A stretch of DNA of 64,000 bases from Chloroflexota bacterium (GTDB lineage Bacteria; Chloroflexota; Limnocylindria; P2-11E), in contig VBFY01000059.1 in the NCBI GenBank assembly GCA_005889405.1, positions 1 to 64,000 of the forward strand, in the 5' to 3' direction. Positions 1 through 64,000 of this stretch are shown in pieces (within the stretch, counting starts at the first letter, position 1; each line of letters begins with the position of its first letter). A model generated the notes under the pieces. It ran no database searches, had not been told where the DNA came from, and saw only the letters and a program-made list of their open reading frames with translations. The position numbers and the translations under genes were made by a program.

Positions 1-729
1 AACGCGCCGGACGGCGTCGTGGCCATCGAGCTGCGCGATCTGGACCTCGACCGGCTCGCGGGCGCGCTCGCGCCTTACGACGTCACGCTGCCCCCGACCA
101 TCGCTGTCGCGGCACAGGACCACGGGTTCTCGCCGAAGCACTCCAATCGCCTGTTTCGCTTCGAGCATTGGCGTCGTCTTCTCACGCCGGGCAGCACGCT
201 CGCCGATCACATCTGGCGGGAGCCGCCGGAGTACATGACCCGCCTCCGCGCGATCCAGGCCGACGCGCCAGGCGCGATCGTCGCGGACACCGGACCGGCG
301 GCCGTGCTCGGCGCCCTCGAGGACGAGCTCGTCGGTCAAGCCGCTGGGCTCGGCGCGTGCATCGTCAACGTCGGCAATCAGCACACGCTCGGCCTTCTCG
401 TCCGCGGCGAGGAGCTCTTCGGCGTGATGGAGCACCACACCGAGGCGATGGACACCAAGAAGCTGGACCGCCTCATCGCGCGCCTCGTCACGGGCGCCAT
501 CACGCACGAGGAGGTGTTCAACGATGACGGTCACGGCGCGCTGGTGCTCGACGAGCGCTACCGCGCGGCCGGTCCGTTCTCGTTCGTCGCCGTCACGGGC
601 CCGAACCGCGCGATGGCCGCGCCGCTCGGCTGGTACTTCGCGGCGCCCCACGGCGCGATGATGCTGTCGGGTTGCTTCGGTCTCGTCCGCGGTGTCCGCG
701 CGCTCCAGCAGACACCGGCGCGACGATGA
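1..729 (+). CDS. DUF1786-family protein, 5' end truncated by window edge
   Basis: Frame open from base 1; GTG at 19 may be internal; sequence ...GACIVNVGNQHTLGLL...MEHHTE... resembles DUF1786 proteins. Confidence 0.6.
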   Translation, partial: NAPDGVVAIELRDLDLDRLAGALAPYDVTLPPTIAVAAQDHGFSPKHSNRLFRFEHWRRLLTPGSTLADHIWREPPEYMTRLRAIQADAPGAIVADTGPAAVLGALEDELVGQAAGLGACIVNVGNQHTLGLLVRGEELFGVMEHHTEAMDTKKLDRLIARLVTGAITHEEVFNDDGHGALVLDERYRAAGPFSFVAVTGPNRAMAAPLGWYFAAPHGAMMLSGCFGLVRGVRALQQTPARR

Positions 730-734
730 ACAAA

Positions 735-763
735 CAGGAGCCCCGCACTAGGCGGGGCTCCTG
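735..763. terminator. Strong hairpin between convergent genes (possible bidirectional terminator)
   Basis: CAGGAGCCCCGC (735-746) / GCGGGGCTCCTG (752-763), perfect 12-bp stem, 5-nt loop; no strong U-tract. Confidence 0.65.
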
Positions 764-793
764 CGGTTGTCCGAAAGGTGCCGGACGCTCAGA

Positions 794-2230
794 TCACTTG
801 GGAATGAACTGGCGTAGCCACGGGTCCGCGAAGTAGATCGCGAACGCGATCGTAGCGACCCACAGCCAGAGGCTCACGTCCTTGCTCTTGCCACCCGCGA
901 CCTTGAGCAGCGAGTACGCGATGAATCCGGCGCCCACGCCGTTCGTGATCGAGTAGGTAAGAGGCATGACGAACAACGTGAGGAGCACCGCGAATCCGGT
1001 GGCGAAGTCGATGTTCCCGACCTTGTTGAGATCGAGGATCGGCTTGAACATGAACCAACCGACGAGCATCAACGCCGGGGCCGTGGCCTGCGGCGGCACG
1101 ATGCCCGCGATAGGTGCGAGGAAGATCGAGACGAGGAAGAGCGCCGCGGTGACGAGGCTCGCGAGCCCCGTCTTGGCGCCCTCCGCAACACCCGCGCCTG
1201 ACTCGATGTAGGTCGTGTTGCTCGACGTGCCGAAGATGCCGCCGAACAGCGCGCCGAGCGAGTCGACCCAGAAGACGCGGTCGGCGCGATCGATCGACCC
1301 GTCCTTCTTCAGCCAACCGCCCTCGGACGCCACCGACACGACGGTGCCGGCGGTGTCGAAGAAGTCGGACAGCATGAGCGAGAAGACGGTGAGGATCGCG
1401 ACGAAGAAGCCGAGCCGGAAGACCTCGAGGAGTGCGATGCCGTTCGCGCCGCTGGTGAACACCGCGCCGATGGTCGAGAAGTCCGGCGTTGCGAACAGCG
1501 ACGTTGGCATGACCGCGACGCCCGGGAGAGCGCTGTACGTCGCGCCGCCCGTGCCCGCGTTCACGATGACCCCGATGACGGTCGCGCCGATGATCCCGAG
1601 GATCAGCGCGCCTTTGATGTTGCGCGAGTACAGGAACGATGTGAGAAGCAGACCGCCGACCGTGACGATGGCGGTGCCGCTGTTGAGGTTGCCGAGCGCG
1701 ACGGGGTCCGACGGGTTGCCGGTGCCGATGGCGAGTCCGCCGTTGAAGAAGCCGATCGCGAAGATGAAGGCACCGATGCCGGCGCCGATGCCGAGCTTGA
1801 TCGGAACGGGCACGGCGTCAAGAAGCACGCGGCGGATGCCGAGCGCCATCGCGATGCAGATCGCGAGACCTTCGAGCGCGACCACGCCCATGGCGCCTTG
1901 CCACGAGAGACCGGCGCCCTTGACCAGACCGAACGCCACGACGGCATTGATGCCGAGGCCCGCCGCGCCCGCATACGGGTAGTTCGCGTAGAGGGCCATA
2001 CCCCCGGTGAAGAGCGCGGCCATGAGGGCCGTCGCGGCGACGACCGCGGGGAACGGAAGACCGGCGTTCGAAAGGATGACGGCGTTCACGACCAGGATGT
2101 AGGACATGACGAGGTAGTTCGTGACGCCACCTCGGATCTCGGTTCCGATCGTGGACCCGGACGCGCGGACCTTGAATTGCCGCTCGATCCAGTCCTGGCC
2201 GCCGGTTGCGGCGGCCGCACGTGCTGTCAT
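794..2230 (-). CDS. NCS2-family purine/nucleobase permease (AzgA/PbuG-like)
   Basis: 478 aa, N-terminal GTEIRGGVTNYLVMSYILVVNAVIL and multiple TM segments typical of the family. Confidence 0.85.
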   Translation of the reverse strand: MTARAAAATGGQDWIERQFKVRASGSTIGTEIRGGVTNYLVMSYILVVNAVILSNAGLPFPAVVAATALMAALFTGGMALYANYPYAGAAGLGINAVVAFGLVKGAGLSWQGAMGVVALEGLAICIAMALGIRRVLLDAVPVPIKLGIGAGIGAFIFAIGFFNGGLAIGTGNPSDPVALGNLNSGTAIVTVGGLLLTSFLYSRNIKGALILGIIGATVIGVIVNAGTGGATYSALPGVAVMPTSLFATPDFSTIGAVFTSGANGIALLEVFRLGFFVAILTVFSLMLSDFFDTAGTVVSVASEGGWLKKDGSIDRADRVFWVDSLGALFGGIFGTSSNTTYIESGAGVAEGAKTGLASLVTAALFLVSIFLAPIAGIVPPQATAPALMLVGWFMFKPILDLNKVGNIDFATGFAVLLTLFVMPLTYSITNGVGAGFIAYSLLKVAGGKSKDVSLWLWVATIAFAIYFADPWLRQFIPK

Positions 2231-2397
2231 GAAATTCCCTCCCTAAATCCGCTGACGGCTACGCGCGTGCTGGGCGACGCACCTCCTCAGTGCATTTGCT
2301 CACACCGGCGCGTGTTGTACGGCCAATCAGGAGGAAGCGGGCGGCGCTCGAGTACCGCGGCGGATTCTAGCCTGCGGTGGGAGCGAGGATGCGCCCG

Positions 2398-2913
2398 CTA
2401 GGGAAGAACGTACGGGCCAATGACGAAGATCGCCTCTGTCTGGCTGGTCGTGCCCCGAGCACAGACGATGCGGTAGGTGCCGCGCTGCAGAACGGTGTCC
2501 ACGTCGGCGCGGCTTAGAGGTCCGAGCGCCCGCTGGATGAACATCGTGACAAACGGCGGAGTTCCGGGCAGAGGTTCGCCGGTCTGCACGAGTCGCTGCT
2601 CCTCACCAACTTACGCTGCCAACTCCTGGTACGAGGATCCATCGTTGAGTCTGACGAGGTAGAAGACGGCGTAGCCAGACGTGCCGTTGACGAATGTCAC
2701 TCGGAATCTCTCCGCGATCAGCGCGCCGAATCCGTCGGGCGTGCACGCGTCGCGCGTGACTGTGACAGCCAACGCGCGCGATGGGTCGGGAGGCTGCCGC
2801 TCTCCACAAGACACCGTCGCCATTAGCAGCGCAAAGACGATCGCGAGCGCCGGACCCAGGTGCTGATCGGCTGCGCTTGGTAGTTCAGCGTCAAGTTGAA
2901 CAAGGTCGTGCAT
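2398..2913 (-). pseudogene. Cupredoxin-like lipoprotein interrupted by an in-frame TAA
   Basis: ORFs 2611-2913 (MHDLVQ...LLMATVSCGE) and 2398-2589 are in the same frame, separated only by TAA at 2611-2613 (...QELAA*VGEEQRLVQTGEP...). Confidence 0.5.
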
Positions 2914-2961
2914 GGCTCCCGTGCGTCGAGCTCCCGGAACCGGCTCGTAGGGCCAAATCCG

Positions 2962-3048
2962 CGGAGGGGGTGGGATTCGAACCCACGGAAGCCTTGCGAC
3001 TTCAGCGGTTTTCAAGACCGCCGCATTCGACCACTCTGCCACCCCTCC
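2962..3048 (-). tRNA. tRNA-Ser (anticodon TGA)
   Basis: 87 nt: acceptor GGAGGGG/CCCCTCC plus G discriminator, anticodon loop CTTGAAA, long variable arm, GGTTCGAATCC T-loop. Confidence 0.93.
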
Positions 3049-3063
3049 GAGGCAATAACGATA
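3027..3063. repeat. Direct repeat copy 1 (tRNA-Ser 5' end plus upstream)
   Basis: TCGACC..TCTGCCACCCCTCCGAGGCAATAACGATA; matches 3608-3644 except 2 nt. Confidence 0.9.
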
Positions 3064-3244
3064 GGGCTCTCAGCACTTTGTGAGGCACGGTGCCCGCCTG
3101 TTTGATGCCAATTCTGATGCCAGCATCGATGCAACTCTCTGCAACCTGACGTGATCCGGGACGACGGGTCGGGCGCTGTGCTGGCAACTGGGATTACCGT
3201 GGGGAGCGCGACACATGGCGGGTGATTACGGCGCGAGAAGGAGC

Positions 3245-3601
3245 ATGTCTCAGATCTTTGGCGCCCACGTAGTCGTCTACAGCAAGGACGCCGCGGCTGA
3301 TCGCGCCTTCTTACGCGATCTTCTTGGATTTTCGTCGGTAGACGCTGGCGATGGATGGCTGATTTTTACGCTTCCTCCCACCGAGGTGGCGATTCATCCC
3401 GCCGAAGAGAACGACCGGCACGAGCTCTTTCTCATGTGTAACGACCTGAAGGCCGAGATATCGGCGCTCGGGAGCAAGGGCTTCCATTGCTCGGAGGTGC
3501 AAGAAGCACGATGGGGTTCGATAACCAGAATCCAGCTTCCCGGAGGAGGCGAGCTCGGTCTCTACCAACCGAAGCATCCATCCGCATTGGCTTGCCCTTG
3601 A
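3245..3601 (+). CDS. VOC-family (glyoxalase/bleomycin-resistance-like) protein
   Basis: MSQIFGAHVVVYSKDAAADRAFLRDLLGF...; GAAGGAG just upstream of ATG 3245. Confidence 0.75.
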   Translation: MSQIFGAHVVVYSKDAAADRAFLRDLLGFSSVDAGDGWLIFTLPPTEVAIHPAEENDRHELFLMCNDLKAEISALGSKGFHCSEVQEARWGSITRIQLPGGGELGLYQPKHPSALACP

Positions 3602-3607
3602 AGCTGA

Positions 3608-3644
3608 TCGACCGTTCTGCCACCCCTCCGAGGCAATAACGATA
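3608..3644. repeat. Direct repeat copy 2 (tRNA-Ser fragment)
   Basis: Same 37 nt with 2 mismatches, constant offset 581 bp from copy 1. Confidence 0.9.
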
Positions 3645-3778
3645 TGGGTCTTCTGATTTGCTCTCGTCTTTGTTGGCCCATTTCGGTGCCAACGGCAAAC
3701 CATGATCTTGGTCGAAAGGAAAAGGATCTCAACAGCGCCCGCGACCGTTCGGAACCGCAAACGCGCTGAGCGGGCAGG

Positions 3779-5005
3779 TTACGCGCGCAGCCAGAGGCTC
3801 ACGTGCGCCGGCTGCATCGTGTCGCCGACGAGCGTCAGAAGATCGTCCCGCACCGCGTCCAGATCGACCTCGTTAGCAATCTGGTCGCTGAATGCGTCGA
3901 GCATCCGCCCGGCGTCATAACGCGCGCGATTGAACCTGCGATCGACTGACGATTGGATGCGCCGGCGGAAGGGCTGGAAGAGTGCGAAGCTCGCAAGCGT
4001 TGAGGCCGCTACAGCGATCTCGGAGCCGCCAGTCATCGGCCGCAGGAGGCTCTGCAACATGATTATGCCGCCGAAGAACGCCGCCCCGATGGCAGCGGTC
4101 GTGAGCGCGTAGACGAGCGTTCGATTGATGAGGAGGTCAATGTCGTAAAGGCGGTAGCGGAAGATAGCGACGCCGGCGGCTACGGGGATGGCGTTGATGA
4201 AGAGCAGGTCGAGGATCTCGAATGGCTTGTAGGCGAAGTTGCTGTCGAGGAAGACCCCGACCGCGTACAGACCGCTCGCATAGGCGATCCACTTCATCTG
4301 AAGGCGCTCCACTCCGCGAGACCGCCGGAACCGACGGATGAGCGCGGCGATCGACAGGATCGCCGCCCCAAACAACAGCGTGAAGAGCGGCGGCAGGACG
4401 TCACCGAGCGCGAGCTCGCCGGGGAACGGTGAAATCGGATTCCGCAGGGCTGGCAGCCCAATTAGAGGACCGGCAAGGAGCGCGACCGTGATCGTGAAGA
4501 GGCCGAGTGCGAACGCGGCGTACCAAGCGACGGGCCGCCAGCGCGGTGACAACAGCCGGCCGTCGGGGAAGACGAGAAACAAGAACGTCGGGATCACCCC
4601 CGTCGTCGGGAGCCAGAGCCAGGAGCCCAACCACGCGGCCCACTCGCCCCCCGGCAGGCCTGGGTGTACGAGGTACGCGTAGGCGCTGTACATCTGGGCC
4701 AGCTCGTAGGTGCCTGCGCATGCGCCCGAAACGAGGAAGATCCATCCAACAGCGTTCCGCGGCTGCCGAAACGCGATCGCCAATCCGAGCGCACCCTCGG
4801 TGAGGCCGAAGATCGCCGTTGCACCGCGGAACGCGTGAACCTCCGGAAGCGGAACCGTGCCCGAAAGCGCAAACAAGACCAATGCGGCGACGCTCGACCC
4901 GACGGCGACGACGAGCAAAGCGATCGCGGCGATGCCGGACGTTGTCAGACCCCGCCGCGCGAGAGCGACTCGCGCGTCGAGCAGATTCGCACGCATCAAA
5001 GGCAT
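3779..5005 (-). CDS. Multi-pass membrane protein resembling the N-terminal sensor region of a histidine kinase, no kinase domain
   Basis: MPLMRANLLDARVALARRG..., ~9 hydrophobic segments, ...RYRLYDIDLLINRTLVYALTT...QPFRRRIQSSVDRRFNRARYDA; ORF extends to 5296 but the N-terminus looks non-coding. Confidence 0.6.
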   Translation of the reverse strand: MPLMRANLLDARVALARRGLTTSGIAAIALLVVAVGSSVAALVLFALSGTVPLPEVHAFRGATAIFGLTEGALGLAIAFRQPRNAVGWIFLVSGACAGTYELAQMYSAYAYLVHPGLPGGEWAAWLGSWLWLPTTGVIPTFLFLVFPDGRLLSPRWRPVAWYAAFALGLFTITVALLAGPLIGLPALRNPISPFPGELALGDVLPPLFTLLFGAAILSIAALIRRFRRSRGVERLQMKWIAYASGLYAVGVFLDSNFAYKPFEILDLLFINAIPVAAGVAIFRYRLYDIDLLINRTLVYALTTAAIGAAFFGGIIMLQSLLRPMTGGSEIAVAASTLASFALFQPFRRRIQSSVDRRFNRARYDAGRMLDAFSDQIANEVDLDAVRDDLLTLVGDTMQPAHVSLWLRA

Positions 5006-5354
5006 TTTCGCTGTCGGCCGTCCGAGGAACGTTACGGCGCTGACCGCTGGAGCACTTACGACGCCGTGCCTGGCCCCGAGCGGCAACTCCTCACCACAAC
5101 TGAGCTCGCCACGGAGCCGCGAGCACGACGCGTCCACCGTCGTGAGCGTCTCGCGACCGAACAGCGCGATGCCCCTCTTCTTCGTTGCCCCGCTGAAGGC
5201 ATGTCGGCGGTCCCGGCTTGGCCGTTGTCTCCCCCATCTCGCGGCCGTGCTGCGTGCGACGTAGAGCGCGGTGGATCTTCGATGGGAGCACGGCATCGAG
5301 CTCGTTTACGACGCTGCTTTGCATCGTCGGCGTGCGGGTTAGTGATGCGCGCTC

Positions 5355-6926
5355 TTAGAGGTCGCTTCCGCGACCGCGCGCTCGGGCGCGCCGGTCATGC
5401 TCCCCGCCTCGCTCCAGGTCGAGGACGAAGTCACAGCGGCGTGCATAGGCGCTGCGAAGCTCCGCCCAAGTGCGATGAACAGCGAGTTGCGAAACCTGCT
5501 CAAGTACCCCGGCCTCTAGGGCCTGGCGCCAGGGGTCTCCGTCCGGCGCACCCGCCGCGCCGTGGAGCTCGCGGTTCGAGCCCAGCCACCACTTGAGGGC
5601 CAGGGCCGCTGTCACGGTCCAGGTGATCGGCGCCTCGGGCTGGTTGGTGCCGACGATCACCTCCGGCTCAGCGGTGCGAAGGTCGCGGGCGCGGAAGTCG
5701 TACATCACTCGCTGGTCGGGACTGACGTAAAGGAACTCGACGTGAGCCCCGGCGACGTTGACCGCGTTGAGGAGGCGGATGCCGATCTGGCGGGCAAGCC
5801 TTGGCAGTCCCTGGTGTGCCAGGCCTCTGGCGACGTCGAAGGTCTCCTTCATCCAGACCGTCCACTCGCCGTGATAGTCCTGGAAGTCCACCAGACCGCC
5901 TTCGCTCGCGCTGCGGCAGCGGATGCCGACCTCGGTCACGAAGTCAGGGCTGCAGATCCGGCGCACCAGCCCGCCGACGTACAGATCGGCAGCCGGCAGC
6001 CCGTCGAAGAGGGCGGTGTCCAGTAGCAAGGCGCCGTTCGACGCGATGCTTTCGATCCACCGCGGTCGGCCGCCGTCATCTCGGTCGAGGCCCATGGCGA
6101 AATAACCATCGCCTGGCATCCATAGATCACGGATGACGCGCTCGCGGAGCGCTTGCGCTCGGTCACGCCACTCCACCGCGCGAGCTTCGAAAAGGCGCGC
6201 GGCGCCGAGCAGGGCGTCGTATGCGTAGCCCTGCACCTCGACAGCGGCGATCGCTTCGTCCGAGTTGGCCAGGGTTCCGTCGCGGTGGATGTACGAAGTG
6301 CCGGAGTCCTTCCAAACTTGGAAGGGGATGCCCTCCGGGTTCCGGCGCTGGAACTCGACGAACCCGAGCGGAGAGCCGTCCATTTTCGCGGTGATCCAGT
6401 CCACTGCCGCGAGGACGCTCTCGCGGACGGCGATCTGGCCGCCGTCCCGGCGAGTGACGGTCTCGGCCAGGATCGACTCGCCGTGGGTCGCGCAGTAGCG
6501 GGCCACCAGGCGAACGAAGAGCGGCGTCGCGTCGACGCTGCCGTAGTAGGTCAGGCTCGTCTCATCGCCACCCCATCGGCCGGCCAGCTCCCTCAGCAGG
6601 CGCTCGGAGGCCGGGGGGATCCGCCGGCCGTCGACGTAGAGCATCCGGTGCTCGTGGTGGATCTTGCCCCGCTCCTCCTCGTTGCTGTGGGGACCGAGCG
6701 GGGCGTCCACCGTGCCCTGCAGCCGGGCCAGCGTCAGGATGATGTCGCGCGTCACGTCGGGCCGTAGGTCGAGAAGCGACTCGCCCGCGGTCACCGAGTC
6801 GCGGCCATAGATCGCGTAGCTGAACAGCCGGTCGCCGCTCCCGTAGAGTCCCGCGCCGTCGCTGCGCAGCCGCGCGAGGTCGGCGAGGGCGCTCAGACGA
6901 CGCGGAGAGTTATCGTCGGGCGTCAA
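5355..6926 (-). CDS. Amylo-alpha-1,6-glucosidase / glycogen-debranching-like glycoside hydrolase
   Basis: (alpha/alpha)6-type sequence: YGRDSVTAGESLLDLRPD, SLTYYGSVDATPLFVRL, NSDEAIAAVEVQGYAYDALL. Confidence 0.75.
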   Translation of the reverse strand: MTPDDNSPRRLSALADLARLRSDGAGLYGSGDRLFSYAIYGRDSVTAGESLLDLRPDVTRDIILTLARLQGTVDAPLGPHSNEEERGKIHHEHRMLYVDGRRIPPASERLLRELAGRWGGDETSLTYYGSVDATPLFVRLVARYCATHGESILAETVTRRDGGQIAVRESVLAAVDWITAKMDGSPLGFVEFQRRNPEGIPFQVWKDSGTSYIHRDGTLANSDEAIAAVEVQGYAYDALLGAARLFEARAVEWRDRAQALRERVIRDLWMPGDGYFAMGLDRDDGGRPRWIESIASNGALLLDTALFDGLPAADLYVGGLVRRICSPDFVTEVGIRCRSASEGGLVDFQDYHGEWTVWMKETFDVARGLAHQGLPRLARQIGIRLLNAVNVAGAHVEFLYVSPDQRVMYDFRARDLRTAEPEVIVGTNQPEAPITWTVTAALALKWWLGSNRELHGAAGAPDGDPWRQALEAGVLEQVSQLAVHRTWAELRSAYARRCDFVLDLERGGEHDRRARARGRGSDL

Positions 6927-7723
6927 GCTCTCGGCGCCGGCTGTTCGCCTCGGAAGATCGCGGCGTGGCGTCGAGCGAAGTCAGCGAAGCTCATCGGTCG
7001 GCGTTTGAAGACCGTCGGGATCACCGACGACACGGTCTCCTCTTTTCCCTTGCGACGCTCCGCAAAGAGCTCGGCCAGCCCATCCGCGAGATACGCAGGC
7101 ATGCCCGCGGCGATCTGGGCAGCCCTGGCGTCTTCGGGCGGCACGTCGACGTAGCAGATCGGCTTCCCCGTCGCGGCGGAGAGCGCGGCGGCGACCTCGG
7201 TCATCGTGAGCGCGTCGGGACCCGTGATCGGGTACGTCTTTCCCTCGTGCCCCGAGCCGGTCAACACGTCCGCAGCGACGTCGGCGATGTCACCGATATC
7301 GGCGCGCAGATGCGTGAAGGCCATACCCGACGCTTCCAGATGCCGCTCGATCTCGCCGTGCATCCGAGCAAACCTGAATGGTGAGTTCACGTCGGGGATG
7401 ATCCCGGAGAGCTTCACGACGTGACGCACGCCAGCGCGGGCCGCCGCGTCGATGAATGCCGCCTGGTCCTCACGCATGGTCGGGTTTGAGGAGGAAATGA
7501 GCATCGCTCGATCGATCCCACTCAGCGCCGGCACCAGCGTGTCCGGCCGGGCCATATCGCCTTCGGCAACATCGACGCCGGCCAGCCGGGACAACTCGGT
7601 CGCCTTTGCCGCGTTGGTGCCGGAGGCATTGCGAACCAACGCACGCACGGCGACGCCTCGCGCCGATAGTTTCCGCACCAGTTCCGCGCCGTTCAGGCCG
7701 GTGGCGCCAGTCACGAGAATCAC
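6923..7723 (-). CDS. NmrA-like NAD(P)-binding oxidoreductase
   Basis: MILVTGATGLNGAELVRKL Rossmann motif; 4-bp overlap with downstream gene; GTG start. Confidence 0.85.
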   Translation of the reverse strand: MILVTGATGLNGAELVRKLSARGVAVRALVRNASGTNAAKATELSRLAGVDVAEGDMARPDTLVPALSGIDRAMLISSSNPTMREDQAAFIDAAARAGVRHVVKLSGIIPDVNSPFRFARMHGEIERHLEASGMAFTHLRADIGDIADVAADVLTGSGHEGKTYPITGPDALTMTEVAAALSAATGKPICYVDVPPEDARAAQIAAGMPAYLADGLAELFAERRKGKEETVSSVIPTVFKRRPMSFADFARRHAAIFRGEQPAPRA

Positions 7724-7756
7724 GTTGGAAGACTATGACCAAAGGAGGAACGATCC

Positions 7757-8269
7757 ATGGAACCGATCGCGCTCTTCGGCATCCAATTCACGATGAGCCT
7801 GGTCGCATATGGGCTGATCGCTTTCTGGTACGTGGTGCCGCGGCTGTCCGGGCTGCCACGAGAGGTGGCTCTCGTGCCGCTGCTCTGGATCCACGCATTT
7901 CGCATCGTTGGCGGGACGATCCTGGCTCCAGGCGCTGTCGATGCTGGAGTTCCAACGCAGTTCCGTGTGATGATCGGCTACGGCGACCTGGCAACGGCCG
8001 CGCTGGCTCTGCTGGCACTCGTCGCTCTCCGCGCGCGCTTCCGTGGGGCGATCGCGCTGGTCTGGCTCTGCGTCGTCGTTGGGATGCTGGACACCGTGAA
8101 CGCGATCATCCAGTCCATGCGTGACAGCGTGTTCACCTATCCCCTGGGTGTGAATTGGGTCATCGTCGCGATCTACGTGCCGGCGTTGTTGGTGAGCAGC
8201 CTGCTCATCTTCATGCGACTGCTCGGTCCCGATCGCTCCCCCACCGAGAACTCCGCTTTGGCACGATGA
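7757..8269 (+). CDS. Hypothetical membrane protein
   Basis: RBS AAAGGAGG upstream of ATG; 4-5 hydrophobic segments. Confidence 0.6.
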   Translation: MEPIALFGIQFTMSLVAYGLIAFWYVVPRLSGLPREVALVPLLWIHAFRIVGGTILAPGAVDAGVPTQFRVMIGYGDLATAALALLALVALRARFRGAIALVWLCVVVGMLDTVNAIIQSMRDSVFTYPLGVNWVIVAIYVPALLVSSLLIFMRLLGPDRSPTENSALAR

Positions 8270-8631
8270 CCACGTCGACGGCACGGGTGGACGTTTGGCT
8301 CTGGGCGGTCCGGATCTACAAGACCCGCTCGGCCGCGACGGCGGGCTGCCGTGGCGGTCATGTCCGCGTGAACCGCGCCCCGGCCAAAGCGTCGACCCCG
8401 GTGAAGGTCGGCGACCGTGTCGAGGCCTTCGTGGAACGCACGCGCATCCTCGAGGTGGTCACGGTCATCGACAAGCGGGTCGGCGCCGCCGTGGCGGCGA
8501 CATGCCTGGTCGACCACAGTCCGCCCGTCCCGGTGGTGAAGCGGATGCCACGCGTCTTCGTCCGCGAGCGCGGCACAGGCCGCCCGACCAAGCGCGAGCG
8601 CCGCGCCCTCGACCGCCTCATGCGGCCATAG
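8266..8631 (+). CDS. S4-domain RNA-binding protein (Hsp15/HslR-like)
   Basis: RVDVWLWAVRIYKTRSAATAGCRGGHVRVN S4 motif; ATGA overlap with previous gene. Confidence 0.8.
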   Translation: MTTSTARVDVWLWAVRIYKTRSAATAGCRGGHVRVNRAPAKASTPVKVGDRVEAFVERTRILEVVTVIDKRVGAAVAATCLVDHSPPVPVVKRMPRVFVRERGTGRPTKRERRALDRLMRP

Positions 8632-8640
8632 CCACCGCCG

Positions 8641-9099
8641 CTACCGCAGCGGCGCGATCGACGTGCCCTCGAGCAACGCCTTCATGTTGCCGAGCGCGAG
8701 TCGCCAACCTCCCTCGGAGTGCGCGAGCTCTCGCTCGGTCTTGTTGTCTCGTTCGGTCACCGAAACCCGCGTTTGCGGTCCGTCGTCGCTGAGCTCGATC
8801 GTCACACGTTGATACGTCACAAGCGCACGGCCATCTCCGGACGGGCGAAAGATCGGTCGAGAGTGGTCGTACTCGAGCAGGCGCCCAGACTCGAGTCGGA
8901 GGACGGTGCCCTTGATCTCGAATGGCTTGCTCTGGAACTCGCTTCTCCACACGATCGGGCTGCCCTCATGCCAGTCGGAGTCGACGTCCGTCACCGGCAT
9001 GTACTGCTTGATGGTCCCGGGAGTCACCAGCGCGTCCCACACCTTCGCTCGTGAAGCGTTGATGTTCACCGATACGCGCGCAACGAGTGCTTCGGTCAT
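8641..9099 (-). CDS. SRPBCC/AHSA1-type protein
   Basis: VSVNINASRAKVWDALVTPGTIKQYMP... Confidence 0.8.
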   Translation of the reverse strand: MTEALVARVSVNINASRAKVWDALVTPGTIKQYMPVTDVDSDWHEGSPIVWRSEFQSKPFEIKGTVLRLESGRLLEYDHSRPIFRPSGDGRALVTYQRVTIELSDDGPQTRVSVTERDNKTERELAHSEGGWRLALGNMKALLEGTSIAPLR

Positions 9100-9143
9100 G
9101 CGTGGTCGATCGGACAATAAACTCTGGCGGGAGGTCGATCGCC

Positions 9144-9953
9144 ATGGTGACCAAGACCACCAGACCACGGGCGAGGATGGCCACGAAGGCGAAGACGGTG
9201 AGTGGATATCTCGCGGCGGCGCCGCCCGACCTGCGCGCCGCGCTCGGCAAGCTGCGTAGGACGATCAAAGCGGCCGCGCCGAAGGCGGCCGAAGGCATCA
9301 GCTACGGGATGGCGGCGTTCAAACACAACGGGAAGAACCTCGTGTACTTCGCCTACTGGAAGGAACATGTCGCTCTGTATGGGATCGGCAGCCGCATCAT
9401 CGACGCCCATGCCGCCGAGCTGAAGCCATACGTTGGGAGCAAGGGCACGATCCAGTTGCCCGCAGAGAAGCCTCTTCCCTATGGGCTCGTGACGAAGATG
9501 GTCAAGGCCCGCATCGCCGAGATCGACGAGACCAGTTTGACGCCGGGCGCTCGCCGGGCTCAGCCGCGCACTACCGCGAAAAGCGGCGGCGGCCACCAGA
9601 CCGTCGACGATTACCTGGTGGCCGTACCGGAGAATGTGCGCGCCGCGCTCAACAAGCTCCGCAAGACGATCAAGGCTGCCGCACCGAATGCGACCGAAGG
9701 CATCAGCTACCAGGTGCCGGTCTTCAAGCTGGACGGCAAGCCGCTCGTCGGCTTCGGCGCGACCACGGCGCATTGCACCTTCTACGTCATGAGCACCTCG
9801 GACGCGATGCGCGCGCGTTTGCGCGAGCTGAAGGGTTACAAGCTGGGCGGAGGTTCGATCCAGTTTCCCGCCGGCAAGGCGCTGCCCACCGCGCTCGTGA
9901 CGAGGCTCGTCAAGGCACGGATCGCCGAAAACAGGACGCGGGCTCGCGGCTAG
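9144..9953 (+). CDS. Tandem DUF1801 (YdhG-like) two-domain protein
   Basis: Two copies of TV(S/D)(G/D)YL..AL.KLR(R/K)TIKAAAP.A.EGISY; RBS GGAGG. Confidence 0.8.
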   Translation: MVTKTTRPRARMATKAKTVSGYLAAAPPDLRAALGKLRRTIKAAAPKAAEGISYGMAAFKHNGKNLVYFAYWKEHVALYGIGSRIIDAHAAELKPYVGSKGTIQLPAEKPLPYGLVTKMVKARIAEIDETSLTPGARRAQPRTTAKSGGGHQTVDDYLVAVPENVRAALNKLRKTIKAAAPNATEGISYQVPVFKLDGKPLVGFGATTAHCTFYVMSTSDAMRARLRELKGYKLGGGSIQFPAGKALPTALVTRLVKARIAENRTRARG

Positions 9954-9970
9954 ACCAAGCAAGGACCGGC

Positions 9971-10378
9971 TCAGGCGTTCGCGGATGCCGCAGCTTTCAC
10001 CCACCGCGAGATCGTCGCGGCGTCGATGTCGGTGGCGCTACGAACCTTCAACATGCGGTTCGTTTTTCCGCCTTCGAGCTTCTTGCCGGGATCCGCGAGG
10101 ACGTTCGGAGCAACGAAGAAGTTGAGCGCGACGTGATCCTTGAACGCAGCGATCGCGCACATGTTCCGTCCGTTGCGCTGGTAGACGGGTACGCCCCACT
10201 TGATCGAAACCGTGGCATCGGGTGCGCCCTTCACCACCAGCGCGCGCAGCTTCTCGAGCAGCACACGCTTGTCGGCGGGCTGCTGGGTGAAGTAGCCGTC
10301 GACGGACGGCTCCGCGGTCTTCTTCGCCGCGCTTTTCCCGGCGACGGGCTTCTTCGCTGGTCGCTTTGCGCCCGGCAT
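9971..10378 (-). CDS. DUF1801 protein
   Basis: SVDGYFTQQPADKRVLLEKLRALVVKGAPDATVSIKWGVPVY. Confidence 0.75.
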   Translation of the reverse strand: MPGAKRPAKKPVAGKSAAKKTAEPSVDGYFTQQPADKRVLLEKLRALVVKGAPDATVSIKWGVPVYQRNGRNMCAIAAFKDHVALNFFVAPNVLADPGKKLEGGKTNRMLKVRSATDIDAATISRWVKAAASANA

Positions 10379-10391
10379 CTTCAGCTCCTTG

Positions 10392-11777
10392 TCACGGTTG
10401 GCGATCGGATCGTCCCTCGGTCGCCGGCGGGATGTTCTGGCAGATCTTGAACAGGTTGGTCGGATCGTAGCGGCGCTTGATCGCACGGAGCCGGTCCCAG
10501 GTCGTCCCCGGATACGCGGCCCGGATCCGCGCCTCGCCCTCGTCCACGAGGAAGTTCACGTAGGCGCCATTGTCACGCTGCTTCAGCGCCGCCACAAAAC
10601 CATCGACCCACGGCTCGTACTCGGACGCCTGCTCGGGACGCTCGTAGAGCGCGGCGACGTTCACCATGATCCGTGACCGGCGATGCGCGAACGCCGTCGC
10701 GTCCACTGGCACTCGCGCCATCGCGCCGCCGAGCACACGGAGCTGCGCTGCGCGCATCGATGCGTCCGTGGAGTTCAGCTGCTCGACGATCGTGTCCGCG
10801 ACGTGGCGGTCGACCGTGTCGATAAACATCGTTCGCCCCGTCGCGATCGGGTGGTAGTCGGGGTCATCCGGTGGATACATGTCCGGATAGCGGCTCGGCT
10901 TCACCATGTCGACGATCGGCTTCGCGACAGCGCGGAACGGCGCGATCACGCGTTGCCCCGCTTCGACCTCGCCGGCGTAGCACATCATGGCGAAGATCAC
11001 GAGCTTGCCGTGATGCTCCGGAGGTACGAACGGCATCGGCGGCGCGGGCATCACGTTGGCGATCGTGGACAGCTCTTCGGGCGCGGCCTCCGCGAGCGCG
11101 ATGAACGAGGCGACCGCATCGGGCGTCGCGGGCAGCATCATCATGCCGCCCACGATCGTGCCGACGGGGTGCAGCCGGTACTGGAAACGGGTCACGACAC
11201 CGAAGTTGCCGCCGCCCCCACGTATCGCCCAGAAGAGGTCCGGATGCGTCTCCGCGTCAACGCGGAGGAGCTGCCCGTCGGCCGTCACGACGTCGGCGGC
11301 GAGGAGGCTGTCGATCGTGAGGCCGTGTTTGCGCAACAGATAGCCGACGCCGCCGCCGAGGGTGAGCCCACCGAGTCCGACGGAGCCGGTATCACCGAAG
11401 CTTGTCGCGAGGCCGTGCGCATCGGCCGCGGTGCTGTATTCGGCCGCGGTCAAGCCGGCTTCGGCCCACGCGGTCCGTTCTTGCGCATCGATGTCCAGCG
11501 CCTTCATGCCGGCGAGGTCGAGCACGATCCCGCCGTTCGGTGCGGCGTAACCCGTAACGCCGTGCCCACCGCTGCGCACGGCGAACTCGGTCCCGCTGTC
11601 GCGCGCGAACGCAATGACCCGCGAGATGTCGTGCACATCCGCCGCGCGGACGATCGCCGCGGGCCGTCGGTCGCTTCCGCCGTAGAACGAGGCGCGCGCC
11701 TTGTCGTAGTCGGGGTCATCCGGTCGGATCATCCCGCCGGTGAGCTCTGGGATCTGTGGCTGCGTGTGGATGCTCAT
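10392..11777 (-). CDS. FAD-binding oxidoreductase with berberine-bridge-like C-terminus
   Basis: EFAVRSGGHGVTGYAAPNGGIVLDLAGM FAD-binding_4 motif and DRLRAIKRRYDPTNLFKICQNI C-terminus. Confidence 0.9.
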   Translation of the reverse strand: MSIHTQPQIPELTGGMIRPDDPDYDKARASFYGGSDRRPAAIVRAADVHDISRVIAFARDSGTEFAVRSGGHGVTGYAAPNGGIVLDLAGMKALDIDAQERTAWAEAGLTAAEYSTAADAHGLATSFGDTGSVGLGGLTLGGGVGYLLRKHGLTIDSLLAADVVTADGQLLRVDAETHPDLFWAIRGGGGNFGVVTRFQYRLHPVGTIVGGMMMLPATPDAVASFIALAEAAPEELSTIANVMPAPPMPFVPPEHHGKLVIFAMMCYAGEVEAGQRVIAPFRAVAKPIVDMVKPSRYPDMYPPDDPDYHPIATGRTMFIDTVDRHVADTIVEQLNSTDASMRAAQLRVLGGAMARVPVDATAFAHRRSRIMVNVAALYERPEQASEYEPWVDGFVAALKQRDNGAYVNFLVDEGEARIRAAYPGTTWDRLRAIKRRYDPTNLFKICQNIPPATEGRSDRQP

Positions 11778-12700
11778 AGGGTCGCGACGTGCTTCGCGAG
11801 ATGTTCCACGATCTCGGTCCAGCCCTGCCGCTCCTGTTCCTCGCCCTGCGACATCTCGACGGTCAGGACCAGTTTGGTCTTGCCACCGACGTCTTCGAAT
11901 GTCGTCTTCATCACTCTTCCGTCACCGATGACCTGGACGATCCGCTCCGGCCGGACTATTTCGCGATACGTGCCATCGAAGACGAAGCCCTCCTCGCTGT
12001 GATCAGCCGGTCGCATGCCGATCCGGAACCTGCCACCCGGGCGGAGGTCCGTCTCGGCGAACGGCGACTCCCAGTCGTTCGAGAACATCCATTTGACGAT
12101 GTGCGTGGGGTCCGTGAACGCCGCCCACACCAGATCACGAGGCGCGTCGAAGACACGCGTCAGAGTGAGCGTCCTTCCCGTCACATTCACCGTAGTGTCG
12201 GGAGCCTGGCCCGCCAGCAGCGCGTTCAGCTTGTCGAGGCTCTGTCGCATCCCTTCGCTCGCTCCGATCTTCTTCAGCTCCTCAAAGTCGGCGACCGTCT
12301 CGGCGGTCTGATGGATCGTGAGCTTGGTCTTGCGGCCCTGGTCTTCGAAGATCACCGTGGTGAGGACCATCGGCGGAGGACCTTCTTCTTCGCCCTTGAA
12401 CGTGAAGACCAGGCGCTCGTTCGCGACGACCTCGCGGTAGACGCCCTTCGCCGGGAAAACAGTAGCGGCAAAATCGCCGGCGTCTGGGTCACCCTTCATG
12501 TGGACGCGCAGAACGCCGCCGGGCCGCACGTCGAGCTCGCAGATCGGCGCCGAGAAATGCTCCGGTGGAAACCACCGCGCGAACTGCTTCGGATCGGTCC
12601 ACGCCCGGTAGACGAGCTCGCGGGGCGCATCGAAGACGCGCGTCGTCGTGAGCGTCCGGTCCGCCGGAGGAGTGACGGTGCTACTTGTGCCTTTGTTCAT
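11774..12700 (-). CDS. Tandem SRPBCC (AHSA1-like) two-domain protein
   Basis: Two copies of LT.TRVFDAPR.LV..A.TDP; 4-bp overlap with downstream gene. Confidence 0.85.
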   Translation of the reverse strand: MNKGTSSTVTPPADRTLTTTRVFDAPRELVYRAWTDPKQFARWFPPEHFSAPICELDVRPGGVLRVHMKGDPDAGDFAATVFPAKGVYREVVANERLVFTFKGEEEGPPPMVLTTVIFEDQGRKTKLTIHQTAETVADFEELKKIGASEGMRQSLDKLNALLAGQAPDTTVNVTGRTLTLTRVFDAPRDLVWAAFTDPTHIVKWMFSNDWESPFAETDLRPGGRFRIGMRPADHSEEGFVFDGTYREIVRPERIVQVIGDGRVMKTTFEDVGGKTKLVLTVEMSQGEEQERQGWTEIVEHLAKHVATL

Positions 12701-13034
12701 GCGTCTTGTCCTTCCTTTGCAGCTCTCGCAGATGGTGTTCCAAGCGATCGAAGCTTTGCTCCCAGAACTCGCGATAACGCTCCACCCAGTCGGCGGCTTC
12801 CTCGAGACGCTGCGCTTTGAGCCGGCACGGCCGCCACTGCGCGTCGCGACTGCGCGTGATGAGGCCGGCACGCTCCAGCACTTTGAGGTGCTTGGAGATG
12901 GCTGGAAGCGTCACGTCGAACGGCTTCGCCAGCTCCGTCACCGAGGCCTCGCCCTTCGCGAGCCGGGCGAGGATCGCCCGCCGCGTCGGATCTGCGAGAG
13001 CCCCAAATGTGATGCTCAGGTGGTCTACGGCCAT
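12681..13034 (-). CDS. ArsR-family HTH transcriptional regulator
   Basis: ALADPTRRAILARLAKGEASVTELAKPFDVTLPAISKHLKVLERAGLI; overlaps the SRPBCC gene by 20 bp. Confidence 0.92.
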   Translation of the reverse strand: MAVDHLSITFGALADPTRRAILARLAKGEASVTELAKPFDVTLPAISKHLKVLERAGLITRSRDAQWRPCRLKAQRLEEAADWVERYREFWEQSFDRLEHHLRELQRKDKTHEQRHK

Positions 13035-13173
13035 GTCTCTATTGCACCGTCCGGTTAAATAACTGCAAGGTTTAATACCCGGCTTAAGGCCGCTTGTCAA
13101 ATGAGCTTCACGAAACGCGACCAAGCAGCCAAGGGCACCAGATCGGACAAGTGGCCGTTAGCCTGAATGAGCA

Positions 13174-14349
13174 ATGTTTGGCCACAGTTCGGGGAGATTC
13201 GCGAGCTTTGCGGTCCTCTTGGCGCTGCTTGCCGCGGCGTGCGGTCCAGCGCCGACCGCCACCAGGCCGGACGTCAGCCCGACCGCAAATGGATCGCGGC
13301 CGGGCGTCACGGCGCCGGCGGTCACACCTCTCCCGATCAGCGTCACCGACGCAAAGTACGGACTCCTCTCCGCGCGAACCGTCCCCGGCGCTCGTTGCCA
13401 GGCGAGCCTCCGCGTCACGGTCGGCGTGTACGGCGACGCTCCGCCCGAGAGCCTTCCCGGACAGAGCGCCGGTGTGGACGGCTTCGTGACGTGGACCTAC
13501 TCGGCCCCGCGCGTACCGTCAGGTACCGCCGGCTACACGGTGCGTTGCCGGGGCGATGCTGCGAGCGAGACGAAGACCGGTAACTTCACCATTCCTACCC
13601 ACCCGATCGTCGCGTCATCTTTGACCGTCCATGTCACAACCGACACGCCCCCGAGCGAGCAGTTCAACATTGATCCGTCGCTCGTCCCGCTGCGCGACTC
13701 GTCCATCGCGAAGATCAAGGCGACGCTGGCGACAGAGTGGAAGGCAGCGACGCGCGGGCTCGGTTCGCTGCAGGTGGACGACCGTTCGGCCGACATCACG
13801 ATCTTCGTCATCGCGGCGCGCGGAACGTCTGTCCATCGGCGCAATCCCGCGGACGACTCGCAGGACATCGTCATCTATGTGTCCGACTCGCAGCTCGGCA
13901 TGCGGTCCGTCGAAAACAACGTCGCCGTCGCGCTTCATGAGCTCGGTCACATCTGGTGCTGCTATGGACCGGATGCGAACGACACCGGGCACTGGACAAC
14001 GAAACAGGCGAGTCCCGGTCTCTATGGAGTCGACAAGTACGGGCTCATGACCGACCCGGTCACCTGCGTGAGCTTCGGCGCCGTGCTCAGCTGTCCGAAC
14101 CGCTTCAGCGACCGGGAGATGGTCGCGCTCGGTTTCACCAACTTCCCGCCGCCCGCGCTTGACCCGTGTATCGCCCAGGCTTTTGCGCTCAAGTCGGAGC
14201 TCAATTCCTTGGGTGCGCAGATCGGCGCCATTGAAGCTCAGTACCCGCGTGGCATACCGAGCTCGATCTACGACAGCTACGTCGCGATGGTCAACCAATA
14301 CAACGCGCTCGTCAGCCGTCGGAACGCGCTGCCGTGCGACCCCTCCTAG
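13174..14349 (+). CDS. Secreted lipoprotein with HExxH metallopeptidase-like motif
   Basis: Signal LLALLAAACGP; AVALHELGHIWCCYGPDANDTGHW. Confidence 0.6.
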   Translation: MFGHSSGRFASFAVLLALLAAACGPAPTATRPDVSPTANGSRPGVTAPAVTPLPISVTDAKYGLLSARTVPGARCQASLRVTVGVYGDAPPESLPGQSAGVDGFVTWTYSAPRVPSGTAGYTVRCRGDAASETKTGNFTIPTHPIVASSLTVHVTTDTPPSEQFNIDPSLVPLRDSSIAKIKATLATEWKAATRGLGSLQVDDRSADITIFVIAARGTSVHRRNPADDSQDIVIYVSDSQLGMRSVENNVAVALHELGHIWCCYGPDANDTGHWTTKQASPGLYGVDKYGLMTDPVTCVSFGAVLSCPNRFSDREMVALGFTNFPPPALDPCIAQAFALKSELNSLGAQIGAIEAQYPRGIPSSIYDSYVAMVNQYNALVSRRNALPCDPS

Positions 14350-14404
14350 ACATACGAGTTCGGCGCGCGCAACTCGCATGACGGGTGGCAAGACGTGCGG
14401 GACG

Positions 14405-15826
14405 ATGGCGCATATGAGAGTCGCAGCCGTCGCAATGATGCTCGTCTTGTCCGCGTGCGGAACGAGCGCGACGCCGACCGAAGCGTCCGCGACGCCGAGC
14501 GCTGGCACGTCGCGATACACCGCCGCGCCGACGACCGCAGCGCCGAGGCATCTTCCGGGAAGCGTTGTTCGGGTGTCGATCAATGGCGTCGAGAACCCGG
14601 CGGACGTCGCGGTCCGCGACCCGGGTCCCGGGCCGGTCACCATCGTCCTGACCTTCCCTTTCGCGGTCGATCGCGCGAGCGTCGAGAAATGGGGCATGTC
14701 TGGCCAGCCGACAAAGACATGGCTCGACGATCACACCCTTCAGCTGGTGTTCGCGGAGACCGAGCCGTCCATCGGCTTCAAGATCGCGGAAACGCTTTCG
14801 GCGAGCGGCGATGCCGTGATCGACTTCGTCGTCGTGAATGTGCCGCGGTCGTCGCACGTGATCAGCGTGTACACCGTGGCGGACCTCGCGGCAGCCGGCT
14901 TCGCCAACTTGCCACGCGCGTCCGGCTCGTGGCGCGTGCCCGCCTCCGATGGCATCACGCTCGCCCCTGACGGCAAACGCGTCCTGGTCTACGACGGGTT
15001 CGGGCCGCTCTCAGGGCAGGTCCCGGCGTTCGTCGACCTGGACACGAAGGCGACGACGTCGCTCACGCAACCACCGACGAGCGACGGATGGTTCTCGTTC
15101 GCTGATTGGATGGCCGACGGGCGGCTGGTCATGGTCGGGCGCGGGGTGTGGGTCGGCGACACGAGAGCGGCTGGCATGAAACGCGTCGCCGACGCCCAAG
15201 CCCTGGTCGGCGGCTACCCGTGGCTGGCGCTACCGGATCCGAGCGAAACGCGCATCGCGATCTGGGGCTACAACTCGGACGGGCACGTTCCAGTCGTTGA
15301 CCTCAGTGACGGCGCCGTTCAGATGCTGACCGGCCCTTTCCGACGCTGCGGCCAGGACGCCTTCGCCTCCTTCGCGTGGTCCGCCGATGGTCGCTTCCTC
15401 GCGGGCACCGATTGCGACTTCGAGGAGGGCCCGGCCAAGGCGCGCGTGCGGATCGTCGACGTCGCTGCGGATCGCACGGTGCGCACCATCGAGGGCGGGA
15501 TAATGGGCATCAGAGGACTGGCCAGTGGTGACTTCATCGTGATCCGAGACTCGGGCGAGATGGGGGCCGGCTACCGGCTGCTCGGAGTGGTAACCGGTTT
15601 CGACGGCCAGGAGCGATCGCGCTATCTCGGGCACGCGTGGTGGATGTCGGCGGACCATCACTACCTGCTGCAGTCACGGTTCCAGCCTGCCGGCGGTCCA
15701 ACGTACACGCTGTTCGATCTCGTCGCGGGAACGAACTTCGACTTCGGGGTCCCGTGCGGTGGGCGGAGCGAAGGTGGGTGTCCCTCTCCGCACTGGATGC
15801 GCGACGGACGGCTCGCGTTCTATTAG
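14405..15826 (+). CDS. Lipoprotein with beta-propeller-like (WD40/TolB-like) region
   Basis: Lipobox MMLVLSACG; repeated DG..L strands; stop overlaps serS stop by 4 bp. Confidence 0.6.
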   Translation: MAHMRVAAVAMMLVLSACGTSATPTEASATPSAGTSRYTAAPTTAAPRHLPGSVVRVSINGVENPADVAVRDPGPGPVTIVLTFPFAVDRASVEKWGMSGQPTKTWLDDHTLQLVFAETEPSIGFKIAETLSASGDAVIDFVVVNVPRSSHVISVYTVADLAAAGFANLPRASGSWRVPASDGITLAPDGKRVLVYDGFGPLSGQVPAFVDLDTKATTSLTQPPTSDGWFSFADWMADGRLVMVGRGVWVGDTRAAGMKRVADAQALVGGYPWLALPDPSETRIAIWGYNSDGHVPVVDLSDGAVQMLTGPFRRCGQDAFASFAWSADGRFLAGTDCDFEEGPAKARVRIVDVAADRTVRTIEGGIMGIRGLASGDFIVIRDSGEMGAGYRLLGVVTGFDGQERSRYLGHAWWMSADHHYLLQSRFQPAGGPTYTLFDLVAGTNFDFGVPCGGRSEGGCPSPHWMRDGRLAFY

Positions 15827-17085
15827 AGCGCGAACTCTCCCGGCGCGATCCGCTCGCGGCCGCGCATATACGGCCGGACCGCTTTCGGGATGACCACCGA
15901 TCCATCTTGCTGCTGGTAGTTCTCGATGATCGAGATCATGAGGCGCGGAAGCGCGAGGCCGGATCCGTTCAAAAGATGCGGATGCTCGATCTTGCCGCCC
16001 GGCTCGCGCCGATACCGGATGCTCGCGCGCTCCGCTTGGAACGACCCGCAGTTGCTGCATGAGGACACCTCGACCCACTCGCCGACGCCCGGTGCCCATG
16101 CCTCCACGTCGAAGCCACGGGTCGCTTGGAATGCAAGCTCGCCCGTGCACAGCTCGATCACGCGGACGGGTATCTCCAGCCGCTCGAGGACCTCGACCGC
16201 GCGATCGACGAGACCCTCGAGCTCCTTGGGCGACTCTTCGGGGTGGCAGTACACGACCATCTCGACCTTGTCGAACTGGTGGCCGCGCTTGATGCCGCGG
16301 ACGTCTCGTCCTGCGCTCATGTGCTCGCGTCGAAAGCATGCGGTGTATGCGACGTATTGAAGCGGAAACTTCTGACCGTCGAGGATCTCGTCGCCATGGA
16401 TGCCGACCAGCTGCGGCTCGGCCGTCGGGATGAGCCACAGATCGTCCTGTTCGTCGTGATATTGATTCTCGGCGAAGTGAGGGAGATGCGAGCTCGCGAC
16501 GAGTGTCTGCCGCTTCGTGAGGAACGGCGGGTAGATCTCTGTAAAACCGGCGTCGATCTTGAGGTCGAGCATCCATTGGATGAGAGCGCGCTGGAGCGCG
16601 GCGCCTGCGCCGCGCAGCAGGTAGAAACGCGAGCCGGACACTTTCGCGCCGCGCGGGATGTCGAGGATGCCGAGCTTCTCGCCGATCTCCCAGTGTGGCT
16701 TTGCCGGGAACGGAAGTTCGCGCGGCTTGTCCTCGCGGACGACCTTGTTGTCCTCGTACACAGCCCCGACCGGCGCGCCGGGATCGACCAGGTTGGGGAT
16801 GTGGAGAACGAGCTCGTCACGCTCCGATTCGAGTGGGCCGAGCTCCGCCTCGATCGCTTTGATGCGCTCGCCCACCTCGCGCATTCGCGTCTTGACCGCG
16901 TCGCTTGGCGGACCGCCCTTGCTTCCCTTGTTCCGTTCGGCGCGCAGCTGCTCGACTTCGGAGCGCAGTGCCCGACTTCGGGTGTCCAGCTCGACGATGC
17001 GACCCAGCGGTGCGTCGAAGTGGCGCAGCTCGAGCATCGCGCGGACCGCGCCAGGTTGCTCGCGGATCAGCTGGAGCGGATTCAT
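15823..17085 (-). CDS. serS: Seryl-tRNA synthetase
   Basis: MNPLQLIREQPGAVRAMLELR...TACFRREHMSAGRDVRGIKRGHQFDKVEMV...; class II motifs. Confidence 0.96.
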   Translation of the reverse strand: MNPLQLIREQPGAVRAMLELRHFDAPLGRIVELDTRSRALRSEVEQLRAERNKGSKGGPPSDAVKTRMREVGERIKAIEAELGPLESERDELVLHIPNLVDPGAPVGAVYEDNKVVREDKPRELPFPAKPHWEIGEKLGILDIPRGAKVSGSRFYLLRGAGAALQRALIQWMLDLKIDAGFTEIYPPFLTKRQTLVASSHLPHFAENQYHDEQDDLWLIPTAEPQLVGIHGDEILDGQKFPLQYVAYTACFRREHMSAGRDVRGIKRGHQFDKVEMVVYCHPEESPKELEGLVDRAVEVLERLEIPVRVIELCTGELAFQATRGFDVEAWAPGVGEWVEVSSCSNCGSFQAERASIRYRREPGGKIEHPHLLNGSGLALPRLMISIIENYQQQDGSVVIPKAVRPYMRGRERIAPGEFAL

Positions 17086-17106
17086 GAGCGTGTCATTATC
17101 GCGTTC

Positions 17107-18360
17107 GTGTTCCACGTCGTGCTCGTCGCGTTCGAGGGACCGGACCGCTATTCGTTCGTCGGCGGTCTCGCGACGCGCATGACAGACCTCTCCGGTGCGC
17201 TGCTCGACCGCGGACACCGTGTCTATCACCTCTTCGTCGGCGACCCATCCCTGCCGACGCACGAGGAGCGCTACGAGGGTCAGCTGGTGCTCCAGCGCTG
17301 GTCGCAATGGATCAGCCGCTATCACCCGCGCGATGTGTACGACGGCGAGGACGGGAAGTACCTCGACTTCTCGCGCACCGTGCCGCCGTATCTCGCGAAC
17401 GTCGTGATCCCGGCCGCAGCCACGCGGGGCGAGCGGAGCGTGGTCTTGTTCGAGGACTGGCAGACCGCCGCCGCAGCGATCAATACCGCGACGCTCCTGT
17501 CCGCGCGCACCGATCGTTCCGCGACGCTCTTCTGGAACGCCAATAACACCTATGGCTTCGGCCGCATCGACTTTCCCCTGCTGCGCCGAGCCGCGTCGAT
17601 CACGACGATCTCACGCTACATGCGCATGGAGCTCGCGAAGGTCGACGTCGAGGCGGCCGTGCTGCCGAACGGCATCGCCGATCGGTACCTGAAGCCGCTC
17701 GCGCCTAGCGACGTGACGGCGATGCGCACGGCGTTCGGTGACCGACCCACGTTCGTGAAGGTCGCGCGATTCGACGTCGACAAGCGCTGGCTCTGGGCCA
17801 TCGACGCGATCGCCACGATGCGCGACGCCGGCATGCGGCCACGTTTCATCATGCGCGGCAGCCGTAGCCCCTACGCGGAGACCGTCGGCGATCGCATCTT
17901 CGGGCGCGGACTCACGGTCGAGCGCCTCGCGCTGCCGCAAGCTGCGTCGTCGCGCGACCTCGCGGCCGCGATCGCGACGACGAACGCCGAGGTCGTGTTC
18001 CTCGACTTCTTCATCGACGAGAAGGCGCTGCGCTCGCTCTACGCGGCGGCCGACGGCGTGCTCGCGAATTCGGAGAAGGAGCCGTTCGGACTCGTCGGTC
18101 TCGAGGTCATGGCGTCCGGCGGCATCGCGTACCTCGGCCGGACCGGAGAGGACTACGCGGTGCCGTTCGGGAACGCGATCGTGGTGCAGAGCGACGATCC
18201 GCGCGAGCTGCTCACGTCATACCTCACCCTGCGCGAGCGGCCGGAGCTCGGACGGTCGATCCGCACCGACGGGCGCGCGACCGCGAAACGCTTCGCGTGG
18301 CCGCGCATCCTCGAGGGCTACGAGTCGGTGTGGGAGACCGCCTTCGCGCTGACGAGCTAG
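17107..18360 (+). CDS. GT4-like glycosyltransferase
   Basis: GTG start; VVLVAFEGPDRYSFVGGLATRMTDL...YAAADGVLANSEKEPFGLVGLEVMASGG. Confidence 0.85.
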   Translation: MFHVVLVAFEGPDRYSFVGGLATRMTDLSGALLDRGHRVYHLFVGDPSLPTHEERYEGQLVLQRWSQWISRYHPRDVYDGEDGKYLDFSRTVPPYLANVVIPAAATRGERSVVLFEDWQTAAAAINTATLLSARTDRSATLFWNANNTYGFGRIDFPLLRRAASITTISRYMRMELAKVDVEAAVLPNGIADRYLKPLAPSDVTAMRTAFGDRPTFVKVARFDVDKRWLWAIDAIATMRDAGMRPRFIMRGSRSPYAETVGDRIFGRGLTVERLALPQAASSRDLAAAIATTNAEVVFLDFFIDEKALRSLYAAADGVLANSEKEPFGLVGLEVMASGGIAYLGRTGEDYAVPFGNAIVVQSDDPRELLTSYLTLRERPELGRSIRTDGRATAKRFAWPRILEGYESVWETAFALTS

Positions 18361-19130
18361 AGCCGCTCGAGCTGCTCGTGGCGAACGGCGCGCCGGATCG
18401 CCCACGGGTCGCCGTCCCACCGCCTTCGCGCCGCCGGATCGACCATCCAGCGCACCCGATGCACGAAGCGCGCGTGGTCGTCGAGATAACGCTGCAGCGT
18501 GGTTCGATCTTCGAAGAGCACGCGGTGCCAGAAGCGGCCGGCACGCCGCGAGCGGAACCAACCCTCGCGGACCGCGGTCGCGACCGCGTCGTCCGAGCTG
18601 CGGTCGTTCACGAGTTCCTCGCGGGAAGTCGCGATGACGCCGGCCTGACCGTACGTGCCACTCGAAGTCTTGTGCTCCGCGTACGCGAAAACGCGCGAAT
18701 CAGGCCGCGCGTCGATGAGGATGCCATGCGACCGCAGGATCCTGCGGGCTTCCTTCAGGGCATCGACCATGCCCCGTCGTGGGACGCATCAGAGCGTCCA
18801 CGACAGGATCGCGACGTCGAAGTACCCGTCGGGAAACGGAAGCTCCTGTGCGACGCCGACCTTGAACTGTACGTTCGCGGCGCCGAGCCCGCGCGCCTTC
18901 GCGCGGGCGAGGCGGATCGCCGAGGGATCAGGATCGACGCCCACGACCTCGGACGCGTAGGGGGCGCACCCAAGGGCCATGCGCCCATCGCCGCAGCCGA
19001 CGTCGATGACGCGTTTGCGCCGGACAAGGGAGACGCCACCATATTCGCGAAGCTCGCCTTCCGGTGGCGGTCGCAGCAGCGACGAGATCGCCGGCAGCAG
19101 ACGACCGACCGCACTGGTACTTGTGCCCAT
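18357..19130 (-). CDS. Class I SAM-dependent methyltransferase with in-frame TGA at 18791-18789 (selenoprotein candidate or pseudogene)
   Basis: ORFs 18789-19130 (VIDVGCGDGRMALG...FDVAILSWTL) and 18357-18770 (EARRILRSHGILIDARP) share a frame and together make one full methyltransferase. Confidence 0.75.
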
Positions 19131-19158
19131 GACGAGCGCGACGATATAGGAGGAGCGA

Positions 19159-19614
19159 ATGACAGTGGATCGAAGTCACGACGCAGCGAATGACGCCGAG
19201 CGGGCGCGGCTCGGAAAGCTCGTCGCGCGCCTCAGCGACGAGGACCTGAGCCGGCCGATGCCGGCGGGTTGGACGGCGGCGGCGATGCTCGCGCACGCGG
19301 GTTTCTGGGATGCGCGAGCCGTCTTCGCGCTGGAGAAGTGGGCGACGACCGGCGCTGCGCCGCCGCCCGGTGACTACGAGCCCGACGATGTCGCCTGGAT
19401 AAACGAGTCGGCCAAACCGTTCCTCCTGGCACTTCCGCCGCGCGTGGCGGCGGACCTCGCGCTCCGCCTAGCCGAGCAGGCGGACGTGAGGATCAAAGCG
19501 CTGAGCGATGAGCTCGTGGAGAAGATCCGCGTCGTGGGGCCGTTCAACATCTCGCGGGCGGAGCATCGAAGGGAGCACCTGGACGACATCGAGCGCCTTT
19601 TCCCGCCCAGATAG
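19159..19614 (+). CDS. DinB-like (maleylpyruvate isomerase-type) protein
   Basis: RLSDEDLSRPMPAGWTAAAMLAHAGFWDARAVFALEKW; RBS AGGAGG. Confidence 0.75.
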   Translation: MTVDRSHDAANDAERARLGKLVARLSDEDLSRPMPAGWTAAAMLAHAGFWDARAVFALEKWATTGAAPPPGDYEPDDVAWINESAKPFLLALPPRVAADLALRLAEQADVRIKALSDELVEKIRVVGPFNISRAEHRREHLDDIERLFPPR

Positions 19615-19626
19615 GACGCGCGGAGA

Positions 19627-20649
19627 TCAGCGCGCAGCGTTGAAGAGTGCGCCGACCCAGTACCAGCGTCCATCGATCTGGTCGAACACGAGCTGCACGT
19701 TGCTCTGGGGTGTCGGCGGCGTGCCGTACGCCGACCACGTCGACCACACCCAGAATGATCCCGGCATCGGAGGATCGCGGCGGATGGGCCGCGGCTCGAC
19801 CGTGACCTTGAGTCCCTGCGAGAACGACGTTCGGAGCTGCGCGGCCATCTTGTCGCGGCTGGTCGCCCCGCCCTCGGACTGGTAATAGCCGGAGTTGAAC
19901 CAGCACTTCGGCGTCATCAGATCGCGCAATCGGTCGGCGTCAGAAGCCGCGAAGGCGGCGGCGACCATATCCACCATGTTTTCGACCACAGCGGCGACGA
20001 CGGGCGCGGGTGTCGGTGTCGGACGCGGGGCGGGCGTCACGAATGTCATCGAACGCGCGATCGCGTCGAACGTCGCGTTCGGCAGCTGAGGCGGACGCGG
20101 GTCTGCGCCAGGCACGACCGTGATGCCATACATGCGTCCCGAGGATGCGACGTAGTAGCCCAGTGATTCGTCCGCGCTGCCGAATACTCGTGCCGCGGGC
20201 TTCCCATCGATCGTGGTCGTCTGCACCTGGCCGCCGTTGCCACCCGCGCGCGCGGTGGCGAACTGGATCGGCGTCTGCGATGACGTCTGCGCCTCGACCT
20301 CCACGACCCAGGCGAACGCGCCTGTTCCACCCGTGCCGCCGTGCACGCCGAGATCCTGTTCGTCGACGCCACTGCGCCAGGTCAGCACGTCGTCACCGAG
20401 GTAGACCGGGTCCTGGACCTCGATCCGGGAAAGGCATTCGCTGACACGCCACGACGGCGGCAAGGTGACGGCGTATCCGAGCGCGGCGTTCACGTGCCGG
20501 CCGGGTGGTATCGGTGAAGGAGTCGCGGTCTGGACCGTCGCCGTTGGCGTCGGGCTCGGCGCGACCGACACGCTCTCCACCGGGCTCGGGCTCGGCGCCG
20601 ACCGGATGGGCAGGCAACTGGCGAGCGGAACGATGAAGGCCAGTGCCAA
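19627..20649 (-). CDS. Putative lipoprotein (start uncertain; may lie upstream)
   Basis: ALAFIVPLASCLP signal/lipobox followed by Pro/Thr-rich linker. Confidence 0.6.
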   Translation of the reverse strand: MALAFIVPLASCLPIRSAPSPSPVESVSVAPSPTPTATVQTATPSPIPPGRHVNAALGYAVTLPPSWRVSECLSRIEVQDPVYLGDDVLTWRSGVDEQDLGVHGGTGGTGAFAWVVEVEAQTSSQTPIQFATARAGGNGGQVQTTTIDGKPAARVFGSADESLGYYVASSGRMYGITVVPGADPRPPQLPNATFDAIARSMTFVTPAPRPTPTPAPVVAAVVENMVDMVAAAFAASDADRLRDLMTPKCWFNSGYYQSEGGATSRDKMAAQLRTSFSQGLKVTVEPRPIRRDPPMPGSFWVWSTWSAYGTPPTPQSNVQLVFDQIDGRWYWVGALFNAAR

Positions 20650-20707
20650 ACCGTTTCGCAGCCACGACCGGCCGGATGTGCGTGTCCGCAGCTGATCGGC
20701 TATTGCG

Positions 20708-22387
20708 TTATCCGTACTGCTCGCGAGCGCCAGGCAGCATCGCGCCGCCCCGGCCGGCGACGGCCGCCATGCGATTCACGTCCATAAGCGACGAGCGGAT
20801 GTCGTCCGGCGGCTCGGCACCCGCGTACCACCAGACGACCTCGAGGTTCGCGCGGAACAGCGCGTCGAACACCGCGTCCTCGGGGCTCGAGTTGCGGCTC
20901 GAGTACCACCAGAACCAGTCGCTGCCTTCGGCGACCATGAGTGGCTGGCGCACGCTTTTGGGCATGTAGCGGAGCGCGCCCCACTGTTCCTGCGCGAATC
21001 GACGCGTGCGCTCGAGCGCGCCCCACGCGCGCGCGTGCGCGGGCTCGCCGATCCACACGCCGAGCGTCGCGTCGATCCAAGAACCGGTGTGCAGGTTCGG
21101 GAGTTCGACCTTCGCCGGCGTCTTGTCGAGAAAATCGCTCACGCGCACGGTCTCGAAACGCTCATCGGACTGCAGCGTTCCGTACAGGTAGCGCAGGAAG
21201 TCGTTCCCGTTGTTCGGGTACGCCTCCCAGGCGTTCTCGCCATCGAGGATGATCGTCGCGAGGTACGGACCGCCGTCTTCGGGCAGGCGCTCGCGAGCGC
21301 GTTCAAGCTTCCAGATCATGTCGCCGACCGCATCGTGAGGCGACATATCTCCGTACAGAAAGCCGATGCGGTCTGAGATCTCGCGGTCGCGGAAGATCGC
21401 GGTGCCGCCGCCCGGTATGCGGTACGGCCGGTAGAGGAGCTGCGGCTCGAGCAGACCACCGACGTCGTCGCGCTTGAACTCGACGCCGATCGAGCGCGCC
21501 AGCACGCCCTCGTCCGACGCGAACCACTCGAGGCCCGACTTGAAGATCGCGCTCGCGGCTTCAGGCGAGATCGAGCCCTCCGACGGCCACGTACCGCGCG
21601 GCTTCTTGCCGAAGGCGCGCTCGTGCGATGCGATCGCCTCCTCGATCTGGAATGCCGCATCGTCGGGATAGGCAAACGGCGGATCGGGCATGATCGCGTT
21701 CGGGTCGGCACGCAGCGCGCTGCGGTTGTCGATGATGAGCGGAAGGATCGGGTGGTAGTACGGCGTCGTCAGGATCTCCACCTGGCCATCGCGTTCGAGC
21801 CGGTGATACAGATGCGGCACGCCCGAGGCCATCATGCGTTGCCGCCCGATCACGTACCGCACCTCGTCGCCCGTATAGCGCTGACCCTTCTCGCGAAGCT
21901 CCTTGAGCCGCGCATCGCTCTCGATGTCGTCCGGATCGATCCACGCGAGGTTGAACCACAGCGCGAGATCGACGAAGTAGTCGTCCGACAGCAGCTCGGG
22001 GCGGTCGCGCGTTGCCATACCGAGCTGGAGCAGCCGCCGGTACTCGTCGTGCCGATGGATCACGTTGCCGTGATGGATGGAGAAGAAGCGATGCAGCATG
22101 TGGTCCTTCTCCTCCGGCGTGAGCGAGCCGTCGACGGTCCGCATCGTGACGCGCGTGTCCTCGTCGTCCGCACCGCGCGCGTAGTCCTCGAGCTGGTCGC
22201 GCAGGCTCGGCACCATCGTGAAATGCGCCTTGACGCCCGGGAACTCCTGGAGGAGCCGCGCCATGTGGAGGTAGTCCTTCGACGCGTGCAGCCGCACCCA
22301 CGGCAGGACGAACTCGCTCGTTTGTGGATGCCGGTAATACGGCTGATGCATGTGCCAGATGATCGCGACGGGAAGCTTCCCGTTCAC
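20708..22387 (-). CDS. GH57-family glycoside hydrolase
   Basis: PVAIIWHMHQPYYRHP...GVKAHFTMVPSLRDQL; GTWPSEGSISPEA. Confidence 0.9.
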   Translation of the reverse strand: MNGKLPVAIIWHMHQPYYRHPQTSEFVLPWVRLHASKDYLHMARLLQEFPGVKAHFTMVPSLRDQLEDYARGADDEDTRVTMRTVDGSLTPEEKDHMLHRFFSIHHGNVIHRHDEYRRLLQLGMATRDRPELLSDDYFVDLALWFNLAWIDPDDIESDARLKELREKGQRYTGDEVRYVIGRQRMMASGVPHLYHRLERDGQVEILTTPYYHPILPLIIDNRSALRADPNAIMPDPPFAYPDDAAFQIEEAIASHERAFGKKPRGTWPSEGSISPEAASAIFKSGLEWFASDEGVLARSIGVEFKRDDVGGLLEPQLLYRPYRIPGGGTAIFRDREISDRIGFLYGDMSPHDAVGDMIWKLERARERLPEDGGPYLATIILDGENAWEAYPNNGNDFLRYLYGTLQSDERFETVRVSDFLDKTPAKVELPNLHTGSWIDATLGVWIGEPAHARAWGALERTRRFAQEQWGALRYMPKSVRQPLMVAEGSDWFWWYSSRNSSPEDAVFDALFRANLEVVWWYAGAEPPDDIRSSLMDVNRMAAVAGRGGAMLPGAREQYG

Positions 22388-24015
22388 CGCGCCTTCACCG
22401 CCTCATCAAGACGGCGGCGCACGAAGTCATCGTCGAGGGCCCTCAGCAACCAGCCCGCCTTCGGGCCGCTGGGTCTGCCCAGGAAGGCCAGGTAGATCGC
22501 GCTGAAAGCGTCGCGGGACACCTTGCCGTCCACGACGAGGCCAACGCGCTTTGCGGTTTCGTACAGCTCCTGCTGCAGCGCCTCGGGGTCGCTCGTCGTA
22601 CCGACCAGCTGCTTCACCGACTCGAGGTAGCGGCGCTGCGCGTCGGTGAGCGTGATCGCGGGCAGCTCGGATAGCACGCTGAAACGGGCCTCGTCCGGGG
22701 CCCAGCGTTCGAGCCAAACGCGCGCGAGCGCGACACGCCGATCCAGATCCCTTTGCTCGGACGGATTGAGCGGCGCGGCCTTGCGCTCCTCGGCTTCGCT
22801 CTGCGGATCGACGCTTGGGATCTGCAGCCAATCGGCGACGATGCTGAAGCGCACGCGAAAGCCGGGGGGCTCCGGATCCTCGGCGACCTGCGACAAGAGC
22901 CACGTCTTCGCCTTGTCGCTCTCCGGCTCCGTCAGGAATGCGTCGCCGCCCTGGTCGTACTCGTCCATGAGCTTGGGAAGCGTGAGGCCCGCCGGATCGA
23001 ACTCGACATGCCGCTTCGGATGCGTGCGGAGCATCAAGAAGCGAACGAGCTCGGGCGGGTAGATCGCGACGAGCTCGCTCGCCGCGGCGCCGAGGCCCTT
23101 CGAGGTCGACATCTTCTTTCCGCCGCTCGTCGTGAAGAATTCATGCACGAGCCCGATCGGGGGTTCCTTCTTCCAGACCTCGCGGTAGATCTCGTTCGCG
23201 CGATCGCGTGACCCGCCGGCGGTGAGGAGATCCTTGCCACCCTCCTCGTAGGTGACGCCGAAGTGGTCCCACATCGCGCACCACTGGAGGTTCCAGTACA
23301 GCTTCGCGTTCCCTTTGAAGGGCGAGATGCGGCCGGATTGCCCGCAGCCCTTGGCCCACTCGACGTAGTCCGGTCGGCACTCATACGCGACGGTCTCTCC
23401 GTCGTAGTCATACGAGTAGGTGGTCCCGAGGCGGCGGCAGTTCTCACAGATCACGCCGATCGGAAGCCAGCGTTCGTCCTTCTTGACGTTCGCGACGCGG
23501 GCATAGATCTCGCGGATCGTCGCGGCATTCCGCAGAACGAGGTCGATCTGCTTGTCCAGTTCCCCAGAGCGATAGAGGTCCCGCATCCAGTGGATCTCCT
23601 CGGGTCGAATGCCAAGCCCTTCGAACGTCGCGAGGAACCGCGACGCGTAGTAGCGCGCGAAGTCGGATGCCTCCGACGGCTCCGGCGATGGAATGTGCGC
23701 GAACGGCTTGCCCATGTGCTCTGCCCAAGCAGCCTTCTCTTTCAGCGACTGCGAGTCCATCGGGTCGTAGTCGTCGATGGTGAACACGTAGCGGATGCGC
23801 AGGCCGCGTTTCTTGAACGTCCGATACAGAGCGTCGGTGATGATCGGACCACGCAGGTTGGAGATGAGCACGTCACCGGACGGCGTCTTTGAGTCGCGGA
23901 TCACATGCTCGCGATCGGTCGCGAGGAGATCGGCCTCCTCGTCCGCCCAGAATCGAGCCTGGTGTCCTTGTTCCGACCCTTTGGCCGTCACGCTCGCGCT
24001 GGACTCTACGCTCAA
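22384..24015 (-). CDS. lysK: Class I lysyl-tRNA synthetase
   Basis: ARFWADEEADLL..., GGKKMSTSKG signature; class I architecture. Confidence 0.93.
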   Translation of the reverse strand: MSVESSASVTAKGSEQGHQARFWADEEADLLATDREHVIRDSKTPSGDVLISNLRGPIITDALYRTFKKRGLRIRYVFTIDDYDPMDSQSLKEKAAWAEHMGKPFAHIPSPEPSEASDFARYYASRFLATFEGLGIRPEEIHWMRDLYRSGELDKQIDLVLRNAATIREIYARVANVKKDERWLPIGVICENCRRLGTTYSYDYDGETVAYECRPDYVEWAKGCGQSGRISPFKGNAKLYWNLQWCAMWDHFGVTYEEGGKDLLTAGGSRDRANEIYREVWKKEPPIGLVHEFFTTSGGKKMSTSKGLGAAASELVAIYPPELVRFLMLRTHPKRHVEFDPAGLTLPKLMDEYDQGGDAFLTEPESDKAKTWLLSQVAEDPEPPGFRVRFSIVADWLQIPSVDPQSEAEERKAAPLNPSEQRDLDRRVALARVWLERWAPDEARFSVLSELPAITLTDAQRRYLESVKQLVGTTSDPEALQQELYETAKRVGLVVDGKVSRDAFSAIYLAFLGRPSGPKAGWLLRALDDDFVRRRLDEAVKAR

Positions 24016-24482
24016 CTGACCGCCAGGATCTTCATTTCCATCGTGCCCGCCGGCACCGATACCTTCACCGTCTCGCCCGCGCGGTGACCTTGCAGCGCGC
24101 GCCCGACGGGCGACTCGTTGCTGATCTTGCCCTCCGCCGGCGACGCTTCCGCGGATCCGACGATGACGTACTTCTCTTTTTGGCCGTCGGCCTCGACGAT
24201 CACGTGGCTGCCGACTTCGACCAGATCGTGTTTGGTCTTCTCGTCGATGATCTGCGCGTTCTTGATCATCTGCTCGAGCGTCATGATCCGGCCCTCGAGG
24301 AAGGCCTGGTCGTTCTTGGCCTGCTCGAGCTCGGAATTCTCCGTGAAGTCGCCAAATTCCATCGCGGCGTGGATGCGCTCGGCCACCTCGGTGCGCTTGG
24401 TCGTGCGCAGCTCTGCAAGCTCCGCCTGCAGCTTCTTCAGCCCATCGGCAGAGACATAGACCGGCTTCTCAAGATTGTTCAT
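24012..24482 (-). CDS. greA: Transcription elongation factor GreA
   Basis: YVSADGLKKLQAELAELRTTKRTEVAERIHAAMEFGDFTENSEL; RBS GGAGG; 4-bp overlap with lysK. Confidence 0.95.
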   Translation of the reverse strand: MNNLEKPVYVSADGLKKLQAELAELRTTKRTEVAERIHAAMEFGDFTENSELEQAKNDQAFLEGRIMTLEQMIKNAQIIDEKTKHDLVEVGSHVIVEADGQKEKYVIVGSAEASPAEGKISNESPVGRALQGHRAGETVKVSVPAGTMEMKILAVS

Positions 24483-24500
24483 TGAGCCTCCATTACCCGG

Positions 24501-25433
24501 GTGCGACCCGCGCCACCCACCGCCCTAGAAACAAAAGCACTGAAGACCTCGCGGCCCTCAGCACTCCGGGCTACCTATGCTGGCGACAGATTGTACATCC
24601 GGAGGGCGGCTGCGGCGACGCTCCGGCGACGCCTTCTGGGCTGGTACGACCGAAGCGGGCGTGAGCTTCCGTGGCGGCGGACCAGCGATCCGTATGCAGT
24701 GCTCGTTTCGGAGGTGATGCTTCAGCAGACGCAGGTCTCCCGTGTGCTTCCCGCATACCCGGCGTTCCTTCGCCGCTTCCCAACCCTCGCGGCGCTGTCT
24801 CGGGCGACCCTCGCCGACGTGCTCAGGGCCTGGTCAGGTCTCGGCTACAACCGGCGCCCCCGCGATCTGCACCGTATCGCGCGGCTGCACCCGCGCGCGC
24901 TGCCCACGACGCGCGAAGCGCTCGATCTGCTGCCCGGTATCGGCTCATACACGGCCGGCGCCGTCAGCTGCTTCAGCCGCGGCGAAAGCGTGGCCTTCGC
25001 CGACACGAACATCCGTCGCGTGCTGGGCCGTCTGTTGCTGGGCCGCATCGCGACGGAGCGCGAGGCCGTCGCGCTCGACGAGCAGCTCGTGCCGACTCGA
25101 GGCGCCGACCGGTGGCATCACGCGCTCATGGATCTGGGCGCGACGGTTTGTCTCGTGCGAACGCCGCGCTGCGCGGCGTGCCCGATCGCCGCGGACTGCC
25201 GCTCGCGAGGTCGCGTCGTCCAGGCCGCGCCACGGCGTCAGGCCGCGTTCGCGACGAGCGACCGGCGCGTGCGTGGTCGCATCGTGGCCGAGCTTCGCGA
25301 CGCGCCGCACGGACTCAGGCTCGCCGAGCTGCGCCACGCGGTCGGCGACGCCCGCGTCGCGCAGCTCACGCTGAAGCTCGAGGACGAAGGTCTCCTCTCC
25401 CGCAGACGTGGACGCGTGCGACTTGCGGACTGA
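24501..25433 (+). CDS. mutY: A/G-specific adenine glycosylase (start uncertain: GTG 24501 or TTG 24591)
   Basis: VSEVMLQQTQVSRVLP, LPGIGSYTAGAV, Fe-S cysteines C-x6-C-x2-C-x5-C. Confidence 0.88.
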   Translation: MRPAPPTALETKALKTSRPSALRATYAGDRLYIRRAAAATLRRRLLGWYDRSGRELPWRRTSDPYAVLVSEVMLQQTQVSRVLPAYPAFLRRFPTLAALSRATLADVLRAWSGLGYNRRPRDLHRIARLHPRALPTTREALDLLPGIGSYTAGAVSCFSRGESVAFADTNIRRVLGRLLLGRIATEREAVALDEQLVPTRGADRWHHALMDLGATVCLVRTPRCAACPIAADCRSRGRVVQAAPRRQAAFATSDRRVRGRIVAELRDAPHGLRLAELRHAVGDARVAQLTLKLEDEGLLSRRRGRVRLAD

Positions 25434-25486
25434 ATCGGCCTATGCTGCGGCCGTCCGCTGAGGTGGGAAGGGGCGGGAGGAACAAG

Positions 25487-26317
25487 ATGCGCGCGCTTTT
25501 CGCGATCGCCCTTGCACTCACACTCGTAGCCACCGCAACGCAGACGCTCGCGGCGACGCCGACCCCAGTCGTTTATCTCGCGCTCGGCGATTCACTCGCC
25601 GAAGGGATCGGCGCTTCCAACATCGCAGAAACGGCGTACGTCCCACGTCTCTTCCACTACTTCCACGGCACGGCGCACGGCGGCGTCGACACGCTGGTCA
25701 ACCTCGGCATCGGGGGCGACACGAGCTACTGGTTCCTGAGCGGTACGCCGTGGGGCGCCGGGCCGCAGCTTCAGCAGGCCCTCGCGGCGATCAACGACCC
25801 GACGACCGACACGCGCATCGTGACGCTCGACATCGGCGGCAACGACCTCCTCAACACACTGTTCGGGAGTGCGGCGTGCCACGACATCACGAGCGCTGCA
25901 TGCCGCGCCGCGATGGCGGCGACGCTCGTGGCCTTCGCCGCCAACTACCAGACGATCCTGAGCGCGCTGAACGCAGCTCTGGCCGCGGACCCCGGGACCG
26001 AGCGGGTCTTCGTCATGACCTACTACAACCTGTGGGGTGGCACCGGCGATCCGCTGGAGGCGGTGACCGATGCCCTCCTGTTGGGCAGCGATCTCACGAT
26101 CGACTGCGCGGCCAACGCGGCCGACCCGACCAAGGCGGGACTCAACGATCTCATCGCCTGCATCGGAATCGCGAATGGCGCGGAGGTCGCTGACGGTTTC
26201 GGCGCGGTGGGCGATAACGCGCTGCATCTCACTCATGTTGCAGAGGGCGACGTCCATCCGACCGATGCTGGATACGCTGCGCTCGCCAGCGCGTTCATGG
26301 AGGCGGAGAAGAGGTAG
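25487..26317 (+). CDS. Secreted SGNH/GDSL hydrolase
   Basis: Signal peptide; LALGDSLAEGIGA, DIGGNDLLN, GDVHPTDAGY. Confidence 0.85.
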   Translation: MRALFAIALALTLVATATQTLAATPTPVVYLALGDSLAEGIGASNIAETAYVPRLFHYFHGTAHGGVDTLVNLGIGGDTSYWFLSGTPWGAGPQLQQALAAINDPTTDTRIVTLDIGGNDLLNTLFGSAACHDITSAACRAAMAATLVAFAANYQTILSALNAALAADPGTERVFVMTYYNLWGGTGDPLEAVTDALLLGSDLTIDCAANAADPTKAGLNDLIACIGIANGAEVADGFGAVGDNALHLTHVAEGDVHPTDAGYAALASAFMEAEKR

Positions 26318-26344
26318 CGCGCCAGGCGGCTGGCCGCGCACGCC

Positions 26345-26722
26345 TCATCCCGCGGGGTCGAGGCGAACGGTCGTGTCGAGGACGTCAGCGCGCAGCATCG
26401 AGCGGAGCGACTCGCCGCTGCGCGGATACTTGCGGCGCAGCGCAGCGCTCACCGCCTCGATCGCTTTCGGTGAGCTATCGTGCCTCGCCCGCACCGGGGT
26501 GCGCTTCCCGACCGCGATCACCGCGCCTTCGCCACGTGCAAGCAGCTCGCGGTACCAGCGCCCGGCCGGGCCCCGCACCGAACGGACGTAAGGGACGTCG
26601 TCGACCACGACGATCCAGACCGGGACCGAGTGCTTCGTGCCCTTCGCCGAGCGCGTCTCGATCTCCACGGTATCCGTCGTATCGAACCGCTCGATGACGG
26701 GCTTGGGAAAAGACGCGGTCAT
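26345..26722 (-). CDS. DUF2255-like protein
   Basis: TVEIETRSAKGTKHSVPVWIVVVDDVPYVRSVRGPAGRWYREL. Confidence 0.7.
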   Translation of the reverse strand: MTASFPKPVIERFDTTDTVEIETRSAKGTKHSVPVWIVVVDDVPYVRSVRGPAGRWYRELLARGEGAVIAVGKRTPVRARHDSSPKAIEAVSAALRRKYPRSGESLRSMLRADVLDTTVRLDPAG

Positions 26723-27981
26723 GCCAGGGCTTCGGGCAGCGCGGGTCCGGCGACAGCGAGCGCGTAGCGCTCGGGTGGTAGGAACGCGCGCGCGGTCTCG
26801 ACGACCTGCTCCTTCGTGACCGCGCGGAGCTCGCGCGGGTAGCGCTCGAAATGGTCTTCGCCGAGATCGAACATCTCTGCCTCGAGCACCATCGCAGCGA
26901 CGCCGGCCGGGCTCTCGAGCGCGACATCGAGCTCGCCGACGAGCTTGTCCTTCGCGACCGCGAGGTCGTCCTCGGCGATCTGACCCGCCGTGATCTTGCG
27001 CAGCTCGTCGAGCGCGACTTCGATCGCGCGTCGCACGTTCTGCGGGTTGACGCCCATCCGAACGATCCACGGCGACTGGCCCCGGCTCGCGCCGATGGCG
27101 CTGAACACGTAGTACGCGAGGCCGAGCTGGTCGCGGATCACGTTGCCGGCGCGGCTCGCGAAGGTGTCGGCGGCGTAGACCATGTTCGTCACACGCGCGG
27201 CGGTGAAGCGCGGGTCGGTTCGCGGCAGGCCGGGCCAGCCGATGATCACGTCGCTCTGCGTCTTGTCCGGCACGAGCTCGACGCGTCGCTTCGCGGTCGC
27301 GAGGGTCGCCTGCGGGTAGTTCGCATCGCGCGGCTTCGCTCGCTTCGGCCAGTCGCCGAATGCGCGGCCCACCGCGTCCTTCGCCGCCTCTGCCGTCGTG
27401 CCGCCGGCGACGACCAGCACCGCACCGTCGGACGCGATCGCGCTCTTGTGGAACGCGCGGATCTCCGCAGGCGTCGCGGATCGAACGACCTCTGCATCAC
27501 CGATCGCGGGAGCCTGGAAGGGATGGCCCGTGGGATAGACGAGCTGGCGCCAGGCGCGGTCGGATACCGCGCGCGTATCGCGCTCGTCCTTCTCGAGACG
27601 CGCGAGCGTCTGTCCGCGCACGAACTCGACCTCCGCGTCGGCCAGCGCCGGCGTACGCACGGCCTCCGCGATCAGGGCGAGCAGCGCACTGAGGTCGTCG
27701 CCGAGGCACTGCGCGCTGAAAACCGCCGCGTGCGCTCCGACATCGAGACGCGCGACCGCGCCCAGCGCGTCGAGCTCGCTCGCCCAGGCGGCCGCGTCGC
27801 GCCGCGCCGTGCCGCGCAGCATCGTCTGGGCCACGAGACGCGCGATCCCCGGGCGACCGACGGGTTCGAACCACTGCCCGGCCTCGACGGCGAGGAGCAC
27901 CGACGTGGAGCGCAGGTCCGCGATCGGGACCACCGCGAGGCGCAGCCCGTTCGCGAGCACGCTGCGGTGGACGCGGTTCAT
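26719..27981 (-). CDS. M16-family peptidase homologue, non-catalytic-type subunit
   Basis: M16 fold sequence; HxxEH site absent (RLVAQTML in its place). Confidence 0.85.
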   Translation of the reverse strand: MNRVHRSVLANGLRLAVVPIADLRSTSVLLAVEAGQWFEPVGRPGIARLVAQTMLRGTARRDAAAWASELDALGAVARLDVGAHAAVFSAQCLGDDLSALLALIAEAVRTPALADAEVEFVRGQTLARLEKDERDTRAVSDRAWRQLVYPTGHPFQAPAIGDAEVVRSATPAEIRAFHKSAIASDGAVLVVAGGTTAEAAKDAVGRAFGDWPKRAKPRDANYPQATLATAKRRVELVPDKTQSDVIIGWPGLPRTDPRFTAARVTNMVYAADTFASRAGNVIRDQLGLAYYVFSAIGASRGQSPWIVRMGVNPQNVRRAIEVALDELRKITAGQIAEDDLAVAKDKLVGELDVALESPAGVAAMVLEAEMFDLGEDHFERYPRELRAVTKEQVVETARAFLPPERYALAVAGPALPEALA

Positions 27982-29267
27982 GAGGCGTCGCCCTCAGGCA
28001 CGAACCACCCGACGCTGCGCGAGCGCTCGACGAAGAGGCCGGCGGCCGCTTCACGGATCTCTTCGCGCGTGACAGCGGCGAGCTTCGCGTACCAGTCGCC
28101 GATCGAAGTCGCGGCGCCGGTCGAGAGAAGCTGACCGCAGCGGTACGCACGCCAGGTGATGGTGTCGGTGTTGAAGGCGGTCGACGCGAGCAGCTGGCGC
28201 CGTACGCGCGCGAACTCGTCCTCCGCAACCAGGTCGGTCGAGAGCTTCGAGAGCTCGTCGACCAAGACGCGCTCGACGTCCGCGTGCTTGACCCCAGGGC
28301 GCAGGGTCGCATCGGTCAGGAACAGGAAGGGGTCCTTCATCAGCTGGAACGAGGCATCGACGTCCGCGGCGAGTCCGGTCTCGACGAGTGCGCGATGCAG
28401 GCGCGACGATCGGCCGGACGCTCCGTCGCTTCCGGTCGACGTCCCCGCCAGCGCGACCGCGAGCGCGGAGATCGCGGCTGCGCGCGAGTCGGTCGCGCGC
28501 GGCGCGCGGAACGCGAGCATCACGATCGGCAGGGTTCCGCCCGCGCGGTGAACTGTCACGCGCCGCTCGCCGTGCTGTTCCGGCTCGGGCGCTTTCGGCG
28601 GCTCGCCGAGATCGTGCGACGGCTCGAGCGTGCCGAACGAAGCCGCGGCCTGTTCGATGAGACGCTCGGGCTCGTCGTCGCCCGTGACGACGACGTAGGC
28701 GTTGTTCGGAGCGTAGAAGCGGCGGTAATGCGAGTACAGGCCGTCGCGCGTCATGAGCTTGATCTCGTCCTTGCTTCCGATGACGCCCTGGCCGTAGGTG
28801 TGACGGCTGAACGCGATGGCCTGCAGCTCCTCGCCAAGAAGGAACGACGGGTCGTTTTCGTAGCCCTCTCGCTCGCTCACGATCACGGTGCGCTCGGCCT
28901 CGGTCTCCTCGACCGAGATGAGCGCGTTGCGCATGCGGTCAGACTCGAGCTCGAGCGCGGTCTCGAAGCGCGCCTTCGGGACCGTTTCGAAGTAGCACGT
29001 GACGTCCTCGCTGGTGAAGGCGTTCCACTGCGCGCCATAGCGCGCGAGCAGCCGGTCGAGGTCGCCTTTGGGATGCTTCGGCGTTCCTTTGAAGAGCATG
29101 TGCTCGAGGAAGTGCGACATGCCCGTGGTACCGGGGACCTCGTTTCGGCCGCCGACGTGGTACCAGACCCACAGCGACACCACCGGCGCGTGCCGCGCTT
29201 CGAGCGCGTACAGCACCAGCCCGTTGTCGAGGCGACGCGTCGCCGGGGCGTCAGTGATGGTCGGGAT
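27978..29267 (-). CDS. M16-family peptidase, catalytic (start inferred at ATC 29267; ORF track start is GTG 29216)
   Basis: HFLEHMLFKGT zinc motif; conserved N-terminus RRLDNGLVLY lies upstream of first canonical start. Confidence 0.9.
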   Translation of the reverse strand: MPTITDAPATRRLDNGLVLYALEARHAPVVSLWVWYHVGGRNEVPGTTGMSHFLEHMLFKGTPKHPKGDLDRLLARYGAQWNAFTSEDVTCYFETVPKARFETALELESDRMRNALISVEETEAERTVIVSEREGYENDPSFLLGEELQAIAFSRHTYGQGVIGSKDEIKLMTRDGLYSHYRRFYAPNNAYVVVTGDDEPERLIEQAAASFGTLEPSHDLGEPPKAPEPEQHGERRVTVHRAGGTLPIVMLAFRAPRATDSRAAAISALAVALAGTSTGSDGASGRSSRLHRALVETGLAADVDASFQLMKDPFLFLTDATLRPGVKHADVERVLVDELSKLSTDLVAEDEFARVRRQLLASTAFNTDTITWRAYRCGQLLSTGAATSIGDWYAKLAAVTREEIREAAAGLFVERSRSVGWFVPEGDAS

Positions 29268-29314
29268 AGGTCGATTTTAGATGGCGCGGCGCGGGGCGTC
29301 GGCGGGGAGCCACG

Positions 29315-29767
29315 TCAGCCTTCGGCGAGCGCGCGCAGATGGGCGGCGCGTCGCTCCAGGAACCCGCGGAGATAGCGATCGAGGTAGATGCGCTCGACGA
29401 GCCATCCGATCGGGCCGAAGGGTGCGCGATAGCGGACGAGATCGCTCATCACGGTCGTGCCATCGCGACCGGTGAATTCGTGGCGGTGCCAGAAGCTGGC
29501 GAACGGGCCGGCGATCTGCTCGTCCTCGAAGCAGCGAGGCGCGTCGTACTGGATGATCTTCGACGTCAGCCTCTGGCGCACACCGAGGTGCCTCGCCTCC
29601 CACGTCACCACATCGCCCGGTCCGAGCAGGTCTGACGCGTGGCTCGACACGACGCGCTCCTCTGTGTCCGCCGTCGAGGCAAGGTGCGCCGACAGGCTCC
29701 GCGCCAGATCGAAGCAGCGTCCGGCCGGAGCGCGGATCGTCGTTTCGACGCGGATCGTGCCCGTTAC
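29315..29767 (-). CDS. SRPBCC-family protein (start codon unclear)
   Basis: IRVETTIRAPAGRCFDLARSL...; no ATG/GTG/TTG near the domain start. Confidence 0.65.
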   Translation of the reverse strand, partial: VTGTIRVETTIRAPAGRCFDLARSLSAHLASTADTEERVVSSHASDLLGPGDVVTWEARHLGVRQRLTSKIIQYDAPRCFEDEQIAGPFASFWHRHEFTGRDGTTVMSDLVRYRAPFGPIGWLVERIYLDRYLRGFLERRAAHLRALAEG

Positions 29768-31863
29768 TTCACGCCGAACTTCGCGCCGAGCACGGTGCGC
29801 ACCGTGGTGCCGGCGACCTGGGATGCGAAGTTGCCGGGCGACTCGTGGAACTCCTCGAACACCGCGGCGAAGGCGATCGACGGCTGCTCGAATGAGGCGA
29901 AACCGATGAACCAGCCGTCCGGATCGCCTGCCGGCGTTTCGGCCGTTCCGCTCTTCCCTGCGACGGCGACCGCGAATCCGCGGAACGGGAAGTACACCGT
30001 GCCGTCCGTGTCCGCGACCACGGCGCGCATCCCATCGCGGATCAGCGAGAGGTCGGTCGGGATGCTCGCGGCGCGGCCCAGCTCCGCCTTCTCGAATTTC
30101 TTCTGCACCGTGCCCGACCGGTCGCGGATCTCGATCACCAAGCGCGGCTTCCACACGATGCCGTCGCTCGCGAGCGCCGCGGCATAGTTCGCCATCTGCA
30201 GCGGCGTCGCCAGAAGGAAACCCTGCCCGATCGCGAGGTTGGTCGCATCACCCGGATTCCAGGTCTTGTCGGTGGCTCGAGTCGCCTTCCAGGCCGGGCT
30301 GGGCACGAGGCCCTCCGCCTCGAGCACGTAATCAATGTCCGTGGCCTTGCCGAGACCGAAGCTCTTCGCTGCGATCGGCAGCAGGTCGGGGCTCTTGTCG
30401 TTCAGGCGCTTCCCCAGCTCGTAGAAGAAGGTGTTGCACGAACGCGCGAGCGCGGTACGAAGATCGATGAGCCCGAGGTTTCCGGTCTCGTGATTGAGCT
30501 GCGCCCACTGCTCGCCGTATCCCGTCCAGCGCGCCGGGCAATCGATGCGGTCGCCCCACTTGTACACGCCTTCGCGCATCGCGGCGGCCGCGGTGATCGG
30601 CTTGAACGACGAGCCGGTCGGGTACTGGCCGAATGTCGCGCGGTTGAAGAGCGGCTTGCGCGCGTCGGTCGAGAAGCGGGCGATGTTGACCGCGTCGCCG
30701 TTCGCGAACGCGTTCAAGTCGAACGTCGGCCGGCTCGCGATCGCGAGGATCTCGCCAGACCACGGATCCTCCGCGACGAGCGCGCCCTTACGGTCGCCGA
30801 GCGCGTTCTCGGCCGCGAGCTGCAGCGCCGGGTCGAGTGACAGCACGACGTCCATTCCCGGGATCGCCGCGGTCTCGCCAAGCAGCTCGGCCCGGTCGCC
30901 GTTCGGTTCGATGATCGAGAGACGCCAGCCGTACGTGCCACCCATGACGTCGTCGAGCGTGTCCTCGAGACCGCTGTTCGCTTTACCGATGAGATCGCCG
31001 GCCTGCACGCCGCGCGCGGCGCGCTTCTGCGCTTCGGCGTCGCTGGCCTCGGCGAGGTACCCGAGCGTCTGCGACGCAAGCCCGGTCGGGTAGCTTCGGA
31101 CGCGCGTCGCCTGCGCCGCGACACCTTCGATGACGGAGAGCTTCGCCTTGATGCCGTCGAGCTGTGCGCCGCTGAGCGTTCGGATCGGAACGAACGTGTC
31201 CGCTCGTACCCAGGGCTGATGGAGCTTCGCCTTGATCTGGTCCGGCGTGAGGCCGACGATCGGCGCGAGGCTCAGCGCGAGCCCGTCCTCCGAGCGCACC
31301 TGGCCGGGAACGACGCCGATATTCGATCCGTCGATGAACGTCGCGAGCTCGGTCCCCTCGCGCGCGATGATGCGGCCCCGCGATGTGTCGAGCCGCGTCA
31401 TCCGCACGAGGCGACCGGGTGAGAGCGCGGGGAGGATCGCTTCAGGCGACCACGCGATGCGCCAGACGGCCTTGTCCTTCTCGTCGACCATGACCAGCGA
31501 GAGCGTCGTGCTGCGTCTCACGTCGCCCACGCGCATCGTGTGGAACGTGACGTCGAGCGAGACCGTCGCGCTCCGTGGATCCGGCGAGCCGTTCGGCAGC
31601 TTCTGGCGCGTCGACGGTCCGGTCGTCGCCACGAGGGAGCGGAGTGTCATCTCTTCGGCGATGCGTGGCAGCCGATCGAGGAATCCTTCGGTGCCAACGC
31701 GTTGGCGCGACTCGTCGGTGAGGAGATCCCACATCTCCTGGTAATTGCCCTTCGTCCACGCCTCCGCGTACTGCTTCGCGACCGGATCCGGCGACGGCGG
31801 TACCGCTTCGCACGCCGTGGCGACGGCGAGCGCGGCGTAGAGGAGCGGGATCAGGGAGCGCAA
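29764..31863 (-). CDS. Penicillin-binding transpeptidase with MecA-N-like/NTF2 N-terminal domain
   Basis: TGSSFKP (SxxK), RSCN (SxN), AGKSGTAE (KSGT); NTF2-like N-terminus, lipoprotein signal; TTG start. Confidence 0.9.
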   Translation of the reverse strand: MRSLIPLLYAALAVATACEAVPPSPDPVAKQYAEAWTKGNYQEMWDLLTDESRQRVGTEGFLDRLPRIAEEMTLRSLVATTGPSTRQKLPNGSPDPRSATVSLDVTFHTMRVGDVRRSTTLSLVMVDEKDKAVWRIAWSPEAILPALSPGRLVRMTRLDTSRGRIIAREGTELATFIDGSNIGVVPGQVRSEDGLALSLAPIVGLTPDQIKAKLHQPWVRADTFVPIRTLSGAQLDGIKAKLSVIEGVAAQATRVRSYPTGLASQTLGYLAEASDAEAQKRAARGVQAGDLIGKANSGLEDTLDDVMGGTYGWRLSIIEPNGDRAELLGETAAIPGMDVVLSLDPALQLAAENALGDRKGALVAEDPWSGEILAIASRPTFDLNAFANGDAVNIARFSTDARKPLFNRATFGQYPTGSSFKPITAAAAMREGVYKWGDRIDCPARWTGYGEQWAQLNHETGNLGLIDLRTALARSCNTFFYELGKRLNDKSPDLLPIAAKSFGLGKATDIDYVLEAEGLVPSPAWKATRATDKTWNPGDATNLAIGQGFLLATPLQMANYAAALASDGIVWKPRLVIEIRDRSGTVQKKFEKAELGRAASIPTDLSLIRDGMRAVVADTDGTVYFPFRGFAVAVAGKSGTAETPAGDPDGWFIGFASFEQPSIAFAAVFEEFHESPGNFASQVAGTTVRTVLGAKFGVK

Positions 31864-31866
31864 GGG

Positions 31867-33432
31867 TTAGTAGCCGGCCGCGTTGCCCTCGCGGCGAGGA
31901 TCCGCGCCACCGCTGAATACGCCGTTCTCGTCGATCGCGATCGCCTGCGCACCGCCGGTCACCTCGGCCCAGTCGCCGACGAGCGCGATCTCGTGACCCT
32001 TCGCCGCGAGTCGGGTGCGCGTCTGCTCGCTGAACCGGTTCTCGATCTTCAGCGCGCGACCCGACTCGTGATACCAGCGCGGCTCCTCGATCGCGCGCTG
32101 CACCTCCATGCCGTGATCGATGAGCGCGACGGCGAGCTGGAAGTTCGTTTGCACCTGCGCGTGGCGCCCGGGCGTGCCGAACACGAGGCGCGGCGTGACG
32201 CCTTCGAGAGCCATGACCGTGTTCAGCGTATGGATCGGCCGCTTGCCGGGCGCGAGCGCATTCGGCGACGCGGCATCGAGCGAGAAGCCGGTGAGACGGT
32301 CGTTGAGCATGATGCCCGTGTCGGGGACCATACACGCGGCGCCGAACTCGCTGAACACGCTCTCGATGAGCGAGACGGCGTTGCCGTCGCGATCGACGAT
32401 CGCCATGTAGGTCGTGTCGGTCGCGAGCGCAGCGAGAGCTCCGGCTTCGGTGCGTTCGCTCGCCTTCGCCGGTATCGCGCGGCGCCGCGCGCTCACGAAC
32501 GGACCATCGAAGAGCCGCTCGACGTCGAAGCGAACCTGCCGCGGATCGCCCGAGTACGCGTCGCGGTCCGCGAACGCCATCTTCTTGATCTCGACCATCT
32601 GATGCACGAGGTCGGCGCTGCCCCAGGCGTACTCCTTGGGGTCGAGCCCCTCGGCGATCGCGAGCTCCTCGAGCAGGACGTGACCCTGCGAGACGGGCGG
32701 CTGCCCGAAGACACGCAGGCCGCGATATGGAACGGCGATCGGTTCGGGGCGATCGGTCGAATGGGCGCCGAGGTCGTCGAGCGCGATGTGACCGCCGAGC
32801 GCTGCCACCGCGTCAGCGAAGCGGGCGCCGAGATCGCCGCCGTAGAACGCGGCGACGCCGTGCGCCACGACCTCGCGGAGGGTCTGCGCGAGATCGGTCT
32901 GCTGCAGGATCTCGCCGGAGCGCGGAAAGCGACCGCGCGGACCGAAGACGCGCGCGCATTCCTCGTCGAGGCGCGCGCCGCTGTCGACGAAGCCTTCGGC
33001 GAGACCATCGCTCACCGGGAACCCTTCCTCGGCGTACTGGATCGCCGGCGCGAGCGCACGTTCGAGGCCGAGCCGTCCGTGGTCGTCGATGAGGTCGGAG
33101 AATGCGGCGAGGGCTCCGGGCACGGTCGCGACGCGGGGCCCGCCGCTCGGGTAACCATCCGGGAACGAGTCGCGTTCGAGCGACCGCGGAGCCGCGCCTG
33201 AGCCGTTGTACGCCTGCACCTCGCGCGTGCGCGCGTCGTACACGAGCGCGAAGAGATCGCCGCCGATGCCGGTGCGATGCGGCTGCGTCACGGTACACAC
33301 CGCCGCGGCGGCGACCGCGGCATCGACCGCGCTCCCGCCCTCGCGCAGGACCGCGATGCCCGCGGCGGTGGCGAGATGGTTGTCGGTCGCCACGAGCCCG
33401 TTCACCGAGCGGATCGTCGGCCGCGTGGTCAC
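31867..33432 (-). CDS. ggt: Gamma-glutamyltransferase
   Basis: NGLVATDNHLATAAGIAVLREGGSAVDAAVA, DTTYMAIVDRDGNAVSLI. Confidence 0.92.
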   Translation of the reverse strand: MTTRPTIRSVNGLVATDNHLATAAGIAVLREGGSAVDAAVAAAAVCTVTQPHRTGIGGDLFALVYDARTREVQAYNGSGAAPRSLERDSFPDGYPSGGPRVATVPGALAAFSDLIDDHGRLGLERALAPAIQYAEEGFPVSDGLAEGFVDSGARLDEECARVFGPRGRFPRSGEILQQTDLAQTLREVVAHGVAAFYGGDLGARFADAVAALGGHIALDDLGAHSTDRPEPIAVPYRGLRVFGQPPVSQGHVLLEELAIAEGLDPKEYAWGSADLVHQMVEIKKMAFADRDAYSGDPRQVRFDVERLFDGPFVSARRRAIPAKASERTEAGALAALATDTTYMAIVDRDGNAVSLIESVFSEFGAACMVPDTGIMLNDRLTGFSLDAASPNALAPGKRPIHTLNTVMALEGVTPRLVFGTPGRHAQVQTNFQLAVALIDHGMEVQRAIEEPRWYHESGRALKIENRFSEQTRTRLAAKGHEIALVGDWAEVTGGAQAIAIDENGVFSGGADPRREGNAAGY

Positions 33433-33458
33433 AGGAAGATGCTATGCGCTCGCGCGGC

Positions 33459-33830
33459 TCAGACCAGCAGGCCGATGACCATTCGAGCAACGAGTGCGGC
33501 AGCGGATGCGATCAAGAGACCAAGACCGAGCGAGCGGTTCGGACGAGGCACGAGCGGCATCAGGGCGAGGGCGAGCGCCGCGAGCGGCCAGTGCGGGCTG
33601 CCATCGGTGAGGAGCGCGCCGAAGAGCACGTAACCGATGGCGGCCCACGCGACGACCGCCGCGCCTTCGAGCAAGACGACGGCCGCGCACACCGCAGCCG
33701 CGGCGACCGCGCCCCAGAGCACCAGTTCCGCCGCGCCGAGACCGACGGTCCCGTCGGTCTCGCTGAACGCGAACACACCCATGATCAGCGTGTCGATGCC
33801 GGCGACCAGTGCCTTCGCTCGTCGGGACAT
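33459..33830 (-). CDS. Small hypothetical membrane protein
   Basis: 123 aa hydrophobic; TAGCCT-N6-ATG. Confidence 0.6.
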   Translation of the reverse strand: MSRRAKALVAGIDTLIMGVFAFSETDGTVGLGAAELVLWGAVAAAAVCAAVVLLEGAAVVAWAAIGYVLFGALLTDGSPHWPLAALALALMPLVPRPNRSLGLGLLIASAAALVARMVIGLLV

Positions 33831-33867
33831 TGGCGCAGGCTAACCGAGGATCGCAGTTACGCCCGCA

Positions 33868-34350
33868 TCACGCTTTCGGAGTGAGTCGCACCACCGGGAT
33901 CTCGCGATCGGTCTGCTGCCCGTATTTGCCATAGCCGGGCGCGAGGGCGACGACCCGCTTCCACGCGCGTTCGCGCTCTGCCCCATGCAGCGACTCGGCG
34001 CTCACCGCGAACTTGTGGCCGTCGACCTCGATCGCGGCTCCGTCGGGCAGGCGCGCGAGATTCACGTACCAGGACGGATGCGCTGCGGCGCCGGCATTGG
34101 ACGCCACGACGAGCCGCGACCCGTTGCCGCGCTCTTCATCGGGAAACCAGCCGAGCGTCGTTTCGCGGCGGCGGCCGGTCTTCGCGCCGGTGGTCGTCAG
34201 GAGGAGCAGCGGTCGGCCCTGCACCCGCATTCGGCGACCGAGAAGCCGGAACATCGCGATCTGCATGAAGCTGAATATCGCTGCGATCCACGGCGCCACC
34301 TTGGGGAAACCAGTGCCGCGAGTACCGCGCGGGGTCAGTCGAACGGACAT
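33868..34350 (-). CDS. Deazaflavin-dependent nitroreductase-family protein (Ddn-like)
   Basis: LLLLTTTGAKTGRRRETTLGWFP...HPSWYVNLARLPDGAAIEVDG. Confidence 0.85.
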   Translation of the reverse strand: MSVRLTPRGTRGTGFPKVAPWIAAIFSFMQIAMFRLLGRRMRVQGRPLLLLTTTGAKTGRRRETTLGWFPDEERGNGSRLVVASNAGAAAHPSWYVNLARLPDGAAIEVDGHKFAVSAESLHGAERERAWKRVVALAPGYGKYGQQTDREIPVVRLTPKA

Positions 34351-34419
34351 GCGCACAGGTTACGCGCCAACAGTGCAATCGACGGAACGCGGTCGCGGCG
34401 TAGGGTGTACGAGACTCCG

Positions 34420-35514
34420 ATGAGCGACACCCAGATCGTCGAGCTCGACGAGCCCGAGCCTGCCGCGGCACCTCGGCCCTGGCGCGCGGGATCGCTGACG
34501 CTATTCGCCGTCCCGGTGCTGCTCGCCGCCGCCGCGACGCTGACCCTCACCGCACGAACCGAGACGCGACCCACCCTCGCCGAGAGTCCCGCGCCAACGA
34601 CCGCCCCGCGTCCCGCGGCGACGCTGCAGTTGATCGCGATCATCACCCTTCCACCCAGCACGCCATCGGTCGCGTTGACCGAATCGGGCAATCCCGAGGT
34701 CCTCGGGGACCGGCGCTGGTCATCGCCTGGGCCGGCCTACCCCGCGCGCGGCGACGTGGCCGAGGCGGTCCTGCGCGGTGACATCTACCTCATCGGAGGC
34801 ACCGGGACGACCGAGGACGGGCGCAACGTCTTCCGCTACGACACGATGACCGGCTCACGGCAGCGCGCCCCGGATCTCCCGATCTCTCTGGATCACGCGA
34901 TGGCCGCGACGCTCGGCGACCGGATCTACGTGTTCGGCGGATTCGTCTTCGCGCAAGCCTCGGCGCGAGTCTTCAGTCTCGGCGCGAACGACACGAGCTG
35001 GACCGAGGAGGCGCTGATGCCGCAGGGACGCGCGGCGGGCGGCGCAGTCGCCCTGGACGGACGCGTCTGGCTCGTCGGTGGCGTCGCTCTGAACGGCTCG
35101 TGGATCCCCGAGGTCTGGTCGTGGGACGGCGCCGGCCGCTGGTCGACCGGGCTTGCCCTGATGCCGACGCCACGCGACCACCTCGCCGTCGGCACGTACC
35201 GTGGAAGCATCTGCGCGGCTGGCGGCAACGGCGGTCCGCAGGCCTTCGAGTGCTACGAGCCGGCCCACAATGAATGGACGAAGCTCCGCGACCTGCGAAA
35301 GCCGGTGCTGGCCGGGCGTGCGTCCGAGGCCGGCGGATGGTTCTGGGTCGTCGAGCGCGACGTCCATGCGTTCAACGGCGACACCTGGAATTTCGCTTCA
35401 CGGCTGCAGTCGCCCCGCGCCGGCGGGGCGCTCGTCACGATCGCTGACGTGCTCTATTTCGTGGAGGGCGCGACCGGGCGCCCGGCGTCGATGGAAGTGC
35501 TCAAGGTGCGCTGA
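34420..35514 (+). CDS. Membrane-anchored kelch-repeat protein
   Basis: N-terminal TM segment then repeated GD.IYV.GG / G.vWLVGG blades. Confidence 0.75.
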   Translation: MSDTQIVELDEPEPAAAPRPWRAGSLTLFAVPVLLAAAATLTLTARTETRPTLAESPAPTTAPRPAATLQLIAIITLPPSTPSVALTESGNPEVLGDRRWSSPGPAYPARGDVAEAVLRGDIYLIGGTGTTEDGRNVFRYDTMTGSRQRAPDLPISLDHAMAATLGDRIYVFGGFVFAQASARVFSLGANDTSWTEEALMPQGRAAGGAVALDGRVWLVGGVALNGSWIPEVWSWDGAGRWSTGLALMPTPRDHLAVGTYRGSICAAGGNGGPQAFECYEPAHNEWTKLRDLRKPVLAGRASEAGGWFWVVERDVHAFNGDTWNFASRLQSPRAGGALVTIADVLYFVEGATGRPASMEVLKVR

Positions 35515-35517
35515 CTG

Positions 35518-36054
35518 TCAGCGCGCTGGCTCCTGTCCGAGGAAGATGCGCGTGTAGCCCCATGGCTCGCCGGGCCGCAGCGGCTCGGGCGTGGTGCCGT
35601 CGAGATGCATGAGCATCGCCTGCTCGTCGCACGCGAAGCGTTTCGGGCACACCGGACATTCGGCGGCGCTCTTCTCGGGGAGCCTACCGAGACTGATGAG
35701 CGTGAATCCGCAGCGCTCGAAGAACTCAGGCACCAGGGTGAGCGCGAAAACGCGCCGGAGACCGAGCTGCCTTGCGCGCGCGACACACGCGTCGACGAGC
35801 GCCTTCCCCACCCCGCGACCGGACGTCTCGGGCCGCACCGCGAGGGAGCGGATCTCCGCCAGATCGCGCGTCAGCGTGGCGAGGGCACAGCATCCGGCGA
35901 ACCCCTCATCGTCGGCGACCAGATAGTCGCCCAGGTTCTCGAGGAGGAACTCGCGCGTGCGCGACAGCATCAGGTCCTGCGCCGCATACGTGTCGATAAG
36001 CTCGCGCATCGCGTCGACGTCCTCGGCGCGAGCCGGCCGGATGCCGGGGCTCAC
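35518..36054 (-). CDS. argA: GNAT amino-acid N-acetyltransferase, short ArgA/NAGS-type
   Basis: IRPARAEDVDAMRELIDTYA..., C-terminal ECPVCPKRFACDEQAM; last gene of arg cluster. Confidence 0.8.
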   Translation of the reverse strand: MSPGIRPARAEDVDAMRELIDTYAAQDLMLSRTREFLLENLGDYLVADDEGFAGCCALATLTRDLAEIRSLAVRPETSGRGVGKALVDACVARARQLGLRRVFALTLVPEFFERCGFTLISLGRLPEKSAAECPVCPKRFACDEQAMLMHLDGTTPEPLRPGEPWGYTRIFLGQEPAR

Positions 36055-37424
36055 GCGCGAAGGGCCGACCGCGCTTCGTCGATCGCCGCCCGCACGCGCT
36101 CCGGAGCCGTTCCTCCGGGTGACGATCGCGACGCGAGGGAGCGGGAGATCTCCGTCTCGGCGACCGCGGTCTCGCCGAACCGCGGATCGGCCGCGCGAAG
36201 CTCCCCAAGCGTGATCCCGACGAGGTCCTTCTTCGCAGCGAGCCGCGCGCGTACGAGGCGACCCACGACCTCGTGCGCCTCCCGGAACGGCACGCCCTGG
36301 CGCGCGAGGTGATCGGCGAGATCGGTCGCCGTCAACATGCCGCTCTCGGTCGCGCGGCGCATCGCGTCGCGGTCGAAGCGCAGACCGCCTACGACGAGCG
36401 CGAGCGTCTCGAGCGCCGGGATGATCGTGGCCGCGTCGTAAAGAGGAACGCGCTGCTCCTGTAGATCGCCGTCGTACGCGAGTGGCAGACCCTTAAGCGT
36501 CGTGAGGACCGCGATGAGGTCGCCGATGATCCGGCCCGTGCGGCCGCGCACGAGCTCGGCGACATCGGGGTTCTTCTTCTGCGGCATGATGCTCGACCCG
36601 GTCGCGTGCTCGTCGGAGAACTCCGCGAACGCGAACTCGGCGCTGGTCCACAGGACCAGCTCCTCGGCGAATCGTGACGCGTGGACCGCCGCGAGCGCGC
36701 AGACGTACACGAAGTCGGCGATGAAGTCGCGGTCCGCGACGGCGTCGATGCTGTTACGGAACGTGCGCGGCAGACCGAGGTCGTTCGCGACCACCCAGGG
36801 ATCGATCGGATAAGGCACACCCGCGAGCGCGCCCGCGCCAAGCGGCGACACCGCCGCGCGCTCGCGCGCCTCGGCCGCGCGCATGCGGTCGCGCCGCATC
36901 GCTTCCACATGTGCGAGCAGATGGTGCGCGAGCGAGACCGGCTGCGCGCGCTGGAGGTGGGTGTATCCCGGCATCACGGTGTCGACCTCGCCTGACGCCC
37001 GCTCGACGAGCGAACGCGCGAGCGTGAGCAGGGCGGAGTCGAGACGATCGAGGAGCTCGACGGTGAGCAGCCGAAGATCCAGCGCGATCTGGTCGTTGCG
37101 GCTCCGGCCGGTGTGCAGCTTTCCGCCGACCGCCCCGGCGCGCGCGATCAGCACGCGCTCGACCGCGGAGTGCACGTCTTCAGCGTCGGCGGGCCACGCG
37201 AAGGTCCCCGCGGCGATCTCGGCGGCGATGCGTTCGAGCTCCTTCACCAGGGTGACCGCTTCGTCTTTCGCGATGACGCGCTGACGGCCGAGCATGTGAG
37301 CGTGCGCGATGCTCCCGCGAACGTCGTGCGCCGCGAGGCGCTTGTCGAGCTCGAGCGACGCGGTGAAGTCGCGCACCCGCGGGTCGAGGGCGCCCTCGAA
37401 GCGTCCCTGCCAGAGATCCTTCAC
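36051..37424 (-). CDS. argH: Argininosuccinate lyase
   Basis: DLWQGRFEGALDPRVRDFTASLELDKRLA..., GSSIMPQKKNPD signature; GTG start. Confidence 0.96.
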   Translation of the reverse strand: MKDLWQGRFEGALDPRVRDFTASLELDKRLAAHDVRGSIAHAHMLGRQRVIAKDEAVTLVKELERIAAEIAAGTFAWPADAEDVHSAVERVLIARAGAVGGKLHTGRSRNDQIALDLRLLTVELLDRLDSALLTLARSLVERASGEVDTVMPGYTHLQRAQPVSLAHHLLAHVEAMRRDRMRAAEARERAAVSPLGAGALAGVPYPIDPWVVANDLGLPRTFRNSIDAVADRDFIADFVYVCALAAVHASRFAEELVLWTSAEFAFAEFSDEHATGSSIMPQKKNPDVAELVRGRTGRIIGDLIAVLTTLKGLPLAYDGDLQEQRVPLYDAATIIPALETLALVVGGLRFDRDAMRRATESGMLTATDLADHLARQGVPFREAHEVVGRLVRARLAAKKDLVGITLGELRAADPRFGETAVAETEISRSLASRSSPGGTAPERVRAAIDEARSALRA

Positions 37425-38713
37425 TTGGTCCGTTTCTTCGTCTTCGGCGCCTCGAGCGCCTTCCTCGGCACGTCGAGCATCGCCTCGCTGCCCTCGCCCC
37501 AGAGCGCCTGCGTCCGCGCCTGCGTCCGCAGCGGCAGACCAAAGACGGTGATGAAGCCCTCCGAAGACTTGTGGTCGAACTGGTCGCCCTTTCCGTACGT
37601 CGCGAGCGCGGTCGAGTAGAGCGAGTGTGGCGAGCGGCGACCCGCGATCGTCGCGGCGCCGCGATGGAGCCGCACGCGGATCTCGCCGCTCACGAAGCGC
37701 TGCGTGCTGCGCACGTACGCCGCGAGATCCTGATGATGCGCCGTGAACCACAGGCCGTTGTACACGAGGTCCGCGTATTCCTGCGCCACCTTCGCCTTGA
37801 GGCGCAGCGTCTCCTTCGAGAGCACCATGTCCTCGAGCGCGCGGTGCGCGAGATGCAGGATGACCGCGGCCGGCGCCTCGTAGATCTCGCGCGACTTGAT
37901 GCCCACCAGCCGGTTCTCGATCTGATCGATGCGGCCCACGCCGTACTTCCCACCGAGCTTGTTCAGGCGCTCGACGAGCTCGACGCCCTCGAGCTCCTCG
38001 CCGTCCAGGCTGATCGGCAGGCCCTCGCGGAATGCGATCACGATCTCGCTCGGCTCCGCGGGAGCCTCATCGGGATCGACCGTCCACTGGAATACGTCGC
38101 GCGCCGGAGTTCCCCACGGATCCTCGAGCACACCGGCCTCGATCGAGCGTCCCCAGAGGTTCTCGTCGACGCTGTACGGGCTCTTTTTCGTCGCCTCGAC
38201 GGGGATGCCGCGCTCGCGCGCGTACTCGATCTCCTCGTCGCGCGTCATGTTCATGCCGCCGCGCATCGGCGCGATCACCTTCAGGTCCGGCGCGAGCGCG
38301 CCGACGGCGAGGTCGAACCGCACCTGGTCGTTCCCCTTGCCGGTGCAGCCATGAGCGACGAAGCGCGCATTCTCCTCGCGCGCGACGTCGACCAGCAGCT
38401 TCGCGAGCAACGGGCGGCCGAGCGCGGTCGCGAGCGGATAGCGCTCCTCGTAGAGCGCGCCGGCCTGCAGCGCCGGCCAGACGAAGAACCGCACGAAGAT
38501 GTCGCGCGCGTCCTGCACGACCGCTTTGCGCGCGCCGCTCGCGATCGCCTTTTTCTGGACCCCCTCGAGATCGCGCACCGACCCGAGGTCGCCGGTGCAC
38601 GTGACCACCTCGAAGCCGTGCGTCTCGCGCAGCCATGCCACCGCGACGCTTGTGTCGAGGCCGCCGGAGTACGCGAGGACGCACGTCTCTCCTTTGTGTT
38701 GCTGCGCCGTCAT
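37421..38713 (-). CDS. argG: Argininosuccinate synthase
   Basis: CVLAYSGGLDTSVAVAWL, GCTGKGNDQVRF. Confidence 0.96.
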   Translation of the reverse strand: MTAQQHKGETCVLAYSGGLDTSVAVAWLRETHGFEVVTCTGDLGSVRDLEGVQKKAIASGARKAVVQDARDIFVRFFVWPALQAGALYEERYPLATALGRPLLAKLLVDVAREENARFVAHGCTGKGNDQVRFDLAVGALAPDLKVIAPMRGGMNMTRDEEIEYARERGIPVEATKKSPYSVDENLWGRSIEAGVLEDPWGTPARDVFQWTVDPDEAPAEPSEIVIAFREGLPISLDGEELEGVELVERLNKLGGKYGVGRIDQIENRLVGIKSREIYEAPAAVILHLAHRALEDMVLSKETLRLKAKVAQEYADLVYNGLWFTAHHQDLAAYVRSTQRFVSGEIRVRLHRGAATIAGRRSPHSLYSTALATYGKGDQFDHKSSEGFITVFGLPLRTQARTQALWGEGSEAMLDVPRKALEAPKTKKRTK

Positions 38714-39195
38714 GCCTTCTCCTTCCGAGCCACGCCGAACGCGGTGAGACGCGTGAGCAGGGAGCGGGCATGGCGCTCCGTCGACGTCGCGACGAAGACG
38801 GTGTCGTCGCCCGCGAGCGTGCCGAGGATCTCGCTGAGCCCCGACGCATCGAGTGCCGCGCCGAGCGCGTTCGCGGTGCCGGGGGACGAGCGCAGCACGA
38901 CCATGTTCGCCGCGACCGAGGCCTCGACGGGGTAGTCCTCGCTGAAGCGGCGCAGCCGATCCGTGCCGCCGCCCTGGCTCACGGCGGACGGCAGCGCGTA
39001 GATATGCGCGCCGTCACGGGCGACCTTCACGAGACCGAGCTCGACGATGTCGCGCGACACCGTCGCCTGCGTCGCCGGGAAGCCAGCTGTCTTGAGCGCG
39101 CGGACCAGCTCCTCCTGGGTCGAGAGGTGCTGCTGCCGTACGAGACGCACCAGCGCCTGCTGCCGGTGATGCTTGCGCGCGAGCCCTTCCCTCAT
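38710..39195 (-). CDS. argR: Arginine repressor
   Basis: STQEELVRALKTAGFPATQATVSRDIVELGLVKV winged-HTH; C-terminal arginine-binding domain. Confidence 0.93.
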   Translation of the reverse strand: MREGLARKHHRQQALVRLVRQQHLSTQEELVRALKTAGFPATQATVSRDIVELGLVKVARDGAHIYALPSAVSQGGGTDRLRRFSEDYPVEASVAANMVVLRSSPGTANALGAALDASGLSEILGTLAGDDTVFVATSTERHARSLLTRLTAFGVARKEKA

Positions 39196-39965
39196 GCGGC
39201 CGCCTCGAAGACGGTGCCCACCTGCTCGCCGGTGAGCAGCTTCTCGATCGCATCGGCGCCGCGCGCCGCGACGATCGCGGCGCGACAGCCTGCGCTCGCC
39301 GCCAACAGACACGCCTCGACCTTCGGCACCATGCCGCCCTCGATCGTCCCGTCGTCGACGAGCGTCTTCGCGCGAGCGGTGTCGAGAGACGCGATGACCT
39401 TGCCATCCTTCGAGCGCACGCCCGGCACGTCAGTCACGAAGACGAGCAGCCGCGCGCCGAGGCTGGCGGCGAGCGCGCCGGCAGCGCCGTCGCCGTTCAC
39501 GTTGAGGATCTCGCCGTCCTTCTTGTCCAGCGCGGCCGGCGCGACGACCGGCACGCGCCCCAGCTCGAGAAGCTCCTCGAGCAGCCCGCTGTCGACGAGG
39601 GTCACGCGGCCGACCAGACCGAGCTCCGTCTCCTCGCGCTCGGCGCGAAGCATTCCGCCGTCGACGCCCGACAGTCCGACCGCCGGCACACCGCGCGCGA
39701 TCAGCGCCGCCACGACGCGGGTGTTCGCGAGACCGGCCAGCGTCGCGAGCGCGACGTCGCGGGTCGGCGCGTCGGTGACGCGCAGTCCGCGGACGAAACG
39801 CGTCTCGAGGCCAAGACGTCCCGACCACTCGGTCGCGAGCGGACCGCCGCCATGGACGACGACCAGCGAGTGTCCTGAGTCGTTGAGCGCCGCCACGACA
39901 TCAAGCGCCCCGGCTTCCTCCCCCATGACCGCGCCGCCGATCTTCAACACCACGACATCGCTCAC
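39192..39965 (-). CDS. argB: Acetylglutamate kinase
   Basis: LKIGGAVMGE...VVVHGGGPLATEW...NVNGDGAAGALA. Confidence 0.93.
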   Translation of the reverse strand: MSDVVVLKIGGAVMGEEAGALDVVAALNDSGHSLVVVHGGGPLATEWSGRLGLETRFVRGLRVTDAPTRDVALATLAGLANTRVVAALIARGVPAVGLSGVDGGMLRAEREETELGLVGRVTLVDSGLLEELLELGRVPVVAPAALDKKDGEILNVNGDGAAGALAASLGARLLVFVTDVPGVRSKDGKVIASLDTARAKTLVDDGTIEGGMVPKVEACLLAASAGCRAAIVAARGADAIEKLLTGEQVGTVFEAAA

Positions 39966-41152
39966 GTCATGTACTCGGCGTTGATGCGCACGTACTCGGC
40001 GGAAAGATCGCAGCCCCACGCCACCGCGTGACCATCGCCGAGGCCGAGCGTCACCTCGATCTCGACCGCATCCGCCGCGAACAGCGCGCGCACGTCGGCA
40101 TCGGCGACGACGACGGGCGCGCCATCGCGGTAGACGAACAGGGTGCCGATCCGCACGCTGGCGCGGCGGTCATCGACGCGCGCGCCCGAGCGGCCTGCCG
40201 CGGCCAGCACGCGGCCCCAGTTCGGGTCGCCGCCGTGGATGGCGGTGCGCACCAGATTCGAGTTGGTGATCGTCCGCGCCGCCAGTCGCGCGTCGGCAGC
40301 GGACGCCGCGCCGCGCACGCGCACCTCGAACACCTTCGTCGCGCCCTCGCCGTCGGCGACGATCATGCGCGCGAGATCCGCGCACACCGTGTGGATACCC
40401 TCGTCAAACGCAGCGAGATCCGAGCCCTTCGGCGACACGCCCGACGCGCCGTTCGCAAGCACCAGCAACGTGTCGTTCGTGCTGGTATCGCCGTCGACCG
40501 AGATCGCATTGAACGTCGTGTCGGCGGCATGCGAGACGATCCGTCGCAGGTCGCTGGGCTCCACGGCCGCGTCCGTCGTGACGAACGCGAGGAGCGTCGC
40601 CATGTTCGGATGGATCATCCCCGCGCCCTTCGCGACGCCGCCGATGCGGACCGTGCCCGCCGCGAGATGGACCTCCCGCTCGGTCACTTTGGGTCGTGTG
40701 TCCGTGGTCATCATCGCGCGTGACGTGTCGTCCCAGCCGCCTTCCGTCAGTGCGATCGTCGGGAGGACGGCGGCGATGCGCTCGACCGGAAGCTTGAAAC
40801 CGATGACGCCGGTGCTCGCGACCGCGACCTCGTACGGCGAGCACCCGACGACGGCGGCGGCTGCTTCGGCCATCGCGATCGTATCGCGCTCGCCCTGCTC
40901 ACCGGTGCAGGCGTTCGCGTTGCCAGAGTTCACAACGATCGCGCGCAGCGTTCCGCGTTCGACGTGGCGGCGCGTCACGACGCACGGCGCGGCGATGACC
41001 TGATTCGTTGTGAACACCGCGGCCGCGACGCACGGCCGCTCCGACACGATGAGCGCCACGTCCAGTCGTTCGGGTCGGCCGTGTTTCACACCGGCCTTCG
41101 CGGCGCCAGCGCGGAAACCGCCGGCGTAGGTGACGCCGCGCCCGCCGCTCAT
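39962..41152 (-). CDS. argJ: Bifunctional glutamate N-acetyltransferase/ornithine acetyltransferase
   Basis: GGVAKGAGMIHPNMATLLAF autoprocessing motif. Confidence 0.96.
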   Translation of the reverse strand: MSGGRGVTYAGGFRAGAAKAGVKHGRPERLDVALIVSERPCVAAAVFTTNQVIAAPCVVTRRHVERGTLRAIVVNSGNANACTGEQGERDTIAMAEAAAAVVGCSPYEVAVASTGVIGFKLPVERIAAVLPTIALTEGGWDDTSRAMMTTDTRPKVTEREVHLAAGTVRIGGVAKGAGMIHPNMATLLAFVTTDAAVEPSDLRRIVSHAADTTFNAISVDGDTSTNDTLLVLANGASGVSPKGSDLAAFDEGIHTVCADLARMIVADGEGATKVFEVRVRGAASAADARLAARTITNSNLVRTAIHGGDPNWGRVLAAAGRSGARVDDRRASVRIGTLFVYRDGAPVVVADADVRALFAADAVEIEVTLGLGDGHAVAWGCDLSAEYVRINAEYMT

Positions 41153-42171
41153 GGCCAGAGCGGCAGCGCCTCGAGACCCATCGTCTCGGGATAGCCGCGC
41201 ATCGCGTTCAGGTTCTGGATCGCCGATCCGGCGGCGCCCTTCACAAGGTTGTCGATCGCGGCGAACGCGACGAGGCGCCGGTTGGGCTCGTCCACGACGG
41301 CGTGCACGAGGCACCAGTTGCTCCCCAGTGTGGCCTTCGTCGCGGGGTACGAGCTCGTGACGCGAACGAACGGCTCCTCCGCGTACGCGGTCGCATACGC
41401 CTCGGCGACGCGCGCCCCGTTCGCGCCCTCGCGCAGCGTCGCATAGCAGGTCGCGATGAGGCCGCGGGTCATCGGGACGAGATGTGGTGTGAACGTGAGG
41501 TGCGGCGCGCGTCCGGACATGCCGCGCACCTCCTGCGCGATCTCGGGCGTGTGGCGATGTTTCGGAACGCCGTACGGCCGTACGCTCTCGTCGATCGTTC
41601 CGAAGAGGTAGGCGTCGTCGACGTTGTGGCCCGCGCCCGAGACGCCCGACTTCGCGTCCACGATGATGTCGTCCTCGACGAGGTTCGCGCGCAGCGCGGG
41701 CGCGAGCGCGAGGAGCGAAGCCGTCGGATAGCAGCCAGGGTTCGCGACCACGCGCGCGGTGCGCAAACGGTCGCGCGTCAGCTCCGTCAGTCCGTAGACC
41801 GCTTCCTTCAGCAGCTGCGGCGCGGGATGCGTGTAGGCGTACCAGTGCTCGTAGTCCTTCGGATCGCGAAGGCGGAAGTCGCTGCCGATATCGATGACGG
41901 CGCGCCCCTCGGCGAGCCAGGCGGGCGCGAGCTTCGCGGCCTCGCCCGCCGGCAGGGCGGTGAAGAGGACCTCGGCGTCACCCGGATCCGCGCCCACCAC
42001 GAGCGAGGCCGGCGCGGCGTGAAGATGCGGCTGCACATCGCGCAGGGGCTCGCCCTGGCGCCCGCGGGCGACCGCGGCTACGAGCCGCGCCTCCGGATGG
42101 CGCAGGAGGAGACGCGCGAGCTCGCCGCCCGCATATCCCGTCGCGCCAACGATCGCCACTCTGACCGGCAT
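41149..42171 (-). CDS. argC: N-acetyl-gamma-glutamyl-phosphate reductase
   Basis: VAIVGATGYAGGELARLLLRHPE, VANPGCYPTA. Confidence 0.96.
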   Translation of the reverse strand: MPVRVAIVGATGYAGGELARLLLRHPEARLVAAVARGRQGEPLRDVQPHLHAAPASLVVGADPGDAEVLFTALPAGEAAKLAPAWLAEGRAVIDIGSDFRLRDPKDYEHWYAYTHPAPQLLKEAVYGLTELTRDRLRTARVVANPGCYPTASLLALAPALRANLVEDDIIVDAKSGVSGAGHNVDDAYLFGTIDESVRPYGVPKHRHTPEIAQEVRGMSGRAPHLTFTPHLVPMTRGLIATCYATLREGANGARVAEAYATAYAEEPFVRVTSSYPATKATLGSNWCLVHAVVDEPNRRLVAFAAIDNLVKGAAGSAIQNLNAMRGYPETMGLEALPLWP

Positions 42172-42173
42172 CG

Positions 42174-42208
42174 CCGCATATTATGCGGTGAGCCGTATAT
42201 TTATGCAA
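42174..42208 (-). promoter_or_regulatory. argC promoter with tandem ArgR-box-like operators
   Basis: Minus strand TTGCAT-N17-CATAAT; palindrome CCGCATA-T-TATGCGG (42174-42188) and related TTGCATAAATATACGG (42193-42208). Confidence 0.65.
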
Positions 42209-42227
42209 TTGCGCGCGAGCGGTTCGG

Positions 42228-42983
42228 CTAGGGAGCGAACTCGAAGGTCACCGTGACCTGGACGGTCCAGCCGCTGTTCGGCGGGCAGCAGCCCATCATC
42301 GGTAGCTGCGATGAGGAGATCGAGCGGATCGAGCCGACCTTCCTGCCAGTCGCCGCCGCGAGCGCCTCGGCGTTGGTGCGCGCGTTGGCAACCGCAGCTT
42401 GCGTTGCCTTCGCGAGGTCGGCTGCGGGCGGCTGCACCGAGCCGAAGGGCGCTCCGCCCTTGCCTGAGTTGGCGTTCACCTGAGTCGCGCCGTTCGCCGT
42501 GGCGGCGTTCATCGCCGCGATCAGCAGGCGGATCGACGGCACGTCCGCGGAGAGACTCCCGTTCAGATTGACCGAAGTGAGCGCCTGCGTCTGGCTCTTC
42601 TGGCCCGGCGCATCACCAGGCTTCGTCGGGCCGAACATCGGGTTGACGCTCAGACCCTGCAGGCGGATCCCGTCGGCGGGCACGCCCGCGTCGACGAGCG
42701 CGGCCTTGATCGCGCCGAGCCGAGAGAGCATCTCGTCGGCCGCGTTCTGCAGACCGGCCGAGTCGGCGGTCGACTGCACGCCGATATAGAGCGTCTGCCC
42801 GATGGCAAAGGGGTCGCTCGCCGACGCGGGCGCGACACCGATGCCCATCGCCGTGACGAACGCACCTTCGGCGGCGGGCGCTGCCGTGGTCGATGTGATC
42901 GGACCGGAGGCGACGGCCGGTGACACGAGGACCGCGAGACAAAGAACGGAGGCGATGAGTGCGGTGACGCGAAGAGCTTTCAT
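42228..42983 (-). CDS. SIMPL-domain (DUF541) secreted protein
   Basis: Signal peptide; GIGVAPASASDPFAIGQTLYIGVQS...; RBS AGGAGGT. Confidence 0.8.
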   Translation of the reverse strand: MKALRVTALIASVLCLAVLVSPAVASGPITSTTAAPAAEGAFVTAMGIGVAPASASDPFAIGQTLYIGVQSTADSAGLQNAADEMLSRLGAIKAALVDAGVPADGIRLQGLSVNPMFGPTKPGDAPGQKSQTQALTSVNLNGSLSADVPSIRLLIAAMNAATANGATQVNANSGKGGAPFGSVQPPAADLAKATQAAVANARTNAEALAAATGRKVGSIRSISSSQLPMMGCCPPNSGWTVQVTVTFEFAP

Positions 42984-43130
42984 GGGTCCACCTCCTGAGG
43001 GACACCGTCAGGCTGGACCACGGCGGAGGCCCACGCGTCACATTCATCGCGCCCAAGTACTACGAACGGGTTCGCAGTTGGGGAGGTTTCGTCGCCAGGT
43101 CGAACCGCTCGCCGCGCCGGGTCGAGCGCG

Positions 43131-43316
43131 TCAGCGGGTCGCGACCGTGATCACTATCGCGACGACACCGATGACGAGTGCGCTCGCTGACGCTTGCCAC
43201 GTCGAACCGATCAAGCCGCGATCGACGCGAGCTGCGATGCCATCTGAACGGAGGCGCGAGGCGATCACTTCCGCGCTCGTCTCATCATTCGGGAACGCGA
43301 GCGCAACCTCGGCCAT
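43131..43316 (-). CDS. Small DUF2007-like protein with C-terminal TM helix
   Basis: MAEVALAFPNDETSAEVIASRLRSDGIAARV + TM, 61 aa. Confidence 0.55.
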   Translation of the reverse strand: MAEVALAFPNDETSAEVIASRLRSDGIAARVDRGLIGSTWQASASALVIGVVAIVITVATR

Positions 43317-43321
43317 TGGTC

Positions 43322-44602
43322 TTAGGGGAAGATCCCCCGCTTCTCGATCGCGCTTGCGACGCGCTCGACCGCGACGATGAACGCCGCCTCGCGCGGCGTG
43401 CAGTCGTACACCTTCGTCTTGGCGAGCACGAGATCGCTCGCGCGGCGCATGTAGATCTCGAGACGGCGCTCGACCTCGTCCAGCTCCCAGTAGAACTGCG
43501 CGCGGCTCTGCACCCATTCGAAATACGAAACAACGACACCGCCGGCATTCGCGAGGATGTCGGGCATGATCACGACCCCTCGGTCCGCGAGCTTACGATC
43601 AGCGTCCGCGGTGATCGGGCCGTTCGCGCCCTCGACGATGATCTTCGCGCGAACTTCGTGCACGTTCGCGGACGTGATCTGGCCCTCCAGCGCGGCGGGC
43701 ACGAGCACGTCGACGTCCATCGCAATCAGCTCGGCGTTGCTGATCTTCGAAAGACCGGGAAGACCCTCGAGCATCCGCTTCGGGTGTCGCCGCACGTGCT
43801 CGATCGCTCCCGGGATGTCGATCCCGTACGGTGCCGCGTAGCCACCGCTGACGTCGGATACCGCCACGATCTTGCAGCCGGCCTCCGCCAAACCTTTCGC
43901 GGTCACGCTGCCCACGTTGCCAAAGCCCTGCACCGCGACGCGCGTGTTCTCCGGTAGGCGCCCCGCGCGCTTCAGCGCCTCAAGTGTGACGAACGCGACG
44001 CCGCGCCCGGTGGCTTCAGTGCGGCCGCGCGAGCCGCCGAGCTCGATCGGCTTTCCGGTCACGACTTCCGGCGAATGCTGCCCGGTCATCATCGTCACGG
44101 TGTCGACGATCCACGCCATCGTCGATTCGTCGGTGTTCACATCGGGCGCCGGGATGTCGCGCTCGGGGCCGATGATCGGCAGGATCGCCGCGGTGTATCG
44201 CTTCGTGAGCCGTTCGACCTGGCGACGCGTGAGCCTGTGCGGATCGACCGCAACGCCGCCTTTCGCGCCGCCGAGCGGCAGGTCCGTGACGGCGCATTTC
44301 CAGGTCATCAGCATCGCGAGTCCCTCGACCTCCTCGAGGGTGACGCCGGGATGGAAGCGAATGCCGCCCTTGCCCGGACCGCGCCCGGTCGAGTGCTGCA
44401 CCCGGTAGCCGGTGTAGACCTCGAGCTGCCCGTCCTCGAGCATCACCGGGACCGACACGATGAGCGTGCGCTCCGGCGTGCTGAGGAACTTGTGCATGCC
44501 GGGATCGAGGTTCAGAGCGCGCGCCGCGCTGTCGAGCTGACGTAACGCCGAGTCGCGGAGCTCGTGACCTGGATGTATCGGCGCGGGCGTGCTGAGCGTC
44601 AA
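43322..44602 (-). CDS. Glu/Leu/Phe/Val (glutamate) dehydrogenase
   Basis: GRGPGKGGIRFHPGV, LGGAKGGV, TEATGRGVA; TTG start overlapping GNAT stop (TTGA). Confidence 0.92.
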   Translation of the reverse strand: MTLSTPAPIHPGHELRDSALRQLDSAARALNLDPGMHKFLSTPERTLIVSVPVMLEDGQLEVYTGYRVQHSTGRGPGKGGIRFHPGVTLEEVEGLAMLMTWKCAVTDLPLGGAKGGVAVDPHRLTRRQVERLTKRYTAAILPIIGPERDIPAPDVNTDESTMAWIVDTVTMMTGQHSPEVVTGKPIELGGSRGRTEATGRGVAFVTLEALKRAGRLPENTRVAVQGFGNVGSVTAKGLAEAGCKIVAVSDVSGGYAAPYGIDIPGAIEHVRRHPKRMLEGLPGLSKISNAELIAMDVDVLVPAALEGQITSANVHEVRAKIIVEGANGPITADADRKLADRGVVIMPDILANAGGVVVSYFEWVQSRAQFYWELDEVERRLEIYMRRASDLVLAKTKVYDCTPREAAFIVAVERVASAIEKRGIFP

Positions 44603-45612
44603 GAGAAGCGCTTCTCGTACATCGTGGTCGGCGCGTCGGGCACATACCCGAGGCGGCGGTTGATGCCGCGCATCGCCGCGTTCTGCTCGTCGTTCGTGGT
44701 GCCGAACAGCTTCACGCCCCGCGTACTTAGGTCGCGCAGCGCACGGAGCTTCATCGCGAGGGCGATGCCCTTTCCGCGCTCGGCGCGCGCTACGCCGGTG
44801 AAGTTCGTGTATGCCGTGCCGTTCTCTTTCACCATGGTCACGCTCATGCCGACGGTGTGACCGTCGCGCAGCGCGATGATCGTGCTCGGCGGATCGATGC
44901 CGGGCCCTTCGAAGAACATCCGCTTCGCCTGCTCGAACGGTGGCGGCTGCTCCGGCATCGGAGTCGGCGAGGGGACGTCGCGCGCCATGTCCCAGATCGC
45001 CGGCAGCAGCTCGCGCTGGAACGCCTCGACATCCGACGCGTGTTCGCGGAGCAGCTCGGCGTACGTCGCGAGCCGAACACCTGCGCGCTCGGCGGTCGCG
45101 TCCGGATCGTCGAAGCCCGCCGCGTCGAACGACGGCACGTCGATATACGAGTCGATGCGCTCGTGGAAGGCGCGGTAGCCCATGGCCTCGGCGAAACGCG
45201 CGCCTTCGGGTTCGTCGCCGCGCACGGCCGCGACGAGCCGCATCGCCTTGTTCGTGCGCGCGTGGTGGGCGAGCTGCTCGAGCAGCGCCCGCGCGACGCC
45301 GCGACGGCGCCACTCGGGGGCGGTGCGCACGCCGACGCGCCACGAGCCGTCCGGCGACGCGAAGAGGCCGCCGTTGCTCGTGGATCCGACCGCCTGGACC
45401 CTACCGCCTGTGTCTTCGACCAGCAGCACCAGGCGCAGCGGCTCGGGACTGGCGTTCTGCATCGCGCGCGCTGCCGCGGGCGACATCCACTGACTCGGCG
45501 TGGCCCAGCGGTTCTGGAACTCCACGACGCGCTCGATGTCGGCGTCCGCGCGCTCCCGCACGCGCAGCTCCGGTGGGAGACGCTTCGCGACGGCAGCGAG
45601 ATCGGTGGCCAC
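44599..45612 (-). CDS. Tandem GNAT-domain acetyltransferase
   Basis: Two acetyl-CoA loops: RRRGVARALLEQLA and RGKGIALAMKLRAL. Confidence 0.8.
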   Translation of the reverse strand: MATDLAAVAKRLPPELRVRERADADIERVVEFQNRWATPSQWMSPAAARAMQNASPEPLRLVLLVEDTGGRVQAVGSTSNGGLFASPDGSWRVGVRTAPEWRRRGVARALLEQLAHHARTNKAMRLVAAVRGDEPEGARFAEAMGYRAFHERIDSYIDVPSFDAAGFDDPDATAERAGVRLATYAELLREHASDVEAFQRELLPAIWDMARDVPSPTPMPEQPPPFEQAKRMFFEGPGIDPPSTIIALRDGHTVGMSVTMVKENGTAYTNFTGVARAERGKGIALAMKLRALRDLSTRGVKLFGTTNDEQNAAMRGINRRLGYVPDAPTTMYEKRFS

Positions 45613-45632
45613 GAGGCCGCAGACTACAACCG

Positions 45633-46697
45633 ATGAGCGACGAGGACAGCAAGTACATGCGACGTGCGCTGCGTCTCGCGGCGCGCGCTGCAGGGCGTAC
45701 GAGTCCCAACCCGATGGTGGGCACGGTCATCGTTCGTGGCGACACGATCGTCGGCGAGGGATATCACCGCGCCGCGGGCGAGCCGCACGCGGAGGTGAGC
45801 GCGCTCAACAAAGCGGGCGACGACGCGCGGGGCGCGACGCTGTACACGACGCTCGAGCCATGCGCCCACCACGGCCGCACTCCGCCGTGTGTCGACGCGA
45901 TCCTCGCGGCGGGCGTGCGCCGCGTGGTCGCGGCCATGCGCGATCCGGACCCGCGCACCGACGGCAAGGGTTTCCGGCAGCTGAGGGCCGCCGGTGTCGA
46001 GGTCGAGCAGGGCGTCCTCGAAGCCGAGGCCCTGCGCCTCAATGAGGGTTTCGTCAGTCGCGTGCGGCGCGGGCGCCCGTTCGTCGTCGTGAAGCTCGCG
46101 ACGACCCTCGATGGCCGTGTGACCGCCCACGGCCGCCGCTACCTCGTCGGCAAGCGCGCGCTCCGTGAAGTGCACCGACTCCGCGATCGCTCGGACGCCG
46201 TGCTTGTCGGCATCGGCACGGTCCTCGCCGACGATCCAGCCCTGACGGTGCGCGAGGTGACCGGCCGCGACCCGCTGCGCGTGATCGTCGACACCGAGGC
46301 GCGCACGCCGCCGACCGCGAAGGTCGTCCGCGCGAAGGATCCGCAGCACACGGTGCTCTTTGTCGCGCGCGACGCTGATGCTCGTCGCACGAACAAGCTG
46401 CGCGAGGCGGGCGTGCTGCTCGCGACGTTGCCACGCGCCGACGGCGGCCTCGACCTCGGCGCGGCGATGCGCTGGCTCGGAGAGCATGGCGTGAACACCG
46501 TGCTGTCCGAAGCCGGGCCGCGCGTGGCCGGTGCGCTCGTGCGCGGTGGACTCGCGGATCGGCTCATGATCATCACCGCGCCGATCGCCGGCGGCGATGG
46601 ACCGCCCGCGCTCGCGGGCGTTACGGACACCGCCGAGCTGAAGAACGTGCGTGTCCGCCGCTTCGGCGACGACGTCGCGGTCGAAGGAGATCTCTGA
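45633..46697 (+). CDS. ribD: Bifunctional riboflavin deaminase/reductase RibD
   Basis: MRRALRLAARAAGRTSPNPMVG, HAEVSAL, TLEPCAHHGRTPPC. Confidence 0.96.
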   Translation: MSDEDSKYMRRALRLAARAAGRTSPNPMVGTVIVRGDTIVGEGYHRAAGEPHAEVSALNKAGDDARGATLYTTLEPCAHHGRTPPCVDAILAAGVRRVVAAMRDPDPRTDGKGFRQLRAAGVEVEQGVLEAEALRLNEGFVSRVRRGRPFVVVKLATTLDGRVTAHGRRYLVGKRALREVHRLRDRSDAVLVGIGTVLADDPALTVREVTGRDPLRVIVDTEARTPPTAKVVRAKDPQHTVLFVARDADARRTNKLREAGVLLATLPRADGGLDLGAAMRWLGEHGVNTVLSEAGPRVAGALVRGGLADRLMIITAPIAGGDGPPALAGVTDTAELKNVRVRRFGDDVAVEGDL

Positions 46698-47288
46698 GTG
46701 TTCACCGGCATCGTCGAGGAGCTCGGCACCGTCCGGCACGTGAGCGCGACGAAATCGGGCTCGCGGCTCGAGATCGCATGCGCGCGCGTTCTCGAGCGCC
46801 TCTCGATCGACGACAGCGTCAACGTCGCCGGTGCCTGTCTCACCGTGGTCGAGCGCGACGACCGTGGTTTCGTGTCGGATGTGGTGCCGGAGACGATCGC
46901 GCGCACGACGCTCGGCACGCTCCTGCGCGGGAGTCGGGTCAACCTCGAGCGCGCGGCCACGCCACAGACCGCGCTCGGTGGCCACCTGGTGCAAGGTCAC
47001 GTCGACGGCACCACCAAGCTGATCGCGCGCCGCGCCGAGGGTGAAGGCGCGCGACTCCGCTTCGCTCTGCCGAAGGCGACGGCCCGCTACGTCGTCATGA
47101 AAGGCTTCATCACCATCGACGGCGTGAGCCTCACCGTCGCCGCGCTCGGGAAGACGTATTTCGAGGTCGCGCTCATACCCCACACCGCCGAGCGCACCAC
47201 GCTCGGAGCCCTCGGGGTCGGCGAGACGGTCAACATCGAGGTCGACATCGTCGCGAAGTACGTGGAGCGTTTGCTGCGCAAGTCGTGA
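46698..47288 (+). CDS. ribE: Riboflavin synthase
   Basis: FTGIVEELGTV, GGHLVQGHVDG repeats; GTG start. Confidence 0.95.
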   Translation: MFTGIVEELGTVRHVSATKSGSRLEIACARVLERLSIDDSVNVAGACLTVVERDDRGFVSDVVPETIARTTLGTLLRGSRVNLERAATPQTALGGHLVQGHVDGTTKLIARRAEGEGARLRFALPKATARYVVMKGFITIDGVSLTVAALGKTYFEVALIPHTAERTTLGALGVGETVNIEVDIVAKYVERLLRKS

Positions 47289-47302
47289 ACTAAACTGGAG
47301 TC

Positions 47303-48583
47303 ATGAAGACAGCTCGCGCCACGCGCAAGATCACGCCTCACCCGCGAGTCGTCTCGCCCATGCCGCCGTTCAGCACCGTCGACGAGGCCGTCGCCGAGAT
47401 CGCCGCCGGCAGGATGGTCATCGTCGTCGACGACGAGGACCGCGAAAACGAGGGCGATCTCACGATGGCCGCCCAGGCGTGCACGCCGGAGACGGTCGCC
47501 TTCATCCGCAAGTACGCGAGCGGCGTCATCTGCGTGCCGATGACCAGCGAGAGGCTCGAGCAGCTCGAGCTGCCGCAGATGGTGCAGCGCAACGAGGCCA
47601 GGCTGGGCACGGCGTTCAGCGTGACGGTCGACGCGCGCGAAGGCATCACGACGGGCATCAGCGCGGTGGACCGCGCACGCACGATCCGCGTTCTGGCAGA
47701 CCCGAACGCGAAGCCGGCGGACCTCGTCAAGCCGGGCCACATGTTCCCGCTGCGCGCGCGCGATGGCGGCGTGCTCGTGCGCGCCGGCCAGACCGAGGCC
47801 GCGGTGGATCTCTGCCGGCTCGCGGGCCTCGAGCCCGTCGGCGTGATCTGCGAGATCACCAACCCCGATGGCTCGATGTCACGCCTTCCGGAGCTCAAGC
47901 GATTCGCGAAGCGCCACGGTCTCAAGATGATCACGGTCAAGGACCTGATCGCGTACCGGATGGCGCGCGAGCAGATGGTCGAGCGCGTCGCGACCGCGAA
48001 GCTACCGACGAAGTACGGCGACTTCCTGGTGCACGGCTACAAGGCACGCTTCGGCAACACCGAGGCCGAGCACGTCGCTCTGACAATGGGCGACGTCGCC
48101 GACGGCAAGCCGGTGCTCGTGCGCGTGCACTCCGAATGCCTCACCGGCGACCTCCTGGGCTCGCAGCGCTGCGACTGCGGCGCGCAGATGGACGCCGCGC
48201 TCGAGCGGATCGCGCAGGAGGGCCGGGGCGTGTTCCTCTACCTGCGGCAGGAGGGACGCGGCATCGGCCTCATGAACAAGCTGCGCGCCTACGCGTTACA
48301 GGACCAGGGCCTCGACACCGTCGAGGCGAACGAACGGCTCGGCTTCAAGGCCGATCACCGCGAGTACGGCATCGGCGTCCAGATACTCATGGACCTCGGC
48401 GTACGGCGCGCGCGCATCCTCACGAACAATCCGGAGAAGGCGGGCGTCTCGCTATACGGTTTCGAGATCGTCGAACGTATCCCGATCGAGATCCGTGCGA
48501 CCGCGACGAACCGCGCCTACCTCAACACCAAGCGCGACAAGATGGGCCATCTGCTGAGCGTGGTCGCGGACGAAACGAGCTAG
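47303..48583 (+). CDS. ribBA: Bifunctional DHBP synthase/GTP cyclohydrolase II
   Basis: [48 protein letters not shown]. Confidence 0.97.
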
Positions 48584-48587
48584 CTAG

Positions 48588-50483
48588 CTAACGCGTCGCG
48601 TTCTGCCACCAGCTGGTCGCGCTCTTCAGCAGCTGACTGTCGGTCCCGCCCGAGAGATCGTGGTCAATGGTCGTGATCCAACGGCCGCCGCTGAAGATCA
48701 CCGTCACGCCAATGCCCTCGAGCCGACCCGGACCCTGGCTCCGTTGCACGTCGGTCACTTCCGACCATTTCTTGTCGATGCCGACGATCGGCAACGGAAC
48801 GATCTCGCGAAGGCCGGAATTGTCGATGACCAGCGTCGTCGCCACCGTCGGCGCGAAGGCGGCGAAGCCGAGGAACAGCGCGCCTGCGGCGACCGAGGTG
48901 CCGAGCAGCAGGCGCGCAAGCTCGCGTGACGCGATCCGCAGCGGCAGTGGCCCGCTCGTGTGCCAGCCCCGCACGCTACCGCGCGCCCACGCGAGCGCCG
49001 ACGATCCGAGGCCGAGACGCAGCACCAGGCGCGTGAGGAGTGCCGATAGCCCAACGGCCATGACAAAGCTGCGTAGGTCGAACCAGCTGTAGCGCGGCTG
49101 GACCACGAACGCACCCGACCCGGCGGGCGGCCTGATGTCCGACGCGAGGTTGACGATCTCCGGGAGGATGAAGAGCCCCGCGAAGAAGATGAACGCGAAC
49201 AGCGCTCCGGCCACCGCGGGCACGAACGGGTCATCGTGCTCTGAGAACTCCCCGCGCACGCGCTCCATCGCGTTCTCGTACTCGAGCCACGACGTCGAGT
49301 GGTAGTTGAACGTCTGCGCGCGCATGTCCTGCATGACCTTCGCGACGTAGGGCGCAAGTCCCGGCTCGGTCGCGCCGTCGATGGAGACGACGAGCGCGCG
49401 CGTCAGCTTCTCGACGTACGGCTGCATGGTCGCGCTTTCCTTGGTCTTCACGAGCTTCTCGCGGTCGGCCTCCGTCTTGATCACCAGACGACCGCGGTTG
49501 GCCTGAACGTCTTTGACCTCGCTCCACGTGTACGCCGTCCCGGTCCGAAGGCCCACGATCGCGATCCCGATCGGCGCGAGCTCGAGGCGCGCGCGGCCGA
49601 ATAAGCCGAAGCGGACGTCCTTTCGCATGACGGCGGGATGCTTTCCGATCGTCGCCATGAGCTCGAGGTACGCCGGGGGTTTCGCGGGGGCCAGGGGCGC
49701 GGTGAAGACGGGCGGAACGAACGGCTTGGGAGCTGGGGGCGGCGGCACCCACGCCGGTGCAGGCGCCGGCTCCGCCGTTTGCGCCGTGGGCCTTCCGCGC
49801 TTCGCGGCCTTCTGCGCTTCGCGCTCGGCTTCCTTCGTCTGGCGTTCGGCGATTTTCGCTTCGCGCTCGTCGATCTTCGCCTGCGCCGCGGCGAGCTTCG
49901 CGTTCCTCTTCGCGTCTTCTTCCGCGATCTTCGCGGCCTTGACCGCGTTCTCCTCAGCGAGCTTGGCGGCCTTCTTCCCCTCTTCGATCGCGCGTAGCGC
50001 GGCCTTCTTGTCCTGCTTCGTGATCGGCGCGGCCGCAGGCGCAGCGGGGGTGAACGAGGTCGGCGCGGGCGCAACGCTGAACGGACTGTTCGGCGAGGTG
50101 AAGGGACTGGGCACGGTGGCCGCCTGCGCGGCCGACACCCATTCCGGAGCGGTGGTCGGTGGCGCCGGAGCCGCGGGCGCCGACGCCCGCGGCGCGAACG
50201 CGAACGGGGAGTTGGGCGAGTTGAAGATCGACGGCACCGTCGGCGCGGGCGGCGCCGGCGGCGGAGCGGCGGGCGGCGGACTCGTGAACGGATCCGGGTA
50301 CTCCGGGATCGTGCTTGCTGCTGCCGAAAACGGATTCGGTTGTGGCAGGTACTGCGACTGCTGGACCGGTTGCCACTCCGGCGTGAACGCTGGCGCGGCG
50401 GGCGCGTCCGGAGTTTCCTCCGCCCTTTCCTGGCCAGGCGGGGGCGGAACGAGGCCGAGCGCGACGAGGCGAGGGTCGTCCAT
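48588..50483 (-). CDS. Large Pro-rich / Lys-Ala-Glu coiled-coil / membrane protein, uncharacterised
   Basis: MDDPRLVALGLVPPPPGQ..., NSPF repeats, KKAALRAIEEGKKAAKLAEENAVKAAKIAEEDAKRNAK coiled coil, PH-like and TM C-terminal half. Confidence 0.65.
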   Translation of the reverse strand: MDDPRLVALGLVPPPPGQERAEETPDAPAAPAFTPEWQPVQQSQYLPQPNPFSAAASTIPEYPDPFTSPPPAAPPPAPPAPTVPSIFNSPNSPFAFAPRASAPAAPAPPTTAPEWVSAAQAATVPSPFTSPNSPFSVAPAPTSFTPAAPAAAPITKQDKKAALRAIEEGKKAAKLAEENAVKAAKIAEEDAKRNAKLAAAQAKIDEREAKIAERQTKEAEREAQKAAKRGRPTAQTAEPAPAPAWVPPPPAPKPFVPPVFTAPLAPAKPPAYLELMATIGKHPAVMRKDVRFGLFGRARLELAPIGIAIVGLRTGTAYTWSEVKDVQANRGRLVIKTEADREKLVKTKESATMQPYVEKLTRALVVSIDGATEPGLAPYVAKVMQDMRAQTFNYHSTSWLEYENAMERVRGEFSEHDDPFVPAVAGALFAFIFFAGLFILPEIVNLASDIRPPAGSGAFVVQPRYSWFDLRSFVMAVGLSALLTRLVLRLGLGSSALAWARGSVRGWHTSGPLPLRIASRELARLLLGTSVAAGALFLGFAAFAPTVATTLVIDNSGLREIVPLPIVGIDKKWSEVTDVQRSQGPGRLEGIGVTVIFSGGRWITTIDHDLSGGTDSQLLKSATSWWQNATR

Positions 50484-50548
50484 TCCTTGTTGAACGTTAG
50501 GGCACGCGAGATGCGACGGCGAGCCCCCCGATAGATAGAGTGCGATGA

Positions 50549-51085
50549 GTGGCGACCGAAAAGACACGTGCCCCTAAGCGCGCCGGCGCTCAGCGCGGCG
50601 CCCGTGTCGCGATCGTTCGCGCGCGGTGGAACGAAGAGATCACCCTCGCTCTCGAGCGCGGCGCCATCGAGCGAGCGGCCGAGTCCGGTGCGAGCGTCGA
50701 TCTCTTCGATGTCGCGGGTTCGTTCGAGCTGCCTGCGGCCGTCGCGCTCCTCGCGGACACGGCCCGTTACGACGCGGTCGTTCCCATCGGCTGCCTCATC
50801 CGCGGTGAGACTCCGCACTTCGAGTACATCGCGCAGTCTGTGGCGAAAGGTCTCATGGATCTCACGCTCACCTACCCGACCGCGATCCCATTCGGCGTGC
50901 TCACCTGCGACACCATCGAGCAGGCACGCGAGCGCGCCGGAGGTGCGGAGGGCAACAAGGGTTCCGAGTCGATGGACGCGGCGCTCGAGATGGTGTCCCT
51001 CCGTCAGGCGCTGATGCGCGCGCCGTCGAGCGCACGGCGCTCGGCACGTAAAGCATCGAGCGCCTCGTCGCGCTCGACCCGGTAG
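50549..51085 (+). CDS. ribH: 6,7-dimethyl-8-ribityllumazine synthase with C-terminal extension
   Basis: FDVAGSFELPAAVALLADTARYDAVVPIGCLIRGETPHFEYIA. Confidence 0.93.
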   Translation: MATEKTRAPKRAGAQRGARVAIVRARWNEEITLALERGAIERAAESGASVDLFDVAGSFELPAAVALLADTARYDAVVPIGCLIRGETPHFEYIAQSVAKGLMDLTLTYPTAIPFGVLTCDTIEQARERAGGAEGNKGSESMDAALEMVSLRQALMRAPSSARRSARKASSASSRSTR

Positions 51086-51909
51086 AAGCGGAGCGACTCG
51101 CCCGGCACGCGCTGCGCGACCTTCCCGAGGTCGGCGGCGATGACGGTCGCGATCACGGGATACCCGCCGGTCGTCTGATGATCCGCCAGTAACACGATCG
51201 GCGCGCCGCCCCGCGGCACCTGCACCGCGCCCGCGATGATGCCGCAGCTCTGCAGCTCGCCGGCCCGTGGCGCGATGGGCACGCCACCAAGGCGTATGCC
51301 TTGCCGGTCGCTCGCGGCATCGATGACGAACGTCGCGTCGAAGAACTGCGCGACGACATCCGGCTCGAAGCGATGGTCATGCGGACCTGCCATCGCGCGC
51401 ACCTGACCCTCGTATGCCGCCGGCTCCGTGTGCCGCCCGGCATCCTCCGCTCCGGATCCCGAGTCGCCGAGCGGGAGCGTGTCGCCGGCGCGCAGCGCCG
51501 CGCCCAGACCTGCGGGGAGATACGTCGCGCGCGATCCGAGGAGCACGGGCGTCGCGATGCCACCGCTCACCGCGAGATAGGCGAACCGTGTTCGCTCCCC
51601 GGAATGCACCGTCACGATCTGGCCGGCGCGGACGAACACCGAACTCCAGCCGGGAAGCCGCGTGCGCGTCGCGAGCGAGACGTCGCGTCCGGCGACCGCG
51701 ACGACGCGCGAGTCGTCGCAGGTGAAACGGAACGGCGGGCCGATGATCTCGATGCCCGCTGCGTCGGCGTCGTTGCCAACGAGCGCGTTCGCGGCCGCGA
51801 GCGCGAACGGATCCGCGGCGCCGGCGGGCGGCACGCCTGAACGCAGATGGCCGAAGCGTCCACGGTCCTGCACCGTCGAACGCGCGCCCGACTCGCTGAT
51901 TCGGATCAC
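51004..51909 (-). CDS. pxpC: 5-oxoprolinase subunit C (biotin-dependent carboxyltransferase-like)
   Basis: GARSTVQDRGRFGHLRSGVPPAGAADPFAL; GTG start, GTGA overlap. Confidence 0.9.
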   Translation of the reverse strand: MIRISESGARSTVQDRGRFGHLRSGVPPAGAADPFALAAANALVGNDADAAGIEIIGPPFRFTCDDSRVVAVAGRDVSLATRTRLPGWSSVFVRAGQIVTVHSGERTRFAYLAVSGGIATPVLLGSRATYLPAGLGAALRAGDTLPLGDSGSGAEDAGRHTEPAAYEGQVRAMAGPHDHRFEPDVVAQFFDATFVIDAASDRQGIRLGGVPIAPRAGELQSCGIIAGAVQVPRGGAPIVLLADHQTTGGYPVIATVIAADLGKVAQRVPGESLRFYRVERDEALDALRAERRALDGARISA

Positions 51910-52547
51910 AGCGGGACGAATCGCACGCGGTCGCCGGCACGGATGCGCGCCGGCTCGGCGGCGGCCGGATCGAACATGGTGAGTTCGGTCCGTCCGATGA
52001 GACGCCAACCGCCCGGCGACACGAGTGGATAGACCGCCGTCTGGCCATCGGCCACCGCGACGGAGCCCGCGGGAACTCGCTCGCGCGGACGCTCGAGACG
52101 CGGCGCCACGATGCGTGGATCGAGGCGACCGCAGTACGCGAACCCCGGCAGAAATCCGAGGAAGTAGCACGTGTACTCGCGCCCCGCGTGAAGCGCGACG
52201 AGCTGCTCGACGCTCAGCTGCGAACGCTCGGCCGTCTCGGCGAGGTCGGGGCCGTCGTAGGCCGTCGGAACCTCGATCGCGCGCCGCGATCGGTCGCCCA
52301 CGATGGTCGCGATCTCGCCGCGTGGAAGCAGCTCACGTGCGAACTTCTCGGCCTCCGTCGGCGCGATGCGCAGCGGATCGAAACGAAGCAGCGCGGAGGT
52401 GTAGGCCGGCACCGCCGGACCGAACGCGAAGTCCGTCTCCCAGGTATCCGCGATCCCGCGTGCCCAGCCGACGACGTTCTCCTGGAATTCGTCCCCGAGC
52501 TCAACGAGCAGCGCGCCCTCGCCGAAAGGAACGACGCGCGGCCTCAC
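51906..52547 (-). CDS. pxpB: 5-oxoprolinase subunit B
   Basis: EYTCYFLGFLPGFAYCGRLDP, PAGSVAVADGQTAVYPLVSPGGW. Confidence 0.92.
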   Translation of the reverse strand: MRPRVVPFGEGALLVELGDEFQENVVGWARGIADTWETDFAFGPAVPAYTSALLRFDPLRIAPTEAEKFARELLPRGEIATIVGDRSRRAIEVPTAYDGPDLAETAERSQLSVEQLVALHAGREYTCYFLGFLPGFAYCGRLDPRIVAPRLERPRERVPAGSVAVADGQTAVYPLVSPGGWRLIGRTELTMFDPAAAEPARIRAGDRVRFVPL

Positions 52548-53311
52548 CGCCAGATGACCGCCGCCCGCACCTTCACACCGGCACGGTCGAGCGCAGCGCG
52601 CACGGCGGCGGCGATCGCGGGCGCGCCAGGGGTATCGCCGTGCAGGCACAGCGTGTCGACGGTGAGGTCGAGGAACGTCCCATCGTGTGCGCGCACTCCG
52701 CCCTCGCGTACGAACGAGAGCGCCTGCTTCGCGGCGATCTGTGGGTCGGCGTGCAGCGCGCCCGGCAGCCGGCGCGCACGAAGGGTGCCGTCCGATTCGT
52801 AGGCGCGGTCGACGAAGCCTTCGCGCACGACGCGCAGCCCGACAGCGAGCGCCGCCTCGACCATCGCCGACTTCGGCGGCGCGAACATGGCCGCCTCGCT
52901 GGGCGGCGGCAGCGCCTTCCTCACGCCCGTGACGATCGCCTTCGCGACGGCGTTGTCACGCTCGGCCTGGTTGTAGAGCGCGCCGTGCGCCTTTACATGC
53001 GCGATCTTGAGGTCGGGGTCGACGCGTTGCAGCGCGCGGATCTGACGCGCGACCTCCTCGCTCAGCTCGTCGCTGGTCATGGTCATGGGCAGGCGCCCGA
53101 AGTTCGCGCGCTCCGGATATCCCGGATGCGCCCCGATGGCCACGCCGTAACGGCGCGCGAGCGCGACCGTCTCGCGCATCGTCGAGTCGTCGCCCGCGTG
53201 CGCGCCGCAGGCGATGTTCGCCGAGCTGATGAGCGGCATGAGCTCAGCGTCTGTCCCCGCGCCCTCGCCGAGATCGCTGTTGAGATCGATCGACGCGAGC
53301 GAGCGCGTCAT
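52544..53311 (-). CDS. pxpA: 5-oxoprolinase subunit A (LamB/YcsF)
   Basis: IDLNSDLGEGAGTDAELMPLISSANIACGAHAGD. Confidence 0.94.
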   Translation of the reverse strand: MTRSLASIDLNSDLGEGAGTDAELMPLISSANIACGAHAGDDSTMRETVALARRYGVAIGAHPGYPERANFGRLPMTMTSDELSEEVARQIRALQRVDPDLKIAHVKAHGALYNQAERDNAVAKAIVTGVRKALPPPSEAAMFAPPKSAMVEAALAVGLRVVREGFVDRAYESDGTLRARRLPGALHADPQIAAKQALSFVREGGVRAHDGTFLDLTVDTLCLHGDTPGAPAIAAAVRAALDRAGVKVRAAVIWR

Positions 53312-54540
53312 GGACCCACGACGGAGCGGATGAAGATCGAACTCGGATCCTTGTAGAGGCTGACCTGCGTGCCTCCGTTGACGGATGCCAGCACGATCTC
53401 GAGGCCGCGAGAGCCACTCGCGCGCGTGAAGACGATTCCCGCGGGCAGCCATAGGACCTGTTGCGCGCCGTCGGTCGCCGCAACGGCCGCGAGCTGCTCG
53501 CCATCGGCGTCGTAGATGAGCACGGAGCCGAAGGAGTTCACGCTCGCGCGATCTACGACGGCGGCGGCGAATCGCGCGCCGTTCGGCTCCCATGCGGCGG
53601 AGGTCACCGCGACCGGGGGCGTCGACTGGATACCGAGGAGCATCTTCGATGAGCCGGTCGCGTCGTTCCACAGCGCAAGCGATCCCCCAGGTCGGCCGGC
53701 ACAACAACCACCGACGCCGACGAGCGCCCGTGGCTGGGCGCGCCGCCATGAGACGACGCTGGCGGCAGTCGTCTCATCGAAGGAGTGATTCACATTCGAC
53801 GCGAGATCGAGGACCTCGACCGCACCGCCTGCGCGGATGCGGTCCCAGACCAGACCGCGACCATCGGGTGTCAGGCCGCGCAGCTGCGCGCCGTTCTCAT
53901 CGGGACCACGCACGCGCGTCTTCTGCGTGCCGTCGCTGCGCACGCGGAAGATGCCGAGGTCGACGACGCCGCTCTGTCCGGCCGAGGTGTGGGCCGCGTA
54001 ATAAAGGAGCGAGCCATCCTCCGACCAGACAGGCGTTGACTGCGTGACGCCGGACTCCTCCTCGGTGAGCCAGCGCGTCGACCCCGACGCGAGGTCCCAG
54101 ATCGCGATCCGCGCGGTGTTCGCGCTGATCGCAAGGGCGACCGCGAGCACGCTGCCGTCGTCCCGAAGGGCGTAGCCCAGCTGGATGGGATTCGGCAGCG
54201 CGACGAGAGGAGTTGCCGTGCCGCCGTCGAGCGGCACCGCCAGCAGAGTCGCGCCGGGCGCGTCCGAATGCTCCACGAGCAGGACCGGCCCGGACGGGCG
54301 CCACGACCCCACGAGCGGGTGCAGCAGCGACGCGAGGTCCTGACGCGGCGAGGTCGTTACCACTGGTGCGGACGACGCTGGGATCTGCGACGCCGCCTGC
54401 GACGCTGAGGGTGTCGCGGCGATGGACACGGCGGTCGGCGCCCGCGTGGCGATCACGGTCGATCGGGGCCCGAACGCGATCGCAGCGACGACCACCACCA
54501 CGGCGAGGACCCCCGCGCTGACGAGCACGACACTTCGCAT
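53308..54540 (-). CDS. Membrane-anchored TolB/WD40-like beta-propeller protein
   Basis: N-terminal TM, repeated blade-like motifs; ATGA overlap with pxpA. Confidence 0.7.
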   Translation of the reverse strand: MRSVVLVSAGVLAVVVVVAAIAFGPRSTVIATRAPTAVSIAATPSASQAASQIPASSAPVVTTSPRQDLASLLHPLVGSWRPSGPVLLVEHSDAPGATLLAVPLDGGTATPLVALPNPIQLGYALRDDGSVLAVALAISANTARIAIWDLASGSTRWLTEEESGVTQSTPVWSEDGSLLYYAAHTSAGQSGVVDLGIFRVRSDGTQKTRVRGPDENGAQLRGLTPDGRGLVWDRIRAGGAVEVLDLASNVNHSFDETTAASVVSWRRAQPRALVGVGGCCAGRPGGSLALWNDATGSSKMLLGIQSTPPVAVTSAAWEPNGARFAAAVVDRASVNSFGSVLIYDADGEQLAAVAATDGAQQVLWLPAGIVFTRASGSRGLEIVLASVNGGTQVSLYKDPSSIFIRSVVGP

Positions 54541-54558
54541 CGCAGCGAGGTTAGCGCC

Positions 54559-55353
54559 CTACCGCAGCTCGCTCCTCGGCGTCGGACAGGACTTGCGATG
54601 AGCGCAGTCGTTGAAGCCGTCAGTGTCGCTGTCAGGAAGGGACGGCGTGGCGATGAGCGACAGGTCGAAGTCGACGAGCTGCATCTGTTCGGCGGCGACA
54701 AAGGCGGCGGGGAGCCCGTTGGCCGTTGCGTTGTCGAAGTGGACGATCGCGAGGTCGGGCATCGGTCCGACCGTGACAGCTCCGGTATCGGAGATGACGA
54801 CCGGTGTCTCGATCACCCACTCCGCGGTGCCGTAGGTCGATGTGTAGGGCAGCGTGATGCCGAAGGAGATGGAGGTACTGAGGTTCGCGATCGTGATCGT
54901 CCACACCTCCGGCGCCAACGCGCTCTCAGCGATGTCGACACGCATGTGATCGCCGGGTCGCACGACCAACCCGGTGCGAATCAACGGCGCGGGGACCGTC
55001 TCCCACCACGCGTAGTAGTCGGCGCTACCTGCGGCGTCGACGTCATGTCCGATACCAGCCTGGATGAGCGTCGAGTCGAAGAGCGTGCATGCGGTATCGA
55101 GACAGCCCCCGCCGATGCCGATCCAGCTCGAGGAGTATTCCGCTTCGCCCGCTTTGAGCTGTTTCGCCTTCGGCACGAGCCATTCACCTGAGATCGAGTG
55201 GAAGGTCGTGCCCTTCTCGATGCTGCCCTGCGTGTACCCGGCCCAGTTGAGGGACTGGTTCGCGGCGACAACGACAATGGGACGCTCCGTCCTCGACGGA
55301 GCCGACGAAGGGAGTAGAACGGCGAGGACCAAGAGCCATGCTGATCGGCGCAC
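54559..55353 (-). CDS. G1-family (eqolisin-like) glutamic endopeptidase
   Basis: Signal peptide; NWAGYTQGS...SGEWLVPK...SSWIGIGGGC...LIQAGIG...YYAWWETVPAP. Confidence 0.8.
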   Translation of the reverse strand: MRRSAWLLVLAVLLPSSAPSRTERPIVVVAANQSLNWAGYTQGSIEKGTTFHSISGEWLVPKAKQLKAGEAEYSSSWIGIGGGCLDTACTLFDSTLIQAGIGHDVDAAGSADYYAWWETVPAPLIRTGLVVRPGDHMRVDIAESALAPEVWTITIANLSTSISFGITLPYTSTYGTAEWVIETPVVISDTGAVTVGPMPDLAIVHFDNATANGLPAAFVAAEQMQLVDFDLSLIATPSLPDSDTDGFNDCAHRKSCPTPRSELR

Positions 55354-55388
55354 GGCCGCACGCCCGCAGTTGGCGTGCCAGGGACGCC

Positions 55389-57515
55389 CTAGATGAAGAG
55401 CGGCGCGAGGACGAGCGTGATGGTCGCGAGCAGCTTGATCAACACGTGCAGGCTCGGGCCTGCGGTGTCCTTGAACGGGTCCCCCACCGTGTCGCCGACG
55501 ACGGCCGCCGCGTGCGCCGGGGTGCCCTTGCCCAGGACCCGACCTTTGTCGTCCTTCAGCATGCCCGATTCGATGTACTTCTTCGCGTTGTCCCATGCGC
55601 CGCCACCGTTGTTCAATACGGTCGCGAGGATGACGCCGGCCATTGTGCCGACCATCAGCAGCGCCGCCTCGGCCTCGGCCTTGAGCAGGATGCCGACGAC
55701 GATCGGCGCGCCCACCGCGAGAAGGCCCGGCGCGATCATGTTGCGCAGCGCCGACGCGGTCGTGATGTCCACAACGCGCGCGTAATTCGGCTCCTCGGTG
55801 CCAGCCATGATCCCGGGGTGCTCGCGGAACTGGGTCCGCACCTCTTCGATGATCGCGGCGCCCGCGCGACCCACCGCGCGGATCGCGAGGGATGAGAAGA
55901 GGTACACGAGCATGGCGCCGAGGAAGCCGCCGAGGAAGACGTCCACCTTGGCTAGGTCGACGGTCTTGAACTCTTTCCCGGTCAGCTGAGCGACCTTGTC
56001 GAGATAGGCGGAGAAGAGCAGGAACGCGGCGAGGGCGGCCGACGCGACGGCGTATCCCTTCGTCAGCGCCTTGGTGGTATTACCCGCGGCGTCGAGGCGG
56101 TCGGTTCGTTCCCGCGTCTCTTCCGAGGCACGCGCCATCGACGCGACACCACCGGCGTTGTCCGTGATCGGTCCGAAGGTGTCCATGGCGAGGATGAACG
56201 CGGCGCTCATGAGCATGCCCATCGTCGCGACGGCCGTGCCGTAGATACCGCCATGCGGCAGGCCCGTGGTCTGACCCCATTGATCGCCGAGCCAGTGCGA
56301 GATGAAGAGCGCGATCGCGATCGTGATCGTCGACGACGCGGTGGTCTCGAAACCGACGGCGACGCCCGAGATGATCGTCGTGGCCGGACCGGTCTTTGCG
56401 GCTTCGGCGATCTCCTTCACGGGTCGCCAGTTGCCGGACGTGTAGTACTGCGTGATGTAGACGAAGGCGAGGCTGGTGAGGATGCCCACGACGCCGGCGC
56501 CGAAGAAGTAGAGGGCGCCACCCTTCTCGTTGAGCATCTGGTTCGTGACGAAATACATCCCGACGATCGAGAGCGCGATGGTGATGTAGTAGCCGGAGTT
56601 CAGCGAGCCCATCGGGTCCCGTCTCTCGTTGCCTCGGACGGTGAAGATCCCGATGACGCTGGCGATCAGGCCGAATCCACGGACGACGAGCGGGAACACG
56701 ATCCACGCGACGTTGTGCGTCACCGCGTAGATCGCGACGCCCAGGATCATCGCGCCGATGTTCTCGGCGGCGGTCGACTCGAACAGGTCCGCGCCACGAC
56801 CGGCGCAGTCGCCGACGTTGTCGCCGACGAGGTCCGCGATCACCGCGGCGTTGCGCGGATCGTCTTCCGGAATGCCCGCTTCGACCTTTCCGACGAGGTC
56901 CGCGCCAAGATCGGCGGCCTTGGTGTAGATGCCGCCGCCAAGCTGCGCGAAGAGCGCGACGAACGAGGCGCCGAAGCCGAAGCCGACGATCGTGAACGGC
57001 GCCTGGTCCGGATTCTGGAACCCGCCGTAGGCGATGAACATCGCGAACACGCCGATGAGGGACAGGCCGACCACCAGGATCCCGGACACCGCGCCGCCAC
57101 GGAGCGCGATCCGGAGCGCGTCGCCAATGCTGTGCTGCGCAGCCGCCGCGGTCCGCAGGTTCGACTTCACCGCGACGAACATGCCGACGATGCCCGAAGC
57201 CATCGAACAGATCGCGCCCACGAAGAACGCGATCGACGTGCGGATCGCGAGCTCCGTCGCCGAAACACCGGGCGCCGTCTCGAAGAAGAAGATGACAAGT
57301 CCGATGAGGACCATGCCGGCGATGGCGAGGAGGAAGATCGTGCGGTACTGACGCTGGATGAACGCGACGGCCGCGACGTAGATCGCCCCGGCGACCTTCT
57401 GCATGTCGGCGGTCCCGATCGGCGAGCGGAGGACGTCGTACGCGAAGTAGCCGGCGACGAGGACCGCGACCAGTCCGGAGAAGGGAACGACCCAAAGCAG
57501 GGGTTGCGCGTCCAA
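55389..57515 (-). CDS. hppA: Membrane-bound proton-translocating pyrophosphatase, K+-independent type
   Basis: ADLGADLVGKVEAGIPEDDPRNAAVIADLVGDNVGDCAGRGADLFES; GNTTKALTKG signature; TTG start. Confidence 0.95.
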   Translation of the reverse strand: MDAQPLLWVVPFSGLVAVLVAGYFAYDVLRSPIGTADMQKVAGAIYVAAVAFIQRQYRTIFLLAIAGMVLIGLVIFFFETAPGVSATELAIRTSIAFFVGAICSMASGIVGMFVAVKSNLRTAAAAQHSIGDALRIALRGGAVSGILVVGLSLIGVFAMFIAYGGFQNPDQAPFTIVGFGFGASFVALFAQLGGGIYTKAADLGADLVGKVEAGIPEDDPRNAAVIADLVGDNVGDCAGRGADLFESTAAENIGAMILGVAIYAVTHNVAWIVFPLVVRGFGLIASVIGIFTVRGNERRDPMGSLNSGYYITIALSIVGMYFVTNQMLNEKGGALYFFGAGVVGILTSLAFVYITQYYTSGNWRPVKEIAEAAKTGPATTIISGVAVGFETTASSTITIAIALFISHWLGDQWGQTTGLPHGGIYGTAVATMGMLMSAAFILAMDTFGPITDNAGGVASMARASEETRERTDRLDAAGNTTKALTKGYAVASAALAAFLLFSAYLDKVAQLTGKEFKTVDLAKVDVFLGGFLGAMLVYLFSSLAIRAVGRAGAAIIEEVRTQFREHPGIMAGTEEPNYARVVDITTASALRNMIAPGLLAVGAPIVVGILLKAEAEAALLMVGTMAGVILATVLNNGGGAWDNAKKYIESGMLKDDKGRVLGKGTPAHAAAVVGDTVGDPFKDTAGPSLHVLIKLLATITLVLAPLFI

Positions 57516-57709
57516 AAGGAGCCCTCCGCTACCTCGAAAAGTGAAGTTACAAGAAGCAAGCGCCCGCCCCGACGGAGGGGGCCGCAGCGCTTCGGCGGCA
57601 GTTTAGAGCAGGACGGCGCCAGCGGGCAAACCGGCTACCGCGGCGTGCACGAAACGCCGACGCAAGCGCAGACGAGCACGGCGAAAGCCGTGCGATTATC
57701 GTTCGAGAC

Positions 57710-57991
57710 ATGCCCCCGCAAAAGGCCTCAAAGAGCGCACCCAAGGCGGACGCGTCCGAGAAGCAGAAGAGCAAGGACCGCGACTGGCTCACGACGGGCG
57801 AGCTCGCCCAGCGTATCGGCTGGCGCGAGCATGCGCTGCGCGACGCGCTCCGCGGCAAAGACCTGCCGGGCGTCCGCCGCACCTCGTTCGGCTATCACGT
57901 CGAGGCGTCGGCGGTGGACGAGATCAAGAAGGCCCTCGGGGAAGCTCCGCCGAAAGGGAACAGCTCGCTCAAGACTCCCGCCCGGAACTAG
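57710..57991 (+). CDS. Small putative HTH (excisionase/MerR-like) protein
   Basis: DWLTTGELAQRIGWREHALRDALRGKDLPGVRRTSFGYHVEASAVDE; TATCGT-N7-ATG. Confidence 0.6.
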   Translation: MPPQKASKSAPKADASEKQKSKDRDWLTTGELAQRIGWREHALRDALRGKDLPGVRRTSFGYHVEASAVDEIKKALGEAPPKGNSSLKTPARN

Positions 57992-57997
57992 CCCGGT

Positions 57998-59443
57998 CTA
58001 GGCGTGCTTGCGCAGGCGCGCCGGAAGGATCTTGAGCTCCTCGCGGTACTTCGCCACCGTCCGCCGCGCGAGCTTGATGCCGTGCTTCTCGGCGAGCTTC
58101 TCAACGATCTCCTGATCGGAGTACGGCCGGCCCTCGTTCTCTGCCTCGATGATCTGTTTGATGACGTCCTTCGTCCCGAGCGAGGCCGTGAAGAACATCG
58201 CGAACGGGACGACCTGACCGGTCGGGAGCAGCACGAACTTGCCGGCGGTGGCGCGGCTCACCGTGGACTCGTGCATGCCGATCCGCTCACCGACCTCGGC
58301 ACGCGTCAGCGGACGCAGCGACTGGATCCCGTGCTCGAGGAAATCGAGCTGGCATTCGACGATGACCTCGGTGATCCGCAGGATCGTCTGACGACGCTGA
58401 TTGATGTTGTCGATGAAGAACTTCGCTCGCGTGACGTACTCGCGGATGTGCTGCCGGTCGTCGTCGTTCATCGGCACCGTCGCGGCACCGCCGTCCTTGC
58501 GCGCGGCCTGCAGCTGCATGATCAGTTGCCGATACACGGGATTCACGCGTAACGAGAAACGCCGCGACTCGATGACCTCGACCTCGTGCTGACCGGCCTC
58601 CGACTTCGTGATGATCACGTCGGGCCGCAAGCCGACCTCGCGACCACCGATGCTCGTGCCATCCGGACCGGCGGCGAAGCCGTGCGCCGGATGTGGGTTG
58701 AGGTTCGCCGCGATGTAGTCGAGCGCGCTCTGGACCTCGTCGCGCGTGATGCGGAGCGCTTGCGCGACATCACCGAACTTGTGTTCGCCCATCTCGCGGA
58801 AGTGGTCGGAGACGATCTCGCGCACATGTGGCGGGACTTCCTCGCCGACCTCCTCGAGGTGCTGCATCTGGATCATGAGGCATTCGCGAACGTCACGCGC
58901 GCCGATGCCCCAGGGCTCGACGGATTGGATCGCGCGCAGCGCGCGCATCGCGTCGGCGACCGAGACCTTCATCGTGTTCGCTGCGTCTTCGATCGTGACA
59001 CTCGGATCGAGGTACCCGTTCTCGTTGATGTTGCCGATGAGGTACTCCGCGACCGGGAGCAGCCGCGCAGGGAGCAAGACGCGGACATTCCACGAAAGCC
59101 AGTCGGCAAGGGTCTGCTCCGACTCGGCGCGCACGACGGGGTCGAACTCGTCACCGTCGTCGTCACGCTGCATAAGACTCGTGCCTTCGAGAGGTTCGGT
59201 CTCGGGATCGTTCGATCGCGGCGCCTTCGCCAGTCCGAAACAATTGAGGCACACGCGTCCTGGAAGCGGCTGCCCGCAAAGGGGACAGACCTGCTGCTCC
59301 TCGAGATCGAGTGCCGGATTCTCCTGCAGCTCCTGATTGATGACGTCCTGCAGCTCTAGTGATGACAGCTGCAAGATCGCATTGGCGGCGATCTGTTTCG
59401 GGGTGACCTTCAGTTGCTGCTGCGGCAGTAAGCGCAGATCCAC
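57998..59443 (-). CDS. rpoN: RNA polymerase sigma-54 factor with CX2C-X8-CX2C insert
   Basis: MDLRLLPQQQLKVTPKQIAANAILQLSSLELQ...; RpoN box ARRTVAKYREELKILPARLRK. Confidence 0.95.
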   Translation of the reverse strand: MDLRLLPQQQLKVTPKQIAANAILQLSSLELQDVINQELQENPALDLEEQQVCPLCGQPLPGRVCLNCFGLAKAPRSNDPETEPLEGTSLMQRDDDGDEFDPVVRAESEQTLADWLSWNVRVLLPARLLPVAEYLIGNINENGYLDPSVTIEDAANTMKVSVADAMRALRAIQSVEPWGIGARDVRECLMIQMQHLEEVGEEVPPHVREIVSDHFREMGEHKFGDVAQALRITRDEVQSALDYIAANLNPHPAHGFAAGPDGTSIGGREVGLRPDVIITKSEAGQHEVEVIESRRFSLRVNPVYRQLIMQLQAARKDGGAATVPMNDDDRQHIREYVTRAKFFIDNINQRRQTILRITEVIVECQLDFLEHGIQSLRPLTRAEVGERIGMHESTVSRATAGKFVLLPTGQVVPFAMFFTASLGTKDVIKQIIEAENEGRPYSDQEIVEKLAEKHGIKLARRTVAKYREELKILPARLRKHA

Positions 59444-59461
59444 TTCGGCTACCTTAACCCA
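59444..59461. promoter_or_regulatory. Bidirectional leaderless -10 element between rpoN and 59462 gene
   Basis: TACCTTA region: plus TACCTT-N6-ATG, minus TAAGGT-N7-GTG within 18 bp. Confidence 0.55.
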
Positions 59462-61237
59462 ATGGTCGTGCGAGCCGAGTTGATCCTGTTCGTGGTGGCT
59501 CTTGCACTTGCCGCGCTCGCGTTCGCATTTGCCATGCCGTATAGAACGTTCCGCTGGCGGATCCCACTAGCCGCGGCCTTGTGTGTGATCGCGGGCCTTG
59601 CGCCGCTCCTTCTGTATGTCGCGCTCGATCCCGAGCGTGCCCGTGGACAGGCGCTATGGGAATGGTCCGCCGTAGGGGGGCCGACCATCCAAGCCTCGTA
59701 TCGCCTGGACGGTCTCGCCGCGATCGGCGTCGGCATCGGCGCTCTCTATGTCGCGGCCGCCCTGGTCGCGACGACACGTGTGAGTGCCCGCCACCAGCTC
59801 TTGCGACCGGTGATCCTCTTGAACGGACTCGTCTTCATCACGCTCGCGGTCACGGACGACCTCATCGCCGACATCGTCGTCCTAGGTGCGCTCGCCGCAC
59901 TTACGTCATTCATCGCGATGCTCGTTTCGCCCGCGGCCGCCGTCGCGCGTATCACCGGATATCTCGCGGGCGGCGTCCAAGGCTTCGTCGTGGCCGGACT
60001 CCTCGTGTCTCGATTCGGTGGCGCATCGTTCCGCTTCGACACGCTCTCGCCCGATGCGGTGACGCCCGGGGTCGTCGTTGCGGCTTCGCTCGGCGCCGCG
60101 CTCTTCGCGGGTCTTTATCCGTTCGTGCCCTGGGGGTACCGCAGCGAAGAGGCCGGCGAGCGCGAGAGCCTGCGCGGGCTGCTCACGATGCCTGCCGGCT
60201 TCGGCGCGACGCTCGTGCTCTGTCGGATCCTCGGTGTGACTCGCATCGATCTCGCGACCCTCGGGCTCCCCGCGATCATCTCGCCCGCGCTCATCGCTGT
60301 CGTCGTCGCTGCCCTCGCGCTTCGGTTCATCCTGCGGCGGAACAGACCGGGTTTGCGACGACGTATCGCGATCTCAGTGCTGGTACTCGTGGTCGTCCAG
60401 GCGTACCCGTTCCTTCACTGGAGCCACCTCATCCTCGTCGCGATGTTGCTCACCATCGCGTACGCCGCGGCGGTCTCGCTCGCGCTGCCGGAGCAGTGGG
60501 CCATCTCGCGCTACGACGTCGTGCTCGCCGCGCTGTGGATCGCGCTGGCCACCGGATCGCCGACCGCGCTTGCCGGCGCGCTGGTCGTCCTCGCGGGGGG
60601 CGGACTCGCCGCGGTTGCGGACGCGTTCTGGATGCCGCCACATCGCTCGTACATCACCGCGATGGCGAGCTCGACGGTGATCGTCGCGGGCGCGTTGACT
60701 CTCGCAGTCGGCGCGCTCGACGCGCCGGACCTCATAACGGTGGTGCTCGCCGTCGTCGCGGTCGCCGTGCTCGTCGGACTCGAGCTCGCGCACGCGGGTC
60801 GGAGACTCAGCATCGCGGCGGTCCCGTCGGACCTCGACGTGTCCGCGTCGATCGCGTCGTTCCTCGGCACGATCATGGTCCTGCTCGCGCTCTCGCTGCC
60901 GCTGCTCGACGCGATGTCCGAAGCCTTCGGCCGTCCGAACACGCGGAAGCTCGACGACTTCGTCACACTCGTGCCGGTCGTCGCGGTCGTCGCGACGCTG
61001 CTCGTCGTCGCGGCGCGCACGGCGCGCGTGTTCCTCCCCGAGCTGACCACCCTCAGCACGCGGCTCGACGCGGTGGTCAAGGCCGCGGACCCGGTCCCGA
61101 TCGCGGCAGCGTCCTTCCGCGCTCTCGCCGGATCCGCGACCACGGCGTCCGGCGTCTTCGCACTGTTCGAAGAACGAGCCGGGGTCTGGCTCGCGCTCAC
61201 GCTCATCGCGACGCTGCTGGTCTGGTCGGTGCGCTGA
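59462..61237 (+). CDS. Divergent NuoL/antiporter-like membrane protein
   Basis: 591 aa, ~15 hydrophobic segments; YRLDGLAAIGVGIGALYV... resembles NuoL/M/N TM region. Confidence 0.55.
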   Translation: MVVRAELILFVVALALAALAFAFAMPYRTFRWRIPLAAALCVIAGLAPLLLYVALDPERARGQALWEWSAVGGPTIQASYRLDGLAAIGVGIGALYVAAALVATTRVSARHQLLRPVILLNGLVFITLAVTDDLIADIVVLGALAALTSFIAMLVSPAAAVARITGYLAGGVQGFVVAGLLVSRFGGASFRFDTLSPDAVTPGVVVAASLGAALFAGLYPFVPWGYRSEEAGERESLRGLLTMPAGFGATLVLCRILGVTRIDLATLGLPAIISPALIAVVVAALALRFILRRNRPGLRRRIAISVLVLVVVQAYPFLHWSHLILVAMLLTIAYAAAVSLALPEQWAISRYDVVLAALWIALATGSPTALAGALVVLAGGGLAAVADAFWMPPHRSYITAMASSTVIVAGALTLAVGALDAPDLITVVLAVVAVAVLVGLELAHAGRRLSIAAVPSDLDVSASIASFLGTIMVLLALSLPLLDAMSEAFGRPNTRKLDDFVTLVPVVAVVATLLVVAARTARVFLPELTTLSTRLDAVVKAADPVPIAAASFRALAGSATTASGVFALFEERAGVWLALTLIATLLVWSVR

Positions 61238-61824
61238 TGCTGCTGCTCGCGATCGTCGCGATCACCACGCTCGCGGCGAACAGCGCACGACAGCTGCGCT
61301 ACACGGCGGTCGCGTTCTTCGCCGTCGCGCTCGCCGCGCATCTCATCGACGACGGAACGCTCGCCGCGGCGCAGGTCCTGGTCTCGGCGGCCGCGGCACT
61401 GGTGGCCTCCGCGATCCTCTTCGTTGCCGCGCGGGATCGGCGGTTCGGTGAGGATCCCGGTTGGCGTCTCTGGATCGCCACGATCGTCGCGGCCGCGACG
61501 ACGGCGGCGGCGTTCGCGTTCCTGCGCCCGCAGACGGGCGACGAGATCAACACGAACCTCCTCGGTCCGGACCCGAGCGGCGTCACGACCGACGTCGCGG
61601 CGTTCTGGCTCCTCTCGTCGGGAATCGCGATCCTGCTGACGGCACGCGGAGCGGTCCGCGGTTCGCTCGGCGCGCTCCTCATGCTCACGGGCACGCAGCT
61701 GCTCGTGCAGCAGGTGCCCGGTCCGCATCTCGCGTTGACGCTGCTGCTGTCGTGGCTCCAGGTCGTCGTCGCACTGGCCGGCGCGTTCCTTATCGTCAAT
61801 CAGCGGGCGGCTCGCGAAGCATGA
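61237..61824 (+). CDS. NuoJ/NuoK-fusion-like (HyfE-like) membrane protein
   Basis: LAAAQVLVSAAAALVASAILFVAA (NuoJ-like) and SSGIAILLTARGAVRGSLGALLMLTGTQLLV (NuoK-like). Confidence 0.5.
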   Translation: MLLLAIVAITTLAANSARQLRYTAVAFFAVALAAHLIDDGTLAAAQVLVSAAAALVASAILFVAARDRRFGEDPGWRLWIATIVAAATTAAAFAFLRPQTGDEINTNLLGPDPSGVTTDVAAFWLLSSGIAILLTARGAVRGSLGALLMLTGTQLLVQQVPGPHLALTLLLSWLQVVVALAGAFLIVNQRAAREA

Positions 61825-63173
61825 TCGAAGTCGTCGCGCTCCTCGGTGTTGCCGCGCTCGTCGCATTCGGTGTCCGCAAACGGCTCGCGGTCGTGGGGAC
61901 CGTCACCCTCGCGGCGCTCGCGGCCGCGATCGCCATCGTCGTGCTGATGCCGATGGACGCGTCCGGCGATGTGCTCGAGCTCCCGTGGCACATGTCGGAG
62001 CTGGCGCGGCTCGCGGCGGTCGTGCTGCTCGGAACGCTCTGCTTGCTGGTGCTCGCGGTCTGGGTCGACGAGCCCGCGTACAACTTCTTCCCCACCGCCC
62101 TCGTCGTCGCCGCGGTCGTCCTCGCGGTGCTCGTGCTCACGACACCGATCGCGATCTACGGGGCGCTGCTGCTGGGGCTGCTCATTCCGGTCGGCTCGTT
62201 CACGTTCCAAGTGCATCGCAACCGCAGTGCGGAGGCTGCGTATCGCCACTTCAGCTTCGTCGCGCTCGGCGGTTGCCTCGGCCTCTCCGCACTCGCGCTC
62301 TCGGCAAGCCTTGGACGCGATCAGCCACCGTCGACGTTCGTCCTCCTCGTCGTGATCCTGGTCGTCGCCTTCGCGCTCAAGCTTGCGGCCATCCCGTTCC
62401 ACACACACGCGGCGCTGCTCGCTTCCGAGGTCCCCGCGTCGGCCCTGGCGCTCTACTTCGGGGTCCTGGTACCGACGACGTTCATCGCGTTCGCGCAGAT
62501 CCTCGTTCTCTCCGGTCTGCTCCCCGCCATCGTGTCGATCGGAAAGGTGCAGGACCTGCTCCTCGCGCTCGGGATCACGTCCGCGCTGGGCGGCGCGTTC
62601 CTCGCCACCGGGTCGACGGAGCTGCGCCGCGTCGCGGTCTACTCGGTGATCGCGAACCTGGGGCAGGCGCTCGTCGGGATCGCAACGCTGTCAGGTCCGG
62701 GGATCATCGGTGCGATGGCGATCGCACTCGTGACCGGCATGGCGGCGACGCAGCAGCTCCTCGCGGCCGGGACGCTCGAACGTCGCGCCGGCGTCGGGCG
62801 ACCGAGCGCGACGAACGCGCCACTGGCTGCGCTCGCTTTCGTCGTCGGCGGCTTCGCGATGATCGGCGCGCCGCCGCTCGTCGCGTTTCCGGGACACTTC
62901 TTCGTCGAGCTCATCGCGTACTCGTACTCCGCGTGGATGGGTACCGCGCTCGTCATCGCGACGCTGGGCGTCCTCGTCGCGCAGTTACGCGCGGCAATGG
63001 CGATCTTCCGCACCGCGCCCGACCGCTGGCGGGTGGAGCGGAAGCCGATCGCCGGCATCGTCGGCGGTCTCGTCTTCGCGGCGCTCCTCATCGGCGGCGT
63101 CCAGCCTGACGGTTTCCTGCAGCCGATCGCGGCGTTCGCGGACCAGTTCCTTCGCGCGCTGCATCCGCTCTAG
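61821..63173 (+). CDS. NuoN/MrpD-like proton-conducting transporter subunit
   Basis: ALKLAAIPFHTHAALLASEVPA; RRVAVYSVIANLGQALVGIA. Confidence 0.75.
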   Translation: MIEVVALLGVAALVAFGVRKRLAVVGTVTLAALAAAIAIVVLMPMDASGDVLELPWHMSELARLAAVVLLGTLCLLVLAVWVDEPAYNFFPTALVVAAVVLAVLVLTTPIAIYGALLLGLLIPVGSFTFQVHRNRSAEAAYRHFSFVALGGCLGLSALALSASLGRDQPPSTFVLLVVILVVAFALKLAAIPFHTHAALLASEVPASALALYFGVLVPTTFIAFAQILVLSGLLPAIVSIGKVQDLLLALGITSALGGAFLATGSTELRRVAVYSVIANLGQALVGIATLSGPGIIGAMAIALVTGMAATQQLLAAGTLERRAGVGRPSATNAPLAALAFVVGGFAMIGAPPLVAFPGHFFVELIAYSYSAWMGTALVIATLGVLVAQLRAAMAIFRTAPDRWRVERKPIAGIVGGLVFAALLIGGVQPDGFLQPIAAFADQFLRALHPL

Positions 63174-63185
63174 CGGGGCGTCCGT

Positions 63186-64000
63186 TCAGCGCGACGCGAG
63201 CAGCGAGAGCGGATCCATCGGCTGACCGCCGCTGAGGACGGCGAAGTGGAGATGCGGACCGGTCGTGATACCGGTCAAGCCGACGAAGCCGATCACCTCG
63301 CCGGCGATGACGGGATCTCCTATCCGCACCGGCGGACGCGCGAACGTGTCGTCGAGATGTGCGTACACAGAGACCAGGCCACCCGGATGCGCGATGAGGA
63401 CGACCATCGCGCCGTCGGAGAGATGGCCGACGAATGTCACGCGTCCTTCCGCGGCAGCGAGCACCGGCTGCCCGAGTGGCGCCGCGATGTCGATGGCGTC
63501 GTGGAAGTGCGCGTAGTACGAGCCGCGGAACGTTCTCGCCGGCTCGAGCGCGAACGTCGTGGGTCCGAACGGCTGCGTGATCGCGCCGCGCACCGGCAGA
63601 GACCAGGTCGACGGTGCGGCGCCGTCGCTGGACATCGCCGTCGCCACCAGTTGCGCGAGCGAGGTCTGCGCGGCGGCCGCGTCGCGTGCGAGCGACTCGA
63701 GCACCGCGACCTCGGCCGCGCGTTTGTCGCCCTCACCGTTCGCGGCCGCGGCGGCGATCGTTCTCGCGCGGTCGCGGAGCCGGCTGAGCTGGCCCTGCTT
63801 GGCGGCGACGGCCTCCCGCGCACTCGCGAGCTGCGCCGCGCGCTCGGACAGCCGCGTCTGCGCATCGCGGAGCGCGGCGTCGATCGAGAGCAGCTCCCGA
63901 TAGGCCTCGATCTGCGGGTCAGTCAGCGCCGCGAGTGAGGGCGTCGCGCTCGCGGCCGCCAGCCGGAAGGCGTCGCGCGTGAGGCGCTCGCGGATCGCGC
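63186..64000 (-). CDS. M23-family murein peptidase (EnvC-like), N-terminus beyond window
   Basis: FHDAIDIAAPLGQPVLAAAEGRVTFVG...GITTGPHLHFAVLSGG; coiled coil continues in frame toward window end. Confidence 0.88.
   Translation of the reverse strand, partial: AIRERLTRDAFRLAAASATPSLAALTDPQIEAYRELLSIDAALRDAQTRLSERAAQLASAREAVAAKQGQLSRLRDRARTIAAAAANGEGDKRAAEVAVLESLARDAAAAQTSLAQLVATAMSSDGAAPSTWSLPVRGAITQPFGPTTFALEPARTFRGSYYAHFHDAIDIAAPLGQPVLAAAEGRVTFVGHLSDGAMVVLIAHPGGLVSVYAHLDDTFARPPVRIGDPVIAGEVIGFVGLTGITTGPHLHFAVLSGGQPMDPLSLLASR

Follow-up and report, generated by a model that had tools for sequence, protein, structure and literature searches.

A candidate selenoprotein family of class I methyltransferases with a vicinal selenocysteine pair in Chloroflexota and several other phyla

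The window, which is the entire stretch of 64,000 nucleotides of Chloroflexota DNA that was analyzed, contains a gene that almost certainly encodes a selenoprotein, judging from its sequence and that of its relatives. The gene is predicted to code for a class I SAM-dependent methyltransferase in which an in-frame TGA at codon 114 is read as selenocysteine (Sec, U) and is directly followed by a cysteine codon. The features of the gene are as follows:

18357..19130, minus strand: predicted selenoprotein gene, class I SAM methyltransferase, 257 codons from the ATG at 19130 to the TAG at 18357, as obtained by translation of TGA as U
18789..18791, minus strand: in-frame TGA, codon 114, putatively read as selenocysteine; TGA is found in the same column in dozens of homologues
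18786..18788, minus strand: TGC, Cys115, second residue of the predicted vicinal Sec-Cys pair; TGA in the U-U relatives
18981..19010, minus strand: SAM-binding motif I, VIDVGCGDGR, residues 41-50; G45, G47, G49 and R50 are invariant in the family alignment
18758..18774, minus strand: SECIS hairpin GGGCAU-GGUCG-AUGCCC, with further pairs to about 18756-18776; recognized by its fold and the published criteria, by covariation and by a covariance model (54.1 bits)

An earlier note on this DNA had joined two open reading frames, located in the same frame and split by the TGA, into a single methyltransferase gene. This reconstruction was confirmed by a match to the Pfam domain Methyltransf_11 that spans the TGA (residues 42-139, 78.2 bits, cut-off 21.2) and by the agreement of dozens of homologues. 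The coordinates given in the note were exact, although no strand was stated there; the gene is located on the minus strand. As also noted, the UGA is followed by a Cys codon, with TGA at codon 114 and TGC next. Read with TGA as U, the product is MGTSTSAVGR...FDVAILSWTL-U-CVPRRGMVDAL...HEQLERL-stop, with a single in-frame TGA and the local sequence L-U-C-V-P-R. The orthologues begin at the same Met as the window gene, and their frame is kept 3' of the TGA, with many synonymous differences. The domain, motif I and the modeled Rossmann fold all point to a class I SAM-dependent methyltransferase.

The UGA column and the selenocysteine machinery

The nearest named relatives are found in Chloroflexi MAGs, such as VBEZ01000122.1 with 89% identity. 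Orthologues from the same genus at 89% and 80% identity have TGA in the same column as the window gene, and so do dozens of relatives at 35-56% identity. A family profile was used to search 399 Chloroflexota genomes. It gave 54 matches at E<=1e-25, from 48 genomes, each with one to three in-frame TGA codons; no match was free of them. In the members inspected, the pair U-C, U-U or C-U usually comes after the residues F-S-W-[ST]-L. Of 55 nucleotide stretches that differ from one another, 33 encode UU, 20 UC and 2 CU. The UU and UC states interchange repeatedly on a tree of 59 proteins, with well-supported branches that force the UU state to change at least 11 times and the UC state at least 9 times. 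The earlier note had mentioned a Cys at this position in some homologues and had suggested an examination of the column in relatives. The column holds UGA or Cys in all family relatives inspected, the pair being U-C, U-U, C-U and, once, C-C. Such conservation of UGA or Cys, with homology on both sides, is the pattern by which bacterial selenoproteins are recognized, and it suggests that the window gene is one of them.

These results bear on two alternatives that the earlier note had raised and that are now excluded in practice, since the same TGA occurs in independent assemblies. A recent nonsense mutation would have left a pseudogene with a decaying downstream half, which could explain the interruption of the frame by a TGA; it also agrees with an amino-acid divergence that in close pairs is somewhat faster downstream than upstream of the TGA. 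However, the same TGA, often doubled, is shared by dozens of homologues, the most distant of which are about 35% identical. Furthermore, the downstream half has no second lesion, as the earlier note had observed, and both its domain and its hairpin are conserved. We thus consider a pseudogene extremely improbable. An error of sequencing or assembly at positions 18789-18791 could be suspected in a draft of 114 contigs (3.05 Mb, 96% complete), but the chance of this is smaller still and practically negligible. The independent assemblies with TGA at the pair include the single-contig genomes G125, G202, G220 and G419, which makes assembly error an unworkable explanation.

The genome from which the window is derived encodes SelA, SelB, in a gene that adjoins the one for SelA, SelD and a tRNA-Sec with anticodon TCA. 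Thus, the components of the selenocysteine machinery for which the earlier note had suggested a search were all found in a single genome. Among the 48 Chloroflexota carriers, SelA was not found in two, G205 and G371, both of which are fragmented drafts with SelB below the cut-off. SelA is also present in 277 of the 351 Chloroflexota genomes that lack the methyltransferase gene. The co-occurrence of the gene with SelA (p = 0.002) provides modest evidence for a selenoprotein, because SelA is common throughout the phylum, non-carriers included.

A third alternative is that UGA is translated as another amino acid by reassignment of the code, or read through unspecifically, with no involvement of selenium. 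An in-frame UGA is by itself silent about the residue inserted, but TGA is an ordinary stop codon in the window, where it terminates the genes for LysS, GreA, two M16 peptidases and MutY. The presence of the Sec machinery, the cysteine as the partner residue and the conserved SECIS also speak against this explanation, which we regard as very unlikely.

The family was also found outside Chloroflexota by contig scans and translation. The U-U pair is present in members from MAGs of ANGP1 (L069) and of Latescibacterota and Gemmatimonadetes (L070, L073-L077), the U-C pair in a member from a Thermoleophilia MAG (L079). The hairpins of these genes occupy an unchanged position and differ in their stems or loops, and both SelA and SelB are present in all eight genomes (8/8). 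A homologue in a Euryarchaeota MAG (L072:2737-3483) has a Cys-Cys pair and represents a natural selenium-free form. It has no hairpin at that place, and neither SelA nor a SelB that exceeds the cut-off was found in its genome. The distant UGA carriers thus have SelA and SelB, whereas the Cys-Cys carrier does not, which is the pattern expected for replacement between Sec and Cys.

Three further observations were made on the genomes of the carriers. The genome of the window contains a second, divergent member of the family with the reversed pair Cys-Sec (SLCU), located at C70:52438-53136 (L051:1984-2649). In another genome, two U-C members encoded on one strand are separated by about 5 kb (L189, G178:C16) and belong to separate clades of the tree. 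Finally, the SelD of the window's own genome (L018, G000:C99:38989-39909) is itself a UGA selenoprotein, with the in-frame UGA in ...LATCAGUGAKLG..., which we take to be the usual Sec site of SelD. Inspection by eye of the sequence 3' of this UGA suggested a possible hairpin, GGCGCA-GGUCC-UGCGCC, with a GGUC loop like that of the window gene; the minimum-energy fold of a longer stretch differs from this hairpin.

The SECIS hairpin

The hairpin of the window gene has 8 bp and a 5-nt loop, GGUCG, which starts 20 nt after the UGA, and a folding energy of -13.6 kcal/mol. The same stretch doubles as the coding sequence for the residues GMVDA. The published criteria for bacterial SECIS elements specify a loop of 3-9 nt with a G in the first two positions, an upper stem of 4-16 bp, a distance of 16-37 nt from the UGA to the loop and a minimum free energy of at most -7.5 (PMC13188914). 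The window gene conforms to these values, as do 59 of the 60 UGA-containing members inspected. As controls, comparable criteria were applied at the same spacing; only 4.6% of positions drawn at random from the window passed, and 3.1% of sequences that encode the same peptide with synonymous codons.

Analysis of the alignment confirmed that the stem is maintained by compensatory changes. Across 36 different sequences, 99% of the stem cells are paired, and two-sided changes were observed in 5 of the 6 stem pairs (15 cells), a value as high as which was reached in none of 500 shuffles. When the partners were slid by 1-3 positions, stem pairing fell to 27-61%. In a codon alignment of 20 Chloroflexota genes, the five GMVDA codons are 100% identical, whereas the codons of other conserved residues agree, on average, in 53% of pairwise comparisons. 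In the C-U members L051 and L186, the UGA is one codon closer and the hairpin remains in register, which gives a spacing of 17 nt, within the limits; L186 is the sole member with a weak hairpin.

A scan of the locus against Rfam gave no relevant match. Applied to the window's own genome, the covariance model of the hairpin gave good scores only for the window gene and its C-U paralogue. The weaker matches were considered as further selenoprotein genes and rejected, as they are located outside clean open frames, which suggests that the model is family-specific.

By analogy with the known bacterial mechanism, SelB carrying Sec-tRNA-Sec would bind the hairpin that lies 20 nt 3' of UGA114, selenocysteine would be inserted at this codon and translation would run on to the TAG. 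The candidate selenoprotein of the earlier note is strongly supported by the Sec machinery, by the UGA/Cys column and by a covarying SECIS hairpin.

Fold, position of the pair and possible function

The structure of the protein was modeled with AlphaFold2 from the family alignment, with Cys in place of Sec (mean pLDDT 89, pTM 0.86), and the best matches of the model in PDB are methyltransferases. In the model, the pair is located directly after strand beta-4 (residues 104-110). In the alignment made with the family profile, the pair corresponds to Cys-His in TleD and to His-His in both AtmM and RebM; in RebM, these are His140-His141 when counted along the printed alignment. In WbdD, two essential His residues surround the electrophilic methyl of SAM, and the corresponding residues in RebM and NodS are both His or both Tyr (PMC3482155). 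The alignment with the His-His of RebM and the location of the WbdD residues near the SAM methyl group suggest that the selenium is at a catalytic position. The predicted selenolate-thiol pair is most likely part of the active site.

According to this alignment, the product would present a vicinal Sec-Cys pair after beta-4, at the place where the His-His of RebM-type enzymes faces the SAM methyl group. The selenolate-thiol pair may then bind a soft acceptor, for example a metalloid or some other soft nucleophile, so that it can be methylated, or the pair may itself accept the methyl group. A tentative assignment of the enzyme as a methyltransferase of metalloids or soft nucleophiles seems possible to us, at somewhat less than even chance. 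We give slightly less credence to a more specific proposal, in which the adjacent Sec-Sec or Sec-Cys would be a substrate site that replaces the His-His of the relatives and at which a soft acceptor, either a metalloid or a chalcogen, would be bound and methylated; in some lineages, an ArsM-like selenoprotein would be the partner of the enzyme. Such a selenium-dependent chemistry of methylation is absent from the sources consulted.

The neighborhoods of the gene were compared across the carriers, and no neighbor common to all lineages was found that points to a substrate. The neighbors in the window include a glycosyltransferase, a DinB-like protein, GH57, LysS and GreA, and in close relatives the gene is surrounded by syntenic housekeeping genes (GreA, LysS, GH57, SerS). 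The neighbors are UPRTase, DUF1801 and alcohol dehydrogenase in another Chloroflexota family, and GFO/IDH/MocA, HpcH/HpaI and Ldh_2 in Latescibacterota/Gemmatimonadota. As a guide to function, none of the neighborhoods was decisive, and only the ArsM-like genes adjacent to two members were informative. In the Thermoleophilia MAG (L079), an ArsM-like gene with an in-frame UGA (LWTGUIAGAL) is located directly upstream, together with a DsrE-like gene that precedes it, and in a Chloroflexota genome (L184, G332) an ArsM-like gene with a UGA (WFAUIAGAK) is located directly downstream. That an ArsM-like selenoprotein is encoded next to the family gene in two phyla may point to methylation of metalloids or soft nucleophiles.

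Both ArsM-like genes are closest to the ArsM selenoprotein models and score below all of their cut-offs; these UGA genes (UIAGA; L079:544-2417, L184:3455-4954) may form a further unnamed group. The window's own genome has one ArsM-type gene, at C12, which contains no TGA and is unlinked to this locus. Elsewhere in the window, a frame for a lipoprotein-like beta-propeller (15227-16132, plus strand) ends at a stop codon near 15826, just short of the convergent gene for SerS, and is possibly the stop-split lipoprotein of the earlier note.

The main rival to a role in methylation of a soft acceptor is that the protein is a selenoprotein in which the pair serves as a regulatory redox switch or a thiol-oxidoreductase site, rather than as a substrate site. 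A vicinal pair of this type is able to form a diselenide or a selenenylsulfide. Redox roles are thought to apply to most known selenoproteins (PMC13188914), and a link to metalloid genes is absent in most carriers. On the other hand, the fold is that of a methyltransferase, the pair is aligned to the His-His position of the pocket, and ArsM-like selenoproteins adjoin the family gene in two phyla. We regard a redox function as a serious possibility, somewhat short of an even chance.

Comparison with known selenoproteins and methyltransferases

The window protein had no match above the cut-off in NCBIfam, with a best score of 53 bits, and other members of the family were likewise unmatched. The models for MTase/UXPK-star, the ArsM fusions and MduS gave the window protein 31-48 bits, as compared to cut-offs of 380-575. 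The table of 119 families in a review from 2026 (PMC13188914) includes no methyltransferase in which a UU, UC or CU pair is present. Judged against this table and NCBIfam, and against the families of Haft and Tolstoy 2025 and Haft and Gwadz 2023 via these alone, the family is apparently an undescribed selenoprotein family. It would apparently add one more to the 119 inventoried in 2026, with members in Chloroflexota and several other phyla whose genes are split in two by plain ORF calling, and nothing in the 2026 list corresponds to its vicinal Sec-Sec form. The natural switching between UU, UC and CU offers ready-made variants for asking about the role of each selenium atom, and the location of the pair at a known catalytic position of methyltransferases makes a role of selenium in a non-oxidoreductase fold directly testable.

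The Sec form of ArsM (NF008823) and the fusions NF041536, NF041537 and NF047649 are likewise Sec-containing class I SAM methyltransferases. However, the Sec of ArsM is located in a UxxGA motif well downstream, whereas the U-C, U-U or C-U pair of the window family is found right after beta-4. The window protein has no UxxG motif and scores 39.8 bits with NF008823 (cut-off 263) and 39 to 48 bits with the ArsM fusion models (cut-offs 460-575), including 48.4 bits with the methyltransferase/UXPK-star double selenoprotein NF047649 (cut-off 460). MduS (NF045649) resembles the family in having a methyltransferase domain with two Sec residues; unlike the window family, it has a CxxU motif (PMC13188914), and the window protein scores 31.5 bits with its model (cut-off 380).

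Fold and motifs are shared with small-molecule methyltransferases of the RebM/AtmM/TleD type (PDB 3bus, 6uv6, 5gm1), which have no selenocysteine, contain His-His or Cys-His at the pair and are 17-22% identical to the window protein. A vicinal chalcogen pair is in turn shared with HgcA, SaoL, SaoC and MbdU (CU pair), which belong to different families. Links to metals or organometals have been discussed for several of the CU-pair selenoproteins, none of which is listed as a SAM methyltransferase or as having a vicinal Sec-Sec pair (PMC13188914). Sec-containing class I methyltransferases were already known; a family whose vicinal Sec pair lies at the putative catalytic position is absent from the lists consulted.
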